Assembly: GCA_001664005.1 (NCBI GenBank)
Contig: CP016093.1
Span: forward strand, 2,811,001-2,875,000
Reading direction: 5' to 3'
DNA: 64,000 bases
Origin: Rhizobiales bacterium NRL2
GTDB lineage: Bacteria; Pseudomonadota; Alphaproteobacteria; Minwuiales; Minwuiaceae
In this document: piece after piece, positions 1 through 64,000 of the stretch
Layout: each line of letters opens with the position of its first letter
Position numbering within the stretch: the first letter of the stretch is position 1
Position numbers and translations under genes: made by a program
The notes under the pieces: generated by a model
The model's database searches: none
Told to the model about the DNA's origin: nothing
Seen by the model: the letters and a program-made list of their open reading frames with translations, nothing else

Positions 1-1091
1 ATCACCCGGCCCGGACGGAAGGTCATGCCGGGCTCCAGGGTCAGCACCATGCCCGGCCGGATCACGGTCTCGTCGCCCGGCCGGTGGGACGGCCACTCGG
101 TAAGCTGCATGCCGAGCCCGTGACCCAAGCGCCCGACATCGTTGCCGAGCGCCCCGCCCCGCTCCAACACCGCCTGCATGGCCTGGAAGAGTCCGGCGCA
201 GGTAACGCCCGGCCGCGCCGCCGCGAAGCCGGCGTCGACGGCGGCCCGGACGGTGGCGTAGGCGCGGCGCGCATCGTCGTCGGCCTGCCCGAAGGCGTAG
301 TTGCGGTCGAAATCGCAGTAGTAGCCGTCGAAGGTCGCACCGGTGTCCAGCATCAGCACGTCGCCCGGCTCTGTTCGCCGCTCGCTCGGCGGGGAGATGA
401 TGTCGCCGACCCCGCCCGGGGCCGCGCCGCCCACCAGATAAGGCACGTCGTCGGCGCCGCGCTGCAGGCATTCGATCCGGAACGCGCGGAAGATCTCCGC
501 CTCGCTCATGCCCGTGGTCACGAAACCGGGCAACGCCTCGAAGACGTCGGAGACGAGAGCGCAGATATGGGCGATCTTCCCGATCTCGGCCGGCGACTTG
601 ACCATGCGCAGTTCGCGCACGACCGCCCCTGCGTCCACGAAGGCGCAATCCTCCAGTCCGGCCACGAGACGGGTGTGATCGGCGAGCGGCATTCGGAGAT
701 GCGTCTCCGGACCCATCGGTACGCCGATCCGCGCCCTCGGCCCGGCCAGTTCCCGCACCGCCTCGGCCAGCAGGGTCACGCCCTCGTCCTCGGGCCGGGG
801 CGAGGGCCAGCTGCGGACGTCGTCCAGCCAGGTCCGGGCCAGGCATTCCGCGCCGATAGAGGGGACCACGGCGACGGGCTTGCCCGCGGCCGGCACCAGC
901 AGGAACCAGGGCCGTGTCGGACTCTGCCAGAACTGGGTGAGAAAGCCGGAAAAATAGCGGAACTCGGGCTCGGTCGTGAACAGCAGGATGTCGATGCCCG
1001 CTGCCGCCATCAGCGCCTGAGCGCGGGCGGTCCGCGCCGCCAGCTCGTCGGGCGCAAAGCCGCGCTCGGGTTCCTGCCGGCGCTCAGCCAT
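1..1091 (-). CDS. M24 family metallopeptidase (Xaa-Pro aminopeptidase / creatinase-like), 3' end outside window
   Basis: Likely a cytosolic dinuclear-metal hydrolase of the Xaa-Pro peptidase/creatinase fold. The first 363 residues are visible: a creatinase-type N-terminal domain (about 15-150), then the pita-bread catalytic domain. Visible metal ligands are the Asp pair of LMLDTGATFDGYYCDF (about 247 and 258), the His of GHGLG (about 324) and the Glu of TLEPG (about 350). The last Glu lies beyond base 1. The ATG at 1091 overlaps the end of the upstream ammonia-lyase gene by 8 nt, so the two are probably co-translated. Substrate cannot be read from the sequence; some relatives act on ectoine or N-substituted amino acids rather than peptides. 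Confidence 0.85.
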   Translation of the reverse strand, partial: MAERRQEPERGFAPDELAARTARAQALMAAAGIDILLFTTEPEFRYFSGFLTQFWQSPTRPWFLLVPAAGKPVAVVPSIGAECLARTWLDDVRSWPSPRPEDEGVTLLAEAVRELAGPRARIGVPMGPETHLRMPLADHTRLVAGLEDCAFVDAGAVVRELRMVKSPAEIGKIAHICALVSDVFEALPGFVTTGMSEAEIFRAFRIECLQRGADDVPYLVGGAAPGGVGDIISPPSERRTEPGDVLMLDTGATFDGYYCDFDRNYAFGQADDDARRAYATVRAAVDAGFAAARPGVTCAGLFQAMQAVLERGGALGNDVGRLGHGLGMQLTEWPSHRPGDETVIRPGMVLTLEPGMTFRPGRV

Positions 1092-2307
1092 CGATCAGGT
1101 CGTCCAGGCGCGCGCCGGGGCCATCGCCTTCGACAATCCGCCGGTAGATCGCCGGATCGGTCGCGCCTTCGCAGCCGAAGACCAGCACGCGGGAGCTTTC
1201 GTCGAGCCCGATCGCAGCCTTGAGGTCCGGGTCCGCCGCCGCGCCGATAAGTCCGATCAGACCGGGGACCGCCGACTCGCCCGCGGTGATCGGCCCGCCG
1301 CCCGCCGCGCCGGCGGCCAGCAGGCGCATGGCGGGCGCCACCATCTCCTCGCCGATGGTGATGTAGTCGGCCGCGCCGCGCGAGAGCACCTCCCAGGCCA
1401 GCAGGGAAACCTCGCCGCAGGAGAGGCCGGCCATCACCGTTTCCTCCTCCAGCACGACGGACGTCGGCCTGCCCGCCCGGGCCGTCGCCATGAGGCAGGC
1501 CGCCCGGGTCGGCTCCACGATGACGAAGCGCGGCCGCGCGGGACCGAGACGCTGCCACATGGCCGCACAGACCGCCGCCGCCAGTCCGCCGACCCCGGCC
1601 TGGACGAAGACGTGGGTTGGCGGCTGGGGCAACTGCGCCATCGCCTCCCCCGCCATCACGCCATAGCCGGCCATCACCAGCCGTGGCACCTCCATGTAGC
1701 CGTCCCATGAGGTATCGGAGACAACCTGCCAGCCATTGGCCTCGGCCTCCTCGGCGCAGAGGCGGACGGACTCGTCATAGTCGCCCTCGATGCGGACGAC
1801 CTCCGCGCCGAAGGCCTCCATGGCCTGCTGGCGGCCCTTGCTGACGCCGGCATGGATGTAGATGCGGCAGCGGCAGCCGGCCATTTCGGCACCCCAGGCG
1901 ACCGAGCGGCCGTGATTGCCGTCGGTCGCCGTGACCACGGTCAGGCCTTGCAGGTCATCGCGATGCCCGCCCTCCCTGATCGCGGCCGGGTCCGGCCGCC
2001 GCCCGGTCTGCGCTGCGACATGATCGGCGGCCAGTCGAAGGACAGCATAGGCCCCGCCCAGCGCCTTGAAGCTGCCGAGTCCCAGCCGTTCGCCCTCGTC
2101 CTTGTAGTGAACCGCGGCGAGGCCAAGCCGGTCGGCGAGGCGGTCGAGTTCGACCAGCGGCGTCGGTCGGTAGCCCGGCCAGTCCGCGATCTCTTCGGCC
2201 GCTTCATCGAACATCGCCGCCGAGACCACGCGGTCGAGTTCCCCCGGCCACGGGCCGCATTCGGCCTGTCTCTGGAGGTGATCGGCGACGATTGCCTTCC
2301 CGGCCAT
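1084..2307 (-). CDS. dpaL: Diaminopropionate ammonia-lyase-like PLP enzyme
   Basis: 407-aa fold-type II PLP enzyme resembling YgeX/DpaL, which converts 2,3-diaminopropionate to pyruvate and two ammonia. The PLP lysine is K81 in LGLGSFKALGGAYAV, a signature separating this family from ordinary threonine deaminases. A glycine-rich phosphate loop (QAGVGGLAAAV) and the TDGNHGRSVAWGA segment are present. The start at 2307 has a purine-rich Shine-Dalgarno (GGAGAGGGG). It overlaps the M24 peptidase downstream, suggesting a small amino-acid or peptide breakdown operon. Exact substrate is inferred; a related beta-eliminating lyase is possible. Confidence 0.8.
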   Translation of the reverse strand: MAGKAIVADHLQRQAECGPWPGELDRVVSAAMFDEAAEEIADWPGYRPTPLVELDRLADRLGLAAVHYKDEGERLGLGSFKALGGAYAVLRLAADHVAAQTGRRPDPAAIREGGHRDDLQGLTVVTATDGNHGRSVAWGAEMAGCRCRIYIHAGVSKGRQQAMEAFGAEVVRIEGDYDESVRLCAEEAEANGWQVVSDTSWDGYMEVPRLVMAGYGVMAGEAMAQLPQPPTHVFVQAGVGGLAAAVCAAMWQRLGPARPRFVIVEPTRAACLMATARAGRPTSVVLEEETVMAGLSCGEVSLLAWEVLSRGAADYITIGEEMVAPAMRLLAAGAAGGGPITAGESAVPGLIGLIGAAADPDLKAAIGLDESSRVLVFGCEGATDPAIYRRIVEGDGPGARLDDLIDG

Positions 2308-2395
2308 GCTTTCCCCTCTCCGCCTGCGGAAGAGGCGAGCATGACCGCCGGGCCCGGCCGGCGCAACCGGACCCGGGTAGCCGCCTGCTACCGGA

Positions 2396-2857
2396 TCAGG
2401 CCTTGCCCGCGCGAATCTCGGCGGCGCGGTGAATGCCGCGGCGGATACGGGCGTAGGTGCCGCACCGGCAGATGTTGGTCATTGCCGCATCGATATCGGC
2501 ATCGCTCGGCGACGGGTTTTCCGCCAACAGCGCCGCCGCAGCCATGATCTGCCCGGACTGGCAGTAGCCGCACTGAGGCACGTCGATCTCCGCCCAGGCC
2601 TGCTGCACCGGATGAGCGTTGTCCGGCGACAGCCCCTCGATCGTGGTGATCCTAGCCTCGCCCACCGCCTCGACCGGCAACACGCACGTCCGGGTGGCGA
2701 CGCCATCGAGATGTACGGTGCAGGCGCCGCAGAGCCCAGCGCCGCAGCCGAAACGGGTGCCGACCAGACCCATGGTGTCGCGCAGCACCCAGAGCAGCGG
2801 CGTGTCGGGTTCGACATCGACCCGGAGCCTGCGGCCATTGACGTTGAGCGTGAACAT
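2396..2857 (-). CDS. (2Fe-2S)-binding subunit of a molybdenum hydroxylase (IorA/CoxS type)
   Basis: 153-aa electron-transfer subunit with two [2Fe-2S] sites: an N-terminal plant-type ferredoxin site ([15 protein letters not shown], with a second Cys near residue 58) and a C-terminal four-helix site (CGYCQSG and NICRCG). This is the usual layout of the small subunit of isoquinoline 1-oxidoreductase, aldehyde oxidase and CO-dehydrogenase-like enzymes. The start at 2857 gives the standard N-terminus [10 protein letters not shown]. It lies 26 nt downstream of the large subunit gene. No FAD subunit gene is nearby, as expected for the two-subunit Ior type. Confidence 0.9.
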
Positions 2858-2883
2858 GGCGGCGTCTCTCCGTTGCAGGCGTC

Positions 2884-5049
2884 TCAGACGCTGAAGCCGT
2901 GGCGGGTCAGCGGAAGCTCGCGGATGCGCCGCCCGGTCGCGGCAAAGATCGCGTTGACCAGCGCGCCGGCCGCGGGCGGCGTACCCGGCTCTCCCAGGCC
3001 CGTCGGATGGGCGTCGCCGTCGATGAAATGGACCTCGACCGGCGGCGCCTCGCTCAGATGCATGACGCGGTAGTCGTGGAAGTTGCTCTGCTCGACGCGC
3101 CCGCCCTCGACGGTGATCTCGCTGAACAGCGCCCCCTCCAGACCCCAGAGCACGGCGCCGTGGACCTGCGATTCGGCGATGGCCGGGTTTATCACGCGGC
3201 CGCAGTCGACTGCGCAGACGATGCGGTGGATCGTCAGTTCCCCCGCGCCGCCGACCGAAATCTCGGCGACCTCCGCAACCCAGGTGCCGAAGGAGCGGTG
3301 CACGGCAATACCCTGGAAACGGCCCTCCGGCGCCTCGCCCCAGCCCGCCTTTTCCGCCGCCAGTTCCAGCACGCCGAGATAGCGCGGCTCCCCCGCCAGC
3401 AGCCGGCGGCGGTATTCGACCGGATCGATCCCGGCCGCGTGGGCGCACTCGTCGACCACGGCCTCCTTGCAGAAGCCCGATAGCGAGTGCTGCACCGAGC
3501 GGTGGGAGCCCGTCGGCAGCGCGAAGCCCATGATCTCGGTATCGACGTCGAGATCGTCGACGGCATAGGGAAACGGGTTGGTTTCGACGAAGGAGCGGCT
3601 GAGTCCCGCGCCCATGTTGACGTCGCCGATGATCGATTCCACCGGGATCCAGGCCAGATGCGGAAGGTTGTCGTCGAGCGCACGCTGGAAATGCGAAGGC
3701 TCGGCGACCTTTACGCGCCAGTTCGTCGGCATGCCGTCCTGGCCGAGCGCAATCTGGAAGCGGACTCGCGACATCGGGCGGTAGAAGTCGTGGCGCATGT
3801 CTTCCTCGCGCGTCCAGAGCAGCTTCACGGGCTTGCCGATGGCCCTGGCGACGGTCACCGCCTGGCGCACGAAATCGCTCTCGAGTCGCCGCCCGAAACC
3901 GCCGCCGAGATGCGTGGTGTTGATCTCGATCCGGTCCTTCGGCAATCCCGTGACCTCCCGGATCGCTGCCGAGGCCGATTGCTGGTTCTGGGTGGGCGCC
4001 CAGACCCGGCAGAAGTCCACCGTCACGTGGGCGGTGCAGTTCATCGGTTCCAGCGGCTGATGCGCCAGCAGCGGCGTCTGGTATTCGACATCCAGGCGAT
4101 GCGCCGCCCCGTCGAAATTCCGCGTCGCCATGTCTGCCAGCGACGCCTTCATCGCCCCGGTGAAGCGCGCGCTGCTCTCGTCCGCATTGGGCCCGTCGTC
4201 CCAAGCGACCGAGAGCGCCTCGAGTCCCTTCTTCGCGCGCCAGAAACTGTCGGCAACGACGGCGACGCCGTTGTGGATCGGCACCACGGCCCGCACCCCG
4301 GGCGAGGCCAGGGCAGCGGCTTCGTCCATTCCCGCGATGGTTCCGCCGACGACCGGGGACTGGGCCACGGTCGCGTAGAGCATGTCCGGCAGCCGGACAT
4401 CGATGCCATAGATCGGCGCGCCGCTAATCTTGCCCGGCGTATCGAGCCGCCGGACCGGCTGACCCACCAGCCGGAAGGAGGCGGCGTCCTTGAGCGGCGG
4501 ATCGGAAGGCGGCGAGAGCCGGGCCGCGGCGGCCGCGAGTTCGCCATAGCCCGCCGACCGGCCGTCCGGATGGCGGACCCTTGACCCTTCGGTGGCGCAG
4601 TCCGCGGCCGCCACGCCCCAGCTCTCCGCGGCGGCCTCCACCAGCATCATGCGCGCGGCCGCGCCCAGCTTCCTGAGCTTCTCCCAATGGCTGGTCACCG
4701 AATTGCTGCCGCCGGTCACCTGGACCATGTAATCCGGATTGTCGAAGGCGGCGTGATAGGGCGCGAACACCGTGCGTATGGCGGTCCAGTCGGCGTCCAT
4801 TTCCTCGGCGACGATCATGGTGAGCGCGGTCTGCACGCCCTGCCCCATCTCCGAGGCCGGCACGAAGAAGGTGATCGCGCCGTCGCCGTCAATGTGAAGC
4901 CAGGCGTTGCGGAAGGCATCCTTCCCGTCGGTCTCGGAGAAGGCGGCGATGGTGTCGAGTTCCGGACTGCAGCCGATCAGCAGGCCGGCCGCCGACAGCG
5001 CGCCAAGGCTCAGGAACTGCCGTCTGCCGAGTGTCGGAAATCTTGCCAT
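2884..5049 (-). CDS. Molybdopterin-binding subunit of an IorB-type aldehyde/isoquinoline oxidoreductase
   Basis: 721-aa large subunit of a xanthine-oxidase-family molybdenum hydroxylase. The N-terminus is a twin-arginine signal ([15 protein letters not shown]) followed by a lipobox-like LLIGC, so the complex is likely exported folded and possibly lipid-anchored. Family motifs include [20 protein letters not shown] and the C-terminal [14 protein letters not shown] with the conserved active-site Glu. Paired with the iron-sulfur subunit gene. The oxidised substrate (aldehyde or N-heterocycle) cannot be deduced. No sulfurtransferase maturation gene of the XdhC/CoxI type is seen in the window. Confidence 0.87.
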
Positions 5050-5150
5050 GGAGCGCCGCCGCTGTTGTGAGCCGCTCGACTATGGCCCTCTGGCCCGCGC
5101 GTGGCCAAGACCCGGCATGTAAACTTTCGTAACGGCCGGAGAACGACCGC

Positions 5151-5921
5151 TCAGCCCTTCAGCCGCGCCAGGATCGCGCCCATGCGTTCGCCGACATCGG
5201 CGATCTCGTAGACCGCTTCGGCCTCATAGCGGAGGCCATCGTCGAGACCCGCATTCTCCGACTTGCGGTAGAGATCCTTGTAGGCCGCGATGGAGCCGGC
5301 GCTGTTCTCGGCGATCCCAGCGGCCAGCTTCGCGACATGGGCGTCGAGCTCGGCCAGCGGCACCGCTTCCATGACGAGGCCGCATTGCGCCGCCTCGACG
5401 CCGGTGATCGTGCGCGCAGTGAAGGAGAGCTCCCTGGCGCGCTGCATGCCGACACGGCGCGCCAGCCGCTGGGTCATGCCCCAGGTGGGACGCAGGCCGA
5501 TCTTCGCATGGGTGTCGCCAAACTTTGCCTCCTCGGCGGCGATGGCGATGTCGGCGGCGAGCATCAGCTCCACACCCCCGGTGAAGCAGAAGCCGTTGAC
5601 CTTGGCGATCACCGCCTGGGGCATGTGTTCCATCAGGCGCTGCACCCGGCGGGCGGCTTCGTTCAACTCCTCGCCCACATCACCGGCGGTCAGGTCGCGG
5701 CCGGTCGCCTGCAGCGCCTTGAGATCGACGCCGGCGGTGAAGGCGCGTCCCGCGCCGGTGAGGACCACCACGCCGACCTCGTCCGAGCGCGCAAACCCTT
5801 CCAGCGCGTTGCCCGTCTGGCGCAGCATCTCGGCAGTCAGGGCGTTGAGCGCGTCCGGCCGGTCGAAGGTGACGGTGGCGACCCTTCCGACGGTCTCCAC
5901 GGTGATGAACTCGCTGGTCAT
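5151..5921 (-). CDS. Enoyl-CoA hydratase/isomerase (crotonase) family protein
   Basis: 256-aa crotonase. The oxyanion-hole segment GAGRAFTAGVDLKAL and the central FTGGVELMLAADIAI are present, so the first catalytic Glu (E144 in rat hydratase) is kept as the Glu of GGVEL. The position of the second Glu (E164) reads His in FGDTHAKIG. An isomerase or other crotonase reaction is therefore as likely as hydration. Stand-alone minus-strand gene, with 101 nt to the molybdoenzyme gene on its downstream side. Confidence 0.85.
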   Translation of the reverse strand: MTSEFITVETVGRVATVTFDRPDALNALTAEMLRQTGNALEGFARSDEVGVVVLTGAGRAFTAGVDLKALQATGRDLTAGDVGEELNEAARRVQRLMEHMPQAVIAKVNGFCFTGGVELMLAADIAIAAEEAKFGDTHAKIGLRPTWGMTQRLARRVGMQRARELSFTARTITGVEAAQCGLVMEAVPLAELDAHVAKLAAGIAENSAGSIAAYKDLYRKSENAGLDDGLRYEAEAVYEIADVGERMGAILARLKG

Positions 5922-5977
5922 GACGCCCTCCCCCTCCGGTTCGCCGCGCGATCCTAGTGCGGGCGGCGACGGCCCGT

Positions 5978-6472
5978 CTAGGACAGGAAATCGACGGCGA
6001 GGACGAGGCGGTCGACCTCGTCGGTCTCCTCGGCCAGCGGCAGCACGAGAACCAGGAACGCCACCGCCGTTCCACCCGCCACGCGCAGTTCGCCGCGGAA
6101 TCCGGCCGGCTCGCGATGCTCGGCGGCTGCGAGGCAGATACGCTCGAAGCCCTTCAGGACCTGGCCGTCATAGGCTTCCCGGAACCAGCGCCCGTCGTCG
6201 TCGCGCCCGGTGACCTCGGCAAAGCGCGAGCCCTGCAGACGCCAGCGGAACGCCCGGCCGCCCTCGCCCACGTCGATCAGGCTGGCATGACCGACCCAGG
6301 GCAGCAGCTTCTCCGGGGAAAAGTCGCCGTGATCCGGCAACCGGCCGCCGTCACGGCGGTCGCGCCAGTAGTCCTCGATCGATTCGAGCAGGTGGGAACG
6401 CGTCGCCACGGCGGGCGTTTCCGTCAGTTCCAGACTTTCATACGCGGTCTGGTCTTCTCTGTTCCGGGCCAT
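5978..6472 (-). CDS. PAS-like (PAS_5 family) cytosolic protein
   Basis: 164-aa soluble protein resembling the PAS_5 family common in Rhodospirillales. It shows an N-terminal helix with YWRDRRDGGRLPDHGDFSPEKLLPW, a central FRWRLQGSRF strand pair and a C-terminal FLVLVLPLAEE strand. No output domain is attached, so it may be a small-molecule or redox sensor acting through a partner, or a protein of unknown role. A second copy of the architecture lies at 51648-52130. Function not known. Confidence 0.65.
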   Translation of the reverse strand: MARNREDQTAYESLELTETPAVATRSHLLESIEDYWRDRRDGGRLPDHGDFSPEKLLPWVGHASLIDVGEGGRAFRWRLQGSRFAEVTGRDDDGRWFREAYDGQVLKGFERICLAAAEHREPAGFRGELRVAGGTAVAFLVLVLPLAEETDEVDRLVLAVDFLS

Positions 6473-6556
6473 GCTGCCGCTCCGATACGCGAACGGGGCA
6501 ACCGGGAGATGGGATTCGGCCGCCGGCGCTTCAACGCGCCGACCCGACTCTCGGCC

Positions 6557-6790
6557 TCAGCGGCGGCGGTTGCGCACCCGCACGCGCTCGCGCCGATGGA
6601 GCGCGACAGCGAGGCCGACGCCCAGCCCCGCGGCGGCGAGCACGATGGCGAAATGGGCCGGATCGGAGACCCAGTGCGCGACCAGTCCGACGATGCCGGT
6701 GACCGGCTCGCCATGGCCCGGATGGGCCGAAGCGCCCGTGGCGGCAAGGGTGGACAGGACAGCGGCGGAAAGGACGGACAGGTGGCGCAC
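6557..6790 (-). CDS. Small exported membrane protein with an HPGHG motif
   Basis: Predicted 77-aa protein starting at GTG 6790, chosen because AGGAG lies 6 nt upstream. A signal peptide (VRHLSVLSAAVLSTLAATGASA) precedes HPGHGEP, then come two hydrophobic stretches and an Arg-rich tail (HRRERVRVRNRRR) that would face the cytosol. HPGH also opens HupE/UreJ-type metal transporters, but this protein is far too short to be one. It starts 45 nt downstream of the DUF2474 stop, so it may be the last gene of the cytochrome bd operon. A metal or assembly role is speculation. Confidence 0.55.
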   Translation of the reverse strand: MRHLSVLSAAVLSTLAATGASAHPGHGEPVTGIVGLVAHWVSDPAHFAIVLAAAGLGVGLAVALHRRERVRVRNRRR

Positions 6791-6835
6791 GGCGTTCTCC
6801 TCGAAAGTGCTCAGTCGACAGGCAGCGGTCACGAT

Positions 6836-6955
6836 CTAGGCAAGAATCAGCTTCAGGAGCAAGCTCGCAAGCCCCAGTGCGGCAACGCCGCACGCCCAGA
6901 TCGCCACGAACCAAAGGACCCGGCGGAGTCTTTCAGGAATCGCCGGCACGCTCAA
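6836..6955 (-). CDS. DUF2474 / CydX-like small subunit of cytochrome bd oxidase
   Basis: 39-residue single-pass protein: PERLRRVLWFVAIWACGV followed by a hydrophobic helix ending LLLKLILA. This matches DUF2474 proteins encoded after cyanide-insensitive-type cydAB, equivalents of E. coli CydX. The start is a TTG at 6955 that overlaps the cydB stop (TTGA), with GGAGAGGG 6 nt upstream; no ATG is available. Translational coupling to cydB fits an integral oxidase subunit. Confidence 0.8.
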   Translation of the reverse strand: MSVPAIPERLRRVLWFVAIWACGVAALGLASLLLKLILA

Positions 6956-7953
6956 TGGTAACCCTCTCCCTCCCGCACCTTGCCGCGGAACACCCAGTAG
7001 GCGTGCGCGGTGTAGGCCAGAATGATGGGCAACAGGATACCGGCGCCGACCAGCATGAAGATCAGCGTGCTCCGCGGCGCCGCCGCCTCCACGATGGTGA
7101 TCTCCGGCGGGATCATCATCGGCCAGAAGCTGATGCCAAGACCGACGAAGCAGAGCACGAACAGGCCCTGGGCGGCGAGGAACGGCGCCCGGTCGCCGCC
7201 GCGCAGAAGACCGCGCATCATGATCGCTGCAGTCGCCGCGACCAGCAGCGGCACAGGCCAGGCGAACCAGATCATCGGGGCCCGGAACCAGCGTTCGAAA
7301 TAGAGCGGATCGAGAATCGGCGTCCAGAGACTGACGACGGCGACCAGGACATAGGTGGTCACACCGGCGGCCCATGCGAAATCCGTCGCCTGGCGGCGCA
7401 GCCCGCCCTCGGTCTTCATGATCAGCCAGGTGGCGCCAAGCAGCACATATCCGGCGATCAGCGCCGCGCCGGTGAACAGGCTGAAGGGCGTCAGCCAGTC
7501 GAAGGGGCCGCCGGCATAGGCCCGGTTCTCCACCGCGATGCCCTGCACCAGCGCTCCCAGGGTCACACCCTGCGCCAGCGCCGCGACGAGCGAACCGCCG
7601 AAGAAGGAGGCGTCCCAGAGCCAGCGGCGGCCTTCGCTCTTCCAGCGGAACTCGAACGCGACCCCGCGGAAGATCAGCGCCACCAGCATCACGATGACGG
7701 GGATGTAGAGCGCCGGCATGACCACGGCGTAGGCCAGCGGGAAGACCGCGAACAGCCCGCCGCCGCCGAGGACCAGCCAGGTCTCGTTGCCGTCCCAGAC
7801 CGGCGCGACGGAGTTCATCGCGACGTCCCGGCGCGCATCGTCCTTCAGCAGCGGGAACAGGATGCCGATGCCCAGGTCGAAACCGTCCAGGGCGACGTAG
7901 AGCAGGACGGAGAAGACGATCAGGCAGGCCCATACATAGGCGAGTTCAGGCAT
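6952..7953 (-). CDS. cydB: Cytochrome bd ubiquinol oxidase subunit II
   Basis: 333-aa polytopic inner-membrane protein with the CydB features ALDGFDLGIGILFPLL near the N-terminus, WDGNETWLVLGGGGLFAVFP, and a C-terminal PIILAYTAHAYWVFRGKV. Partner of CydA in a proton-pump-independent quinol oxidase with high oxygen affinity. Its ATG overlaps the end of cydA by 8 nt and its stop overlaps the DUF2474 start. The length and the downstream DUF2474 gene suggest the cyanide-insensitive (CioB) branch. Confidence 0.95.
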   Translation of the reverse strand: MPELAYVWACLIVFSVLLYVALDGFDLGIGILFPLLKDDARRDVAMNSVAPVWDGNETWLVLGGGGLFAVFPLAYAVVMPALYIPVIVMLVALIFRGVAFEFRWKSEGRRWLWDASFFGGSLVAALAQGVTLGALVQGIAVENRAYAGGPFDWLTPFSLFTGAALIAGYVLLGATWLIMKTEGGLRRQATDFAWAAGVTTYVLVAVVSLWTPILDPLYFERWFRAPMIWFAWPVPLLVAATAAIMMRGLLRGGDRAPFLAAQGLFVLCFVGLGISFWPMMIPPEITIVEAAAPRSTLIFMLVGAGILLPIILAYTAHAYWVFRGKVREGEGYH

Positions 7954-9340
7954 GGCGGCCCTCCTTCATCGCGCTTTCGCGGGGCGCCGCACGTGTGGGA
8001 CCGGGTTCGGCCTCCTCCGCCTCCGGCGTGCCCGGCGTCGTCGCCATCAGCCGCAGCATGTAGACCGCGCCCGCGCCGAAGACGGCGAAATAGGTGACGA
8101 CGAAGACGGCCAGCGAGGTCCCGACCGTCCCGGCGTCGATCTCCGAGGCCGACTGGGAGGTCCGCAGCAGGCCGTAGACCGTCCAGGGCTGACGCCCGAC
8201 CTCGGTCGTCACCCAGCCGGCCAGCACCGCGACGATGCCCGACGGGCCCATGACGACGCCGGCGCGGAGCAGCCAGCCGCTGTCGAACAGTTTTCTGCGC
8301 CAACGCAGCCACAGGCTCCAGAACCCCACCAGCGCCATGGCGGCGCCCAGCGCCACCATGATCCGGAAACTCCAGAACACGACCGTCGCGTTCGGCCGGT
8401 TCTCCGACGGGAAGGCCTTCAGGCCCTGAACCTCGCCTTTCCATTCATGGGTCAGGATCAGACTGCCGAGTTTCGGGATCTCGATCGCGTAGCGTGTTTC
8501 CTCCGCCGCCATGTCGGGCCAGCCGAACAGGATCAGCGGCGCGCCACGCTGCGTCTCGAAATGCCCTTCCATGGCCGCGACCTTGGCCGGCTGGTGCTCC
8601 AACGTGTTCAGGCCGTGCAGATCGCCGGCGAAGATCTGCACCGGCGCCACCAGGGCCGCCATCCACATGGCCATGGAGAACATCAGCCGCGCCGCCTCGT
8701 TCGCCCGGTCGCGCAGCAGGTGGAAGGCGCCGACCGCGCCGACGATGAAGGCGGTGGTGAGATACGCCGCCAGCACCATGTGCACGAGGCGGTAGGGAAA
8801 GGACGGGTTGAAGACGATGTCCCACCAGTCGTCCGGCACGAACTGGCCGGCTTCGTTGATGGCGTAGCCGGCGGGCGTCTGCATCCAGCTGTTCACCGAC
8901 AGGATCCAGAAGGCCGAGAAGAAGGTGCCGAAGGCGACCATCAGCGTGGCCGTGAAGTGCAGGCGCTTCCCCACCCGCTTCATGCCGAACAGCATGATGC
9001 CGAGGAATCCGGCCTCCAGGAAGAAGGCCGACAGCACCTCGTAGCCCATAAGCGGGCCGAGGATCGGTCCCGTCCGGTCGGAGAAGACGCTCCAGTTGGT
9101 GCCGAACTGGTAGGACATGACGATGCCGGAGACGACGCCCATGCCGAAGCTGAGGGCGAAGATCTTCAGCCAGAAACGGAAGACCCGGAGGTAGATGTCC
9201 CGGCCCGTCCACAGCCACAGCCCCTCCAGCACGGCGAGGTAGGACGCCAGGCCGATGGTGATCGCCGGAAACACGATGTGGAAGGCGACCGTGAAGGCGA
9301 ACTGCACCCGGGCGAGGTCGACGGCGAGGGACTGGTCCAT
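7946..9340 (-). CDS. cydA: Cytochrome bd ubiquinol oxidase subunit I
   Basis: 464-aa heme-bearing subunit. Seen: the N-terminal RVQFAFTVAFHIVFPAITIG with the heme b595 ligand His, the GVVSGIVMSYQFGTNW signature, DLHGLNTLEHQPAK with the heme b558 His, and GWVTTEVGRQPWTVYGLLRT. It is shorter than E. coli CydA (about 520 aa) because the quinol loop is short, typical of CIO-type enzymes. First gene of the operon cydA-cydB-DUF2474. The upstream 160 nt carries a perfect palindrome (9420-9435) that may be its control site. No TTGAT-N4-ATCAA box was seen there. Confidence 0.95.
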   Translation of the reverse strand: MDQSLAVDLARVQFAFTVAFHIVFPAITIGLASYLAVLEGLWLWTGRDIYLRVFRFWLKIFALSFGMGVVSGIVMSYQFGTNWSVFSDRTGPILGPLMGYEVLSAFFLEAGFLGIMLFGMKRVGKRLHFTATLMVAFGTFFSAFWILSVNSWMQTPAGYAINEAGQFVPDDWWDIVFNPSFPYRLVHMVLAAYLTTAFIVGAVGAFHLLRDRANEAARLMFSMAMWMAALVAPVQIFAGDLHGLNTLEHQPAKVAAMEGHFETQRGAPLILFGWPDMAAEETRYAIEIPKLGSLILTHEWKGEVQGLKAFPSENRPNATVVFWSFRIMVALGAAMALVGFWSLWLRWRRKLFDSGWLLRAGVVMGPSGIVAVLAGWVTTEVGRQPWTVYGLLRTSQSASEIDAGTVGTSLAVFVVTYFAVFGAGAVYMLRLMATTPGTPEAEEAEPGPTRAAPRESAMKEGRHA

Positions 9341-9401
9341 GGGGCGTTCCGATCCTGCCTGAGAGGCTCCCCTCTATTTCACACCCGAAGCGCGGGGTTC
9401 A

Positions 9402-9422
9402 CAGGCGCCCTGCTGTCGCAGG
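9402..9422 (+). repeat. Left copy of a 21-bp near-identical direct repeat flanking the 286-aa unknown gene
   Basis: CAGGCGCCC-N2-CTGTCGCAGG, repeated in the same orientation at 10476-10496 with only the two central bases different (TG here, GA there). The copies are 1074 bp apart and bracket a single gene. This could be a shared regulator site or the edge repeats of a small inserted segment. Confidence 0.6.
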
Positions 9423-9435
9423 CAACATGTTGCCT
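9420..9435. promoter_or_regulatory. 16-bp perfect palindrome between cydA and the divergent 286-aa gene
   Basis: AGGCAACATGTTGCCT reads the same on both strands. It lies 80-95 bp upstream of cydA and about 65 bp upstream of the divergent gene at 9500, so a dimeric regulator bound here could control either. The cognate regulator is not identifiable. Confidence 0.5.
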
Positions 9436-9499
9436 TCCCGTTCTCGCTCTCATAGGATGTATTTCAGGATATTGTGCAATCTAAATGAGGAGAAGTCGC

Positions 9500-10360
9500 A
9501 TGGGGCACGCACTGGTCTACGTCCTGTTGCCGGAGGATCCGAGAGCAACCGGAAAGCATCCCGATTCAGCCGTCATCGACCGCCTGATGCCTTATTCCGA
9601 CATGAGCATGAGCGACGATACGGAAGCCTATCGGCTGTCCGAGGCCGAGCCGCCGGATCACGATGGCTACATGTCGGCGAACTGGCGCATGACGTCCCGC
9701 CAGTGCCGCCTCGAACTGGACGCCCGCCTGCAGGAAGCCGGTATTCCGAATGACATGACCGCAGAGACGCCGCTCGAGCGGCTTGCCGAACTCGCCAACC
9801 GGACCCGGGAGTATCACGGCGAGAGCTATCGGGTGGAGAACGGCATGATTGTCGCTGTCTCGACCGTCCAGCCCTTCCCGAAATACGACTGGTACGAAAT
9901 CGGCGGGCGCTGGTCGTCCGAGTTTGCGCCCCCTGAGGTCGTGAAACGCACGGAGCGCGAGGTCACCTGTAGCCTGTGCGAAGGCAGCGGGCGGCTGGTG
10001 GAGAAGACGGGATTCCTGTCGAGCCTGTTCGGAAGGAAGCCCGACCCGGCGGAGGGTGACCCCTGCCCGCGCTGCGGGGCCACCGGCACCGTCACCGAAG
10101 TGACGGAATGCGGGGAGGCCCGGGATGAGGACCTGATCCTGTCGCCGGAAGACGCGATACGGATCATGGACGCCGAGGACATCGGCGGCCCCTGGGCGAT
10201 CGTCGACCTCGACGGCGTCTGGCACGGTGGCGAGGGCGGCATCCTCTGGGGCCTCCCCGAAGAGGATGACGCGGAAGCGGCCGTCAAGGACATCGCGCGG
10301 GACATCCTGCGCAGGGTGCCGGCGGCGACCGTCGTCGTGCCGGTCGACATCCACATGTAG
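9500..10360 (+). CDS. Unknown protein with two CxxCxGxG-type zinc-ribbon motifs
   Basis: 286 aa, starting at ATG 9500, which has AGGAG 7 nt upstream; an earlier in-frame ATG at 9485 overlaps that Shine-Dalgarno. A middle segment KYDWYEIGGRWSSEF resembles a motif seen in uncharacterised phage and plasmid proteins. It is followed by two DnaJ-like cysteine motifs, CSLCEGSG (about residue 157) and CPRCGATG (about 190), probably binding one zinc. The C-terminal part is acidic (VDLDGVWHGGEGG). No signal peptide or membrane segment. The gene stands alone between two copies of a 21-bp repeat, suggesting acquisition as a unit. Function unknown. Confidence 0.75.
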   Translation: MGHALVYVLLPEDPRATGKHPDSAVIDRLMPYSDMSMSDDTEAYRLSEAEPPDHDGYMSANWRMTSRQCRLELDARLQEAGIPNDMTAETPLERLAELANRTREYHGESYRVENGMIVAVSTVQPFPKYDWYEIGGRWSSEFAPPEVVKRTEREVTCSLCEGSGRLVEKTGFLSSLFGRKPDPAEGDPCPRCGATGTVTEVTECGEARDEDLILSPEDAIRIMDAEDIGGPWAIVDLDGVWHGGEGGILWGLPEEDDAEAAVKDIARDILRRVPAATVVVPVDIHM

Positions 10361-10735
10361 CCAGCTCATTTAGCCGGAACTGTCGCGCGCAGCCCCGCGC
10401 GCCCTTTGTGTCCTCATCTTGCGAGATTTCCCAGAAATGTGCTGGTCTGCAATTTCTGTTGCGTGCCGACGTTTGCAGGCGCCCGACTGTCGCAGGGGAC
10501 TTTTCCGGACACGGACGGCACGGCGAACGTCGGCGCCCTGTGGCCTCCGCACGCCACGCCCATTACATCCCTGCCATCGCCAAAATCCGACCACTCCTCC
10601 CCGCTTTACTGAATTTCCGACAGTTTTTAGGATAATTTTAGCCAACGACATAGAAGCGATGCATATTTTTTGATTGCCAGGAATTGAACGAAGGCGTTCT
10701 TATAACCGGCATCGTGCCGATTGAGCATGCGTTTT
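10361..10735. other. Gene-free interval upstream of the HD-GYP gene
   Basis: About 375 bp with no convincing coding region; short open frames here have neither a good Shine-Dalgarno nor recognisable composition. It contains the right copy of the 21-bp repeat and a locally AT-rich stretch (about 10590-10720) that probably holds the promoter of the next gene. A TATAAC at 10701-10706 could be a -10 element, but no -35 at standard spacing is evident. Confidence 0.5.
10476..10496 (+). repeat. Right copy of the 21-bp direct repeat
   Basis: CAGGCGCCC-N2-CTGTCGCAGG, matching 9402-9422 at 19 of 21 positions. It lies 116 bp past the stop of the 286-aa gene and about 270 bp upstream of the HD-GYP gene. 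Confidence 0.6.
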
Positions 10736-10741
10736 AGGGAG
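10736..10741 (+). promoter_or_regulatory. Shine-Dalgarno pointing to a non-canonical ATC start
   Basis: AGGGAG ends 8 nt before an ATC codon at 10750 that opens the HD-GYP frame. The in-frame TAG at 10735-10737 overlaps it, so translation must begin downstream. No ATG, GTG or TTG occurs in this frame before 10897. Confidence 0.5.
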
Positions 10742-10749
10742 AACGTCCG

Positions 10750-12429
10750 ATCCTTCTGCTCGATTTCGCGCAGAATGCCAGCCTCGTTCTGGCACTATGC
10801 TTCCTCCAGCGCTTCATTGCCGAGCAGGGAAGCGGGAGCGGCCTTCGGCGTGGGGTTCTCCCCGGCCTTCTTTTCGGCGCCGCGGCGATCGCTGCGATGC
10901 TCATGGCGACTGAAGTCATGCCCGGCATCATCTTCGATGGCCGCACCGTGGTTCTCTCCATGGGGGCGCTGTTCGGCGGGCCGCTGGTGGCGGCGATCTC
11001 AGCCGCGATGGCCGCCGGCTTCCGCATCTGGCTTGGCGGCGGCGGCGCCCTGATCGGCGTCTGCGTCATCGCCACCGCCAGCGGGATAGGGCTACTCGTC
11101 CGGCAGGCAGTCAGCGAACGGACCGCCGATATCAGCGTCTGGCGCCTGCTGGCGGTCAGCCTCGCGGCGCACCTTGCCGCCGTCCTCTGGTTCCTCGCCC
11201 TGCCGTTCGACGCCACTGGTGTGGGCTATTTCGAACTGGCATGGCCGTACGTCGTCATCCTGACGCCGGCCACCGCCGTCACCGGCCTGCTGCTCCGCGA
11301 GGTCGAGAGGATGCGGTTGGCCGACCAGCGCGTGCGCGAAAGCCGGGACCGCTTCTCCCACCTGGTCGAGACCAGCGCCGTCGCCCTGTTCGAGGAGGAT
11401 GTCACGGTAACGCTTCGGCAACTGGAGAAGCTTCGCCGCGACGGCGTCGAAGACCTGGAGAGCCATCTTGCCGCCCGGCCGGAACTGACGGCCAGGCTCG
11501 CCGGCAGCGTGAAGATCGTCCACGCCAATCCGTCGGCAGTCCGCCTGTTCGGTGCGAAGAATGTGCAGGAACTCTGCACCGACGTTCGCAGGCTTTTCGG
11601 ACCGAAAGCCGAAACCACCTTCGTCAATCTGCTCTGTGCGCTCTGGTCGGGACGCGCGACCTTCCAGCACGAGACCGATATGCGCACCCTCGACGGCCAG
11701 ATCCGGCGCTGCGTGATTTCGCTGCCCCTGCCACAGGACATGGAGGCGGCGCGTCAGGTACCGGTCAGCATCATCGACATCACCGAACAGACCGAGGCCG
11801 AGGAGCAGGCGCGCAGTCTGGGCGCGCGGCTGGAAAAGGCGTCACTCGACGCCGTGGGCGCGGTGGCCGCGATGGTCGAGCGGCGCGACCCCTATACCAG
11901 CGGTCATCAGGCCAATGTCGCCGCCCTGTCGGTGGAGATCGCGCGCAAGCTCGGCTGGGACCGCTTCAAGATCGAGGGATTGCGTCTCGGAGCCATGATC
12001 CACGACATCGGCAAGATCTCGGTGCCCTCGGAGATCCTGAACCGGCCGGGCAAGCTGACCGACAGCGAGTTCGCGATCATCAAGGCTCATCCCGAGACCG
12101 GCTACGACATACTGAAGGGGACCGACTTCCCCTGGCCCATTCGGGAGATGATCCTTCAGCACCACGAGCGCCTGGACGGCAGCGGCTATCCGGCCGGCAT
12201 GCGCGGCGACGCGATCCTGGACGAAACGCGTGTGCTCTCCGTGGCCGACGTGCTGGACGCCATCACCTCCCACCGGCCCTACCGGCCGAGCCGTGGGATC
12301 GAAACCGCCCTGAAGGAGATCGAGGACGGACGCGGCACCTACTACGACCCGGCGGTCGTCGACGCCGCGCTGGAACTGATCCGCGACGAAGGCTATCGCT
12401 GGCAGAAGGACTTGCACGAGAGCGATTAG
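10750..12429 (+). CDS. HD-GYP c-di-GMP phosphodiesterase with 5TMR-LYT membrane sensor
   Basis: About 559 aa if read from ATC 10750. An N-terminal 5TM-5TMR_LYT domain (about 1-190) shows ILLLDFAQNASLVLAL, GIIFDGRTVVLSMGALFGG and FRIWLGGGGALIGV. A PAS-like segment follows (about 200-350), then a catalytic HD-GYP domain with HDIGK (about 418), HHERLDGSGYPAG (about 471) and DVLDAITSHRPYRPS. All metal and GYP residues are intact, so it should hydrolyse c-di-GMP. Family homology starts well before the first canonical start at 10897; starting there would remove about 50 residues including the first transmembrane helix. Probable rare start codon, sequencing error or recent mutation. Not operonic with its neighbours. 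Confidence 0.85.
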   Translation: MLLLDFAQNASLVLALCFLQRFIAEQGSGSGLRRGVLPGLLFGAAAIAAMLMATEVMPGIIFDGRTVVLSMGALFGGPLVAAISAAMAAGFRIWLGGGGALIGVCVIATASGIGLLVRQAVSERTADISVWRLLAVSLAAHLAAVLWFLALPFDATGVGYFELAWPYVVILTPATAVTGLLLREVERMRLADQRVRESRDRFSHLVETSAVALFEEDVTVTLRQLEKLRRDGVEDLESHLAARPELTARLAGSVKIVHANPSAVRLFGAKNVQELCTDVRRLFGPKAETTFVNLLCALWSGRATFQHETDMRTLDGQIRRCVISLPLPQDMEAARQVPVSIIDITEQTEAEEQARSLGARLEKASLDAVGAVAAMVERRDPYTSGHQANVAALSVEIARKLGWDRFKIEGLRLGAMIHDIGKISVPSEILNRPGKLTDSEFAIIKAHPETGYDILKGTDFPWPIREMILQHHERLDGSGYPAGMRGDAILDETRVLSVADVLDAITSHRPYRPSRGIETALKEIEDGRGTYYDPAVVDAALELIRDEGYRWQKDLHESD

Positions 12430-12497
12430 GCCTGTCCCGCCGGCATTGCGCGCGCCACGGGCTGACGGCATGGTCCGCATCCGGGGAGGGATCGCGC

Positions 12498-13427
12498 ATG
12501 AAGATTTGCGTCATGGGCGCCGGCGGGCTGGGCGGCTTCTTCGGGGGCTGGCTCGCGGACGCCGGCGAGGAGGTCAGCTTCGTCGCCCGAGGCGACCACC
12601 TGCGCGCGATGCAGGCGAACGGCCTCACTGTGCGGAGCGCGCTGGGCGACCGCACCGTCAGTCCCGTCCGCGCCACCGACGATCCGGGCGTCATCGGGCC
12701 GGTGGACGTGGTGCTGTTCTGCGTCAAGACCTACCACCTGGAAGAGGCCGCGCCGCGCTGCCGGCCCCTGCTCGGCCCGGAGACGGCCGTGATCTCCGTG
12801 CTCAACGGCGTCGAGGCGCCCGAACGGCTGGGCGCGATCCTCGGTCCCGCTCATGTGGTCCCCGGCCTCACCTACGTGCCCGCGGCCATCGCTGCGCCGG
12901 GCGTCATCGAGCACAAGGGCGACGCGGCGGGACTGGTGTTCGGCGAAGCGGATGGCCGCGAGAGCCCGCGCCTCCTCGCCTTCCGCGATGCCTGCCGCGG
13001 CGCCGGGATCGACGCCCGGATCGAGCCGGACATCATGGCGGCGCTCTGGACCAAGCTTGTGCTCTGGTGCGGCACCAGCGGCGTGACCAGCTTTGCCCGC
13101 TCCCCCTTCGGCGCCGTGCGTTCCTCGGCCGAGATGCGGGAAATCTACGCGGCCCTTGTCGCCGAGGCGGCCGCGGTGGCCCGGGCGCGTGGCATCGCCC
13201 TGCCCCGGTCGGTCGAGGCCGACCTGCTGGCGCGGCTCGACGCCATGCCCGCGGAAGCCACCTCCTCGACCCACCGCGACCTGGAGAATGGCCGCCCGCT
13301 GGAACTCGACGCCGGACTCGGCGCCATCGTCCGGCTCGGCAGGGAAGCGGGCGTCGCCACGCCGATGAGCGCCCGCGTGCTGGCCGCGCTCGTCGCCTTC
13401 GCCGCCGGGGACTCATCGCGGGCGTGA
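12498..13427 (+). CDS. Ketopantoate reductase family (PanE/ApbA) oxidoreductase
   Basis: 309-aa NADPH-dependent reductase. The Rossmann motif is at the very N-terminus (MKICVMGAGGLGGFFGGWLA), followed by DVVLFCVKTYHLE and NGVEAPERL, and by a C-terminal helical domain with MAALWTKLVLWCG, where the catalytic Lys would lie. The start has GGGGAGGG upstream. PanE makes pantoate for CoA synthesis, but many paralogues act on other 2-keto acids. The next gene is a Rieske oxygenase 34 nt downstream, so this copy may belong to a catabolic unit. Confidence 0.8.
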   Translation: MKICVMGAGGLGGFFGGWLADAGEEVSFVARGDHLRAMQANGLTVRSALGDRTVSPVRATDDPGVIGPVDVVLFCVKTYHLEEAAPRCRPLLGPETAVISVLNGVEAPERLGAILGPAHVVPGLTYVPAAIAAPGVIEHKGDAAGLVFGEADGRESPRLLAFRDACRGAGIDARIEPDIMAALWTKLVLWCGTSGVTSFARSPFGAVRSSAEMREIYAALVAEAAAVARARGIALPRSVEADLLARLDAMPAEATSSTHRDLENGRPLELDAGLGAIVRLGREAGVATPMSARVLAALVAFAAGDSSRA

Positions 13428-13461
13428 TTTCTGCTACCATGATCCGGGGAGGATGACCGCC

Positions 13462-14781
13462 ATGCTGACACGCGAAGAGAACGAGCTGCTGACCCGGACC
13501 GGACCCGGCACCCCCATGGGCGAGTTGTTCCGCCGCTTCTGGCAGCCCATCGCCCTGGCCGAGGAGGTCGCGGAAGCCGACCGGCCGCCGAAACGCATGA
13601 AGCTGATGGGCGAGGATCTGCTGCTGTTCCGCCAGAGTGACGGCCGTGTCGGACTGGTCGAACCGCGCTGCGCCCACCGCGGCGCCGATCTCTATTTCGG
13701 CCGCAACGAGGAATGCGGCCTGCGCTGCGTCTATCACGGCTGGAAGTTCGACGCCGACGGCCGCTGCGTCGATGTCCCCAACATGCAGCCGGGCCGCGCG
13801 CGCGACAACATCATGAAGACTGCGCGCATCCGGTCCTATCCGGTGCGCGAATGGGGCGGCCAGATCTGGGCCTGGTTCGGCCCGGAAGGCGCAGAGCCGG
13901 AACTGCCCATGGTCGAGTGGGCGCTGGTACCGCCGGAGAACCGCTACATCTCAAAGAAGCTGCAGGAGTGCAACTGGGCGCAGTCGCTGGAAGGCGCGAT
14001 CGACACGGCGCATTTCAGCTACGTCCACCGCGTGCTGTCGGAGGAAGGCACCGGCAAGCCGGTCTATCTCGACAAGCGCCAGCAGTGGATACACGAGGAC
14101 GGCGCCCCCACCTTCGAGGTGATCGGCCATGACGGCGGCCTGGTCATGGGCGGCGCCCGCCGCGCCGATCCGGGCGAGCTCTACTGGCGGATCAGCCAGT
14201 ACCTGGTGCCGAACCATTCGCTGGCGCCGGGCACCTTCCCCGGCGAGCCCTACGCGGCGCAGAGCTGGATGCCGGTCGACGACGAGAACTGCTGGATCTT
14301 CACCGTCACCTGGTGCCCCGACCGGCCGATCAGCGACGAGGAGCTGGAACGCTATGACAGCGGGCGCAGCGTCCACGCCATGGTCGACGAAAACTACGTG
14401 CCGCACCGCAACCGCGCCAACGAGTACATGCTCGACCGCGAACTGCAGCGAACCAAGCTGTTCATGGGCATCACGGGCCTGTCGGAGCAGGACGCGGCGA
14501 TCCAGGACAGCCAGGGCCGCATCGCCGACCGCGCGCGGGAGACCCTGACGCCGTCGGACGCCGGTATCGTGCAGTTCCGAAAGCTGGTGCTGGGCCTGGC
14601 GCGCGATCTGCAGCAGGGCATCGAGCCGCCCCAGGCGCAACGGCCCGAGGTCTATGCCTGCCACTCGGGCGGCGCGGTCGAGCCCGAGGACGTGCCGTTC
14701 GAGCAGGTGCTGGAGCGGCGCTTCGGCCACCCGACCGCCCACGCCACGGACCTGCTGCCCGGGCGCCAGGCGGCGGAGTAG
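13462..14781 (+). CDS. Rieske non-heme iron oxygenase alpha subunit (phthalate dioxygenase-like)
   Basis: 439-aa aromatic-ring-hydroxylating oxygenase. The Rieske [2Fe-2S] ligands are CAHRGADL and CVYHGW (about residues 70-95). The mononuclear iron site lies in EGAIDTAHFSYVHR (about 177-190). The start at 13462 is preferred over ATG 13453 because GGAGG lies 9 nt upstream and MLTREENELLTRTGPG is the usual N-terminus of this phthalate-4,5-dioxygenase/phenoxybenzoate type. A reductase partner is not encoded nearby. Substrate unknown; aromatic acids or ethers are typical. Confidence 0.9.
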   Translation: MLTREENELLTRTGPGTPMGELFRRFWQPIALAEEVAEADRPPKRMKLMGEDLLLFRQSDGRVGLVEPRCAHRGADLYFGRNEECGLRCVYHGWKFDADGRCVDVPNMQPGRARDNIMKTARIRSYPVREWGGQIWAWFGPEGAEPELPMVEWALVPPENRYISKKLQECNWAQSLEGAIDTAHFSYVHRVLSEEGTGKPVYLDKRQQWIHEDGAPTFEVIGHDGGLVMGGARRADPGELYWRISQYLVPNHSLAPGTFPGEPYAAQSWMPVDDENCWIFTVTWCPDRPISDEELERYDSGRSVHAMVDENYVPHRNRANEYMLDRELQRTKLFMGITGLSEQDAAIQDSQGRIADRARETLTPSDAGIVQFRKLVLGLARDLQQGIEPPQAQRPEVYACHSGGAVEPEDVPFEQVLERRFGHPTAHATDLLPGRQAAE

Positions 14782-14854
14782 CGGCCGCGCTTGACCCCCG
14801 CCCCGCCCTGTAGGAGACAGCGGGATACGGTTCGACACGGGGGAGCGGAGCGCC

Positions 14855-16369
14855 TTGACCAATCATCTCTACGATCACCTGCTGGGCGTGCGCGCCGGGG
14901 AGGCCAGGACCTTCATCGACGCACCCGGGGCCGGGTCCATCGGGTTCGACGGCCTGCATCGGCTCGCCGGCCAGGTGGCCGGTGCCCTGGTCGGCATGGG
15001 CGTCCAGCCCGGCGACCGGGTGGCGGTACAGGCGGAGAAGTCGCCCCAGGCGGTCGCGCTCTATCTCGGCGTCGTCCGCGCCGGCGCGATCTTCCTGCCG
15101 CTGAACACCGGCTACACCCCCTCCGAGATCGACTATTTCATCGGCAATGCGGAGCCGAAGGTCTTCGTCTGCGATCCGGCGAAACGGGACGCGCTGGCTG
15201 TTTCCGCCGGCGCGCACGGCGCGCGGCTGGAGACGCTGGGCGCCGACGGCCGGGGCAGCCTGTGGGATGCCGTGGAAGCCTCTGCGGCGGAATTCGCGAC
15301 CGTCGAGCGGGGCGCCGGCGACCTGGCGGCAATCCTCTACACCTCCGGCACGACGGGCCGTTCCAAGGGCGCGATGCTGAGCCACGAGAACCTGTTGTCC
15401 AATGCGCAGGTGCTGAAGGACTACTGGCGGTTCACCGACACCGACGTGCTGCTCCACGCCCTGCCGATCTATCACTCCCACGGCCTGTTCGTGGCCATCA
15501 ACACCTGCCTGCTGGCGGGCGCGACGATGATCTTCTTCCAGAAGTTCGACGCCGAGGCGGTGCTGCGCGAGATGCCGCGCGCCACGACGATGATGGGCGT
15601 GCCGACCTTCTACACCCGCCTGCTCTCGGCCGAGGGCTTCACGAAGGATCTCGCCGGCCACATGCGGCTGTTCATCTCCGGCTCCGCGCCGCTGCTGGCC
15701 GAAACCCATGACCGCTTCCGCGAGCGCATCGGCCACGCCATCCTGGAACGCTACGGCATGACCGAGACCAACATGAACACCTCCAATCCCTATGACGGCG
15801 AGCGGCGCGCCGGCACGGTGGGCTTTCCACTGCCGGGCGTCGAGCTGCGCGTCGCCGACCCGGAGAGCGGCGAGATCCTCGGCGCTGGCGAAATCGGCGT
15901 CATCGAGGTGAAGGGTCCCAACGTCTTCTCCGGCTACTGGCGCATGCCGGAGAAGACCGCAGAGGAATTCCGCGCGGACGGCTTCTTCATCACCGGCGAC
16001 CTGGGGAAGGTGGACGCCGACGGCTATGTCACCATCGTCGGGCGCGGCAAAGACCTGGTGATCTCCGGCGGCTTCAACGTCTATCCGAAGGAGATCGAGG
16101 AGAGGATCGACGATCTGGACGGCGTGGCGGAATCGGCGGTGATCGGGGTGCCCCATCCCGACTTCGGCGAGGGCGTCACCGCGGTGGTCGTGAAGGATGG
16201 TTCGAAGGATATCTCGGAGGACGATGTCGCCGCGGCGATCCGCGAGGACCTCGCCGCCTTCAAGCGCCCGAAACGTATCTTCTTCGTCGACGAACTGCCC
16301 CGCAACACCATGGGCAAGGTGCAGAAGAACGTCCTGCGGGACCGCTACAGGGACATCTATACAGTGTAG
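14855..16369 (+). CDS. Malonyl-CoA synthetase-like acyl-CoA ligase
   Basis: 504-aa ANL-superfamily adenylating enzyme resembling MatB, which makes malonyl-CoA from malonate, ATP and CoA. Seen: the P-loop-like LYTSGTTGRSKGAMLSHENL (about 166-186), YGMTETNMNT, the hinge region ITGDLGKVDADGYV and the C-terminal catalytic Lys context LPRNTMGKVQKNVL. The start is TTG 14855 with a GGGGGAGCGG stretch upstream; no better ATG exists. It converges on a methylmalonyl-CoA mutase gene 29 nt away, so malonate or methylmalonate use is plausible. Confidence 0.85.
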   Translation: MTNHLYDHLLGVRAGEARTFIDAPGAGSIGFDGLHRLAGQVAGALVGMGVQPGDRVAVQAEKSPQAVALYLGVVRAGAIFLPLNTGYTPSEIDYFIGNAEPKVFVCDPAKRDALAVSAGAHGARLETLGADGRGSLWDAVEASAAEFATVERGAGDLAAILYTSGTTGRSKGAMLSHENLLSNAQVLKDYWRFTDTDVLLHALPIYHSHGLFVAINTCLLAGATMIFFQKFDAEAVLREMPRATTMMGVPTFYTRLLSAEGFTKDLAGHMRLFISGSAPLLAETHDRFRERIGHAILERYGMTETNMNTSNPYDGERRAGTVGFPLPGVELRVADPESGEILGAGEIGVIEVKGPNVFSGYWRMPEKTAEEFRADGFFITGDLGKVDADGYVTIVGRGKDLVISGGFNVYPKEIEERIDDLDGVAESAVIGVPHPDFGEGVTAVVVKDGSKDISEDDVAAAIREDLAAFKRPKRIFFVDELPRNTMGKVQKNVLRDRYRDIYTV

Positions 16370-16398
16370 GCATCACCGGCGCCCCTGGGCGGGAGCCC

Positions 16399-18564
<2,166 letters not shown>

Positions 18565-18787
18565 CCCCAAACAGAATTGACGTGCGCCGTGTATAACGCC
18601 GCGCGCGGCGCGACGCAAAGCGATGGGCGCATGCCGGCCCGGCATGGCCGGCAAATATTGCCACGTCCGGCGGGGTCCTGTGGCCCGGTTCACGATTTCG
18701 AACCCGATTTATTCTGCCTTTTCGCAGAATGAGTCGGGAATCCAGCCAGATAGCGTGGCGGCCGTCACAATCCGCCGTCCGGCAAAC

Positions 18788-18803
18788 TGGCACGGCCATT
18801 GCA
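18788..18803 (+). promoter_or_regulatory. Consensus sigma-54 (-24/-12) promoter
   Basis: TGGCACG-GCCA-TTGCA matches the RpoN consensus at every conserved base, with the invariant GG and GC separated by exactly 10 nt. The predicted start near 18814-18816 leaves a leader of about 55 nt before the gene at 18871. Confidence 0.85.
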
Positions 18804-18870
18804 TTTTCCCTCGTGAGACTGCGGTGGGCCGACCGGAAAGACGCGGCCTTCAAACAAAGGAGACCCGACC

Positions 18871-19185
18871 ATGTACTATCTGCTGATTGCCGCTGCGATG
18901 GGTGTGGGCGTTCCGGCCGAGGAATCCGCGCTGATCCAGGTCACCGAGAACGTCGTGCCCAACGAGGCGCTGACCGCCTATGACCAGCAGCGCATCAACT
19001 ACAATGTCCGCAACTGGGAAGCCGAGCTGGGTGGCCAGGCCACCGTGCACTTCGGCACCTATGACGACCTGGAGGCCTGCAAGGCCGCCCGCGCCGAAAT
19101 CCGGCTGGCGCTGCGCGACGCCGACAAGGCCGACGCCATCCGCTCCAACTGCTTCGAGAGCCGTGAGCAGGTCGCGAGCAACTGA
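18871..19185 (+). CDS. Unknown small secreted protein driven by a sigma-54 promoter
   Basis: 104 aa. A short hydrophobic N-terminus ([16 protein letters not shown]) suggests export or a membrane anchor. The rest is a small alpha/beta-like domain with two Cys (EACKAAR and SNCFES, about 68 and 94) that could form a disulfide in the periplasm. A strong AAAGGAG Shine-Dalgarno precedes the ATG. It is monocistronic: consensus -24/-12 promoter upstream, strong terminator 26 nt downstream. Being next to the flagellar block with the promoter type used by flgF and flgI, a flagellar or surface role is plausible but unproven. Family not recognised. Confidence 0.8.
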
Positions 19186-19210
19186 CCCCATTCAAGGCCC
19201 GGCGAAGAAG

Positions 19211-19246
19211 GGGGCTGCGCCCGAAGGCGCGGCCCCTTTTGCTTTT
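19211..19246 (+). terminator. Rho-independent terminator
   Basis: An 11-bp GC-rich stem (GGGGCTGCGCC / GGCGCGGCCCC, one G-T pair) with a CGAA loop is followed by TTTTGCTTTT. It ends the 104-aa gene and sits 12 bp from the stop of the convergent TPR gene. Confidence 0.85.
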
Positions 19247-19257
19247 CCGCAGGAAGC

Positions 19258-22224
19258 CTAGTTGATGGCGCTGAGCGGCGTGTCCCGCAGCTTCTCGCGG
19301 TAGGCGGTCATGAACTGCTCGAAGCGGCCGACCTGCGCGATCTCGGCGGCGAGATTGCGGAACTCGGCGGTTTCGCGCTGATCCACCGAGGTCACGACCT
19401 GGAAGGCCGGCCATTCGGGCTTGTCCTGCATGCGGATGGTGAAGTCGTCCCTGATCCGCTCCAGCGCCGGACGGTCGCCCGCCAGCGAGCTGGCGATGGC
19501 GAAACGCAGGATGTCCTGGCGCGCCTCGGTGTCCAGTTCCTTGTTGGTGGTGCGCAGCTCCACCAGCCGGGTGCTGAGCGAGACTGCCGCGCGTTGCCAT
19601 TTCCGGGCGCGCCACAGGATCTCGGTCCGGACGTCGTTGACGTCCTCGCCTTCCAGGCCGTTGAGGAGCGCGAGGGCGCGCTCGTAGTGGCCGAGATCGG
19701 TCAGGCCACGGGCCTCCAGCATGCGGCGCTCCCTCACCTGATCCTCGGTCAGCGAGAGGTTGCGCGAAGCGCGCAGCGCGGAAATCGCTTCGTTCGGCTT
19801 CCGGTCCAGCAGGTAGAGCACGGCCAGGCGCGTGGCGACGCGGGATTTCTCGACCCCCGTCAGACGGTGGCGCACCTGGTGCTCCAGCAGCTTCGCGGCT
19901 TCGTCCAGCAGTTCCACCGCGGCCAGCCGGTCGGCCAGACGGCGGATCATCCGGTCGCCGCGGTCGCCCTCGGGGGTCAGCTCACGGAAATCGTAGTAGA
20001 GCCCCATAGCCGTGACCGGGGACATGGATTCGGCGTGCACACCCTCGAACAGGCTGGCGAAGACCTCGTTCATGCCGCCGGCCAGCTTCTGCGCCTCGGG
20101 CAGGTCCGGGAACTGCTCCACCGTCCGGCGCATGGTGACCATGCCCAGGCGGTAGTCGCCCACGTCGATGTAGAGTTCACCCAGACGCCGCATGAGATCG
20201 AATTCGAAGACGTCGCCGCGCCAGGCGAAGCGGAGCCGCTCCAGCCGCTCGATGGCGTCCTTCCTGGTGATCCGCTCGTCGTCCAGCAGCAGGTCGGTCT
20301 CGGCGAAACGCGCCCGCGCACGGACCGAGCGCTGCACGCTTTCCGAAAGCTCCGCGAACAGATCGGCGGCATCCTCGGTCTCGCCGGTCAGCGCCTTGAT
20401 GCGCGCTGCCAGCAGGCGCGCCTCTTCGCGGCGCGCCTCCGTGCCGGCCTGCTTCAGCAGCTTGGCGACCTGTTCCTCGGCCAGCGCCGGATCGTGCAGA
20501 TGCAGCGCCGTTTCGGCCAGGGCGATGCGGAACATCGGCTGCATGTCGGCCGGAAGCTCGTCCAGCGCCGTCAGACCGTAGCGGAACTCGCGCCGCGCCT
20601 CCTGGAATTCCCGGCGCTTGGCGGCAAGCAGCCCGCGGAACAGGGCCACGTCGCCGGCGTCCTTGAGCTGCGGATGACGCAGGTCGGCCGCCGCCTCCGC
20701 ATATTGCCCGGCCAGCAGGCGCGCAACGCCGCGCAGCGCCCGGTAGCCGGGATCGATGTCGGCGCGCTTGTCGTCGTCCTCGATACGGGCCATCACGCCC
20801 AGCGCCTCGCTGGCCAGGCCGTTGGCGACCATGAAGCGGGCAAGAATGCGCCGCTCGCCATTGCGGGCCAGCGGCTGGGCGACCGAGATACGCTGCAGCA
20901 GATCCTGGCGGATGGCGACGGGGTCTTCCTCGCCCTTCCAGGTGGTCAGGTCGAGCACGCGCCGCGAGGGCGTCGGCGCGCCGTCACCGTTGAGCTTCGG
21001 CGGCCCTTCCGTCAGATGCGCGGCGGTCGTGGCCTCGGCGGCCAGATGCAGCGTCCGGGGTCCCGCGATCGAAAGGCCAGACTCGTCCACGACCACGTCG
21101 AGGTCCAGCGACTTGAAGCGCACGGCGACGCCCTGCGGCGTCTCCGGCAGGTCGAACTTGACCAGCCGCCGCTCCGGCCTGACGCCGAGCGCCGCTTCGC
21201 GGAGCGGGATCAGGGCGATGCGGTCGCCGACCAGCGGGTCGTCCACGATCACCGGCCTGGCCGCGCCGGCCACGGCAGCGAACATCCTGGGACCGCGGGC
21301 GCTCTCGGCCTGGGCGTCGAAGATGACGGCGCTCTCCGCCCGTCCGCGGCCGCCGCCGATGTCCACCACCCAGTCATTGCCGTCGACCGTGATGTCCAGT
21401 GGCGACCCCGCCGCCACGTCGATGCGGAACAGCGTGCCGTCGCTGGAGTGTTCGGGCTCGATGCGGTCGACCGGCCCCAGACCCGTGGTGGGTTGTCCGC
21501 CGAAATCGGGCGTCATGTCGTCCCCGAACACCAGCCAGACATGTTCGCCCCTGTGCAGGGCCGCCGCGCTGGTCCGGACCGGCCAGCGGAAACGGAAGAT
21601 CGTGCGGCCGGGGCGCAACTCGTGCTCGACCCTGACGGTCTGCGACGGGTCGGAGACGGGCCGGGGCGCCGGCTCGGCGGCGGCCTCCGCAGGCGCCGGC
21701 GCCTCGGCGCGGGCGGCCGCTTTCTTCGGTTCGGGCGCCGGAGCGGGTGCAGGCTTCGGTGATGGCTCGCGCGTTTCCGCGGCCTCGCGGGCGCGGCCGA
21801 GCGCGTCGGCCAGCGGCTGTGTGGCGTAGTCGGCCTTGCGAGCGGGCCGTGCGGGCCTGGCCGTCGCTGCGCCCAGGGCGACGTCGACAACGACCTTGGG
21901 ACCGATCCGGAATGCCTTGAGTATGTCGCCCGACGGCGCCTCGAACCGCACGGTCCGGCCATCGGCCGAGACCTTCACCGCGCCGATGGCGCGCGGAGCC
22001 CGGGCGCGGAACTGCGAGATGTCGAAGTCCGCCGCCCGCTCGAAGCGGATGCTGACCTCGCCCTGCGTCTCGCTGACGGTGTACTCCACGGGGGAGGTCC
22101 AGTCGAAGACCGCGCGGCTGTAGCCCGCATGGTCGCCGAAGCGGATGTTGACGCTCTCGCGCGCCGCAGCCGGGCCGACGGCCAGCGCCACGAGAACCGA
22201 GATCGACAGCAGCAGATGTTTCAT
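19258..22224 (-). CDS. Large periplasmic TPR protein of the flagellar operon
   Basis: 988 aa, one of the largest proteins here. A signal peptide (MKHLLLSISVLVALAVGPAAA) is followed by an AMIN-like beta domain (about 22-120: VNIRFGDHAGYSRAVFDW), a Pro/Ala/Glu-rich linker, a second beta region, then from about 430 to the end a superhelix of TPR-like repeats (such as EALGVMARIEDDDKRADIDPGYRALRG). Its ATG overlaps the stop of the upstream MotB-like gene (ATGA), making it the last gene of the fliL-fliM-DUF6468-motE-MotB-like series. Likely a periplasmic scaffold around the motor. Function not established. Confidence 0.8.
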   Translation of the reverse strand: MKHLLLSISVLVALAVGPAAARESVNIRFGDHAGYSRAVFDWTSPVEYTVSETQGEVSIRFERAADFDISQFRARAPRAIGAVKVSADGRTVRFEAPSGDILKAFRIGPKVVVDVALGAATARPARPARKADYATQPLADALGRAREAAETREPSPKPAPAPAPEPKKAAARAEAPAPAEAAAEPAPRPVSDPSQTVRVEHELRPGRTIFRFRWPVRTSAAALHRGEHVWLVFGDDMTPDFGGQPTTGLGPVDRIEPEHSSDGTLFRIDVAAGSPLDITVDGNDWVVDIGGGRGRAESAVIFDAQAESARGPRMFAAVAGAARPVIVDDPLVGDRIALIPLREAALGVRPERRLVKFDLPETPQGVAVRFKSLDLDVVVDESGLSIAGPRTLHLAAEATTAAHLTEGPPKLNGDGAPTPSRRVLDLTTWKGEEDPVAIRQDLLQRISVAQPLARNGERRILARFMVANGLASEALGVMARIEDDDKRADIDPGYRALRGVARLLAGQYAEAAADLRHPQLKDAGDVALFRGLLAAKRREFQEARREFRYGLTALDELPADMQPMFRIALAETALHLHDPALAEEQVAKLLKQAGTEARREEARLLAARIKALTGETEDAADLFAELSESVQRSVRARARFAETDLLLDDERITRKDAIERLERLRFAWRGDVFEFDLMRRLGELYIDVGDYRLGMVTMRRTVEQFPDLPEAQKLAGGMNEVFASLFEGVHAESMSPVTAMGLYYDFRELTPEGDRGDRMIRRLADRLAAVELLDEAAKLLEHQVRHRLTGVEKSRVATRLAVLYLLDRKPNEAISALRASRNLSLTEDQVRERRMLEARGLTDLGHYERALALLNGLEGEDVNDVRTEILWRARKWQRAAVSLSTRLVELRTTNKELDTEARQDILRFAIASSLAGDRPALERIRDDFTIRMQDKPEWPAFQVVTSVDQRETAEFRNLAAEIAQVGRFEQFMTAYREKLRDTPLSAIN

Positions 22225-22820
22225 CCGCGATTCTCCGGAGCGACATCGAGAATGATCTGCAGCGCCGCCGGCGTCTCGCCGGGGCTGAAGCGGGTCTCGA
22301 CGGGAATGGCGGCGTCGACACCGCCGCGTTGGAGCAGCGCCGCCAGGCCGCCGGCCTGTCTGAGGCCGTCATCGAAAACGCCGAGAACGCCGGCGCGGCG
22401 GCCCTGTGAAGCTGGAAGAATTACCGCCACGCGAAGCGGATAGCCGGCAGACCTGAGATACTGGATCATGTCGGCGGGCGCCGCGGCCGCGGCATCGCCG
22501 ATCGGCTGCTGCAGGGCCACGCCCCGGGCCAGCCGCACGACCTTCCAGGGCCAGCCGGCGCGCGCCAGCCGCTCCGCCAGCACGGTCGCCAGGTAATCGC
22601 TTTCGGCGTCAGCCTCCACTGGTGCGCGGCGCATGGCCAGCGCCGCCGACCCCGGATCTGGCGCCACGGTCTGCCACTGGCCGTCATTGCTGCCGAGCAC
22701 CAGCGCCAGGCGGTCGAGCTTCGGCGCGTCGTACTCCGAGATCGCCAGGAGCATGACGAAGAAGGCGCCCAGCACCGCGGCGAGGTCGGAAAATGCGATC
22801 AGCCAGGAGGTTCTGGACAT
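22221..22820 (-). CDS. MotB-like protein retaining the transmembrane proton-binding Asp
   Basis: 199 aa. The single membrane segment SWLIAFSDLAAVLGAFF aligns residue for residue with E. coli MotB (SWKIAYADFMTAMMAFF), keeping the Asp that carries ions in stators. The periplasmic part is short and lacks a clear OmpA-type peptidoglycan motif, though the end (LRQAGGLAALLQRGGVDA) resembles a decayed OmpA-like fold. ATG 22820 was preferred because GGAGG lies about 10 nt upstream; GTG 22829 would overlap the previous stop. It overlaps the TPR gene by 4 nt. Probably acts with the next-listed protein. Confidence 0.7.
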   Translation of the reverse strand: MSRTSWLIAFSDLAAVLGAFFVMLLAISEYDAPKLDRLALVLGSNDGQWQTVAPDPGSAALAMRRAPVEADAESDYLATVLAERLARAGWPWKVVRLARGVALQQPIGDAAAAAPADMIQYLRSAGYPLRVAVILPASQGRRAGVLGVFDDGLRQAGGLAALLQRGGVDAAIPVETRFSPGETPAALQIILDVAPENRG

Positions 22821-22825
22821 GACCG

Positions 22826-23452
22826 TCACGCCTCCGGCGCCGGCAGCAACAGGAACTCGATCGAGGCGGAAGGATCGCGTTGGACGCGCAGGGCGAAACG
22901 TGCGGGATCGACGCCGTTGCGGATCAGGTCGCCGCCCAGCGCCGCCGCGCGGCGGCGGGCCAGCGACGCGTCGCCCGCGTCGCCCATCACCAGGACGAGA
23001 TCCAGCCTTTCATTCGCGCCGGTTTCACCCAGCAGCGCAGCGAGACGGTTCACCATGGCAATCCGGCTCGGCCTGAGTATGCTGCTGTCCTCACCGAAGG
23101 CCTTGCGCTGCGGCATGCTGACGGCGATGAGACCCTCCGATGCCTGCAACCGCCATTCTCCGCGGTCCATGTGGCCGTCGAACAGTTCCACCAGCTGCGC
23201 CTCCAGCGCGTCGGCCACCAGCGTCAGCGGCGCATCGGGCCGGGGCGCCAACTCGACCGGCGCGATGGTGATGCCGGCAAGGACGGCACGGGCGCGGGCC
23301 TCGGAAATCTCGGCGTTCGAGTTCAGCATGATGAAGAAGGCCAGAAGGATCAGGTAAAGCGCCAGGAACAGAACCACATTGGCCTGGTCCGGTCCCGCCG
23401 GCGCGTCGGCCTCGGGCGTTGTCGGCTCTGTTTCGGTGGCGCTGGTGTACAT
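22826..23452 (-). CDS. MotB/OmpA-like protein lacking the transmembrane Asp
   Basis: 208 aa: a Pro/Glu-rich cytosolic N-terminus, one membrane helix (VVLFLALYLILLAFFIML), then a periplasmic OmpA/MotB-like domain with FGEDSSILRPSRIAMVNRLA, a degenerate GHTDN position (VMGDAGD) and RRRAAALGGDLIRNGVD. Aligned on AFF, the MotB Asp position is Ala, so it cannot carry protons itself. It lies next to the Asp-bearing paralogue, suggesting a heteromeric MotB-like or ExbD/TolR-like unit. No MotA homologue is in the window. Confidence 0.7.
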   Translation of the reverse strand: MYTSATETEPTTPEADAPAGPDQANVVLFLALYLILLAFFIMLNSNAEISEARARAVLAGITIAPVELAPRPDAPLTLVADALEAQLVELFDGHMDRGEWRLQASEGLIAVSMPQRKAFGEDSSILRPSRIAMVNRLAALLGETGANERLDLVLVMGDAGDASLARRRAAALGGDLIRNGVDPARFALRVQRDPSASIEFLLLPAPEA

Positions 23453-23503
23453 GCCGCAACCCTAGCGCCGCCATGGTTAAGGCCGCGTAAAGCGAAGACC
23501 GCC

Positions 23504-24181
23504 TCAGCGCTTGAGGCGCTCTTCCAGATCCTCGCGTGTCGCCAGCTCGATCGTCAGTTCCTGCGCCCGTTCGGGGGTCATCTCGGCCATGATGCCGGCG
23601 ATGCTGGTTTCCTTCATGCGGGCGCTGACCTCGATCAGCACGTCCATCTCGATCTGCTCGAAGATGCGCGCCGCGTCCTTGGGCTTCATCTTCTCGTAGA
23701 CCTTGACCAGGCGGGCGAAGCGATACTCCTCGGCCTCGTCGTGCTTCTTCACCAGACCCAGGATGCGCTTCTCGAGCTGCTGCAGGGTGGCGATCTTCTC
23801 GTCGATGCGCTGTTCCGTGGCCGCCAGCAGGTTCTCGCGAACGTCCAGATCGGCGGCGCGCCCCTCGATCTGGTCGCGGCGGCGGGCGAGATTCTCCAGC
23901 AGCGCGATTTCGGACGGCGAGAACGTGGTCGGATCCCTCTCCGCCAGGCTGCCGGACAGCGCCGTCGCGGGTTCGGCCTCGGCTGTCTTCTCGGCGGCCT
24001 CCGGGTCGACCGGCTCCTTTTCGGCGCCAGTTTCGTCCTCGGCGCCGGCCTGAGCCTGAGCCTGGGCGATGGTAACGAGGGCGCCCTCGCCTTCCTGGAA
24101 GATGTCGGTGATACGGACGCCGAGCACCATGGTGGCGGCGATGACGGTAACGGGCAGCAGCCTGATGCGGAGTGCTTTCAC
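23504..24181 (-). CDS. MotE family flagellar motor chaperone
   Basis: 225 aa: an N-terminal membrane anchor (LRIRLLPVTVIAATMVLGVRI), a Glu/Ala-rich linker, a coiled coil (about 95-155) and an MgtE_N-like domain (YEKMKPKDAARIFEQIEMDVLIEV...MTPERAQELT). This is the layout of MotE, a periplasmic partner of stator-associated proteins in rhizobia. The gene follows DUF6468 immediately (1-nt gap) in the fliL-fliM operon, an arrangement common in alphaproteobacteria. Confidence 0.8.
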   Translation of the reverse strand: MKALRIRLLPVTVIAATMVLGVRITDIFQEGEGALVTIAQAQAQAGAEDETGAEKEPVDPEAAEKTAEAEPATALSGSLAERDPTTFSPSEIALLENLARRRDQIEGRAADLDVRENLLAATEQRIDEKIATLQQLEKRILGLVKKHDEAEEYRFARLVKVYEKMKPKDAARIFEQIEMDVLIEVSARMKETSIAGIMAEMTPERAQELTIELATREDLEERLKR

Positions 24182-24182
24182 G

Positions 24183-24611
24183 TCAGCGGACCTTTCTCAG
24201 TGCCTGCAGCAGATCGTGTTCGGCCGGACTGCGCTCCTGGCGCTGCGTCTCGGCGGGTGCGGCGGCGGCGGCCGGTGCGCCGGCCTTGCTCCGGTCGACG
24301 CCCTGTTCGATGCGCTCTGCCACCTTGCCGCCGCTGTGGACCACCACCTCCAGTTCGTCGAGCATGCTGCGCCCGGCCTCTATCCGTTTCTGCAGATCGG
24401 CGCCGACCGCATTGGCCGCGACCTTGAGTTCGCCGACGCTGGCGCGCGCGTTCTCGGTCGCCTGGTGGAAGGAACGGACCAGCTCCGCCATTTCCCCCTG
24501 GGCGTTGCGCAGACGCGACAGACGCCGGTTCAGGACGAAGCAGTAGATGACCGTTGCCGCCAGCAGTACCGCCAGCAGCCCGTCAAGGATCACGTCGACG
24601 CCAAGGTCCAT
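24183..24611 (-). CDS. DUF6468 membrane-anchored flagellar operon protein
   Basis: 142 aa: an N-terminal transmembrane helix (LLAVLLAATVIYCFVLNRRL), then an amphipathic coiled-coil-like region (RNAQGEMAELVRSFHQ...RASVGELKVAANAVG) and an Ala-rich linker. The start at 24611 forms an ATGA overlap with the fliM stop and places the helix at the N-terminus. DUF6468 proteins typically sit between fliM and motE. Molecular role unknown. Confidence 0.8.
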   Translation of the reverse strand: MDLGVDVILDGLLAVLLAATVIYCFVLNRRLSRLRNAQGEMAELVRSFHQATENARASVGELKVAANAVGADLQKRIEAGRSMLDELEVVVHSGGKVAERIEQGVDRSKAGAPAAAAAPAETQRQERSPAEHDLLQALRKVR

Positions 24612-25717
24612 CAGTTCCCCCGGAACTTGCGGTGGCTGCGGTCGATCTTGACCGCAATGTTCTGGCCGCGCCGGCCCATGCGGCCGACACCCATGGGAAT
24701 GCCGCCGCAATGAAGCTGGATCGCGCTTTCCGGCGAGGCGTTGAGGAGCAGGGTGTCCCCCTTCCGCATCGCCATGAACTTGCTCAGCGGCATCGTCTGT
24801 TCGTCCAGCACGGCGACGAGGTCGACGTCGGTCTGCCAGAGTTCGGTCGCCAGATGGTTCTCCCAGATGCTGTCACGGCCGAACTTCTCGCCCATGAACA
24901 TCTGGAGCAGCAGTTCGCGGATCGGCTCCAGCGTGGCGTAGGGCAGCAGCACGTCCAGCCGGCCGCCACGGTCTTCCATGTCGATGCGTAGCTTGATGAC
25001 GATGGCCGCGTTGGCGGGCCGCGCGATGGTCGCAAAGCGCGGATTGGTCTCGACGCGGTCGAAATTGAAGGAGACCGGCGAGAGCGGCTCGAAGGCGGCG
25101 GCCATGTCGGCCAGGACCACGGCGACCATTCGCTCGACCAGATTGCGCTCGATGGTGGTGTAGGGCCGGCCCTCGATGCGCATCGCCGCGGTGCCGCGGC
25201 GGCCGCCCAGCAACACGTCGACGATCGAGTAGATCAGCGAGGAATCGACGGTGATCAGACCGTAGTTATCCCATTCGACGGCGCGGAAGACCGACAGGAT
25301 CGCCGGCAGCGGAATGGAGTTCAGATAGTCGCCGAAGCGGATCGACGTGATGTTGTCCAGCGTCACCTCGACATTGTCCGAGGTGAAATTGCGCAGACTC
25401 GTCGTCATCATCCGGACCAGCCGGTCGAAGACGACTTCCAGCATCGGCAGCCGCTCGTAGTTGACCAGCGCCGAATTGATGATCGCCTTGATGCCGGACT
25501 TGTCGGCGTCGTCCTCGTCGCCCGCGTCGAAGCCGAGCAGGCTGTCGATCTCGTCCTGGTTCAGGATGCGGTTGGTGGCGCCGCCGCCCTCGCCGTCGCC
25601 GGTGAGCTTGTCCCAGGCCGCGGCCATATCGTCTTCGCTGTCCTTGGCCGCGGCTTCCGCCGCATTGGCCTCGGACCACTGTTCGGCCAGCTTGTCCTGG
25701 TCGACGGTGTCACTCAT
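24611..25717 (-). CDS. fliM: Flagellar motor switch protein FliM
   Basis: 368-aa C-ring protein. The N-terminal LNQDEIDSLLGF (about residue 50) is the CheY-P binding motif, but it is preceded by about 45 acidic residues not present in E. coli FliM. The middle domain (LPMLEVVFDRLVRMM...SLRNFTSDNVEV) binds FliG, and the C-terminal SpoA domain (KFMAMRKGDTLLL...IQLHCGGIPMGVG) binds FliN. The ATG at 25717 is preferred over a TTG 9 nt earlier. Co-transcribed with fliL (31-nt gap). Confidence 0.95.
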   Translation of the reverse strand: MSDTVDQDKLAEQWSEANAAEAAAKDSEDDMAAAWDKLTGDGEGGGATNRILNQDEIDSLLGFDAGDEDDADKSGIKAIINSALVNYERLPMLEVVFDRLVRMMTTSLRNFTSDNVEVTLDNITSIRFGDYLNSIPLPAILSVFRAVEWDNYGLITVDSSLIYSIVDVLLGGRRGTAAMRIEGRPYTTIERNLVERMVAVVLADMAAAFEPLSPVSFNFDRVETNPRFATIARPANAAIVIKLRIDMEDRGGRLDVLLPYATLEPIRELLLQMFMGEKFGRDSIWENHLATELWQTDVDLVAVLDEQTMPLSKFMAMRKGDTLLLNASPESAIQLHCGGIPMGVGRMGRRGQNIAVKIDRSHRKFRGN

Positions 25718-25748
25718 TCGACGCAACTCCCGATGACGGTGGAACGCA

Positions 25749-26351
25749 TTACTGAACCAGCATTTCCTTGAACAGCACGTCGCGGATGCGGGCCGGACGT
25801 ACGGACTGGTTCACGCGGATCATCAGCTCTTCCTTCAGCCGGTACATGCCGGCGGAGCCTCTGAGATCCTCGCGGCGCAGCTCTCTCAGATAGACCTGGA
25901 AATGATCGACGATCCGCGGCATGACGCGGTCGATCCGCTTGACGATGCTGCCGTCGCCGAACTCCAGCGCAACCTTGATCTTCAGGTAGCGGGGCTGGCT
26001 GCCCGAGGTATTCAGGTTCACCAGCATGTCCGGCAGTTCATAGAAGATCAGATCGGAGCCGGCGTAGGTCACGCGCCCGCCGCTGGGCACGCCGCCGCCA
26101 TGGCCCTCGGCCTCGCCGCCGCCGTGATCTCCCCCGCTCTCTTCCTTGCCATGCCCGTCCTCGGCCGGCGCGTGGGATTCCGCGGCCGCCTCGGCAGGAC
26201 TGTCGCCGCCCGAGAGCATCATGAAGGCCGCGCCGCCGCCGACAAGCAGCAGGACCGGCAGCGCGATGAAGAGCACCAGCACCTTGCCGCTGAGCTTCCT
26301 CTTGCGCGGCGCGTCACCGTCTTCCGGGACCTCGCCTTCCTCGTCCGCCAT
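25749..26351 (-). CDS. fliL: Flagellar basal body-associated protein FliL
   Basis: 200 aa: cytosolic acidic/basic N-terminus, one transmembrane helix (VLVLFIALPVLLLVGGGAAFMML), a His/Gly/Glu-rich periplasmic linker and a conserved C-terminal domain (YYELPDMLVNLNTSG-type segment, here FYELPDMLVNLNTSG, and ALEFGDGSIVKRIDRVMPRIVD). FliL rings the stator and supports torque. The start at 26351 gives MADEEGEVPEDG. First gene of the minus-strand operon, divergent from flgF. Confidence 0.93.
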   Translation of the reverse strand: MADEEGEVPEDGDAPRKRKLSGKVLVLFIALPVLLLVGGGAAFMMLSGGDSPAEAAAESHAPAEDGHGKEESGGDHGGGEAEGHGGGVPSGGRVTYAGSDLIFYELPDMLVNLNTSGSQPRYLKIKVALEFGDGSIVKRIDRVMPRIVDHFQVYLRELRREDLRGSAGMYRLKEELMIRVNQSVRPARIRDVLFKEMLVQ

Positions 26352-26533
26352 GTTCACCGTTTCCCTGAATGGGTAATGCCTTGATGTCGTGAAGCGGAGC
26401 ATCGGCGTTTTCGGTTAACAAAGCGTTGGAACCGGGGCAGCGAACGGGCAAAAAATGCCGCCCCGCGGCAAGCCCTGACCGGCAATCCCCCACCGGCCAA
26501 ATTGAAAATCACGCTATTTCAATAACTTGGCTC

Positions 26534-26549
26534 TGGCACGGCGCGTGCT
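26534..26549 (+). promoter_or_regulatory. Sigma-54 promoter of the flgF operon
   Basis: CTGGCACG precedes GCGC-GTGCT: the TGGCACG -24 element is perfect, the -12 element differs from TTGCT only in its first T, and GG-N10-GC spacing is exact. It lies 44 bp upstream of the flgF ATG at 26593. Confidence 0.8.
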
Positions 26550-26592
26550 CTCTGTTCGACCGGCATCAACGCTCGACGAATTCGAGGAAATC

Positions 26593-27318
26593 ATGGGAAT
26601 CGAGAACGCGATCCTGATCGGCCTGTCCCGCCAGATGGCGCTTCGCCATCAGATGGACATGGTCGCCAACAACATCGCCAACATGAACACCACCGCCTAC
26701 AAGTCGGAGGAGCTGCTGTTCCGCGAGTATCTGGTGACGTCCGAGCAGGGCGACCAGATGTCCTACGTCGAGAGCTACGGCACGCTCCGCAACACCACCG
26801 AAGGCGCGATGCGCCCCACCGAGAATCCGCTGGATCTCGCGATCTCGGGCGTCGGCTACTTCGTGGTGGAGACAGAGGACGGTCCCAAATACACCCGCAA
26901 CGGCCATTTCCGTCTCAACGAGGAAGGCCAGCTCACGACCATGGAAGGCGACCCGGTTCTCGACGTCGACGACCGCATCATCGAGTTCGCCGATCCCTCC
27001 ACCGAGATTTCCGTCTCCAAGGACGGCTCCATCACCGGCGTCGACGGCCAGGACTTCCGCATCGCCGTGGTGAGCTTCGAGAACGACCAGGCGCTGAAGA
27101 AGGATCAGAACGGTCTCTACAAGACCGATCAGGATCCGGTGCCTGTCGAGACCCCCGGCGTCCTGCAGGGCATGCTGGAGGGCTCCAACGTCCAGCCCAT
27201 CATCCAGATGACCAACATGATCGAGGTCCAGCGCGCTTACGAGCAGATGCAGAAGGCCATGAACACCGAACACGACCTGCAGCGCGACGCCATCGGGCGT
27301 CTGGGCGCGGTCGCCTGA
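26593..27318 (+). CDS. flgF: Flagellar basal-body rod protein FlgF
   Basis: 241-aa proximal rod protein. Conserved N-terminal MDMVANNIANMNTTAYKSEELLF, central NPLDLAISGVGYFVVET and YTRNGHFRLNEEG, and C-terminal NVQPIIQMTNMIEVQRAYEQMQK, the two ends forming the coiled axial core. The start at 26593 (MGIENAILIG) follows GAGGAAA. First gene of flgF-flgG-flgA-flgH, under the sigma-54 promoter. Confidence 0.96.
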   Translation: MGIENAILIGLSRQMALRHQMDMVANNIANMNTTAYKSEELLFREYLVTSEQGDQMSYVESYGTLRNTTEGAMRPTENPLDLAISGVGYFVVETEDGPKYTRNGHFRLNEEGQLTTMEGDPVLDVDDRIIEFADPSTEISVSKDGSITGVDGQDFRIAVVSFENDQALKKDQNGLYKTDQDPVPVETPGVLQGMLEGSNVQPIIQMTNMIEVQRAYEQMQKAMNTEHDLQRDAIGRLGAVA

Positions 27319-27345
27319 ACGCCGGAACCCGAGGAGTAAGCCGAT

Positions 27346-28131
27346 ATGCGCAGCCTTTCCATCGCCGCCACGGGCATGCTGGCCCAGCAGCTCAACGTCG
27401 AGGTCATCTCGAACAACATCGCCAACCTGAACACCACCGGCTTCAAGCGTCAGCGCGCCGCGTTCCAGGATCTGCTTTACCAGAACGTCCGCCGCGTCGG
27501 CTCCAACTCCTCCGACGCCGGCACCATCGTGCCCTCGGGCGTGCAGATCGGCGTCGGCGTCAAGGCCGGGTCGGTCTACCGCATCTCCGAACAGGGCGAT
27601 CTGGCGATCACCGACAACCCGCTGGACATGGCCATCAACGGCCGCGGCTTCTTCCGTGTGACCCTGCCCACCGGCGAGGACGCCTTCACCCGGGCCGGCA
27701 CCTTCTCGGTGTCGCCGGACGGCCAGATCGTCACCCAGGAGGGATTCGTCGTCGCTCCGGGCATTGTCGTGCCCAACAACGTTCAGGACCTCTCGATCAA
27801 CGCCAATGGCGAGGTTCTGGCCAAGATCGCCGGCCAGACCGACTTCCAGAACCTGGGTCAGTTCGAACTGGCCAACTTCTTCAACGATGCGGGCCTGGAA
27901 GCGATCGGCGACAACCTGTTCCTGGAAACCCCCGCATCCGGCGCGGCCACGATCGGCATTCCCGGCCAGGCCGGCTTCGGCGTGATCCAGCAGGGCTTCC
28001 TGGAAACCTCCAACGTGAACCCGGTGCAGGAGATCACACACCTGATCACCGCCCAGCGCGCCTACGAGATGAACTCCAAGGTCATCACCGCTTCCGACGA
28101 GATGATGTCCGCCATCAACACCCTGAGGTGA
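27346..28131 (+). CDS. flgG: Flagellar basal-body rod protein FlgG
   Basis: 261-aa distal rod protein with the expected N-terminal MLAQQLNVEVISNNIANLNT and FKRQRAAFQDLLYQ, the D1 insertion SDAGTIVPSGVQIGVGV, NPLDMAINGRGFFRV and the C-terminal SNVNPVQEITHLITAQRAYE. The 27-nt gap from flgF carries GAGGAG. Length is standard. Confidence 0.97.
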   Translation: MRSLSIAATGMLAQQLNVEVISNNIANLNTTGFKRQRAAFQDLLYQNVRRVGSNSSDAGTIVPSGVQIGVGVKAGSVYRISEQGDLAITDNPLDMAINGRGFFRVTLPTGEDAFTRAGTFSVSPDGQIVTQEGFVVAPGIVVPNNVQDLSINANGEVLAKIAGQTDFQNLGQFELANFFNDAGLEAIGDNLFLETPASGAATIGIPGQAGFGVIQQGFLETSNVNPVQEITHLITAQRAYEMNSKVITASDEMMSAINTLR

Positions 28132-28136
28132 TCGCC

Positions 28137-29108
28137 ATGAGCCGCACCATCGCCGCCCTGATCGCCGCCGTCCTGATGACCGTCGCCGCCGCGGCCGCCG
28201 CCGCGACCGACATCATCGACGCGACCATGAAACACGGCATCGTCGTCGACCGGCCCACCATCCTGCTTTCCGATGTCCTGGAAGGCGCCGACGCCCGCGA
28301 GGACGTCGTCATCGCCCGCGCGCCGATGCCCGGCGACAAGGTGGCGCTCAACCCGCTCGCCGTCGCCCGCATTGCCGGGCGCCATCGCATACGCTGGATG
28401 CCGCCGGCGAACCTGCACCGCATCATGGTCCGCCGGGCCAGCCAGATCGTCGACGCCGGCCAGGTGCTGACCGAGATCGAACTCGCGCTGATGGACGCCG
28501 CACCCCAGGCCGACCTCGAGATCGAACTGGCCGGCCGCCGCCCCACCCTGCACGTCGCCACCGACGCCGACCCCAGCGTCCAGGTCGAAAGCATGGACTA
28601 TGACCGCCGCACGGGCCGGTTCACCGCCATCGTCGCCGCCCCGGCCGACGACCCGTCCGCGCAGCGCCACAAGATCCACGGCCGCGCCTGGCCGATGACG
28701 GAAGTGCCGGTCCTGTCCCGCGCGATCCGGCCGGGCGACGAGATCATGCCCCAGGACGTCGGCTGGCAGCGGGTCCGCGAGGACCGTGTGCGCCGCCAGA
28801 ACGTGGTCGACATCGCCGAGCTGGTCGGCATGAGCCCGAAGCGCTCGATCCCTGCCAACCGCATGGTCCGCGTCAGTGACCTGCGCCGGCCGGTGATGGT
28901 CGCCAAGGGCGATATCGTCACCATGATCTTCCTGACCAACGGACTGACGCTGACCGCCTCGGGCCGCGCCATCGAGGATGGCGGCCGCAATGCCGTGGTC
29001 CGCGTGATGAACGAACGCAGCCGCATGATCGTCGAAGGCCGCGTCACGGCGCCCGGAAGGGTGTCCGTCGGCGAGGCCGCCCACCGCCTGTCGCAGTTGC
29101 AGGACTGA
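28137..29108 (+). CDS. flgA: Flagellar basal body P-ring formation chaperone FlgA
   Basis: 323-aa periplasmic chaperone for FlgI. A signal peptide (MSRTIAALIAAVLMTVAAAA) is followed by a long N-terminal region, then the SAF domain (VPVLSRAIRPGDEI, SPKRSIPANRMVRVSDLRRP) and the conserved TMIFLTNGLTLTASGRAIEDG ending. ATG 28137, with GAGGTGA 5 nt upstream, is preferred over GTG 28128 inside the flgG stop region. Confidence 0.93.
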   Translation: MSRTIAALIAAVLMTVAAAAAAATDIIDATMKHGIVVDRPTILLSDVLEGADAREDVVIARAPMPGDKVALNPLAVARIAGRHRIRWMPPANLHRIMVRRASQIVDAGQVLTEIELALMDAAPQADLEIELAGRRPTLHVATDADPSVQVESMDYDRRTGRFTAIVAAPADDPSAQRHKIHGRAWPMTEVPVLSRAIRPGDEIMPQDVGWQRVREDRVRRQNVVDIAELVGMSPKRSIPANRMVRVSDLRRPVMVAKGDIVTMIFLTNGLTLTASGRAIEDGGRNAVVRVMNERSRMIVEGRVTAPGRVSVGEAAHRLSQLQD

Positions 29109-29152
29109 CCATGTCCGCCCCCCACAGCCATCCCCAGCAAGGTAGCACGCAG

Positions 29153-29902
29153 ATGACCCGAATGATCACCCGCCTCGGCGCTCTCGCCATCGCCGCCGCC
29201 GCCCTCGCCGCCTGCAGCACCGTCGACCGCGTCGCCAATATCGGCAAGGCGCCGGACCTGGCCGCGATCGAGGATCCGCGCAAGGACGAAAACTATCGCC
29301 AGGTCAGCCTGCCGATGCCGCGGCCGGAGCCCGTCATCCACCAGGCCAACTCGCTCTGGCGTCCCGGCGCGCGCGCCTTCTTCAAGGACCAGCGGGCCGC
29401 GCAGATCGGCGACATCCTGACCATCGTCGTCGCGATCCAGGACGAGGCCCAGCTCAACAACTCGACCACGCGCAACCGCACCGCCTCCGAGGACGCGGAC
29501 CTGACGCAGTTCTTCGGCCTGCAGGGGAACCTGCCCAACTTCCTGCCCGATGCCGTCGACCCGACCAGCCTTGTCAGCCTGGGCAACACCAGCGCCCACA
29601 ACGGCACCGGCACGGTGGACCGCGAGGAGACGATCAACCTGCAGGTCGCAGCCCTGGTGGTCGATGTCCTGCCGAACGGCAATCTGGTCATCGCCGGCCG
29701 CCAGGAGGTCCGGGTCAACTACGAGGTCCGCGATCTGCGCGTCTCCGGCGTGGTCCGCCCGCAGGACATTACCGCGACCAACACCATCCAGCACAGCCAG
29801 ATCGCCGAGGCGCGCATCTCCTACGGCGGCCGCGGCCAGCTCACCGACGTGCAGCAGCCGCGCTACGGCCAGCAGCTCTTCGACGTGCTGATGCCGTTCT
29901 GA
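29153..29902 (+). CDS. flgH: Flagellar L-ring lipoprotein FlgH
   Basis: 249-aa outer-membrane L-ring subunit. A lipoprotein signal (RLGALAIAAAALAACS) with the Cys at lipobox +1 is followed by NSLWRPGARAFFKDQRA, GDILTIVV and the C-terminal SYGGRGQLTDVQQPRYGQQ. Start 29153 places the signal peptide at the N-terminus; ATG 29111, with AGGA 6 nt upstream, would add 14 residues and is also possible. Last gene before a strong terminator. Confidence 0.94.
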   Translation: MTRMITRLGALAIAAAALAACSTVDRVANIGKAPDLAAIEDPRKDENYRQVSLPMPRPEPVIHQANSLWRPGARAFFKDQRAAQIGDILTIVVAIQDEAQLNNSTTRNRTASEDADLTQFFGLQGNLPNFLPDAVDPTSLVSLGNTSAHNGTGTVDREETINLQVAALVVDVLPNGNLVIAGRQEVRVNYEVRDLRVSGVVRPQDITATNTIQHSQIAEARISYGGRGQLTDVQQPRYGQQLFDVLMPF

Positions 29903-29959
29903 GCCAACAGTCTTCCCTCGTCCGAAAGACCATCCCCCAATAGTCTTGACAGGGAATTG

Positions 29960-29993
29960 GGCCGGCGCCCCGAAAGGCGCCGGCCTCTTTTTT
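29960..29993. terminator. Strong terminator between flgH and dksA
   Basis: A perfect 10-bp stem GGCCGGCGCC / GGCGCCGGCC with a CCGAAA loop is followed by TCTTTTTT on the plus strand. It ends the flgF-flgH transcript and probably also slows read-through from the convergent dksA. Confidence 0.9.
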
Positions 29994-30016
29994 GTCTCGA
30001 TGTCCGGGGCGCGGCA

Positions 30017-30433
30017 TCAGTCGTCGCGGTACGACTTCTCCCGCCGCTCGTGGCGCTCCTGCGCCTCCACGGAAAGGGTCGCGATCGGACGGGCCTCCAG
30101 CCGGTTCAGGCTGATCGGGTCGCCGGTGTCCTCGCAATAGCCATAGGTGTCGTCTTCGATGCGTTGCAGCGCGGCGTCGATCTTCGCGATCAGCTTGCGC
30201 TGCCGGTCACGCGTCCGCAGTTCCAGCGCGCGGTCGGTTTCGGTCGATGCGCGGTCGGCGAGGTCGGCGAGACGCTCGGTCTCCGACTGCATGGTCTTGA
30301 TGGTTTCCTGAGAGTCCCGAAGGATGTCGTCCCGCCAGCGCAGAAGCTTCTTGCGGAAGTATTCCTTCTGGACGGGGTTCATGAACGGCTCGTCATCGCT
30401 GGGCCGATACCCGTCACTCGATTGGATCCCCAT
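30017..30433 (-). CDS. dksA: DksA-family RNA polymerase regulator with degenerate zinc finger
   Basis: 138-aa protein binding the RNA polymerase secondary channel, acting with ppGpp in the stringent response. The coiled-coil tip motif DxxDxA is kept (DLADRAS), as is LELRTRDRQRKLIAKIDAAL. In the C-terminal finger (GYCEDTGDPISLNRLEARPIATLSVEAQ) only the first of four cysteines remains, so zinc binding is unlikely; this loss is seen in other alphaproteobacterial DksA proteins. A GGGAGG Shine-Dalgarno supports start 30433. It sits between flgH and fliX. Confidence 0.92.
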   Translation of the reverse strand: MGIQSSDGYRPSDDEPFMNPVQKEYFRKKLLRWRDDILRDSQETIKTMQSETERLADLADRASTETDRALELRTRDRQRKLIAKIDAALQRIEDDTYGYCEDTGDPISLNRLEARPIATLSVEAQERHERREKSYRDD

Positions 30434-30551
30434 TGGCCTCCCTCGTCGACTGATGGGATGAAACGGCGCGGAATATATGGGGCGCGGCAGAACGCCACAA
30501 GCCTTTTCGGTGAAAAAGGACGATTGCGAACTATCGGTTTAACAGCCTGAC

Positions 30552-30968
30552 CTAATTGTGATATTTGGCCAGTTCGACCGCGACGCGAAGATCGATCGCG
30601 TCAAGGGTTTCCTTGAGTCCCGGATCGTCGCTGTCGCTCCTGCGGGCCGACAACGCGCTCGCGAGGTTCTCCAGCGTCCGGCGCGTCAGGCTCCCCGAGA
30701 GCAGGGAGATGCGAATTTCGTCCAGCCGGTCGAGAAGGTCGTCTGCGCGGCGGATTTCCTGGCGGCGGCGGCGTTCGGGCGTGTCGTCCTCCTGCGCCAG
30801 CAGCACCGCGCCGAGCGCCGACGGGCCGCCCAGTCCGGTCAGCATCGCCGGCGCGCCGGCCTGGGGAGATTCGCCGACCGCGAAGGTCCCGCCGTCGGCC
30901 CGCTGTTCGCGCCGCCGGGTCCGGTTCACCGGCTGGGCGCTCTTCAGGCTCTGGGTGTCGATCTTCAT
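30552..30968 (-). CDS. fliX: Flagellar assembly regulator FliX
   Basis: 138 aa. The disordered basic N-terminus and conserved C-terminal helical domain (RRADDLLDRLDEIRISLLSG, LKETLDAIDLRVAVELAKYH) match FliX of Caulobacter, which couples flagellar assembly to the sigma-54 activator FlbD. The divergent fliX / flgI arrangement is also as in Caulobacter. Start 30968 chosen at MKIDTQSLKS. Presence of FliX agrees with the sigma-54 promoters at flgF and flgI. FlbD itself is not in the window. Confidence 0.88.
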   Translation of the reverse strand: MKIDTQSLKSAQPVNRTRRREQRADGGTFAVGESPQAGAPAMLTGLGGPSALGAVLLAQEDDTPERRRRQEIRRADDLLDRLDEIRISLLSGSLTRRTLENLASALSARRSDSDDPGLKETLDAIDLRVAVELAKYHN

Positions 30969-31124
30969 GTGCGTTCGAATCCTGTCCTCATGACCAGCGA
31001 CTGTCACCGAACGGCGTAAAGATTTCCTTTAGAACCGGCAGATATTGCCGCCCCGGCGGCAGAAACGTCCCGCCGCGAGGTCCGGCCATGGGCGGTATCC
31101 CCCGGAAAAGTCGGAACTTTTTCA

Positions 31125-31140
31125 TGGCATGACTTTCGCT
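31125..31140 (+). promoter_or_regulatory. Sigma-54 promoter of the flgI operon
   Basis: TGGCATG-ACTT-TCGCT has the invariant GG and GC separated by 10 nt and single differences in each element from TGGCACG-N4-TTGCT. It lies 41 bp upstream of the flgI start. Confidence 0.75.
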
Positions 31141-31180
31141 TGAAGGATGCCGCCAGAACAGCATCTCACAGGGCAGAACC

Positions 31181-32296
31181 ATGCTTCGTACCGTACTCGC
31201 CGCGCTCATCGGAACATTCGCCGTCCTCGCGGCCGCACCTTCGGAGGCGTCCTCGGTCCGGCTGAAGGACATCGTCGAGTTCGAAGGCATCCGCGACAAC
31301 CCGCTGGTGGGCTACGGCCTGGTCGTCGGCCTGCAGGGCACGGGCGACACCCTGAACAACTCCCCATTCACCCAGCAGAGCCTGGAGGCAATGCTGGAGC
31401 GGCTGGGCGTCAATACCCGCGACCAGAACATCAACACCGAGAACGTTGCCGCAGTGATGGTCACCGCCGACCTGCCGGCCTTCGGGCGGCAGGGCTCCCG
31501 CATCGACGTGGTGGTCAACTCCATGGGCGACGCCGAAAGCCTGCTTGGCGGCACGCTGCTGGTCACCCCGCTGATCGGCGCCGACGGCGAGGTCTATGCC
31601 GTGGCCCAGGGTCCGATCATCGTCGGCGGCTTCAGCGCCACCGGCAACGCCCAGACCGTCACCAAGAACATTCCCACCGTCGGGCGCATCTCCAACGGCG
31701 GCATCGTCGAGCGCGAGACCGGCTTCGAACTGGTGCACATGAACCAGATGCGGCTCAGCCTGCGCAACCCGGACCTGACCACCGCCATGCGGGTCGAGGA
31801 GGCGATCAACGGCCAGCTGGGCAAGCGCATCTCCAAGGCCGTCGACCCGACGACCGTCGTGCTGGCGATCCCGGAAGACCGCCGCCTCGACATGGTCGGC
31901 CTGCTGGCGGAGATCGAGCAGGTGCGCGTCGAAACCGATCAGATCGCCCGCATCGTCATCGACGAAAAGGCCGGCGTCATCGTCATGGGCCGCGACGTGC
32001 GGGTGGACGAGATCGCCATCGCCCAGGGCAATCTGACGGTCACCGTGACCGAAACGCCGCAGGTCAGCCAGCCCAACGCCTTCGCCGCGCAGGGCAACAC
32101 CGAGACCGTGGACCGCACCGCCATCCAGATCGACGAGGGCGAGGACCGCAAGCTGACGGTGCTCGAGCAGGGCGTCAGCCTGCAGCAGCTCGTCGATGGC
32201 CTGAACGCCCTCGGCGTGGGCCCGCGCGACATGATCTCCATCCTTCAGACCATCAAGGCCGCCGGCGCGCTGCAGGCGGAAATCGAGGTGATGTGA
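31181..32296 (+). CDS. flgI: Flagellar P-ring protein FlgI
   Basis: 371-aa periplasmic P-ring subunit. A signal peptide (MLRTVLAALIGTFAVLAAAPSEA) is followed by the signature RLKDIVEFEGIRDNPLVGYGLVVGLQGTGDT, then TADLPAFGRQGSRIDVVV, and it ends LGVGPRDMISILQTIKAAGALQAE. Standard length. First gene of flgI-flgJ-flgN-like, TGATG-coupled to the next gene. Confidence 0.97.
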   Translation: MLRTVLAALIGTFAVLAAAPSEASSVRLKDIVEFEGIRDNPLVGYGLVVGLQGTGDTLNNSPFTQQSLEAMLERLGVNTRDQNINTENVAAVMVTADLPAFGRQGSRIDVVVNSMGDAESLLGGTLLVTPLIGADGEVYAVAQGPIIVGGFSATGNAQTVTKNIPTVGRISNGGIVERETGFELVHMNQMRLSLRNPDLTTAMRVEEAINGQLGKRISKAVDPTTVVLAIPEDRRLDMVGLLAEIEQVRVETDQIARIVIDEKAGVIVMGRDVRVDEIAIAQGNLTVTVTETPQVSQPNAFAAQGNTETVDRTAIQIDEGEDRKLTVLEQGVSLQQLVDGLNALGVGPRDMISILQTIKAAGALQAEIEVM

Positions 32297-32607
32297 TGGC
32301 CGGTTTCGAACAGCTCAACGCCGCCCGCAACATCGTCCCGGCCGCACCGGAGGCGCCGCAGAGCGCGGCGCAGAAGAAGGCCAGGGAAACCGCCGAGGAC
32401 TTCGAGGCGGTGTTCATCTCCCAGATGCTGGCGCACATGAAGATGGGCGTCGACCCCGACGGCGCCTTCGCCGGCGGCAAGGGCGAGGAAGCCTTCCAGT
32501 CGGTGATGAATGAGAAATATGGCGAGGCCGTCGCCGAGATGGGCGGGATCGGCATCGCCGACGCCATCTACCGCGAGATCCTGAAACTGCAGGAGAGCAC
32601 GGAATGA
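32296..32607 (+). CDS. Rod-binding protein (FlgJ N-terminal domain only)
   Basis: 103-aa rod-cap-like protein. The conserved rod-binding segment TAEDFEAVFISQMLAHM, then FAGGKGEEAFQSVMNEKYGEAVAEMGGIGIADAIYR, is the FlgJ N-terminal domain; the muramidase domain of enterobacterial FlgJ is absent, as usual in alphaproteobacteria. The start codon overlaps the flgI stop (TGATG). Confidence 0.9.
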   Translation: MAGFEQLNAARNIVPAAPEAPQSAAQKKARETAEDFEAVFISQMLAHMKMGVDPDGAFAGGKGEEAFQSVMNEKYGEAVAEMGGIGIADAIYREILKLQESTE

Positions 32608-33044
32608 GCACCGAAAGCGGCCCCGCCGCCGTGACCGAGAGCGCCCGCCGCCTGATCGAGCTGATCGAGACCGAAAACGCCTGCCTGGAAGCCCGGCAGC
32701 CCCCGAAGCTCGCCGACACCGAGGCCCGGAAGCGCGACCTGATCGAACGCTACCGCGCCGAAGTCGACATGATACGTTCGGGCCGTGTCCGCATCCGTCC
32801 CGAGGAACGCCAGATACTGATCGACACCGGCCGCGCGCTGGAGACCGCCATGGCGCGGCACGCCCGCATGGTCGTGCGCATGAAGTCAGTCACCGAGGGG
32901 CTGGTCCACGCCGTGGCCGAGCGCGCCGCCCGCAACAAGGCGCCGGCGGACGGCTATGGCGCCAATGGGCGCGTCCAGGCCGCGACCCTGGCGCGCAACG
33001 CCTATCGCGCGCCGACAGCGCTTTCCGTCAACCGGATGGTCTGA
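32604..33044 (+). CDS. FlgN-like flagellar export chaperone
   Basis: 146-aa helical protein: ARRLIELIETENACLEARQPPKLADTEARKRDLIERYRAEV, then a helix around RALETAMARHARMVVRMKSVTEGLV and a less conserved C-terminus. The pattern resembles FlgN/FlgN-like proteins that chaperone hook-filament junction proteins. Overlaps the rod-binding gene by 4 nt. Assignment rests on position and helical pattern; identity is moderately sure. Confidence 0.7.
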   Translation: MSTESGPAAVTESARRLIELIETENACLEARQPPKLADTEARKRDLIERYRAEVDMIRSGRVRIRPEERQILIDTGRALETAMARHARMVVRMKSVTEGLVHAVAERAARNKAPADGYGANGRVQAATLARNAYRAPTALSVNRMV

Positions 33045-33103
33045 TCGCGGCAAGGTCCGCAGGTACGGCCCGGGTTCCGGTTCCCTCAACGCCACGCAAA
33101 CGC

Positions 33104-33131
33104 TTGATCATGCCGTCGGCCGATCTAGAAT
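33104..33131 (+). promoter_or_regulatory. Sigma-70-type promoter of the crotonase-TetR operon
   Basis: TTGATC (-35), a 16-nt spacer and TAGAAT (-10) lie about 35 bp upstream of the crotonase start. The -10 is inside the palindromic operator, so bound repressor would block it. Confidence 0.55.
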
Positions 33132-33148
33132 GAACGCTGTTCATTCTA
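33126..33148. promoter_or_regulatory. Palindromic operator, probably for the adjacent TetR regulator
   Basis: Perfect 10-bp arms TAGAATGAAC and GTTCATTCTA separated by GCT, overlapping the -10 element. The TGAAC/GTTCA core resembles operators of TetR-family acyl-CoA-responsive regulators. The second gene of the operon encodes a TetR protein, suggesting autoregulation. Confidence 0.75.
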
Positions 33149-33167
33149 CTGATCAAGGTTCAATCCA

Positions 33168-34037
33168 ATGGCTGACGATGCTTTCGAGACGGTCCGTTAC
33201 GAGAAGGAAGGCCGCATCGCGCGGATCACGCTCGACAGGCCGGACCGGCTGAATGCCATCGGCAGCGGCATGCCCGGCGAGATCGCCGCCGCGGTGGCGC
33301 GCGCGAATGCCGACGACGAGATCCACGCGATTGTCGTCCAGGGCGCCGGCCGGGCCTTCTGCGCCGGCTACGACCTCAAGGAATACGCTGAAGCCGAGGG
33401 CGAGAATCCCGGCGTCCAGTCCATGCCGTGGGATCCGATGATCGACTACAAGTGGATGCGGGACTGCACGGAGAAGTTCATGACACTCTGGCGCAGCGAC
33501 AAGCCGACCATCGCCAAGGTGCACGGCTACGCCGTCGCCGGCGGCAGCGACATCGCGCTCTCCTGCGATTTCGTGGTCATGGCCGAGAATGCTCAGATCG
33601 GCTATCCGCCCGCACGGGTCTGGGGCTGCCCCACCACGGCGATGTGGGTCTACCGCCTCGGCCCGGAAATGGCGAAGCGCATGCTGCTCACCGGCGACCT
33701 GATCGACGGCGCGGAGGCGAAACGGATCGGCCTGGTGCTCGACGCCGTGCCGGAAGCGGAGCTGGAGGACCGGGTCCAGACCCTGGCGCAACGCATGGCC
33801 GGCGTGCCGAAGAACCAGCTCATGATGCAGAAGATGATGATCAACCAGGCCATCGACATCATGGGCCTGCGCCATACCCAGATGTTCGCCACGCTGTTCG
33901 ACGGCATGACCCGCCATTCGCCCGAAGGCATGTGGTTCAAGGACCTCGCCGAGCGCGAGGGCTTCCACACCGCGGTCGCCCATCGGGACAGCGGTCAGGC
34001 CATTCCGGAGGGCCGCGAACTGAAAACGGGACGATGA
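33168..34037 (+). CDS. Crotonase family protein with both catalytic Glu positions changed
   Basis: 289 aa, longer than typical hydratases owing to an insertion and a C-terminal extension. The fold is clear (GAGRAFCAGYDLKEY, YAVAGGSDIALSCDFVVMAE), but the hydratase Glu residues read Asp (GGSDIAL) and Ala (YPPARVWG), so classic hydration is unlikely. In an operon with a TetR gene (ATGA overlap), under a palindromic operator. Possible CoA-ester isomerase, hydrolase or other crotonase activity; substrate unknown. Confidence 0.8.
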   Translation: MADDAFETVRYEKEGRIARITLDRPDRLNAIGSGMPGEIAAAVARANADDEIHAIVVQGAGRAFCAGYDLKEYAEAEGENPGVQSMPWDPMIDYKWMRDCTEKFMTLWRSDKPTIAKVHGYAVAGGSDIALSCDFVVMAENAQIGYPPARVWGCPTTAMWVYRLGPEMAKRMLLTGDLIDGAEAKRIGLVLDAVPEAELEDRVQTLAQRMAGVPKNQLMMQKMMINQAIDIMGLRHTQMFATLFDGMTRHSPEGMWFKDLAEREGFHTAVAHRDSGQAIPEGRELKTGR

Positions 34038-34690
34038 GCGCGACGCGCCGGGCCGAGCGGCGCGCGGCCATCCGCGGCTTCCGGCGCGCGCAGCTTCTCG
34101 AGGCGGCGCAAGGCGTCTTCATGGAACGCGGTCTCGACGGCGCGACCATGCGGGCCATCGCCGAGGCGGCCGGCTGCGCCGTCGGCACGCTCTATCTGCA
34201 CTTCGCCGACAAGGAGGCCATGTACGCCGCCCTGCTGGAGGACAGCCTGGACGAACTCGCCGCCCAGGTGCGGGCGGCCGGCGAAACCGAGACGGATCCG
34301 CACCGGCGGGCCCGGACGGTGCTGGGCGGCATGTACAGCTTCTACGCGGCGCGGCCGGACGAGCTCGAACTGGGGCTCTACCTGTTCGGCGGCGCGCGGC
34401 GGCGCGGTCTCGGGCCGGAAGCCGACCGCCGGCTCAACGCCGGGCTGGAAAAGACCATCGACCTGAAAATCGGCGCGCTGCGCGCCATCGCGCCCGGACT
34501 CGATGACGGTCGCGCGCGCGCGATCGTCGCCGGCCTGCTCGCGGAAACAGTGGGCGCACTGATCCTGCAGGCCACGGGCCGTCTCAAGCTGCTTGCGGTG
34601 AGCGCCAGGGAGCTGGTCGCCCGGCGCGTCGAGGTGTCGATCGCCGAAACGGAAAGCGTCCTCCCCCCGGGCCGGGAGAAGGACGCCTGA
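34034..34690 (+). CDS. TetR/AcrR family transcriptional regulator
   Basis: 218 aa. The N-terminal helix-turn-helix (LLEAAQGVFMERGLDGATMRAIAEAAGCAVGTLYLHFADKEAM, about 22-66) is typical. The C-terminal ligand domain is Leu/Ala-rich. Overlaps the crotonase stop by 4 nt, so it probably represses its own operon through the palindrome at 33126-33148, responding to an acyl-CoA or related ligand (inference). Confidence 0.92.
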   Translation: MSATRRAERRAAIRGFRRAQLLEAAQGVFMERGLDGATMRAIAEAAGCAVGTLYLHFADKEAMYAALLEDSLDELAAQVRAAGETETDPHRRARTVLGGMYSFYAARPDELELGLYLFGGARRRGLGPEADRRLNAGLEKTIDLKIGALRAIAPGLDDGRARAIVAGLLAETVGALILQATGRLKLLAVSARELVARRVEVSIAETESVLPPGREKDA

Positions 34691-34699
34691 TCGCTGCTT

Positions 34700-34714
34700 G
34701 CCGGAAAGTCCGGC
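34700..34714. terminator. Short hairpin between tetR and rplS
   Basis: GCCGGA-AAG-TCCGGC, a 6-bp stem between the convergent stops. The following CTTACTTCTT is only weakly T-rich, so termination efficiency is uncertain. Confidence 0.4.
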
Positions 34715-34715
34715 C

Positions 34716-35093
34716 TTACTTCTTCGCGGCGCGTTCCACGCGGCGCTCGGCGATGCGGGCCGACTTGCCGCGGCGGCCGCGCAGGTAATAGAGCTTCGCG
34801 CGGCGGACCTTGCCGCGGCGCACGACGTCGATGCTGTCGATCGAGGGCGAATAGAGCGGGAAGATGCGCTCCACGCCCTCGCCGTAGGAAATCTTGCGGA
34901 CCGTGAAGGAGGAATTCAGACCCCGGTTGCGCCGGGCGATGCAGACGCCTTCGAAGGCCTGCACGCGTTCGCGGTTGCCCTCGGTCACGCGCACGTTCAC
35001 GCGCACGGTGTCGCCCGGCTGGAACACCGGGATGGTCTTGCCTTCCGTGACGCGCGCGATCTCGGCGGCGTTGATCTCGTCGATGAGGTTCAT
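34716..35093 (-). CDS. rplS: 50S ribosomal protein L19
   Basis: 125 aa at the 30S-50S interface. Hallmarks: [46 protein letters not shown] and [19 protein letters not shown]. The start at 35093 gives [13 protein letters not shown]. Last gene of ffh-rpsP-rimM-trmD-rplS, a conserved order. Confidence 0.97.
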
Positions 35094-35098
35094 CTCTC

Positions 35099-35803
35099 TC
35101 AACCTTCTTCGTTCGTGTAGCGTCGCCAGAGGTCCGGTCTCCGTTCCCGGGTCAGCCGTTCCGATTCGGCTTTCCGCCAGGCGCGGATGCGGGCGTGGTC
35201 GCCGCTCAACAATATCCCAGGAGGGGTCATTCCCTCCCAATCCCGCGGACGGGTGTAGTGCGGATATTCGAGAAGCCCGTCCGCGAAGCTCTCTTCCGCA
35301 AGGCTGTCGGCATTGCCCGCCACACCGGGCAACAGCCGCACCACCGCATCCATCAGCGCCAGCGCTGCATACTCGCCGCCCGACAACACGAAGTCGCCGA
35401 GGCTGACCTCCATCACGCCGCGGGCGTCCAGCACCCGCTGGTCGACGCCCTCGAACCGGCCGCAGATCAGCGTGGCCGACCCGGCCTCCCTGACCGTCCC
35501 GACCAGTTCCTGATCCAGCCTCCGCCCGCGCGGGCTGAAGTAGATCAGCGGACCGCCGGCCGCGTGGCTGGCGTCGATCGCGGCCGCCAGCACATCGGGG
35601 CGCATGACCATGCCGGCGCCGCCCCCGAACGGCGCGTCGTCGACGGAGCGGTGTTTATCATGAGCGAAGCCCCGGATGTCCACTGTTTTCAGCGTCCAGA
35701 TCCCCGCTTCCAGCGCTTTTCCGGCCAGTGCGACGCCCAGCGGTCCGGGAAACACTTCCGGGTAGAGCGTCAGCACCGTCGCGCCGAATGCGGGCCCGCT
35801 CAT
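35099..35803 (-). CDS. trmD: tRNA (guanine-N1)-methyltransferase TrmD
   Basis: 234-aa SPOUT methyltransferase making m1G37 in tRNAs. Seen: the N-terminal [36 protein letters not shown], the knot segment [15 protein letters not shown] and [28 protein letters not shown], and the C-terminal YTRPRDWEG. The start overlaps the rimM stop by 4 nt. Confidence 0.97.
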
Positions 35804-36360
35804 CCCGCCTTCCCGGCCTCGCCGTCCGGCTCCTCCGGTTCGCCAGTGTCGATCACCTCGATCTCGTCGGGCAGGACGACGACAAGCCGCCCGCCGGCGA
35901 CATCCACCTCGGGCACCGCGTCGCGGGTGAAAGGCAACATCAGCGCGCTGCCCTTGGCCGGCTTGATGTCGAGCACGTCTCCGGCGCCGAAATCATGAAT
36001 TGCCCGCACCCGGCCGATCCGCTGGCCTTCCGCCGTCTCCACAACAAGGCCGATCAGGTCGGCGTGGTAGAAGTCCTCCGCATCGTCCAGGTCCGGCAAC
36101 GCTGCGCGATCGGCATGCAGCACCAGACCCTTCAGCGCCAGCGCCGCGTCCCGATCGCCGACGCCCGAAAGTCCCGCGACGACACCTTCCTTCGCGGTCC
36201 CCGTCACGGTCACCCGGAAGGCGCGTTCGCCGTTCTCGTCGGTCAGCGGCCCATAGGCGGCGACGTCTTCCGGCGTTTCGGTGAAGGTCTTCAGGCGCAC
36301 CCGTCCCTTCACGCCATGGGCGCCCGTGACAACGGCAACGGCGACTTTACCTGCGGGCAT
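35800..36360 (-). CDS. rimM: Ribosome maturation factor RimM
   Basis: 186-aa 16S rRNA processing factor. N-terminal [24 protein letters not shown], then a C-terminal PRC-barrel ([32 protein letters not shown]...[14 protein letters not shown]). It binds S19 during assembly of the 30S head. Coupled to trmD, 27 nt from rpsP. Confidence 0.95.
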
Positions 36361-36387
36361 GGCGGCACCGGCGGCGTCGGAACCCGG

Positions 36388-36852
36388 TCAGGATTCGGCC
36401 GCTTTCTCCTCCGCCGGAACTTCCTCGGCCTGGGTTTCTTCGGCCGGAGCTTCCTCGGCCGGAGCTTCCGCTTCGGCGGGCGCCGCCTCGGCGTCAGCCT
36501 TGGCCTGGGCCGCTTCCTCCGCCTTCAGACGCGCGGCCTCGATGCGCTCCTGCGCCTTGGTGCCGGGCTTGGCCTTCTGGGGATTGTTGCGGGTCTTGGG
36601 CTCCAGCACGCCTTCCTTCTCCAGGAACTTGGAGATGCGGTCGGTCGGCTGGGCGCCGACGGACAGCCAGTGCTTCGCACGCTCCAGATCGATGACGACC
36701 CGGTCTTCGCGGTCCTTGGGCAGCATCGGGTCGTAATGGCCGATGCGCTCGATGAAGCCGCCATCGCGCATGGCGCGGGCGTCGGCGACGACGATACGGT
36801 AGAAGGGGCGCCTCTTGGCGCCGCCACGGGACAGCCTGATCTTCACGGCCAT
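36388..36852 (-). CDS. rpsP: 30S ribosomal protein S16 with acidic C-terminal tail
   Basis: 154 aa. The core (about 1-85) is canonical: [26 protein letters not shown] and [15 protein letters not shown] low-complexity tail of about 50 residues rich in Ala and Glu (repeats of PAEEAPAEE type) follows; such extensions occur in other alphaproteobacterial S16 proteins and are likely disordered. Between ffh and rimM. Confidence 0.97.
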
Positions 36853-36894
36853 GTTTAACTTTTCTCCTTGCTTCGGGTTCGTCTCGCGCCCCGC

Positions 36895-38247
36895 CTACAT
36901 GCGGGGCAGGATGCCTTGAAGCCCGGCCCGCATCATGCCGGATTTGCCGAGCTTCCTGACCTTCTTCATCATCACCGACATCTGCTTCCACTGCTTCAGC
37001 ACGCGGTTGACGTCGGGCACCGTGGTGCCCGAACCGGCGGCGATGCGCTTCTTGCGGGAGGCGTTGATGAGCTTGGGATTGCGCCGCTCCTTCGGCGTCA
37101 TGGAGCCGATGATCGCCTCCTGACGCCGGAGCATCTTCGGATCGATATTGGCGTCCGCGAGCTGCTGCTTGACCTGTCTGGCGCCGGGCAGCATGCCCGC
37201 CAGCCCTTCCAGCCCGCCCATCTTCTGCATCTGCTGGAGCTGACCGCGCAGATCCTCGAGGTCGAACTCGCCCTTCTTCATCCGGGCGGCGAGCTTCTTC
37301 GCGTCCTCTTCCTGGATCGATTCCTGGGCCTTCTCGACCAGGCCCACGACGTCGCCCATGCCGAGGATGCGGTTGGCGATGCGGTCGGGGTGGAAGGCCT
37401 CCAGCGCGTCCATCTTCTCGCCGACACCGATCAGCTTGATGGGCCGGCCGGTGACCGCGCGCATCGACAGCGCCGCGCCGCCGCGGCCATCGCCGTCGAC
37501 GCGGGTCAGCATGATGCCGGTCACGCCGACGCGCTCGTCGAACTGCTTCGCCACGTTGACGGCGTCCTGGCCCGTCAGCGCATCCGCGACCAGCAGGGTC
37601 TCGTGCGGGTTCACCGCGTCGCGGACGGCGGCGACCTCCTGCATCAGCTGCTCGTCGACATGCAGCCGGCCGGCGGTGTCGAGAAGGACGACGTCATAAC
37701 CCTGCAGTCTGGCGGACTGCATGGCGCGCTTCGCGATATCGACGGGCATCTGCCCCTGCACGACGGGCAGGGTCGGAACCTCCGCCTGCTCGCCCAGCAC
37801 CCTGAGCTGCTCCTGGGCCGCCGGACGGCGGACGTCCAGCGAGGCCATCAGGACCTTCTTCTTTTCCCGGTTCTTCAGCCTGTAGGCAATCTTGGCCGTC
37901 GAGGTGGTCTTGCCCGAACCCTGCAGTCCGACGATCAGGATCGGCACCGGCGGAGCGGCATTGAGGGAGAGTTCCTCGGTCTCCCTGCCCAGGACCTCGA
38001 TCAGGTGATCGTTGACGATCTTGACCACCATCTGCGCCGGCGAGACGGAGCGGACGACCTCCTGGCCGACCGCCTGCTTCTTCACCTCGGCGACGAAATC
38101 CTTCACCACCGACAGGGCGACATCGGCTTCCAGCAGCGCGACCCGGACCTCGCGGAGCGCCTCGTCGACATCCTTCTCCGACAGGGCGCCGCGCTTGCGC
38201 AGCCGCCCGAAGACGTCGCCCAGTCTGTCGCTCAAGCTATCGAACAT
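36895..38247 (-). CDS. ffh: Signal recognition particle protein Ffh
   Basis: 450-aa SRP GTPase. NG domain: P-loop GLQGSGKTTSTAKIA (about 108), DTAGRL, TRVDGDGRGGAAL. The Met-rich M domain (about 330-450), with GMLPGARQVKQQL and MTPKERRNPKLIN, binds 4.5S RNA and signal sequences. It directs inner-membrane proteins to FtsY. First gene of the ribosomal/tRNA operon, as in most alphaproteobacteria. Confidence 0.97.
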   Translation of the reverse strand: MFDSLSDRLGDVFGRLRKRGALSEKDVDEALREVRVALLEADVALSVVKDFVAEVKKQAVGQEVVRSVSPAQMVVKIVNDHLIEVLGRETEELSLNAAPPVPILIVGLQGSGKTTSTAKIAYRLKNREKKKVLMASLDVRRPAAQEQLRVLGEQAEVPTLPVVQGQMPVDIAKRAMQSARLQGYDVVLLDTAGRLHVDEQLMQEVAAVRDAVNPHETLLVADALTGQDAVNVAKQFDERVGVTGIMLTRVDGDGRGGAALSMRAVTGRPIKLIGVGEKMDALEAFHPDRIANRILGMGDVVGLVEKAQESIQEEDAKKLAARMKKGEFDLEDLRGQLQQMQKMGGLEGLAGMLPGARQVKQQLADANIDPKMLRRQEAIIGSMTPKERRNPKLINASRKKRIAAGSGTTVPDVNRVLKQWKQMSVMMKKVRKLGKSGMMRAGLQGILPRM

Positions 38248-38436
38248 CGGTCCCGGCCCTTCGGTTTCGCTTCATCCGGTCGGCGCAACGCAAAATGCAC
38301 CGGCGGACGAAACTCGTCGGCCGGTGTGTACTTCCCCGTCCCGGGGCCGCACGAAAGGTCAAGCCTTTCCGGTTGAAGCCGGGTTCTTACGCGCGCCTCA
38401 GCGTCAAGTCAACCGAGGCAGCGCGCTGGCAGTGTC

Positions 38437-38757
38437 TCAGATTGAAATTACATTGCGATCACACCAGTCCTCGAACCGCCTCAGCCAATTTCGAGTCAAT
38501 ACAAACGGGCCAACAAGGATAAGACCGCCAAACAACACAGCAAGTGAATACAAACTCGCCTTGAATTCTGTCGTTCTCCAGTCAGCGTTAAACAACCATA
38601 CCAGAAAATCCCACGGTGTCATTATTACAATCACAACCATAGATACTGCCGTTGCAGCACCGAGAATATATACAATTATATTTGCCAATGAGGCAGTCAG
38701 AGCAGCTGATCCTCCCAACAAATTTAATACTATATTTCTAAATACAGGATCGAACAT
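38437..38757 (-). CDS. Orphan small membrane protein in an AT-rich island
   Basis: 106 aa with two or three transmembrane stretches (NIIVYILGAATAVSMVVIVI, ASLYSLAVLFGGLILVGPFVL) and a basic C-terminus (RNWLRRFEDWCDRN). AGGGA lies 8-9 nt before the ATG. Codon use and base composition are far more AT-rich than the neighbours, and it lies 19 nt from a decayed transposase, so it was probably acquired horizontally. No family recognised; no partner genes left in the island. Confidence 0.6.
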   Translation of the reverse strand: MFDPVFRNIVLNLLGGSAALTASLANIIVYILGAATAVSMVVIVIMTPWDFLVWLFNADWRTTEFKASLYSLAVLFGGLILVGPFVLTRNWLRRFEDWCDRNVISI

Positions 38758-38776
38758 TTATTTTTTCCCTATGCAA

Positions 38777-39102
38777 TCAGCGTTTCTTCGAAGCAGGGTC
38801 GGTATTTTCGACGTACTTAACAATATCTTCTATATTCCGCAGCCAATCCGAGACGCAAGAAGCCATCGCCCGGGACATCCGCAGGGACGAATGCACCTTC
38901 AAAAATTATGGTACATTAAGTGCTGCGTGATCGCATGCGCGTGGTGTTCAGCCTTCTTCGATTACGCATTCGTCAGCCGTGTAAACCGGCGAATCGACAT
39001 CCGTATGGTCAGGTCGTTCCGCTCGACGTAATTGGTCGAAACTTGATCCCGGTACGGGTTACCCTCAACCCGCTCTACACGAACACCAGTGCAAGCGCGC
39101 TC
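38777..39102 (-). pseudogene. Decayed IS1-family transposase, C-terminal remnant
   Basis: Reading from about 39102 down, the peptide ACTGVRVERVEGNPY, then VSTNYVERNDLTIRM and RRFTRLTNA, is the unmistakable DDE-transposase C-terminus (compare STSYVERQNLTMRM, RRFTRLTNAFSKK). It is broken by an in-frame TAA after LTNA and a TGA after HNF with a one-base frame change, and continues in another frame as HSSLRMSRAMASCVSDWL and NIEDIVKYVENTDP, ending at 38777. The N-terminal two thirds are gone; the remnant abuts the eipB stop. No terminal inverted repeats could be identified. Confidence 0.8.
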
Positions 39103-39895
39103 AGTCGCAGTCGGGCTTGTCGTAGATCTCCACCTCGGTCAGGCGCGCCTGCACCGCGAGATCGGTCGTCTCCATCGTGAAGTCGCCCGACAACCCGTTC
39201 TCCCAGAACCGCATCTGGGTTTCGTAGTAGGGGGCGGCTTCCGCCTGGTCCGGCTTGTAGAAGGACACCCGGGTGGTCCAGACCTTCTGGCCGTCCATGG
39301 AATCGGGCACCGCCTTCTCCCACTCGCCCTCATAGGGGCGGATGAAACTGTCCACCAGAGAGAGTTCGTCGCCATCGAAGGTACGCGCGTTGTGCGTGAC
39401 CGCCCCGTCCACCGCCGCCTGGATCAGGTCGCGCGTGTGCTGCAGCGGAAACAGGACCCCCGGCGGCAGCGTCTCGGGCGCGTCACCTTCGACGCCTTCC
39501 CGCCGGCTGTAGGTGATGCGGCCCGGCGAATCGACGTCGCTGCGTGTGACCTTGCCCTCCAGCGCCGTCGCCTCGACGCCGTCGAATATCTCCCGCACCT
39601 GGAAGCGGAGATTCAGTCCATCCCCGGTCTCGAAGAAGCTCAGCACGGTCTCGGTCTGAAGTTCCGAGCCCTGGGCGGTGACCAGATCCAGCAGCATGCG
39701 GTGATTGTAGGTCACCCCGTCGCAAGTGCGGTCGTAATGATAGACCATCCGGCCGCTGACCTGCGCGAAGGCCGACCCGCTCGCGCGCTGCAGCCGTTCC
39801 ATGTCGTAGACCGCACGGTGCGGCGTCAGGCCCGAGGCGGCCAGGGCGGGGCCGGCGAAAAGCAACGTCGCCAGCATTATGGTCAGTCGTTTCAT
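39101..39895 (-). CDS. eipB: Cell envelope integrity protein EipB (DUF1849)
   Basis: 264-aa periplasmic protein. A signal peptide (MKRLTIMLATLLFAGPALA) is followed by the family opening LTPHRAVYDMERL and SGRMVYHYDRTCDGVTYNHRM. The Cys of TCDG and the Cys near the end (KPDCD) match the disulfide pair of Brucella EipB, a spiral beta-sheet protein needed for envelope integrity. Three tandem ATGs precede KRL; the third (39895) is the best placed. Divergent from the dehydrogenase gene, 76 nt away. Confidence 0.82.
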   Translation of the reverse strand: MKRLTIMLATLLFAGPALAASGLTPHRAVYDMERLQRASGSAFAQVSGRMVYHYDRTCDGVTYNHRMLLDLVTAQGSELQTETVLSFFETGDGLNLRFQVREIFDGVEATALEGKVTRSDVDSPGRITYSRREGVEGDAPETLPPGVLFPLQHTRDLIQAAVDGAVTHNARTFDGDELSLVDSFIRPYEGEWEKAVPDSMDGQKVWTTRVSFYKPDQAEAAPYYETQMRFWENGLSGDFTMETTDLAVQARLTEVEIYDKPDCD

Positions 39896-39971
39896 CATCA
39901 TCTCGCACTGCGGAAAGATTGCGCATAACCTGATCTTTCGACCGAGCAAATACAAGCATTGGGGCAAAAGG

Positions 39972-40934
39972 ATGTCCGACCGGCCGCGCCTGCTCGTCAC
40001 CCGCCGGATGCCTGACGCCGTGACCGCCCGCGCCGCGCGCGACTACGACGCTGTCTTCAACCCCGAGGACGTGATCATGCCGCCCGAAACGCTGCTCCGC
40101 GCGGCCGAGGGCAAGGACGCAATGCTGATCTGCAGTTCCGAGAAGATCACCGCCGAACTCGCCGCCGCGCTGCCTGACAGTGTCCGGATCATCTCGACCT
40201 TCTCCGTCGGGCACGAGCACATCGACGTCGAAGCCGTGAAAGCCGGCGGCCGGACCGTGACCAACACGCCGGAGGTACTGAACGAGGCCGTCGCCGACCT
40301 GGCGATCCTGCTGCTGCTCGGCGCCGCGCGGCGCGGACACGAGGGCCAGAGCCTGGTGCGCGAGGGCCGCTGGAACCGCTGGCACACCACCATGCTGCTC
40401 GGCAAGGATCTGGGCAGCGCACGCCTCGGGATTCTCGGCATGGGCGGGATCGGCCGCGCCATCGCCCGCCGCGCACGCGGCTTCGGACTGGAGATCCACT
40501 ATCACAACCGCCGCCCGCTGCCCGCGGACCTTGAAGAGGGCGCAGTCTATCACGACAGTCCCGAAGCGCTCGCGGCGGTTTCCGATTTCCTTTCGGTCAA
40601 CTGCCCTTCCACGGCCGAGACCCGCGGCCTCGTCGATGCCGCCTTGATCGACGCGATGCCGAAGGACGCCGTTCTGGTGAATACCGCCCGCGGCGACATC
40701 GTCGACGACGACGCCGTGATCGCGGCGCTGACCAGCGGCCGGCTCTTCGCCGCCGGCCTGGACGTCTTCGCCGGCGAACCGGACCTCGATCCCCGCTATC
40801 GCGGTCTGACCAACGCGTTCCTGCTGCCGCATCTGGGCAGCGCCACCTTCGGCACGCGGGACGCCATGGGCTTCTGCTGCCTCGACAATCTCGACGCCTT
40901 CTTTACCGGCAAGCCTTGCCCCACGGCCCTGTGA
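39972..40934 (+). CDS. D-isomer-specific 2-hydroxyacid dehydrogenase (glyoxylate/hydroxypyruvate reductase-like)
   Basis: 320-aa NAD(P)-dependent enzyme. The nucleotide motif GILGMGGIGRAIARRARGFG (about 155) and the catalytic triad Arg (VNTARGDIVDD), Glu (GLDVFAGEPDLD) and His (LPHLGSAT) are intact. Closest in pattern to glyoxylate/hydroxypyruvate reductases. ATG 39972 follows AAAAGG directly, a tight spacing. Stand-alone, divergent from eipB. Confidence 0.9.
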   Translation: MSDRPRLLVTRRMPDAVTARAARDYDAVFNPEDVIMPPETLLRAAEGKDAMLICSSEKITAELAAALPDSVRIISTFSVGHEHIDVEAVKAGGRTVTNTPEVLNEAVADLAILLLLGAARRGHEGQSLVREGRWNRWHTTMLLGKDLGSARLGILGMGGIGRAIARRARGFGLEIHYHNRRPLPADLEEGAVYHDSPEALAAVSDFLSVNCPSTAETRGLVDAALIDAMPKDAVLVNTARGDIVDDDAVIAALTSGRLFAAGLDVFAGEPDLDPRYRGLTNAFLLPHLGSATFGTRDAMGFCCLDNLDAFFTGKPCPTAL

Positions 40935-41077
40935 AGGGCGGCAGAAATTTCCGGCGGCACGCCGATACCGCCCCCTTCGATCACCTAAGTCGTTGAAAAC
41001 GCGTCATGGAGGGCGCGGCACGGCGCTTGCTCAATGAACCCCGCGAAGAGTTGCAGAAGAACCTCGGAGCGGAACCG

Positions 41078-41776
41078 ATGAGCCTAGCCGTAATCCCCGA
41101 AGCACTGAGCGACGCCCCCATGGTCGGCCGACTGGCCACCGAGATCGTACGGCGGTTCTCAGTGCCCGACGCCAATTATGACGGCGAACGACTGATCCTC
41201 CTGGAGCGCATCATCGATTTCGCGGCCAATGCGGAACGCGAAATCCAGGAGCAGCGCGAGAAGATCGCCGAACTGGAAGCGCTGGCCCGCACCGACGAGC
41301 TTACCGGCCTGATCAACCGCCGCGGCCTCGAGGCCGCCCTGGAGCAGCTGCTTTCCGCCGCGAACCGTCACGACGAGGAAGGCGTCATCTGCTACATCGA
41401 CGTCGACGACTTCAAGGGCATCAACGACAAGCACGGCCACGCCCGCGGCGACAAGGTGCTGCAGAAGGTGGCCGAGATCATTTCCGACCATGTGCGCCTT
41501 GACGACATCGTCGCCCGCGTCGGCGGCGACGAGTTCGTGGTCGTGCTGACCAGGACGTCGCTGCGCAACGGCCTGCGCAAGGCGAAGGAACTGCAGCACA
41601 CCCTGGACGCGACGGTGATCGGCAAGGGCTGCAGCACCATCCGCATCAACGTCTCCCTGGGTATCCAGGGCTATGACGGCCGGACCTGCCTGGCGGATGT
41701 CATGGCCATGGCCGACCATGCCATGTACGCCGACAAGCGCGCCCGCAAGCTTTCCCTGGTGCCGATCGGCCTCTGA
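41078..41776 (+). CDS. GGDEF diguanylate cyclase
   Basis: 232-aa cytosolic protein: a helical N-terminus with coiled coil (EREIQEQREKIAELEALA), then a GGDEF domain with DELTGLINRRGLE, YIDVDDFKGINDKHGHARGD, intact GGDEF (RVGGDEF, about 150) and an RxxD inhibitory site (RLDD) five residues before it. It should make c-di-GMP under product inhibition. ATG 41078 has GGAG 8 nt upstream and is preferred over ATG 41006. No sensor domain recognised. Confidence 0.88.
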   Translation: MSLAVIPEALSDAPMVGRLATEIVRRFSVPDANYDGERLILLERIIDFAANAEREIQEQREKIAELEALARTDELTGLINRRGLEAALEQLLSAANRHDEEGVICYIDVDDFKGINDKHGHARGDKVLQKVAEIISDHVRLDDIVARVGGDEFVVVLTRTSLRNGLRKAKELQHTLDATVIGKGCSTIRINVSLGIQGYDGRTCLADVMAMADHAMYADKRARKLSLVPIGL

Positions 41777-41791
41777 GCGCGCCGCGCCGGC

Positions 41792-42802
41792 TCAGAACGG
41801 CGCGGGTTCGGGCTCTCCGAGCACCAGATGGTGAAGCGCGCCGCCCACAGCCTCGCTTTCCACCGCAGCTGCTTCCCGATCCGGAAACAGCGCCGTGATC
41901 AGGCCGAACGCCTCCTCGTCGCGCGGGTCGTCCAGCGAAGGCACCACCACGGCGCCATTGGCCAGATAGAAACCGAGATAACTCGCCGAGGCCGGGGAGA
42001 TGCGTTCGGGCGCGGGGATCTCGTGCACCTCCAGTTCCTGACCGAAGGGCCCGCGCGCGCGGGCGAGGCGATGCAGGTTGTCCTGCATGGCGCGAAAGTC
42101 GGGATGTTCGGGATCCTCGGGCGAGTGGATCGCGATCACCCCCGGCCGGACGAAGCGGCAGAAACGGCCGACGTGCCCGCCGCCGCCGGTGAGGCCGCTG
42201 ATCCCCTCCCCCAGCCAGACGGTGTGCACGACGCCAAAGAAATTCATCAGGATCTCCTCGACGTCGCGGCGGCCCATCAGCGGGTTGCGGTTGGGACTGA
42301 GCAGGGTCTGTTCGGTCACCAGCGCCGTGCCCATGCCGTCGGTCTGGACGGCGCCGCCCTCCAGCACGATCGGGCCACGGTAGTGGGGCAGGTTCATCAG
42401 CCGGATCAGTTCCTCGGCAAAGCCGTGATCCTCCTCGTGAACGATGTGACGCCCGCCCCAGCCGTTGAACTTCCAGCCCACGGTCTTGACCCGTCCGTCC
42501 CGGGTGCTGAGGAAGGTCGGGCCCAGATCGCGGATCCAGCCATGGGCCGAGGGCCGCTCCAGGATCTCGACCCTGGGACCGAGAGTCAGGGACGCCTCCT
42601 TGGCGACGTCGGACGGGACGATCATGCGCACCGGCTCGAAGCGCGCCACGGTCCGCGCCACGTGGGCGAAGGTCACCCGCGATTCCAGCAGGCCGCCCGG
42701 CATTTCCGTCGGATCGGTGGGCCAGGACAGCCAGGCCCGGCTGTGCGGCGCCCAGTCGGGGACAGGATAGTAGCCATCGAAGGACGGGTTGGGTTCAGCC
42801 AT
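41792..42802 (-). CDS. Agmatine deiminase-fold protein lacking catalytic residues
   Basis: 336 aa, usual family length. The fold is clear (FDGYYPVPDWAPHSRAWLSWP, GWIRDLGPTFL, NGWGG, LLSPNRNPLMGR, VWLGEGI). Key catalytic motifs are changed: EGGxxHxDG reads EGGAVQTDG (about 147), GHVD reads GHVG (about 209), and the nucleophile motif GGxxHC reads GGALHH (about 321), so the Cys is missing. Agmatine hydrolysis is therefore unlikely; a pseudoenzyme or altered activity is inferred. The gene start overlaps the end of a class III cyclase gene by 8 nt. Confidence 0.8.
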   Translation of the reverse strand: MAEPNPSFDGYYPVPDWAPHSRAWLSWPTDPTEMPGGLLESRVTFAHVARTVARFEPVRMIVPSDVAKEASLTLGPRVEILERPSAHGWIRDLGPTFLSTRDGRVKTVGWKFNGWGGRHIVHEEDHGFAEELIRLMNLPHYRGPIVLEGGAVQTDGMGTALVTEQTLLSPNRNPLMGRRDVEEILMNFFGVVHTVWLGEGISGLTGGGGHVGRFCRFVRPGVIAIHSPEDPEHPDFRAMQDNLHRLARARGPFGQELEVHEIPAPERISPASASYLGFYLANGAVVVPSLDDPRDEEAFGLITALFPDREAAAVESEAVGGALHHLVLGEPEPAPF

Positions 42803-44018
42803 CGGCGCGCGCTCCGAACAGTTGCCGCGGGCGCTCCAGTCCCCTGAGGCGATGCTCCCCCAGGTCATCCAGCCCGCTGCGGTCGGACAGTTCGTCGGCC
42901 AGCGCCGCGGAGACCAGCAGCGCCCGGTCCAGGTCGCCGCAGATCGCCTCCATACGCGCCGCCTCGTTCACCGCCGGACCGATCACCGTGAAGTCCAGCC
43001 GGTCGGGCCCGCCGACATTGCCATAGGCCACCTCGCCGACATGCAGCGCGACGTCCAGAATCATGTAGTCCTCCCCTGCCGCCGCGCGTCGGCGGTTGAT
43101 TTCCGCGACCTGCGAGAGCGCATCCCGCGCGGCCTGCAGCGCCGCGTCGGCGCGGTTGCCGTGGCTGTCGTCGAACACCGCCAGCAAGCCGTCGCCCAGG
43201 AACTTCAGCACCTGGCCGCCGAGCCGCTGGACCGGCTCGCAGATCGCGGCCAGATAGGCATCCAGCATGGCCACGATCGTTTCGGAACTCAGCCTGTCCG
43301 TCAGCGCGGTGAAGCCGCGCAGGTCGGCCAGCAGGATCGCCGCGCGCAATACGCGCGTGTCGCCCCGATGAATATCGCCATGCAGTACCCGCCGGCCGGC
43401 ATCCTGACCCAGATAGGTCGTCATCAGCGTCTCCGCCATGGCGGTCAGCACGCCGCCCTTCAGGGCCAACGCGAAGACGGGCAGCAATGCCCTGAGACGC
43501 GCCAGCTCGTCGCCGAACCCGCCCGGCCGGTCGGTGCTCCACGACGTGACAACGCCGAGCTCCGGGATGCCGGTCGCCCGATCCGCGCTGGACGACCATC
43601 CGAAGGGAAAGACCTCGGTATGGTAGCCGGTGAGACCGGCGGCGCGCAGATCGTCGTAGAGATCGAACCACGGCTCGAGCCGCTGGCCACCGTCGAGCCG
43701 CGCCGTGATCGCATCGACATCATTGGCGAACATGTAGGCGCCCGGGCTTCTGTACCATTCGGGCGCCGCCTGCCGGTCGTGGCTGAATGTCTGGCTGTCG
43801 GTCACGCCCCGGCCGGCCCACCAGGTCAGGCTGAAACCGCGCATGCCAGGGTGGACCACCGCCGTCGCGATCTGCACCCGGGCAAGCCGAATCCCGCCGT
43901 CCTGCAGCCGCTCGCAGAACGCCGCCAGCAACGCCTCCGGCGCCATGCCCTCGAGCCCCGCCCGGCTCAGCCAGGCGAGTGTCTCTCCGTCGTCGCTTGT
44001 CAGTGGCCCCTCCGCCAT
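42795..44018 (-). CDS. Class III adenylate/guanylate cyclase
   Basis: 407 aa without transmembrane segments. The N-terminal about 200 residues form an uncharacterised sensor region (VHPGMRGFSLTWWAGRGV). The C-terminal catalytic domain has metal-binding Asp residues (LLADLRGFTAL, about 229, and KFLGDGLLAVF, about 275), the base-contact region and the NxxxR transition-state motif (IGPAVNEAARME). It should make cAMP (possibly cGMP). Translationally coupled to the deiminase-fold gene. Confidence 0.87.
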   Translation of the reverse strand: MAEGPLTSDDGETLAWLSRAGLEGMAPEALLAAFCERLQDGGIRLARVQIATAVVHPGMRGFSLTWWAGRGVTDSQTFSHDRQAAPEWYRSPGAYMFANDVDAITARLDGGQRLEPWFDLYDDLRAAGLTGYHTEVFPFGWSSSADRATGIPELGVVTSWSTDRPGGFGDELARLRALLPVFALALKGGVLTAMAETLMTTYLGQDAGRRVLHGDIHRGDTRVLRAAILLADLRGFTALTDRLSSETIVAMLDAYLAAICEPVQRLGGQVLKFLGDGLLAVFDDSHGNRADAALQAARDALSQVAEINRRRAAAGEDYMILDVALHVGEVAYGNVGGPDRLDFTVIGPAVNEAARMEAICGDLDRALLVSAALADELSDRSGLDDLGEHRLRGLERPRQLFGARADG

Positions 44019-44104
44019 GGCCGCACTATGCGACGAACTCCGATTGCCGCCAACCGCGCGATCGGCGATAACGGGCCGCGCCCATCAAGCCCGGGAGGAA
44101 CACC

Positions 44105-44572
44105 ATGGCCGGTCGCATCGACGCAAGACTTCAGGAACTCGGAATCGAACTGCCCAGGGCGGCAAGTCCCGCCGCCAACTACGTCCCCTATGTCATCTCC
44201 GGCGACCTCGTGTTCGTCGCCGGCCAGGTGCCGTTCTGGAACGGCGAGCTGACGTCCATCGGCCGTCTCGGCGACGGCTTCGAGGTCGAGGACGGTCAGA
44301 AGGCGGCCCGGACCTGCGCGCTCAACATCATCGCCCAGGTGAAGGCGGCCTGCGGCGGCGACCTCGACCGGGTGAAGCGGATCGTCAAGCTGGGCTGCTT
44401 CGTCAACGCCACGCCCGACTTCAACAAGCATCCGGTGGTGGCCAACGGCGCCTCTGACCTGATGGTCGAGATATTCGGCGACGCCGGCAAGCACGCCCGC
44501 TTCGCCGTCGGCTCCAACACCCTGCCGCTCGGCGTGGCGGTGGAGATCGACGCGGTCGTGGAGATCGGATGA
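44105..44572 (+). CDS. RidA family (YjgF/YER057c/UK114-like) protein
   Basis: 155-aa protein of the RidA subgroup with a longer N-terminus (MAGRIDARLQELGIELPRAA). The substrate-contact Arg is present in HARFAVGSNTLPLGVAVEIDAVV, so imine/enamine deaminase activity is plausible. Preceded by GGGAGGAACACC. ATGA overlap with the GDPD gene downstream. Confidence 0.9.
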   Translation: MAGRIDARLQELGIELPRAASPAANYVPYVISGDLVFVAGQVPFWNGELTSIGRLGDGFEVEDGQKAARTCALNIIAQVKAACGGDLDRVKRIVKLGCFVNATPDFNKHPVVANGASDLMVEIFGDAGKHARFAVGSNTLPLGVAVEIDAVVEIG

Positions 44573-45273
44573 ACGCGCCCGGCTGGCTCACTGACCGGCC
44601 GATCGCGCATCGCGGGCTGCACGTCCCCGGACCGGACCGTCCCGAGAATTCCGTCGCCGCCCTGGCGGCGGCCGAAGCTCATGGCTATGCCGCCGAAATC
44701 GACGTGCAGCCGACGGCGGACGGGGAAGTTGTGGTCTTCCACGACCGTGAACTGAGGCGCCTCTGCGGCGTCGACGGACCGGTTTCGGGACGGCGCCTGC
44801 AGGACCTGCAGCGCCTGCGTCTGCTGGGCGGCCCGGAGACGATTCCATCGCTGTTCGAGGCGCTCGATCTGTTTCCCGACCTGCCGCTGCTGATCGAGCT
44901 GAAGATGGGCGACCCCGGACTGGCGCCCGCGGTTGCAGCATTGCTGGACGGGCGCGATGGCCCGTTCGCAGTGCAGAGCTTCGATCCGGCCATCGTGGCA
45001 TGGTTCGCGGAGAACCGCCCGGACTGGCCGCGCGGGCTGATCGCCTATCGCAGTCTGCGCTTCAGCATGCGCGCGAAAGAACCGCTCTACCAACCTGAAT
45101 TCATTGAAATCGCCCGCCCGAATTTCGTCGCCTGGAACGTCAAGGACCTGCCGGCGGATCCCACGGTGCCGGAGCATCTGCCGGTAATCACCTGGACGGT
45201 GCGGACGCCGTCCGACCTCCGGCGCGCCCGCGCGCATGCGGCCAATATCATCTTCGAGGGTTTCCTGGCCTGA
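44569..45273 (+). CDS. Glycerophosphodiester phosphodiesterase family protein
   Basis: 234-aa TIM-barrel hydrolase. Catalytic residues: AHRGLHVPGPDRPENS (HR and E), AAEIDVQPTADGEVVVFHD (E, D, H), and LLIELKMG. No signal peptide, so cytosolic; expected to release glycerol 3-phosphate from glycerophosphodiesters. Coupled to the RidA gene. Converges with the heparinase-like gene: the 6-nt gap and both stops form a small palindrome. Confidence 0.92.
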   Translation: MNAPGWLTDRPIAHRGLHVPGPDRPENSVAALAAAEAHGYAAEIDVQPTADGEVVVFHDRELRRLCGVDGPVSGRRLQDLQRLRLLGGPETIPSLFEALDLFPDLPLLIELKMGDPGLAPAVAALLDGRDGPFAVQSFDPAIVAWFAENRPDWPRGLIAYRSLRFSMRAKEPLYQPEFIEIARPNFVAWNVKDLPADPTVPEHLPVITWTVRTPSDLRRARAHAANIIFEGFLA

Positions 45274-45279
45274 GCGCGC

Positions 45280-47739
45280 TCAGTCGCGGCCGAACCTGAG
45301 CCGTCCCCCGGCCAGCAGGGTCCGCGGCGGCACCGCGCAGTCCGCCGCTTCGAGCAACGTCCCGTCAACCAGCAGATGGGTGCGTCCGCCAGCGAAGCTG
45401 CCCGAATAGCGCCCGGCCTCGAAGCGGATACCGCCGCCTTCGCCTTCGCGCGCCGTGACCGGCTGCCCGGCGCCGCCACCGATGCGGACAAGCGCCAGTG
45501 TCTCGAAGACGGCGCTGGCGGCTTCCGCGGCGAAGACGCCGTGATACTGCTGGGCCGCCGGACCCATGAGCCGCTCGTTCGGCGGTTCGGGAAAGCCCTC
45601 GGCGAGTTCCAGCCGCACCGGCGGGCCGACGAGCAATTCGACACTGGCCTCCGCTGGCCCGTTCCGGATGCGCGCCGTGCGGTCGCCGACGGCATGGATG
45701 GGCGCAGCTGCGTGGAAATTCCATTCCCACCGCTTCGGTGTCCCGGCGGCCATGCGGTCATGCACCAGCAGCAGGCCGCCTGGCAGGTGCAGCAGGGTGC
45801 GGTCGGCCTCAACGATGTCGCCGCCATAGGCTCTGGCCGCCCTGCCCGTGAGTTTCACGGCCCCGCCGCAACGCCAGTAGTCGGTAAGCCGCCCCTTGGC
45901 GGTCGGGTCGTCGATCGGCTGACCCTTGCCGCCATCATAGGTGATGGCGTTGTGGGCGACCGTGCGACGGGTCCAGCCGTTGTGATGGGCCGAGCGGTAG
46001 CCGTCGTAATAGCCGCTGTCGATCAGCAGCGGCCGGCCCTGGCCCATGACCATGAACGAGTTCTGGTCGGCATGGCTGTGGCTGAAGGAACCGAACTGGC
46101 TCGACTTGAACAGGATCGAGTAGCGCTCCGGGTCGGGCAGGTCGCTGTGGATGGCCGCCCAGCCGATATCGGGGAAGATTGCAGCGTCGGGAATCTCCCC
46201 GAGGGCGCGCGGCGCCCCCGAACGCGCGGCCTGCACCCCGAACAGCCGAGGCCACAGAAGGGCGTTGGACAGTTCATCCGCCTCCCCTCCCGCCAGGTCG
46301 AGATGCGCGCGCCAGGCGGCAAGCAGGGCCGTGGCGTACTCGCCGCGGCCGCGTTCCACGTAGAGGCGGCTGATCTCCGCCCAGAGTTCGGGTCGCAGCT
46401 TCTCGGCGCCGTCGCCGAAGCCCGCCTGCGACACGCCGGGCGGCGCAAAATAGGTCAGGAACTCGGCGAAGTTCCGCACCCAGGCCGTCTCGAAATAGGG
46501 GAAGCCGACCACATTGTGGATGACGTCCCAGCTGTCGACATGGTTGACGAACTCCCAGACGCCGTAATTGACGCCGTTGGAATAGCCGCCGTCGTCGCCG
46601 CCCCAGGGCGTCACGATCGTGGAGACCAGCGGATAGGTATCGCGGAACCAGAGCGTCGCGCGGTCGGAATCCCCGGCCATCAGCGCGGCGATCGCCAGCA
46701 CGTGCGTGGCGATCTGGAAACCGTGGGAGCTGAGCGTGAACTGGCCCAGATTGCCCCGGTCGTTGAGCAGGAAGAAGTCGAAGGCCGCCTGGGTGCGGAA
46801 CTCCACATGACGCTGTACCTCGGCCCGCCGCGCCGGATCCATCCGGCGGTAGAGGATGTCGTAGGCGCGCGCCACCGCCTTGGCGATGCGGATGTTCAGC
46901 AGGTCGTCGCCGGCGTGACCGGTGCGCCCGAAGGCGTCGAAGCCGACGATGCCTTCCAGGTAGATCGCCGCCGTCCCCGCCGCGCGGTCGCGCACGGCCT
47001 CGTCAGGGTGCAGGACCGAGACCGCAAGGGCGTCGTTCATGCGGCGGATCATCTGGCGCAGGCGGGCGCGCACCTCGCGGCTGCGGGCGATCCCCTCCCC
47101 TGCGCCGGCGACGCTGCCGCGCGCGCTGGCGAATGCGGGCGCGGAGCCGGCCTCCTTCAGGTAGCGCGCCAGCACCACGTCGAAGACCGCCTGCTTCGCC
47201 TCGTCCAGCCGGGCCGGCCGGGGCGGCAGCGCACGCGGGCGCCGGGCGGTCTCGGCCTTCCCGAAGGCGGTCCAGATGTCAGGCACCTGCAGGGTGATGC
47301 TGTCCTCGCGCAGGTTGAAGGTGCGCGGGACCGACCAGCCGCCATTGTCGCCGGCGCGGCGCGGCCGGCCGATCTGATCGAGCTGCCTGACCCGCCAGTT
47401 GAATGCGCCCGGCGGCAGCGGGCTGTCGGGGCGGAAGATGTTGGAGGTGGTGACGAAGGTCAGATAGGGCTCGCCATTGCGTTCGATCGCCACCTCGAAG
47501 GAGTACATGTCGCGTCCGGACTTCCAGCCGAAGACGGGCGGGTTCTCCAGCTGCACGGAGCTGTCCTCGGGCCGTTCCCTGAGTTCCTTGCGGTCCTGCG
47601 GCGTCAGCCAGTCCTGGACATTGCGCGGCACGTTGGGCGGGCTCTGGTGCGGGTCGAAGCGTTCCGCGGCCCCCGGCGCCGCCAGAACCATGACGCCGGC
47701 CGCGGCCAGCATCGCAGCCCCCATGCGCCGACCCGGCAT
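45280..47739 (-). CDS. Heparinase II/III-like exported polysaccharide lyase
   Basis: 819 aa. A signal peptide (GAAMLAAAGVMVLAAPGAAE) is followed by a DUF4962-like region (FGWKSGRDMYSFEVAI) and an alpha/alpha toroid (about 180-500: DRGNLGQFTLSSHGFQIATH, WGGDDGGYSNGVNYGVWEF), then the heparinase II/III beta-sandwich (SQFGSFSHSHADQNSFMVMGQGRPLLIDSGYYDGY). Likely cleaves an acidic exopolysaccharide in the periplasm or outside. The start shares one base with the stop of a signalling protein (TGATG), suggesting polysaccharide turnover under that regulator. Confidence 0.85.
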   Translation of the reverse strand: MPGRRMGAAMLAAAGVMVLAAPGAAERFDPHQSPPNVPRNVQDWLTPQDRKELRERPEDSSVQLENPPVFGWKSGRDMYSFEVAIERNGEPYLTFVTTSNIFRPDSPLPPGAFNWRVRQLDQIGRPRRAGDNGGWSVPRTFNLREDSITLQVPDIWTAFGKAETARRPRALPPRPARLDEAKQAVFDVVLARYLKEAGSAPAFASARGSVAGAGEGIARSREVRARLRQMIRRMNDALAVSVLHPDEAVRDRAAGTAAIYLEGIVGFDAFGRTGHAGDDLLNIRIAKAVARAYDILYRRMDPARRAEVQRHVEFRTQAAFDFFLLNDRGNLGQFTLSSHGFQIATHVLAIAALMAGDSDRATLWFRDTYPLVSTIVTPWGGDDGGYSNGVNYGVWEFVNHVDSWDVIHNVVGFPYFETAWVRNFAEFLTYFAPPGVSQAGFGDGAEKLRPELWAEISRLYVERGRGEYATALLAAWRAHLDLAGGEADELSNALLWPRLFGVQAARSGAPRALGEIPDAAIFPDIGWAAIHSDLPDPERYSILFKSSQFGSFSHSHADQNSFMVMGQGRPLLIDSGYYDGYRSAHHNGWTRRTVAHNAITYDGGKGQPIDDPTAKGRLTDYWRCGGAVKLTGRAARAYGGDIVEADRTLLHLPGGLLLVHDRMAAGTPKRWEWNFHAAAPIHAVGDRTARIRNGPAEASVELLVGPPVRLELAEGFPEPPNERLMGPAAQQYHGVFAAEAASAVFETLALVRIGGGAGQPVTAREGEGGGIRFEAGRYSGSFAGGRTHLLVDGTLLEAADCAVPPRTLLAGGRLRFGRD

Positions 47740-49772
47740 CAGTCGCCGCCGCGCTCGACCGCCTGGACCAGCGCAGCCACCACCTGCCGGTCCCAGACCT
47801 TGCCGGCCTGTGGCCAGAGCTGGTCCAGCGCCTGCGAAGTGGTGCGCGCGGCGCGATGCGCGCGTTCGCTGATAAGGGCCACATAGGCGTTGGCCAGAGA
47901 GACGATCTGCGCCGGCTGAAGGAAATCCGGCCCCGAGATCCCGGCCGGCCGGCCGGAGCCGTCGAGCCGCTCCTGAAGCTGGCGCAGCGTCTCGACCACC
48001 GGCCCTTCGAAGTCGATGTTCGCGACCAGATCGGCCGAGTGCAGGATGCTGTCGCGCACCAGGGCGAGTTCGTCCTCGGTCAGGTCGCCGGACTTGGTGA
48101 GAATGGCCGGATCGATACCCAGCTTGCCGAGATTCATCAGCCGCGCTGCGGTTTCCGCGGCGTGGACCATGGCCGGCTCCAGCTTCATCTCCTCGGCCAT
48201 GCGCCGTGACAGGTGCGCGACGCGCTGCGAATGATTCGCGGCATAGCGGTCGCGGGCGTCGATGAGATTGACCAGCACGTCGACCAGCGCATCGAGCTGC
48301 GCGGCGCGGCGCTCCCGCTCCTGGACGATTTCCGTCATGTCCTCGGCGACCATCAGCACGCCGCCGGCGTCCAGCGGCACATGGAAACGCCGGACCACCC
48401 GCCGCCGGCCCTCGATCTCGGTGTCGTCGATCTCGTGAACGATCTCGTTGTCCTGGCGCACCCGGGCATTGGCCTGAACCAGCGGCGTGGCCACCGCGGG
48501 CCCGAAGATGCTGGCTATGGGCTTGCCCTCGGCTTCGGCCGCGTCGATGCCGGCGCCCTCGAAGGCTGGCGTGTTGCCGAAGAGGATACGGTCGTCGGGA
48601 CCGACGGCGACGATCGAGTTCGGAACGGCGTCGGCAAGGTTCTTCAGCAGGCGCCCGAGACGGCGCGACTCGGCAAGCGCTTCGGACAGATCGCTGGCGG
48701 CGGCGGCCAGGCGGTCGGAGATCGCATTGCGCCAGACGGCGACGACCGTGACGCCCACCAGCAGCACGACCAGCATCAGGGCGCCGGCAATGACCTGGAT
48801 ACGTTGCACGCCCTCGGCCAGCGCCGCCTCCCGGTCGACGCTGCGCACCAGGGTCCAGCCGGTGCCGGCGATGTTCCGGCCGGTGGCAAGCACCTCCCGT
48901 CCCGACAGCCCCCTGTAGGTTCCGGAAGCCGGCGCGGTCGCCGTCAGGGTGGCAACGGACTCCGCGCCGGTCACCGTGGCAAAGAGCGGCGGGCCGTCCT
49001 CCAGCGGCGAGATGAGCCGCGGCCCTCCTTCGGCGCTCTCCAGAAGATAGGTGCGGGCTTCGCGCAATACCTCGCCCGGCTGACGGAGCGCGGCGTCGAA
49101 ATCTTCGCCCAGACGGCGGAAGGCGACGACAAAGCCGATGCCCGCTTCCGCGCCGCCATCGGGCGACAGCACGGGGGCGAGAAAGGTCACCATGCGCTCG
49201 CCGTCGCCGGCCCGGTAGACCGGAGAGACAAAGACGCCGCCCTGCAGGAGTTCGGGCGGCGCGGCCGGCATGATCCCCTTCACGAAGGACATGCCGGGGC
49301 TGAGGGCGATGACCTGAAGTTCGGCGTCGAGCACGGCGACGCCGCCGGTCGCCGGCGTGTCCAGGTCGGCATTGCGGGCGATCTCGCTCTGCGGCGTGGC
49401 GTAGCCGCCGCGTTCGGCCTCCAGACCCAGCAGTTCCTCGATATAGCGGCGGCGGCTGTCCAGCGCCTCCGGCGGCAGGTCGGGGTCGGTCAGGTCGATC
49501 AGGTAGTACTGTATGGCGCGGTTGCGGGACAGGCGCAGCAGTTCGCCGCGCCGGTGATCGAGCCAGCCCTCGACCGCGGCCTTGCGGCTGTCTGCAACGA
49601 TGCCGAGCCGCACCTGCCACTGTTCGATCAGCCTTTCGCGCTCGCTCGCGGCATAGAACAGGATCGCGACGATCGCCGCCGCGGCGACCGTCAGCAGGGC
49701 CGCAAGCGCAAGCCCCGCCCGCCGCCGCATGCGGCGGCGGTCCCGGACGATCGGGTCCGCGCTTGCACTCAT
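47739..49772 (-). CDS. Membrane sensor with PAS-like and degenerate HD-GYP domains
   Basis: 677 aa. Two transmembrane helices (GLALAALLTVAAAAIVAILF, VIAGALMLVVLLVGVTVVAV) flank a periplasmic Cache-like sensor (about 45-310). A PAS-like domain (about 375-480: NSIVAVGPDDRILFGN) precedes an HD-GYP-type domain with key residues lost: HD of HDIGK reads MN (RLMNLGKLGID, about 544), and HHExxDGxGYP reads LQERLDGSGRP (about 604). Phosphodiesterase activity is not expected; it may bind c-di-GMP or signal by contact. Coupled to the heparinase-like gene downstream. Confidence 0.85.
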   Translation of the reverse strand: MSASADPIVRDRRRMRRRAGLALAALLTVAAAAIVAILFYAASERERLIEQWQVRLGIVADSRKAAVEGWLDHRRGELLRLSRNRAIQYYLIDLTDPDLPPEALDSRRRYIEELLGLEAERGGYATPQSEIARNADLDTPATGGVAVLDAELQVIALSPGMSFVKGIMPAAPPELLQGGVFVSPVYRAGDGERMVTFLAPVLSPDGGAEAGIGFVVAFRRLGEDFDAALRQPGEVLREARTYLLESAEGGPRLISPLEDGPPLFATVTGAESVATLTATAPASGTYRGLSGREVLATGRNIAGTGWTLVRSVDREAALAEGVQRIQVIAGALMLVVLLVGVTVVAVWRNAISDRLAAAASDLSEALAESRRLGRLLKNLADAVPNSIVAVGPDDRILFGNTPAFEGAGIDAAEAEGKPIASIFGPAVATPLVQANARVRQDNEIVHEIDDTEIEGRRRVVRRFHVPLDAGGVLMVAEDMTEIVQERERRAAQLDALVDVLVNLIDARDRYAANHSQRVAHLSRRMAEEMKLEPAMVHAAETAARLMNLGKLGIDPAILTKSGDLTEDELALVRDSILHSADLVANIDFEGPVVETLRQLQERLDGSGRPAGISGPDFLQPAQIVSLANAYVALISERAHRAARTTSQALDQLWPQAGKVWDRQVVAALVQAVERGGD

Positions 49773-49869
49773 GACCGAACCTGCCTCAGCCGCGCCTTCA
49801 TCGGCACCATTGGAATCCGGAAACTATGAGTATTCGTTAACCGCGGATCAATCTCCGCAGACGCCGCGG

Positions 49870-50499
49870 TCAGGGGCGTCCACGCGAGGGATTGCGGCTG
49901 AGCGCCTTCATCCGGTACATGCGCCGGTCGGCTTCTTCCATCAGCGCGTCGGCGCTGGCACCCGGCGTGACCTCGGCAACGCCGAACGCCAGATCGATGG
50001 GGATGGTCTCGCCGGCGGCCTCGAATCCCGTCCGCCGCACCTTTTCGACCAGGCTCCGGCACTTGGCCTCCGCCGCGGCCTCGTCCACCTGGGTCAGGAT
50101 CATCGCGAACTCGTCGCCGCCCATCCGGGCGACCACATCGGTGGCCCGCGTGTCCTCGGTCAGTACCCGCGCCACCGTCTTCAAGGCGGCATCGCCGGCC
50201 GGATGGCCCCAGTTGTCGTTGATCAGCTTCATGCCGTTGACGTCCAGCGAGACCAGGCAGGCGCGGTCGCCGTGACGTTCCGCGGCAGCCACGCAGCGCA
50301 TCAGCGCACGCTGGAAGGCGCGCCGGTTGGCGATGGCCAGCAATTCGTCGGTCTCGGCAAGCTGTTCCAGGCGGACGATCCTGGCCCTGGCCTGCTCGAG
50401 CTGGGATTCGAGCGCCTGCACGAGGCTCGAGAGTTCGCCCTCGCCTTCCGGCCCGGCCGTGTTCGGGCCTTGGTCTCCGCGTCGCGCCTGCGCCTGCAT
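49870..50499 (-). CDS. GGDEF diguanylate cyclase
   Basis: 209-aa soluble protein: a coiled coil (SSLVQALESQLEQARARIVRLEQLAETDELL), then a GGDEF domain with LDVNGMKLINDNWGHPAGD, intact GGDEF (RMGGDEF, about 123) and an RxxD I-site (RATD) five residues before it. A stalk coiled coil without a sensor suggests control through dimerisation. ATG 50499 chosen over TTG 50508. Between two HD-GYP-type genes. Confidence 0.87.
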   Translation of the reverse strand: MQAQARRGDQGPNTAGPEGEGELSSLVQALESQLEQARARIVRLEQLAETDELLAIANRRAFQRALMRCVAAAERHGDRACLVSLDVNGMKLINDNWGHPAGDAALKTVARVLTEDTRATDVVARMGGDEFAMILTQVDEAAAEAKCRSLVEKVRRTGFEAAGETIPIDLAFGVAEVTPGASADALMEEADRRMYRMKALSRNPSRGRP

Positions 50500-50626
50500 G
50501 CCCCTCAATCCGCCCTGCCGGGCCGCCGGCGTTCCCGACCGCCGATTCTGTGCCCGTTACCTGTTCCCGACGCGCGACACTAGTGATCTTTGCCTTGGCG
50601 TAAAGTTGCAATGGTTCGTGGTTTTT

Positions 50627-51532
50627 CTAGGGACGCCGGGCGGATTGGCCTGCATGGGCGGCGGCCCGCTGCGCTGCCGCGGCCGCTTCCGGCCCCTTCT
50701 CCAGGGTGAGGCGGAAATCCGGATCGCGGATGATCGAGACGCAGACGCGGACCACGGCCGAATGAAGTTTCACCCCGGCGTCCTTTTCCAGCTGCTCGAC
50801 CACAAATCGGGTATCCAGCGCAGCGCGGTAGGGACGGTGCGCCGTCATCGATTCGGCAACGTCGGCCACGGCCACGACCTGCGACTCGATATCGATCTCG
50901 TCGCCCTTCAGCCCTCCGGGATAGCCGCTGCCATCCAGCCGCTCGTGATGATCGCGGACAATCCTCGGCACGACATTGCCGAACCTGATCCGCGATACGA
51001 TGTCGTAGCCGATCTCCGGGTGCGTCTTGACCACGTCGAATTCCGCGTCGGTCAGCCGGCTGGGCTTGACCAGCAGATCGGTCGGCACGCCGATCTTGCC
51101 GATATCGTGCAGCATCGCGCCAAGCTCGATGTCGGCGAGCCGTTCGTCGCTCAGCCCGATCCGCCGTCCGATCTCGACCGCCAACATCGCGACCAGCACG
51201 GCGTGCCGCGCCGTGTAGGGATCGCGCCGCTCCAGCGTCGTCGACAGGGCGGCGACGGTTTGCGTGAGAATTTCCTGCTGACGTTCCAGATGGACGCGAT
51301 CGCGCCTGGCCAGCACGTAGGCGATGGCGCCGAACATGGTGGCGGTCACCAGCACGAAGGCCGCGCCCTTCAGGCTCTGGGCCACCGGCGCATCTTCGGG
51401 CGACAGGGCCTGCAGGACGATCCAGTCGGAGAACAATATCCAGGCGACGCCGAAAACCACATAGACCAGCGTCACGCGCAGGGCGAGGGAGACGGCGCCG
51501 TTGACGACCAGTTTGCCACCGATGAACTGCAT
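50627..51532 (-). CDS. Membrane-anchored HD-GYP c-di-GMP phosphodiesterase
   Basis: 301 aa: two transmembrane helices (TLVYVVFGVAWILFSDWIV, GAAFVLVTATMFGAIAYVLA) joined by a short periplasmic loop, then an intact HD-GYP domain: HDIGKIGVPTD (about 141), HHERLDGSGYPGG and DVAESMTAHRPYR. It should degrade c-di-GMP, opposing the GGDEF gene next door. ATG 51532 follows GGGAGGCGGC. The C-terminal Ala-rich tail is not conserved. Confidence 0.92.
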   Translation of the reverse strand: MQFIGGKLVVNGAVSLALRVTLVYVVFGVAWILFSDWIVLQALSPEDAPVAQSLKGAAFVLVTATMFGAIAYVLARRDRVHLERQQEILTQTVAALSTTLERRDPYTARHAVLVAMLAVEIGRRIGLSDERLADIELGAMLHDIGKIGVPTDLLVKPSRLTDAEFDVVKTHPEIGYDIVSRIRFGNVVPRIVRDHHERLDGSGYPGGLKGDEIDIESQVVAVADVAESMTAHRPYRAALDTRFVVEQLEKDAGVKLHSAVVRVCVSIIRDPDFRLTLEKGPEAAAAAQRAAAHAGQSARRP

Positions 51533-51647
51533 GCCGCCTCCCGGCTGCGAAGGCACCGCAACGCTTCAATCCAGTCGAATGGTCTGCTCCGACGGATCAA
51601 TTGGCAATGGTGGAAACATGACCATGGCACGCTTGGGTGGATTGCGC

Positions 51648-52130
51648 TCAGCTGTCGGTGAAGTCGACCGTCACGAACAGCATGTTCACGTTGAAGCCAT
51701 CCCGCGAGAGCGGCATGATCAGCGGCTCGATGGCGCTGTAGCCGGGCTGCTTGCCGACATAGGGAATGTCCGCGGGAAGGTGCGGGCGGCGTTGCGCCAC
51801 CACCGCGCAGCAGGCGTCCCAGACGCGCGAGGGCGCGCGCTGATGCGGCAGGTCGCTCATCAGCCGGCCGGTGTCGTCGCGGTCGAAATGCCAGACCCAG
51901 CGCGTGCCGACCAGGCGATAGCGGAAATCCCGCGGTTCATGGAGAACATCGAGCAGGATGATCGAGGGCAGAAGCTGCGGAATGTCGAGCGGATCGAGAT
52001 CCGTGCGCGCGGGCATGTCCCTGCCGTCACGAATAGAGTTCCAATAACGGAACGCGGCCGCGTTCACCGGCCGACATATGGCGCCGTCCGGATCCCGGAT
52101 CGACTGGATGGACGCCGGATCATGCAACAT
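51648..52130 (-). CDS. PAS-like (PAS_5 family) protein, second copy
   Basis: 160 aa. It shares with the protein at 5978-6472 the plan FRYWNSIRDGRDMPARTDLDPLDIPQLLP, then FRYRLVGTRWVWHFDRDDTG and a C-terminal PLIMPLSRDG strand. No output domain. GGAG lies 5 nt before ATG 52130. Its position next to c-di-GMP genes hints at a signalling partner role, but function is unknown. Confidence 0.7.
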   Translation of the reverse strand: MLHDPASIQSIRDPDGAICRPVNAAAFRYWNSIRDGRDMPARTDLDPLDIPQLLPSIILLDVLHEPRDFRYRLVGTRWVWHFDRDDTGRLMSDLPHQRAPSRVWDACCAVVAQRRPHLPADIPYVGKQPGYSAIEPLIMPLSRDGFNVNMLFVTVDFTDS

Positions 52131-52388
52131 CGGTTCTCCGCCGGAAACTGGACATACTGGCAATGCGGCAGGCCTTTCGACTGGGCGGGTAGATAAAGCA
52201 AGATCCGGGCCGCAATAAGGCCGGAATCGGGTGAATATTTCGCGCCGTCCGCCTGTTGACCGGGGGGCGCAGGCTTCGGTTCCGTATCGCCACGCGCCAG
52301 AATGCGATAGTTGTTGTGACAGGCTGCCGGCGCGCCGCCACCGTATCGTGAACAGACGGCCCGCGCGGATCACCCCGGGGAACCTGCG

Positions 52389-54842
52389 ATGCCGTATTTC
52401 CGATTTGTGCCGTCCGTCCTGCTCGCCGGCCTGCTTGCACTCCTGGCCCTGTCGACGGCGCTGGGACAGGCCCTGCCGGTGCAGCAGCTCCAGCAGCGTC
52501 AGGCTGCGGAGCGCGCCGATGCGGAAAGGCCGCCCGGCGGCGCGGGACTGGAGGAGGCGCTGCGCCCCACCGTCCGCCGCCTGGTCGCCGAGGAACTGGC
52601 GCGCCAGCCGGACGTGGCCCCGGCGCCAGCCGCCGCCCCCGCCGCAGAGGCGCAGATGGCAGACCCCTTCGCCATGGTCATCGACCGGGCGAGAGGCAGC
52701 GTCGAGAACCTCTCCCGCAACGCCGCGAGGCTGGCCGAAGCGTTGCCCGCGCTGGGCGACAGCTTCGATCACGCCTTCATCCTGATGACCGACCTGGAAG
52801 GCTGGCCGCGGATGTGGGAAGGCGTCGCCAACCTGGCGGCGATGCTGGCCGCGGCGGCGCTGCTGATGACGGCGCTGCGGCGGCTGCTCCGCCGGATCAT
52901 GCCGCTGCCGCGCCCGGCGGCGGACGACATGCTTTCAAGGCTCTGGCCGTCGCTGGTCCTGATGGTGCGCGATACGGCGCTGGTGGCCGCCTTCGTCGCA
53001 GCCGGCTTCCTGCTGTCGCTGGTCTGGTTCGCGCAGCACGATCCGATGCGGATCTTCCTGATCACCTATCTGGGCGCATTCGCGACCGCGCTGACAGGCC
53101 GCGCCGTGGCGCGCTTCCTGTTCTCGCCGGACCGGCCGGAACAGCGTCTGGTGGAGGTTGACGACCGTACTGCCCGCAAACTGGCGCTATGGCTGACAGC
53201 CCTGTTCGCCACCGTGGGTCTCGTCGGATTCAGCGTCGGCATGGTGCGCCTGCTCGGCATGCCGCCGGCGACCATTGGCTGGATGCTGCTCGCCGCGGGA
53301 CTGTTCACAGTGGCGATCACGGCGGCGCTGACGATGCAGACCAGCCGGCCGGATGCCCCGACCGAGGCGGTGGATGCGCCGCGGAGCGGGCGGTATCGCC
53401 GGCTCTGGCTGATGATCGGTCTCGGCTTCCTGGCCCTGCTCTGGGGACTGGCGGTGCTGTCGGCGGACGGCACCAAGCTGCTGGCGGTTGTCGTGATCTT
53501 CACCGCCGCCGCGGCGAGCGCGTATTTCGGCGTCCTCCGCCGGCCGCCGCCTGCGCCGGAGCGGCCGGCCCGTGCCGCAATTCCCCTTGATCCGGAGGAG
53601 ATGCACCCGGAGGCGGCCACGGACGAGCCCGAGGCGCCCGAGGCCGGCGACGTTGCGCGCCCGGCCCCGCCGCCGTCGCTGTTGCCGCCGGTGCGCCGCG
53701 TTGTGCAGTCGGCGCTGGGCCTCGTCGGGGCGCTCGCCTTTCTGCACCTGCTGGGCGTCGACATGGTGGCGGCACAGCAAAGCCCCACCGGCGAGCGGAT
53801 CACCGCCGTGCTGGGTGACGTGGCTGTCATTCTGATCGTCGCCGCCATCGGCTGGGCGCTGGTGGAGCGCACCATCCGCCGTTTCGTCGAGCGCGAGGAG
53901 GCCAAGGCCCGCGCCGAGGCGGAGGATCACGCCATCGACGAGGACGGGCTGGGCGGCATGGTCACCTCACGTTTCGGAACCCTGCTGCCGCTGATCCGCG
54001 GCTTCATCCTGTCTGTGCTGGCTGCCGTCACCATCATGGTCGTGCTGAGTTCCATGGGCCTCGATATCGGCCCGCTGCTCGCCGGCGCCGGCGTGGTCGG
54101 CATCGCCATCGGCTTCGGCGCGCAGGCCCTGGTACGGGACATCATCGCCGGCATCTTCTTCCTGATCGACGACGCCTTCCGCGTCGGCGAGTACGTCGAG
54201 TTCGGCGACATCCGGGGACAGGTGGAGCAGATATCCATCCGCTCCATGCGGCTGCGCCATCACCGGGGCGCGATCCATACGATCCCCTTCGGCGAGCTGC
54301 GCTCGATCACGAACTACAACCGCGACTGGGCGATCTACAAGCAGGAGTTCCGCCTGCCCTACGAGACCGACACCGACAAGGTGCGCAAGATCATCAAGAA
54401 GGTCGGTATCAGGCTGATGGAGGATCCGGAACTGGGGCCGAAGTTCATCCAGCCGCTGAAGTCCCAGGGCGTGTTCAAGATCGAGGAAGGCGCCCTGATC
54501 GTGCGCACCAAGTTCATGTGCAAGCCGCGCGAGCAGTTCATCATCCGCAAGGCGGTCTTCCAGGAGGTCAAGAACGACCTCTATCAGGCCGGTATCGAGC
54601 TGGCTCAGCGCCGGGTCCAGATCGAATGGCCCGAATGGGTGGAAAAATCCGGACCGGGCGGACCGGCCGACGGCGGGCCGGGCGGCAAGGTCACCGACGG
54701 CGGACCCGACGCTCCCTCGCCCATCCGCAGGCCCGGTCAGGGCGACCCGGTTCAGGCGGCGATGGTGGGCGCGGCGGTCGGCGCCGCGGGGCTGGTGATC
54801 TCCCAGCAGACGACGAAACCGGTCTACCCCGACGAGCCGTGA
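52389..54842 (+). CDS. Large MscS-type mechanosensitive channel
   Basis: 817 aa, well above E. coli MscS (286). An apparent signal peptide (VPSVLLAGLLALLALSTALG), a periplasmic segment and roughly ten transmembrane helices precede the conserved pore and beta domain: LLAGAGVVGIAIGFGAQALVRDIIAGIFFLIDDAFRVGEYVEFGDIRGQVEQISIRSMRLR (about 565-625). The C-terminus is Gly/Pro-rich. Likely gates on membrane tension during hypo-osmotic shock. Monocistronic; the 258-bp upstream region holds nothing recognisable. Confidence 0.92.
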   Translation: MPYFRFVPSVLLAGLLALLALSTALGQALPVQQLQQRQAAERADAERPPGGAGLEEALRPTVRRLVAEELARQPDVAPAPAAAPAAEAQMADPFAMVIDRARGSVENLSRNAARLAEALPALGDSFDHAFILMTDLEGWPRMWEGVANLAAMLAAAALLMTALRRLLRRIMPLPRPAADDMLSRLWPSLVLMVRDTALVAAFVAAGFLLSLVWFAQHDPMRIFLITYLGAFATALTGRAVARFLFSPDRPEQRLVEVDDRTARKLALWLTALFATVGLVGFSVGMVRLLGMPPATIGWMLLAAGLFTVAITAALTMQTSRPDAPTEAVDAPRSGRYRRLWLMIGLGFLALLWGLAVLSADGTKLLAVVVIFTAAAASAYFGVLRRPPPAPERPARAAIPLDPEEMHPEAATDEPEAPEAGDVARPAPPPSLLPPVRRVVQSALGLVGALAFLHLLGVDMVAAQQSPTGERITAVLGDVAVILIVAAIGWALVERTIRRFVEREEAKARAEAEDHAIDEDGLGGMVTSRFGTLLPLIRGFILSVLAAVTIMVVLSSMGLDIGPLLAGAGVVGIAIGFGAQALVRDIIAGIFFLIDDAFRVGEYVEFGDIRGQVEQISIRSMRLRHHRGAIHTIPFGELRSITNYNRDWAIYKQEFRLPYETDTDKVRKIIKKVGIRLMEDPELGPKFIQPLKSQGVFKIEEGALIVRTKFMCKPREQFIIRKAVFQEVKNDLYQAGIELAQRRVQIEWPEWVEKSGPGGPADGGPGGKVTDGGPDAPSPIRRPGQGDPVQAAMVGAAVGAAGLVISQQTTKPVYPDEP

Positions 54843-54861
54843 CCCGGCGGCGGCTGCAGTT

Positions 54862-56022
54862 TCAGATGCTCAGGTCTTCAAGATTGTAGTCGAAGACGTC
54901 CAGCTTCGCCTTGTCGTCCCAGGTCCAGATCTCGCCCGCTTCGGCATGGGGCTTGTAGACGAAGGGCGTCTCGTCGGGAAAACGCTGCCGGCGCGCGTCG
55001 ATGGCGTAGCCGATCATGCGCGAGCGGCGGCGGATGCGGGCGTCGTCATAGACCGCACGGGCGTTGTGGATGCCGCCCGCTTCCACGTTCAGCACCGACT
55101 TCCGGCGGTGGAAGCCGAAGTTGAAGGTCACCCGCCAGTCCTTCGAGTTGTTGGCGAAACTGCCGTGCACGACCTGGCGGTTGGTGATGGCGAGGTCGCC
55201 GGGCTTCGCCACCAGCGGCACCGCCTCCGGCAGGCGGTCGGTGCCGGCCGCCTCCACCATCGCCGCGATGTCGATCTGACGGAGCTTGTGGGTGCCGGGC
55301 ACGACCCAGAGGCCGTTGGCAGGGGTGCAGCCATAGAGCTGCGCCATGCAGTTGAAACCGTGGGTGCCCTGGTCCCATTCGGGATCGTCCCAGTGGGTGA
55401 CGCCGTCGCGGTGCCAGGCGACTGAGGCGCCCAGGCCCGGTTCCTTGATGAACAGCGCCTCGTTGAAGGGCGTGAAATCCTGACCGTTGATGGCCGACAC
55501 CATCTTCAGCACTTCCGGATGGCCGTAGAGCCGGAGTGCAGCTTCCGAATGCTGCAGCGTGCCCAGCATCAGATAGACGATCTCCTCGGGCGCGTCCTTC
55601 GCGGCCTCGGGCTCGTACATCTTCACCGGATGGCGCCCGTTGGCGGCGGCGGTGCCGCCGAAGGGATCTGCCAGCGGCTTCGACCAGAACAGCGACGGCG
55701 CCTGCTGGCCGACGCCGATCGCCTTGCGGCCCTGCGCGTCGACTTCCTCGCCCTTGGCCACGGGGAAGCGGGACATGATGTCTTTCAGATCGCGTTCCAG
55801 ATCCGCCAGTTCGTCCGCCTTCAACACGCCCTCGAAGACGTAGAAGCCGCAGCGCCAGTAGGCCTCGACGATGTCGGGATGCAGCGCCCCGTCTCCGGCA
55901 AAGCGGATGGGGCCGCGATTGCCCAGCGCGTGGGCGCGCTCCTCGCCTTCGGCCATGTACTTTTCCATGGCCGCGGCCTGGGCGGCGTGATCGATGGTGC
56001 GGGCGATGACAGGCGGGTTCAT
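54862..56022 (-). CDS. Phytanoyl-CoA dioxygenase (PhyH) family protein
   Basis: 386-aa Fe(II)/2-oxoglutarate oxygenase. The iron triad is HxD in VAWHRDGVTHWDD (about 205) and the distal His in TNRQVVHGSFANNS (about 280); an Arg in the following strand (DWRVTFNFGFHRRKS) would bind 2-oxoglutarate. GGGGAGGA precedes ATG 56022. Substrate unknown; the family includes acyl-CoA, ectoine and halogenating enzymes. Monocistronic, between mscS and the cco cluster. Confidence 0.85.
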   Translation of the reverse strand: MNPPVIARTIDHAAQAAAMEKYMAEGEERAHALGNRGPIRFAGDGALHPDIVEAYWRCGFYVFEGVLKADELADLERDLKDIMSRFPVAKGEEVDAQGRKAIGVGQQAPSLFWSKPLADPFGGTAAANGRHPVKMYEPEAAKDAPEEIVYLMLGTLQHSEAALRLYGHPEVLKMVSAINGQDFTPFNEALFIKEPGLGASVAWHRDGVTHWDDPEWDQGTHGFNCMAQLYGCTPANGLWVVPGTHKLRQIDIAAMVEAAGTDRLPEAVPLVAKPGDLAITNRQVVHGSFANNSKDWRVTFNFGFHRRKSVLNVEAGGIHNARAVYDDARIRRRSRMIGYAIDARRQRFPDETPFVYKPHAEAGEIWTWDDKAKLDVFDYNLEDLSI

Positions 56023-56119
56023 GGCGATCCTCCCCAGGACCATGCTGGAAGCTACGGCGTTTCGCGCAGTGTACCCTCACGCCACGGAAGGCGCAAAGCA
56101 TGCGCGCCCTGCGCCGACG

Positions 56120-56257
56120 TCAATCGTCCAGCAGGATCCGCTCCGCGTCGCCCTCGGGGTCGTCGTACTGACCCGAACGCAACGCCCAGATGAAGGCCCA
56201 GAGGCCGACGCCGCCCAGCAGCAGCGCGACGGGAATGAGATAGATCAGCACGTTCAT
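56120..56257 (-). CDS. ccoS: Cytochrome cbb3 oxidase maturation protein CcoS
   Basis: 45-aa single-pass protein: MNVLIYLIPVALLLGGVGLW, then AFIWALRSGQYDDPEGDAERIL. The exact CcoS pattern (helix followed by SGQYDDPEGDAxRIL) is present. Needed for heme and copper insertion into CcoN. Overlaps the ccoI stop by 4 nt; last gene of the cco cluster. Confidence 0.95.
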   Translation of the reverse strand: MNVLIYLIPVALLLGGVGLWAFIWALRSGQYDDPEGDAERILLDD

Positions 56258-58485
56258 GCCCTTGCCTCCCGAACCGTTGTGGCGGCGGCGTTGGCCGGTT
56301 TGCGGCTGCGGCCCTCACCGAGGCGCAGGCGGAGCGCGTTCAGCGTCACCACGACCGACGACGACGACATGGCGATCGCAGCGACCAGCGGCGAAGCCCC
56401 GCCGAGGACGGCCACGGGAATGGCGATCAGGTTGTAGATCAGGGCCAGGCCGAAGTTCTGCAGAATCAGCCGACGCGCCTTGCGCGACACCGCGAGCGCC
56501 GCGGTCACCGCGTCCAGCCCCTCGTGCAGGAAGACGAAGTCCGCGGCCGCCCGTCCGACATCGGAGGCACTCGCCGGCGCCATCGACACGTGGGCCGCGG
56601 CGAGCGCCGGGCCGTCGTTGATGCCGTCGCCCACCATCAGCGCCCGGTGTCCCTCGTCCGCCAGCGCCTGCAGCGCCGCGATCTTGTCGCCCGGCTGCTG
56701 GCCTGCGCGCCAGTCTTCGATGCCGGCCTCGGTGGCGGTGCGCGCCACGGCGGCGGCGTTGTCGCCCGACAGCAGCATCGGGCGGAAACCCAGGCCCTCC
56801 AGTTCCGCGACCATTGCCGCAGCCCCGGGCCTCAGCGCGTCCTCGAACTCCACATGACCGGCGGGGTGGCCGTCGATCCTGAGCCAGAGCTCCGTGGCCC
56901 CGGGCGCGCCACCTTCGGCCGGGCCGGCGAAGGCGCGGCGCCCGAGGCGCAGTTCGTGGCCGGCGACCTGTCCGGAAAGCCCTTCGCCGGGATGTTCCTC
57001 GACCGTGTCCGCCTCGGGACCGGCAGGCGGTCCGGCATGCGCGGCCAGCGCCAGCGCCAGCGGGTGGCGGCTCCGCCGCGCAAGGGCCCCGGCAAGCGCC
57101 AGATGCGCCTCGTCCAGCGTGGCGCGGACGATGCGGGGCCGGCCCGTGGTCAGCGTGCCGGTCTTGTCGAACACCGCCCGATCGGATTGCGCCATCCGTT
57201 CCAGCGCGGTGCCGTCCTTCACCAGAATGCCCTTCGCGAACAATACGCCGCTGGCGACCACCTGGACGGCAGGGACGGCAAGGCCCAGAGCGCAGGGGCA
57301 GGTAATGATCAGAACCGATACGGCGATCCAGAGGGCGTGGCTCCAGTCGCCGCCGGTGACGACCATCCAGCCGATGAAGGTCAGCAGCGCGATCAGATGC
57401 ACCGCCGGGGCGTAGACCTGCGCGGCGCGGTCGGCCAGGCGGACATAGCGCGCGCGGCCGTTCTCCGCCTCCTCCATCAGCCGCACCACCTGGGCCAGGA
57501 AGGTGTCGTCGCCGACAGCGGTGGCGCGGATGGTCAACGGGCGGGTCAGCGGCATGGTGCCGGCACGGACCGTCGCCCCCGGCCCCGCCGCGACGGGCTG
57601 GGATTCGCCGGTGACGATGGCGCAGTCCAGATCGGCCGCGCCCTCGACCACGACGCCATCGACGGGAATGCGCTCGCCGGCCGCCACCAGCAGCCGGTCG
57701 CCGGGTGCGAGGTCGTCGACGGCCACCCGCTCCTGCCCCGCCTGAGTCAGGCGCGTGGCCTCCGTCGACCAGAGCGAGAGGAGCTGGCTGACGGTCGCGC
57801 GGGCCCGGGCGCGGACGCGATGGTCCAGATAGCGGCCGAGCAGCAGGAAGAAGAGCAGCATCACGGCGGCGTCGAAGAAGGCCTCCTCGCCGCTGAGGAA
57901 CGTCGCATGCAGGCTGAGCGCCGCGGCCAGCACCACGGCCAGCGAGATCGGCACGTCCATGTTGAGCGTGCGCGCCTTCAGGGCCTGCCAGGCGGAGTCG
58001 AAGAACGGCCGTCCGGCATAGAGGATCGCCGGCAGCGCGATCAGCGCCGAGACCCAGTGGAACATGTCGCGCGTCGCGCCCTCGGCGCCGGACCAGACCG
58101 AAACCGAAAGCAGCATCACGTTGCCGGCGGCGAAGCCGGCCACGGCCAGGGCGCGAAGCAGTTCCCGCCCGCGCCGGTCTTCCTGCTGCGCGCCGGCGGC
58201 ATGGGGGTCGTAGCGGCGGCAGTCATAGCCCAATGCCTCGACGGTGCGGACGATCTCGTCCGGGTCGCCGGCGCCGTCCATGACGACGCTCAGCCGCCGT
58301 GTCGACAGGTTCACCCGCGCGTTGCCGACGCCGGGGACGGCGCCGACCGCGCCCTCGATCTTCGCAATGCAACCGGCGCAGTGGATGCCGGGGACGATCA
58401 GGTCCAGACGTACGCTCTCCCCGCCCCGGCCCGCCCGGCGGGACACTGGCCTAACCGAATCGGCGACATGGCCGCAACAGCTCAT
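56254..58485 (-). CDS. ccoI: Copper-exporting P-type ATPase CcoI for cbb3 assembly
   Basis: 743-aa P1B-ATPase. The N-terminal heavy-metal domain has GIHCAGCIAKIE, the membrane metal site is CPC (ITCPCALGLAVPAVQVV), and phosphorylation (DKTGTLTTGRP) and nucleotide (GDGINDGPALAAA) motifs are intact. An additional CC (MSCCGH) opens the protein. It moves copper towards the periplasm for the CcoN copper site. Start 58485 forms an ATGA overlap with ccoH. Confidence 0.94.
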   Translation of the reverse strand: MSCCGHVADSVRPVSRRAGRGGESVRLDLIVPGIHCAGCIAKIEGAVGAVPGVGNARVNLSTRRLSVVMDGAGDPDEIVRTVEALGYDCRRYDPHAAGAQQEDRRGRELLRALAVAGFAAGNVMLLSVSVWSGAEGATRDMFHWVSALIALPAILYAGRPFFDSAWQALKARTLNMDVPISLAVVLAAALSLHATFLSGEEAFFDAAVMLLFFLLLGRYLDHRVRARARATVSQLLSLWSTEATRLTQAGQERVAVDDLAPGDRLLVAAGERIPVDGVVVEGAADLDCAIVTGESQPVAAGPGATVRAGTMPLTRPLTIRATAVGDDTFLAQVVRLMEEAENGRARYVRLADRAAQVYAPAVHLIALLTFIGWMVVTGGDWSHALWIAVSVLIITCPCALGLAVPAVQVVASGVLFAKGILVKDGTALERMAQSDRAVFDKTGTLTTGRPRIVRATLDEAHLALAGALARRSRHPLALALAAHAGPPAGPEADTVEEHPGEGLSGQVAGHELRLGRRAFAGPAEGGAPGATELWLRIDGHPAGHVEFEDALRPGAAAMVAELEGLGFRPMLLSGDNAAAVARTATEAGIEDWRAGQQPGDKIAALQALADEGHRALMVGDGINDGPALAAAHVSMAPASASDVGRAAADFVFLHEGLDAVTAALAVSRKARRLILQNFGLALIYNLIAIPVAVLGGASPLVAAIAMSSSSVVVTLNALRLRLGEGRSRKPANAAATTVREARA

Positions 58486-58976
58486 TGGCCCGGGTCCTTG
58501 ACGAAGAAGCGGACAATGCGGCGGAACTCCGCGCCCGCGCCATCGCGCGCCACGGCGTCCAGTTCCCATTCGCCGGCGCCCAGCGCGGCATCGGTCCGGT
58601 AGAGGCCGCTGCCGGCCTCCCGAAAGGCGACCGGACGGTCTTCGCGGTCGGTGACCGGCCGACCCAGGCGTCCGGCGATCTCCAGACCGGTCAGCGGCGC
58701 GCCGGCGCCATCGGTGAAACGCAGTTCGACCACGCCGGCCCGGTGGGTCACGGCGGCGCGCCAGCCCAGTTCCTCCTGAGCGCGCGCCTTCGCCATCATC
58801 CGGTTGTAGTCCTGGCTGGCGACGTAGCTGTTCTTGACCACCAGGCCGTTGTCGCTGTCCAGCGCGAAGCTGAGCAGCCCCAGGTTGACGACGATGATGA
58901 CGCCGAAGAAGGCCAGCATCGACAACAGCATCTTGCGGCCGGTGAACGGGCGGGCGTTGCTTTCGATCGCTTCCAT
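58482..58976 (-). CDS. ccoH: FixH/CcoH cbb3 assembly protein
   Basis: 164 aa: one N-terminal transmembrane helix (MLLSMLAFFGVIIVVNLGLLSFAL), then the FixH signature GLVVKNSYVASQDYN and a periplasmic beta domain (AVTHRAGVVELRFTDGAGAPL). It helps copper/oxidase assembly. GGAG precedes ATG 58976 by about 8 nt, 4 nt after the ccoG stop; the stop overlaps ccoI. Confidence 0.93.
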   Translation of the reverse strand: MEAIESNARPFTGRKMLLSMLAFFGVIIVVNLGLLSFALDSDNGLVVKNSYVASQDYNRMMAKARAQEELGWRAAVTHRAGVVELRFTDGAGAPLTGLEIAGRLGRPVTDREDRPVAFREAGSGLYRTDAALGAGEWELDAVARDGAGAEFRRIVRFFVKDPGQ

Positions 58977-58980
58977 GGCT

Positions 58981-60456
58981 TCAGTCTCCGGGCGCATAGA
59001 ACGTGGCGCCGTAATGAGCCTCCTCGATGCCGCCCAGGTCGGTGACGCTGAAGCGGAAGGGCGTCGCGCCCAGCTCGATCTCCGGGCCGGGGACGGTGAC
59101 GAAAACCTTCAGCTCGCGCACCTTGTCCGGTTCCAGGATGAACTCGCGGGTGCGGCTCGGCCACAGGTCCTGACCGACCACGGTCATCAGGCCGCCCGGC
59201 AGGTCGGCGACACGCAAAAGGACACGCCGTTCCTCCAGTTGCATGTTGAGGATCTTGATCGTGTAGCCGTTGCGGACCGCTCCGTCGGAGAGAATGACAT
59301 ACTGCGGGTTGCGGTCGTGCAGCACGTTCAGCTCCAGCCGGTCCCGCACCGCCAGCGCGAACAGCATGGCGAGGCCGACCAGGGCCCAGATACCGGCATA
59401 GATGAAGGTGCGAGGCCTGAGCACGGTGCGCTTCAGCGGCGGCGCTTCGCGGCCCGCCTCCTGGGCGTCGTAGGTTCTCAGGTTGTTGTAGGAGATCAGG
59501 TTCGGCGTGCCGCCGGTCTTCTCCATCACGTTGTTGCAGGCGTCGATGCAGAGCGCGCAGTTGATGCACTCGAGCTGTCCCCCGTCGCGGATGTCGATGC
59601 CCATCGGACAGACGGCCACGCACTGGTTGCAGTCGATGCAGTCGCCCAGCTTGTGGGCTTCGGGGCCCTTGCGGTGCCGGCCGCGCGGCTCGCCCCGCCA
59701 GGCGTTGTAGGTGACGCTGAGCGAGTTCTCGTCCAGCATCGCGCCCTGGATGCGCGGCCACGGACACATGTAGGTGCAGACCTGTTCGCGCATGAAACCG
59801 CCGAAGACGAAGGTCGTCGCCGTCAGCACGGCCACCGTGGCATAGGCCACCGGCGCGGCCTCCCCCGTGAACAGGTCCACGAACAGGGTCGGCGCGTCGG
59901 CGAAATAGAACACCCAGGCGCCGCCGGTCGCCACGGCGATCAGCAGCCAGATCAGCCATTTCGCCAGCCTCTTGCGGGTCTTGGTGAAGGTCCAGGGGGC
60001 CTTCTCCATGCGGAAGCGGGCATTGCGGTCGCCGTCGATCCAGCGCTCCACGTGGATGTAGAGATCGACCCAGACCGTCTGCGGGCAGGCATAGCCGCAC
60101 CAGGCGCGGCCCAGCACCGAGGTGACGAGGAACAGGCCGATACCGGCCATGATCAGCAGGCCGGCAACGAAATAGAATTCCTGCGGCCAGATCTCGATGA
60201 AGAAGAAGAAGAACCGGCGATGCTCCAGGTCGATCAGCACCGCTTGGTCGGGCATGCCCGGACCGCGGTCCCACCGGATCCAGGGCGTGATGTAGTAGAT
60301 CCCGAGAAGGATCCCCATCAGCCACCATTTCAGGCGGCGGAAATGGCCGGCGACGCGCATCGGGTGGATGCTTTCGCGCGCCTTGTAGAGCGAGCGCCGC
60401 TTCCGGGCGTTGACCGCCTCGACCTCGATCCGGTCGACCCGATGCGCGTTGGCCAT
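58981..60456 (-). CDS. ccoG: Cytochrome c oxidase accessory protein CcoG
   Basis: 491-aa polytopic ferredoxin-like protein, a Cu(II) reductase in cbb3 assembly. Seen: GRAWCGYACPQTVWVD, QVCTYMCPWPRIQGA and two [4Fe-4S] motifs (CIDCNQCVAVCP, CINCALCIDACN, about 265-300), with a C-terminal Ig-like IG_FixG domain. Begins 6 nt after ccoP. Confidence 0.96.
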   Translation of the reverse strand: MANAHRVDRIEVEAVNARKRRSLYKARESIHPMRVAGHFRRLKWWLMGILLGIYYITPWIRWDRGPGMPDQAVLIDLEHRRFFFFFIEIWPQEFYFVAGLLIMAGIGLFLVTSVLGRAWCGYACPQTVWVDLYIHVERWIDGDRNARFRMEKAPWTFTKTRKRLAKWLIWLLIAVATGGAWVFYFADAPTLFVDLFTGEAAPVAYATVAVLTATTFVFGGFMREQVCTYMCPWPRIQGAMLDENSLSVTYNAWRGEPRGRHRKGPEAHKLGDCIDCNQCVAVCPMGIDIRDGGQLECINCALCIDACNNVMEKTGGTPNLISYNNLRTYDAQEAGREAPPLKRTVLRPRTFIYAGIWALVGLAMLFALAVRDRLELNVLHDRNPQYVILSDGAVRNGYTIKILNMQLEERRVLLRVADLPGGLMTVVGQDLWPSRTREFILEPDKVRELKVFVTVPGPEIELGATPFRFSVTDLGGIEEAHYGATFYAPGD

Positions 60457-60462
60457 TCCGTA

Positions 60463-61386
60463 CTACTCCTGCCGGATGTCGATGCCCAGTTCGCCACCGC
60501 CCAGCGAGTGCACGAACAGGGTGAGCTGCTTCAGGGTGGCGTCGCTGAGACGGAAGTCCCAGGCGGGCATCACCCCGTGACGCGGGTTGACGACCTGCGT
60601 GCGGATTTCCTGCACCGAACTGCCATAGAGCCAGATGGCGTCATCCAGCGCCGGCGCGCCCTGACTCTGGTCGCCTCCGCCGTTCTCGCCGTGGCAGACG
60701 GCGCAGTTGTCGGCATAGACCGTGGCGCCCGCCGCGGCCAGATCCGCGTCGTGCTCCAGTTCGGCCAGCGAGCGGACGTGGTGGGCGACCGCGTTGATCT
60801 GCTCGCGGCTGAGCAGGCCGTCGCCGAAGGCCGGCATCTGGGAGAACCGGGTCTCGTCGTCACGCTCGTAGCGGATGCCGTGCTGCAGGGTCTGGTAGAT
60901 GTCCTGCACACTGCCGCCCCAGAGCCACTCGTCGTCGTTCAGGTTCGGATAGCCCGGCGAACCCTGGGCGCCCGAACCGTGGCACTGCGAGCAATTGACG
61001 GCAAAGGCCGCGCGGCCGCCGTCGGTGGCGAAGCGAAACAGCGCCGGATCCTGACGAATCTCCTCGAGCGACAGGCGTTCGAGCGCGTCGAACTTCTCCT
61101 GCTGCGCGGTGATGGCGTCCTCGATGTCCCGTTCGACCGCGGCGCGGCTGGAATAGCCCAGCACGCCCTGCGTGGCGCTGTCGATAAGCGGCCATGCCGG
61201 ATAGGCGATGGTGTAGCCGATCGCCCAGATGACCGTGGCGTAGAAGGTCCACAGCCACCACCGCGGCATCGGGTTGTCGAGTTCCTTGATCCCGTCCCAC
61301 TCGTGGCCGGTGGTTGCCGTGCCGGTGACGGCGTCCGTCTCGGTCGCCGCTTCCTTGCCCTTGGCCGCGTCCGGATCTGTCCTCAT
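60463..61386 (-). CDS. ccoP: cbb3 oxidase subunit III, diheme cytochrome c
   Basis: 307 aa: membrane anchor (WLWTFYATVIWAIGYTIAYPAW), then two cytochrome c domains with CSQCH (about 135) and CAVCH (about 222), and axial Met residues in FSQMPAFGD and HGVMPAWDF. It passes electrons to CcoO/CcoN. Overlaps ccoQ by 4 nt. Confidence 0.97.
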   Translation of the reverse strand: MRTDPDAAKGKEAATETDAVTGTATTGHEWDGIKELDNPMPRWWLWTFYATVIWAIGYTIAYPAWPLIDSATQGVLGYSSRAAVERDIEDAITAQQEKFDALERLSLEEIRQDPALFRFATDGGRAAFAVNCSQCHGSGAQGSPGYPNLNDDEWLWGGSVQDIYQTLQHGIRYERDDETRFSQMPAFGDGLLSREQINAVAHHVRSLAELEHDADLAAAGATVYADNCAVCHGENGGGDQSQGAPALDDAIWLYGSSVQEIRTQVVNPRHGVMPAWDFRLSDATLKQLTLFVHSLGGGELGIDIRQE

Positions 61387-61547
61387 GACTTCGGCTCCTG
61401 ATCGTCCTGGAGCGGCTGGTGAGCCGCGTTGCGGTAGTACTCGCGGGCGCCCGGGCGGAAGAGCCGGAGAACGGCCGCGGAGAAGACGAGGACCAGGAAG
61501 ACCAGTCCCCAGGTGTCGGCGAAATGCCGGAGGGTTTCGTGATCCAT
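61383..61547 (-). CDS. ccoQ: cbb3 oxidase subunit IV (CcoQ)
   Basis: 54-aa single-pass protein: MDHETLRHFADTWGLVFLVLVFSAAVLRLF, then RPGAREYYRNAAHQPLQDD. Hydrophobic helix plus the RPG...Y motif is typical. Stabilises the complex. Between ccoO (5-nt gap) and ccoP (4-nt overlap). Confidence 0.95.
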   Translation of the reverse strand: MDHETLRHFADTWGLVFLVLVFSAAVLRLFRPGAREYYRNAAHQPLQDDQEPKS

Positions 61548-61552
61548 CGCGC

Positions 61553-62275
61553 TCACCTGTAGTTTTCTTCGGAACGGTAGGCGGAGAAGTCCACCAGCGT
61601 GCCGAGCATCTGCAGATAGGCCACCAGGGCGTCCATTTCCGTCAGCCGGCGCGGATCGCCGTCGAAATCGCCGACCTGGGCTTTCGGGTAGCGGGCCAGC
61701 AGCCCTTCCCAATCGCCCTCCGGATCGGCCTGGGCCCGCATGTCGGCCTCGGCCTCGGCGATCATCTCCTCGCTGTAGGGCACGCCGATGGCGGCATTGA
61801 CCTCCAGATGCCGGGCGATGTCGTCGGTCCTGAGCCGGTTGTCGAGCAGGAACGAGTAGCGCGGCATGATCGACTCTGGCACCACCGACCGCGGGTCGAT
61901 CAGGTGCTGGACATGCCACTCGTTGGAGTAGCGCTGTCCGACCCGCGCCAGATCCGGTCCCGTCCGCTTCGAGCCCCACTGGAAGGGGTGGTCGTACATG
62001 CTCTCCGCGGCCAGGCTGTAATGGCCGTAGCGCTCCACCTCGTCGCGCATGGGCCGCACCATCTGGCTGTGGCAGTTGTAGCAGCCCTCGCGGACGTAGA
62101 TGTTCCGCCCCGCCAGCTCGAGCGGGGAGTAGGGACGCACCCCCTCCACCTCCTCGATGGTGTTCTCCATGTAGAACAGCGGAGCGATTTCCACGATGCC
62201 GCCGATGGACACCACGAGGAAGCTCAGGACGAGCATCAGCGTGGCGTTCTTCTCGATCTTTTCATGCTTGAACAT
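61553..62275 (-). CDS. ccoO: cbb3 oxidase subunit II, monoheme cytochrome c
   Basis: 240 aa: an N-terminal anchor ([19 protein letters not shown]), heme motif CYNCH in [24 protein letters not shown] and the axial Met in SIMPRYSFL. Start 62275 ([10 protein letters not shown]) is standard. 16 nt after ccoN. Confidence 0.97.
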
Positions 62276-62291
62276 GTCTGCGCTCTCCGGT

Positions 62292-63896
62292 TCAGGCGGT
62301 CTGGCTCTGGACCACAGGGTCCGGCCCGGCGGGTTCCCGCTCCGGCGAATGCATGATCGTCCGCCAGACGTTGTAGACCATGAGAACGGCGCCAGCGATG
62401 TAGCAGAGGCCGCCGATGGCGCGGATGACATAGAAGGGATGCATCGCGTCCACGGTCTCGGCGAAGCTGTAGACCAGGAAACCGTTCTCGTTGTACTCGC
62501 GCCACATCAGGCCCTGCATGATGCCGCTGACCCACATCGCCGCCGCGTAGATGACGATGCCGATGGTCGCGAGCCAGACGTGCCAGCTCACCAGCTTCAG
62601 CGAGTACAGGCCCATGCGGTTCCACAGCCGCGGCACCAGGAAGTAGATGGCGCCGAAGCTGATCATGCCGACCCAGCCGAGCGCACCCGAATGCACGTGG
62701 CCGATGGTCCAGTCGGTGTAGTGGCTGAGGCCGTTGACCGACTTGATCGACATCATCGGACCCTCGAAGGTCGACATGCCGTAGAACGCCAGCGCGATGA
62801 CCATCATGCGGATGATCGGGTCGGTGCGCAGCTTGTCCCAGGCGCCCGAGAGCGTCATCAGGCCGTTGATCATGCCGCCCCAGGACGGCATCCACAGCAT
62901 GATCGAGAACACCATGCCGAGCGTCTGCGCCCAGTCGGGCAGCGCGGTGTAGTGCAGGTGATGCGGGCCGGCCCAGATGTAGAGGAAGATCAGCGACCAG
63001 AAGTGCACGATCGACAGCCGGTAGCTGTAGATCGGCCGCTCCGCCTGCTTGGGCACGAAGTAGTACATCATGCCCAGGAAGCCCGCGGTCAGGAAGAATC
63101 CGACGGCGTTGTGGCCGTACCACCACTGGGTCAGGGCGTCCTGCACGCCGGCGAAGACCGAGTAGCTCTTGGAGCCCAGGGGCGACACCGGAATCGCCAT
63201 GTTGTTGACCACGTGGAGCATGGCCACCGTGACGATGAACGCCAGGTAGAACCAGTTCGCCACGTAGATATGGGGCTCCTTGCGCTTGATGATCGTCCCC
63301 AGGAAGACCGCGAGATAGGCCAACCAGACAATCGTCAGCCACAGGTCGACATACCACTCGGGCTCGGCGTACTCGCGCGACTGGGTCACGCCCATCAGAT
63401 AGCCGGTCGCCGCCAGCACGATGAAAAGCTGGTAGCCCCAGAAGACGAACCAGGCGAGACCGCCGAAGGCGAGCCGCGCGCGGCAGGTGCGCTGCACCAC
63501 ATAGAAGCTGGTGCAGATCAGCGCGTTGCCGCCGAAGGCGAAGATCACCGCCGAGGTGTGCAGCGGACGCAGCCGGCCGAAATTGGTGAAGGACCAGTCG
63601 AGGTTGAGTTCGGGGAAGGCGAGCTGCAGCGCGATGACCAGGCCGACCAGAAAACCGACCACGCCCCAGAACACGGTCGCGATCACGCCGTAGCGGATGA
63701 CGCCGTCGGCATAGCCGCTGGCATCTTCGCGCGCCGGGCGGTCGAAGTTCCGCAGCACGAAGTAGATGGCGATCAGGCTGGCGATGACGGCGACCCAGGC
63801 ATGAGCCTGGAATTGCGCGTCATGCCCCCTCGCGGCGCCGATCAGCCCGGCCAGGCCGGTCAGGCTGAGCAACCCCAACTGGACGACGTTTCCCAT
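62292..63896 (-). CDS. ccoN: cbb3 oxidase catalytic subunit I
   Basis: 534-aa heme-copper oxidase subunit with 12 helices. Heme and CuB His residues are visible in [52 protein letters not shown] and [12 protein letters not shown]. Start 63896 ([10 protein letters not shown]) follows GGGGACATCG. First gene of ccoN-O-Q-P-G-H-I-S, the high-affinity terminal oxidase for low oxygen, probably under FNR/FixK control. Confidence 0.97.
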
Positions 63897-63989
63897 CGAT
63901 GTCCCCTTCCATTCTCGAATCCCGGCCGCTTCAAATCCCGGCGGCGCGGGCATCTAGCGGACAGCTACTGCAGTGCACAACGGGCAACC

Positions 63990-64000
63990 TTGATTTGGAT
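63990..64000. promoter_or_regulatory. Partial FNR/FixK anaerobox upstream of ccoN, cut by window edge
   Basis: TTGAT-TTGG-AT matches the first 11 bases of TTGAT-N4-ATCAA. The last three bases lie outside the window. It is about 94-104 bp upstream of ccoN, a place where FNR-type activators usually bind cco promoters. Confidence 0.5.

Follow-up and report, generated by a model that had tools for sequence, protein, structure and literature searches.

A genus-restricted orphan gene as a probable new member of the FlbD/sigma-54 flagellar regulon in Rhizobiales bacterium NRL2

The window, by which we mean the whole 64-kb stretch of Rhizobiales bacterium NRL2 DNA that was analyzed, carries a small gene on its forward strand (18871..19185) that encodes a protein of 104 amino acids. 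The gene is preceded by an exact match to the -24/-12 promoter of sigma-54 (TGGCACG-GCCA-TTGCA, 18788..18803, forward strand) and, farther upstream, by a palindromic box, CCGGCAAATATTGCCACG (18648..18665, forward strand), that resembles the boxes of flagellar promoters and is called FlbD-type or ftr-like here. This name rests on the position of such boxes at flagellar promoters. A divergent neighboring gene encodes methylmalonyl-CoA mutase (mcm, 16399..18564, reverse strand; NCBIfam NF006944, 1293 bits versus a cut-off of 876), and the start that we chose for it is 84 bp from the box. Downstream of the small gene is a predicted intrinsic terminator, a hairpin with a 14-bp stem and then a T-rich tail (19208..19239, forward strand). 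The next ORF beyond it (19258-22224, reverse strand) encodes a protein of 988 aa that matches TPR and AMIN-like models weakly. It belongs to a run that includes two MotB-plug-like proteins (22221-23452) and that forms the end of the motility block facing the small gene.

Synonymous codon changes are at least as numerous as non-synonymous ones in all seven close pairs of family copies, and this comparison indicates that the 104-aa ORF, whose ATG is preceded by AAAGGAGA, is a real protein gene. The original prediction had given the gene a terminator of its own, which folding bears out: the region 19186-19255 has a minimum free energy of -35.7 kcal/mol (z -2.1; 8 of 200 shuffles fold equally well), and the hairpin is absent from the list of a simple terminator scanner. 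The protein was also said to belong to no recognized family, and this holds for Pfam, NCBIfam, PHROGs, and PADLOC, where the best E value (0.016) was to a PHROG of unknown function. By sequence, no PDB chain was matched below E 0.87, none of the 174 pattern stretches in viral contigs encodes a relative, and a literature search limited to open-licence papers found no paper on the family.

Among 60 genomes searched, the family occurs in seven, all of which belong to one genus (7/7, NRL2 included), and it was found neither in the two other genera of the same taxonomic family (0/2) nor in the others (0/51). A profile of 12 homologues matched four of 385 genomes of the class, all again from this genus; the two genome sets overlap. 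Five named records hold a homologue, namely two Minwuia sp., M. thermotolerans, Kordiimonadales bacterium IMCC3096, and an uncultured alphaproteobacterium. The 12 homologues comprise seven first copies, second tandem copies in three relatives (G001, G002, and G003), and two distal paralogues, one in NRL2 (genome position 2757241) and one in its near twin G004, and most are 50-57% identical to the NRL2 protein. On this sampling, the family is a genus-restricted orphan, so far limited to one genus of Alphaproteobacteria. A check for nonflagellated carriers returned none, as flagellins are present in all seven genomes with the gene; they are also present in both sister genera that lack it. Because these two flagellated genera do without the gene, it is, judged by genome content, dispensable for flagella in general. 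As a side observation, the distal paralogue of NRL2 adjoins, by eye, one ORF that resembles a phosphatase and three mutually related ORFs that resemble chemoreceptors (locus L102, about 6742-7098 and 8253-13999); a scan of one of these three identified a NIT-HAMP-MCP protein.

The promoter sequence TGGCACGGCCATTGCA at 18788-18803, a full match as originally predicted, is the sole exact TGGCACG-N4-TTGC match within the window, and the ATG lies 67 nt from its last base. Sites with at most two mismatches number 22 in the window versus 27.9 expected, and the genome holds six exact sites and 50 with at most one mismatch, compared with 73 for a reversed control pattern. Because near matches are thus no commoner than expected or than the control, the motif, taken on its own, carries little weight and is not beyond chance. 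Its conservation is beyond chance. In the last 130 bp before each of the seven first copies, the best match is located at -83, -83, -77, -78, -79, -79, and -79, with scores of 18-21 of 21 that are reached by only 0-5 of 500 shuffles, and the -24 GG and -12 GC are retained in every case. Among 1786 background windows of 130 bp, 1.2% score at least 18 and none scores at least 20. The second tandem copies reach scores of only 14-15 (three of three; 101-179 of 500 shuffles). The distal paralogue of NRL2 has a doubtful match (score 18 at -122, leading T missing, 15 of 500 shuffles), and that of G004 scores 16 at best (112 of 500).

Since the site is conserved before the gene in seven of seven species of the genus, sigma-54 dependence is well supported and, at the level of sequence, very probable, in keeping with the RpoN control that had been proposed. 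If the promoter-like sequence were a chance match and the gene were read from an ordinary promoter, the lack of enrichment of sigma-54-like patterns in window and genome would be expected, but the recurrence of the site at the same place in all seven orthologues would not. A weak scan of 18550-19350 also found no sigma-70-type match, and we consider such a coincidence very improbable. Control of the FlbT type through a conserved 5'-UTR hairpin was considered and dropped, as no such hairpin was found (folding z -1.29 to +0.62 across seven orthologues). The five further exact sigma-54 matches in the genome lie at G000:C1:2978621, 3252742, 1845798, 1221021, and 4292719; by eye, three of them precede ORFs, for a Gly/Ser-rich protein and two substrate-binding-like proteins, and two have no clear downstream ORF.

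The box at 18648-18665, which did not figure in the original prediction, bears on the choice of activator. The palindrome form CCGGCARANNNTGCCGG is found upstream of flgF/fliL, flgI, the flagellin genes, and a GGDEF gene. Two models of it were used, one made from 13 boxes picked by eye and one from 12, in which the GGDEF box was left out and only flagellar promoters remained. Under the 13-box model, the site, which was outside the training set, scores 16.7, more than every other non-training place in the window. Under the 12-box model it scores 16.5, and scores of at least 16 occur in the window only at 18648, flgF/fliL (26445), flgI (31034/31035), and the GGDEF gene (40938). When the 450 bp upstream of the gene are shuffled, one of 300 shuffles reaches the score of its box. 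The score is not unique, as one place inside an ORF of locus L094 scores 18.4, higher than the gene's own box; this is the sole place scoring at least 16 in about 111 kb of other NRL2 sequence, of which a few kb were counted twice.

A short version of the box pattern has 18 matches genome-wide versus 18 for its reversed control. These include the 104-aa gene, flgF, flgI, the flagellins, and the stretch upstream of an ORF that was taken by eye for fliF, and most of the others sit inside ORFs with no good promoter close by. Because the short pattern is not enriched, and because the place in the L094 ORF scores so highly, we place weight only on the composite of a box and a sigma-54 site separated by 70-130 bases. 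The composite has six matches in the 4.7-Mb genome versus two for a control pattern: the 104-aa gene, flgF, flgI, two flagellins, and position 613736. The last of these lies at an ORF start and was judged accidental, as its promoter half is inside an ORF.

The flagellar operons of the window, which had been said to use sigma-54 promoters, do have sigma-54-like sites before flgF (26534, one mismatch) and flgI (31125, two mismatches), and with their boxes these promoters span 26445..26548 and 31035..31139, both on the forward strand. The distance from box to sigma-54 site is about 140 bp at the 104-aa gene versus about 88-93 bp at the flagellar promoters. Enhancers tolerate varied spacing, and the distance of the box is therefore no strict requirement. 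Near the sigma-54 promoter beside fliX, which in NRL2 is that of flgI, a box scoring at least 11 is present in nine of nine genomes of the taxonomic family. At the flagellin loci, a box precedes the match by ~207 bp in four of five relatives within the genus (L039-L042), and none was found in the fifth locus (L038, 2038 bases). Caulobacter ftr4 lies upstream of fliF (PMC3930126), as does the box before the putative fliF of NRL2.

The regulators that would act through such a box are encoded. FlbD (G000:1987867-1989255, between fliN and flhA) passes the NCBIfam FlbD cut-off (783.4 versus 750 bits), and its receiver domain is a poor match (18.4 bits versus a cut-off of 30.2). Its partner FliX is encoded beside flgI (30561..30968, reverse strand; PF10768); an ORF at 30020-30433 that was a candidate for fliX is DksA. 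Both proteins occur in all nine genomes that were searched from the taxonomic family, among them those of the two sister genera without the 104-aa gene; the match to FlbD in G006 spans residues 1-191 only. In Caulobacter, FlbD acts through ftr sites to activate late and repress early flagellar genes, and FliX couples this activity to assembly (PMC3930126, PMC3096577). The presence of a flagellar-type box upstream of the gene, the near confinement of the composite to flagellar promoters, and the encoding of both FlbD and FliX together make it likely that FlbD activates the 104-aa gene. Membership in the FlbD/FliX regulon, as first suggested from the promoter and the flagellar surroundings, thus gains a new basis in the box; the adjacency to flagellar genes holds in NRL2 and its near twin only.

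Boxes are also found before the gene in other species. The best upstream box of G004 scores 17.1 (0 of 300 shuffles), close to that of NRL2, and the values for more distant relatives are 16.0 in G005 (2/300), 15.1 in G006 (2/300), 13.1 in G001 (4/300), and 11.8 in G002 (12/300). G003 has no good box upstream, with a best score of 8.5 that 81 of 300 shuffles reach. Thus, four of the five relatives beyond NRL2 and G004 carry a box reached by at most 12 of 300 shuffles, although these species share ancestry and their boxes are not independent. The distal paralogues also have no good box (9.0 in NRL2, 53/300; 4.0 in G004, 251/300). The box lies 140 bp from the sigma-54 site in NRL2, 141 in G004, 189 in G005, 238 in G006, 186 in G001, and 250 in G002. 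An alignment of five relatives lines up their boxes, and when NRL2 is added its box falls elsewhere. From these comparisons, we regard control by FlbD as likely in NRL2 and plausible in the relatives.

The setting of the gene supplies arguments for a different activator. By eye, the gene or a tandem pair of it lies between an mcm-like ORF and a ctaA-like ORF at L002-L005, and the short contig L001 has the same ctaA-like neighbor on its right; the L004 ORF matches NCBIfam heme A synthase with E 8e-95, below its cut-off (318 versus 550 bits). At none of L001-L005 is the gene beside flagellar genes. The gene could therefore depend on sigma-54 but respond to another enhancer-binding protein, of nitrogen, carbon, or dicarboxylate type, with the palindrome serving mcm or being coincidental and the protein acting as a metabolic accessory, perhaps in methylmalonyl-CoA/propionate metabolism. 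Proximity to mcm in NRL2 and these relatives fits this reading, as do the 84 bp between the box and the divergent mcm start, the strong conservation among the five aligned relatives of the intergenic part closest to mcm, which holds several of their boxes, the unusual and variable distance of the box, the equally good box in an unrelated ORF, and the six full sigma-54 activator domains that the NRL2 genome encodes besides FlbD. It does not readily explain why the box resembles the flagellar boxes much more closely than shuffled sequence does, or why the composite is nearly confined to flagellar promoters. On the strand reading toward mcm, moreover, the best sigma-54 score is 13.5-16.0 of 21 (300 bp examined in each of seven orthologues). 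We judge another activator possible but doubtful, and activation by FlbD remains the preferred reading. The conserved stretch near mcm at L001-L005 carries repeated TGCAAAT/ATTGCA-type arms, to which a regulator of the propionate type may bind.

A second gene of the window appears to follow the same promoter logic. A stand-alone GGDEF diguanylate cyclase (41078-41776, forward strand) is preceded by a sigma-54-like site at 41016 and, farther upstream, by an FlbD-type box at 40938. In eight of eight relatives, two of them from other genera, a sigma-54 site scoring 19.5-21 of 21 precedes the best match to this gene, and a box scoring at least 12 is present in seven of eight (not in G008); the genes compared are best matches only. 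The pattern suggests a conserved c-di-GMP enzyme under FlbD control, and the gene is better supported in that role than the 104-aa gene. If so, the flagellar checkpoint would feed directly into c-di-GMP through a conserved single-domain diguanylate cyclase.

Two members of the 104-aa family were modeled with AlphaFold (pLDDT 81.8 and 88.5), and the models agree on strands at residues 2-9, about 22-25, 57-64, and 90-96 and on helices at 36-53 and 67-83. A soluble alpha/beta protein of ferredoxin-like arrangement is the most likely product. Foldseek returned no match under E 0.001, with best E values of 0.076 and 0.024. The PII-like protein SbtB, which ranks first in two further structural comparisons, shares the same overall arrangement (6mmq_A, Z 7.2, rmsd 2.8, 73 residues aligned; in a second structural search, 6mmc, Z 6.8, rmsd 3.6, 74 aligned), but with Z below 8 and 7% sequence identity. 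Because both Z scores fall in the range that the tool gives to a common arrangement, the modeled fold can at most be called ferredoxin-like and offers no clue to function.

The original prediction described the protein as secreted, with an export-like N-terminus and two Cys. The cysteines are there, Cys70 and Cys94 being invariant in 12 of 12 homologues, and so is a hydrophobic stretch at residues 4-14, followed in the NRL2 copy by V-P-A at 14-16. These features would suit a small, Sec-exported protein of the flagellar regulon with a disulphide between its two Cys in the periplasm or outside the cell. Yet no K or R occurs within residues 1-19 of any of the 12 homologues, where a signal peptide would have a positive n-region, and residues 1-7 (MYYLLIA) are invariant in all 12, whereas signal peptides usually drift in sequence. 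The same stretch is modeled as a confident beta strand (mean pLDDT of residues 1-10, 89 and 93), and the two distal paralogues have L-P-T in place of V-P-A. Export is therefore an unlikely reading of the N-terminus, and secretion is not supported; the product is likely to be cytoplasmic.

In size and as a small accessory protein of the same pathway, the product would resemble the small alphaproteobacterial flagellar regulators FlaF, FlbT, and FliX. Unlike these three, the 104-aa protein has no Pfam or NCBIfam match and is restricted to one genus. Its regulation invites comparison with the FlbD/FliX-activated class III/IV genes of Caulobacter (PMC3930126, PMC3096577), with which it shares a -24/-12 promoter, an upstream palindromic box, FlbD and FliX, and a flagellated host. 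In contrast to those genes, its product falls in no flagellar or other curated family, its box is farther away and variably spaced, and the gene lies outside flagellar clusters at L001-L005.

The gene, its promoter motif and the conservation of that motif, the terminator, the likeness of the box, and the presence of FlbD and FliX are all read from the sequence. On balance, we favor a single-gene unit that is read by sigma-54 polymerase, most likely activated by FlbD, and that encodes a soluble cytoplasmic accessory of the swimming cell. Transcription from the sigma-54 promoter would end at the hairpin. To activate the gene, FlbD would most likely bind the palindromic box, which lies about 140 bp before the -24 element. 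Expression would come after the early flagellar structure is built, once FliX lets FlbD act, and the 104-aa product would appear alongside the late (class III/IV) flagellar products. We infer this binding and timing, together with the cytoplasmic location and the accessory role, in which a genus-specific protein may bind a partner protein or a small ligand. A bolder version, which we consider rather improbable, makes the family a new, genus-specific ligand-binding regulator of the cytoplasm, PII-like in shape, whose expression FlbD would turn on at the late flagellar checkpoint and which would link the swimming state to central metabolism or c-di-GMP signaling. With the GGDEF protein, it would form a non-structural branch of FlbD control.

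The 104-aa gene thus probably belongs to the FlbD/sigma-54 flagellar regulon, as a new member confined to one genus. If this is correct, the FlbD checkpoint would control genes that do not encode parts of the flagellum, lineage-specific orphans among them. It would also mean that, where homology is of no help, an orphan family can be placed in a pathway by its promoter signature.
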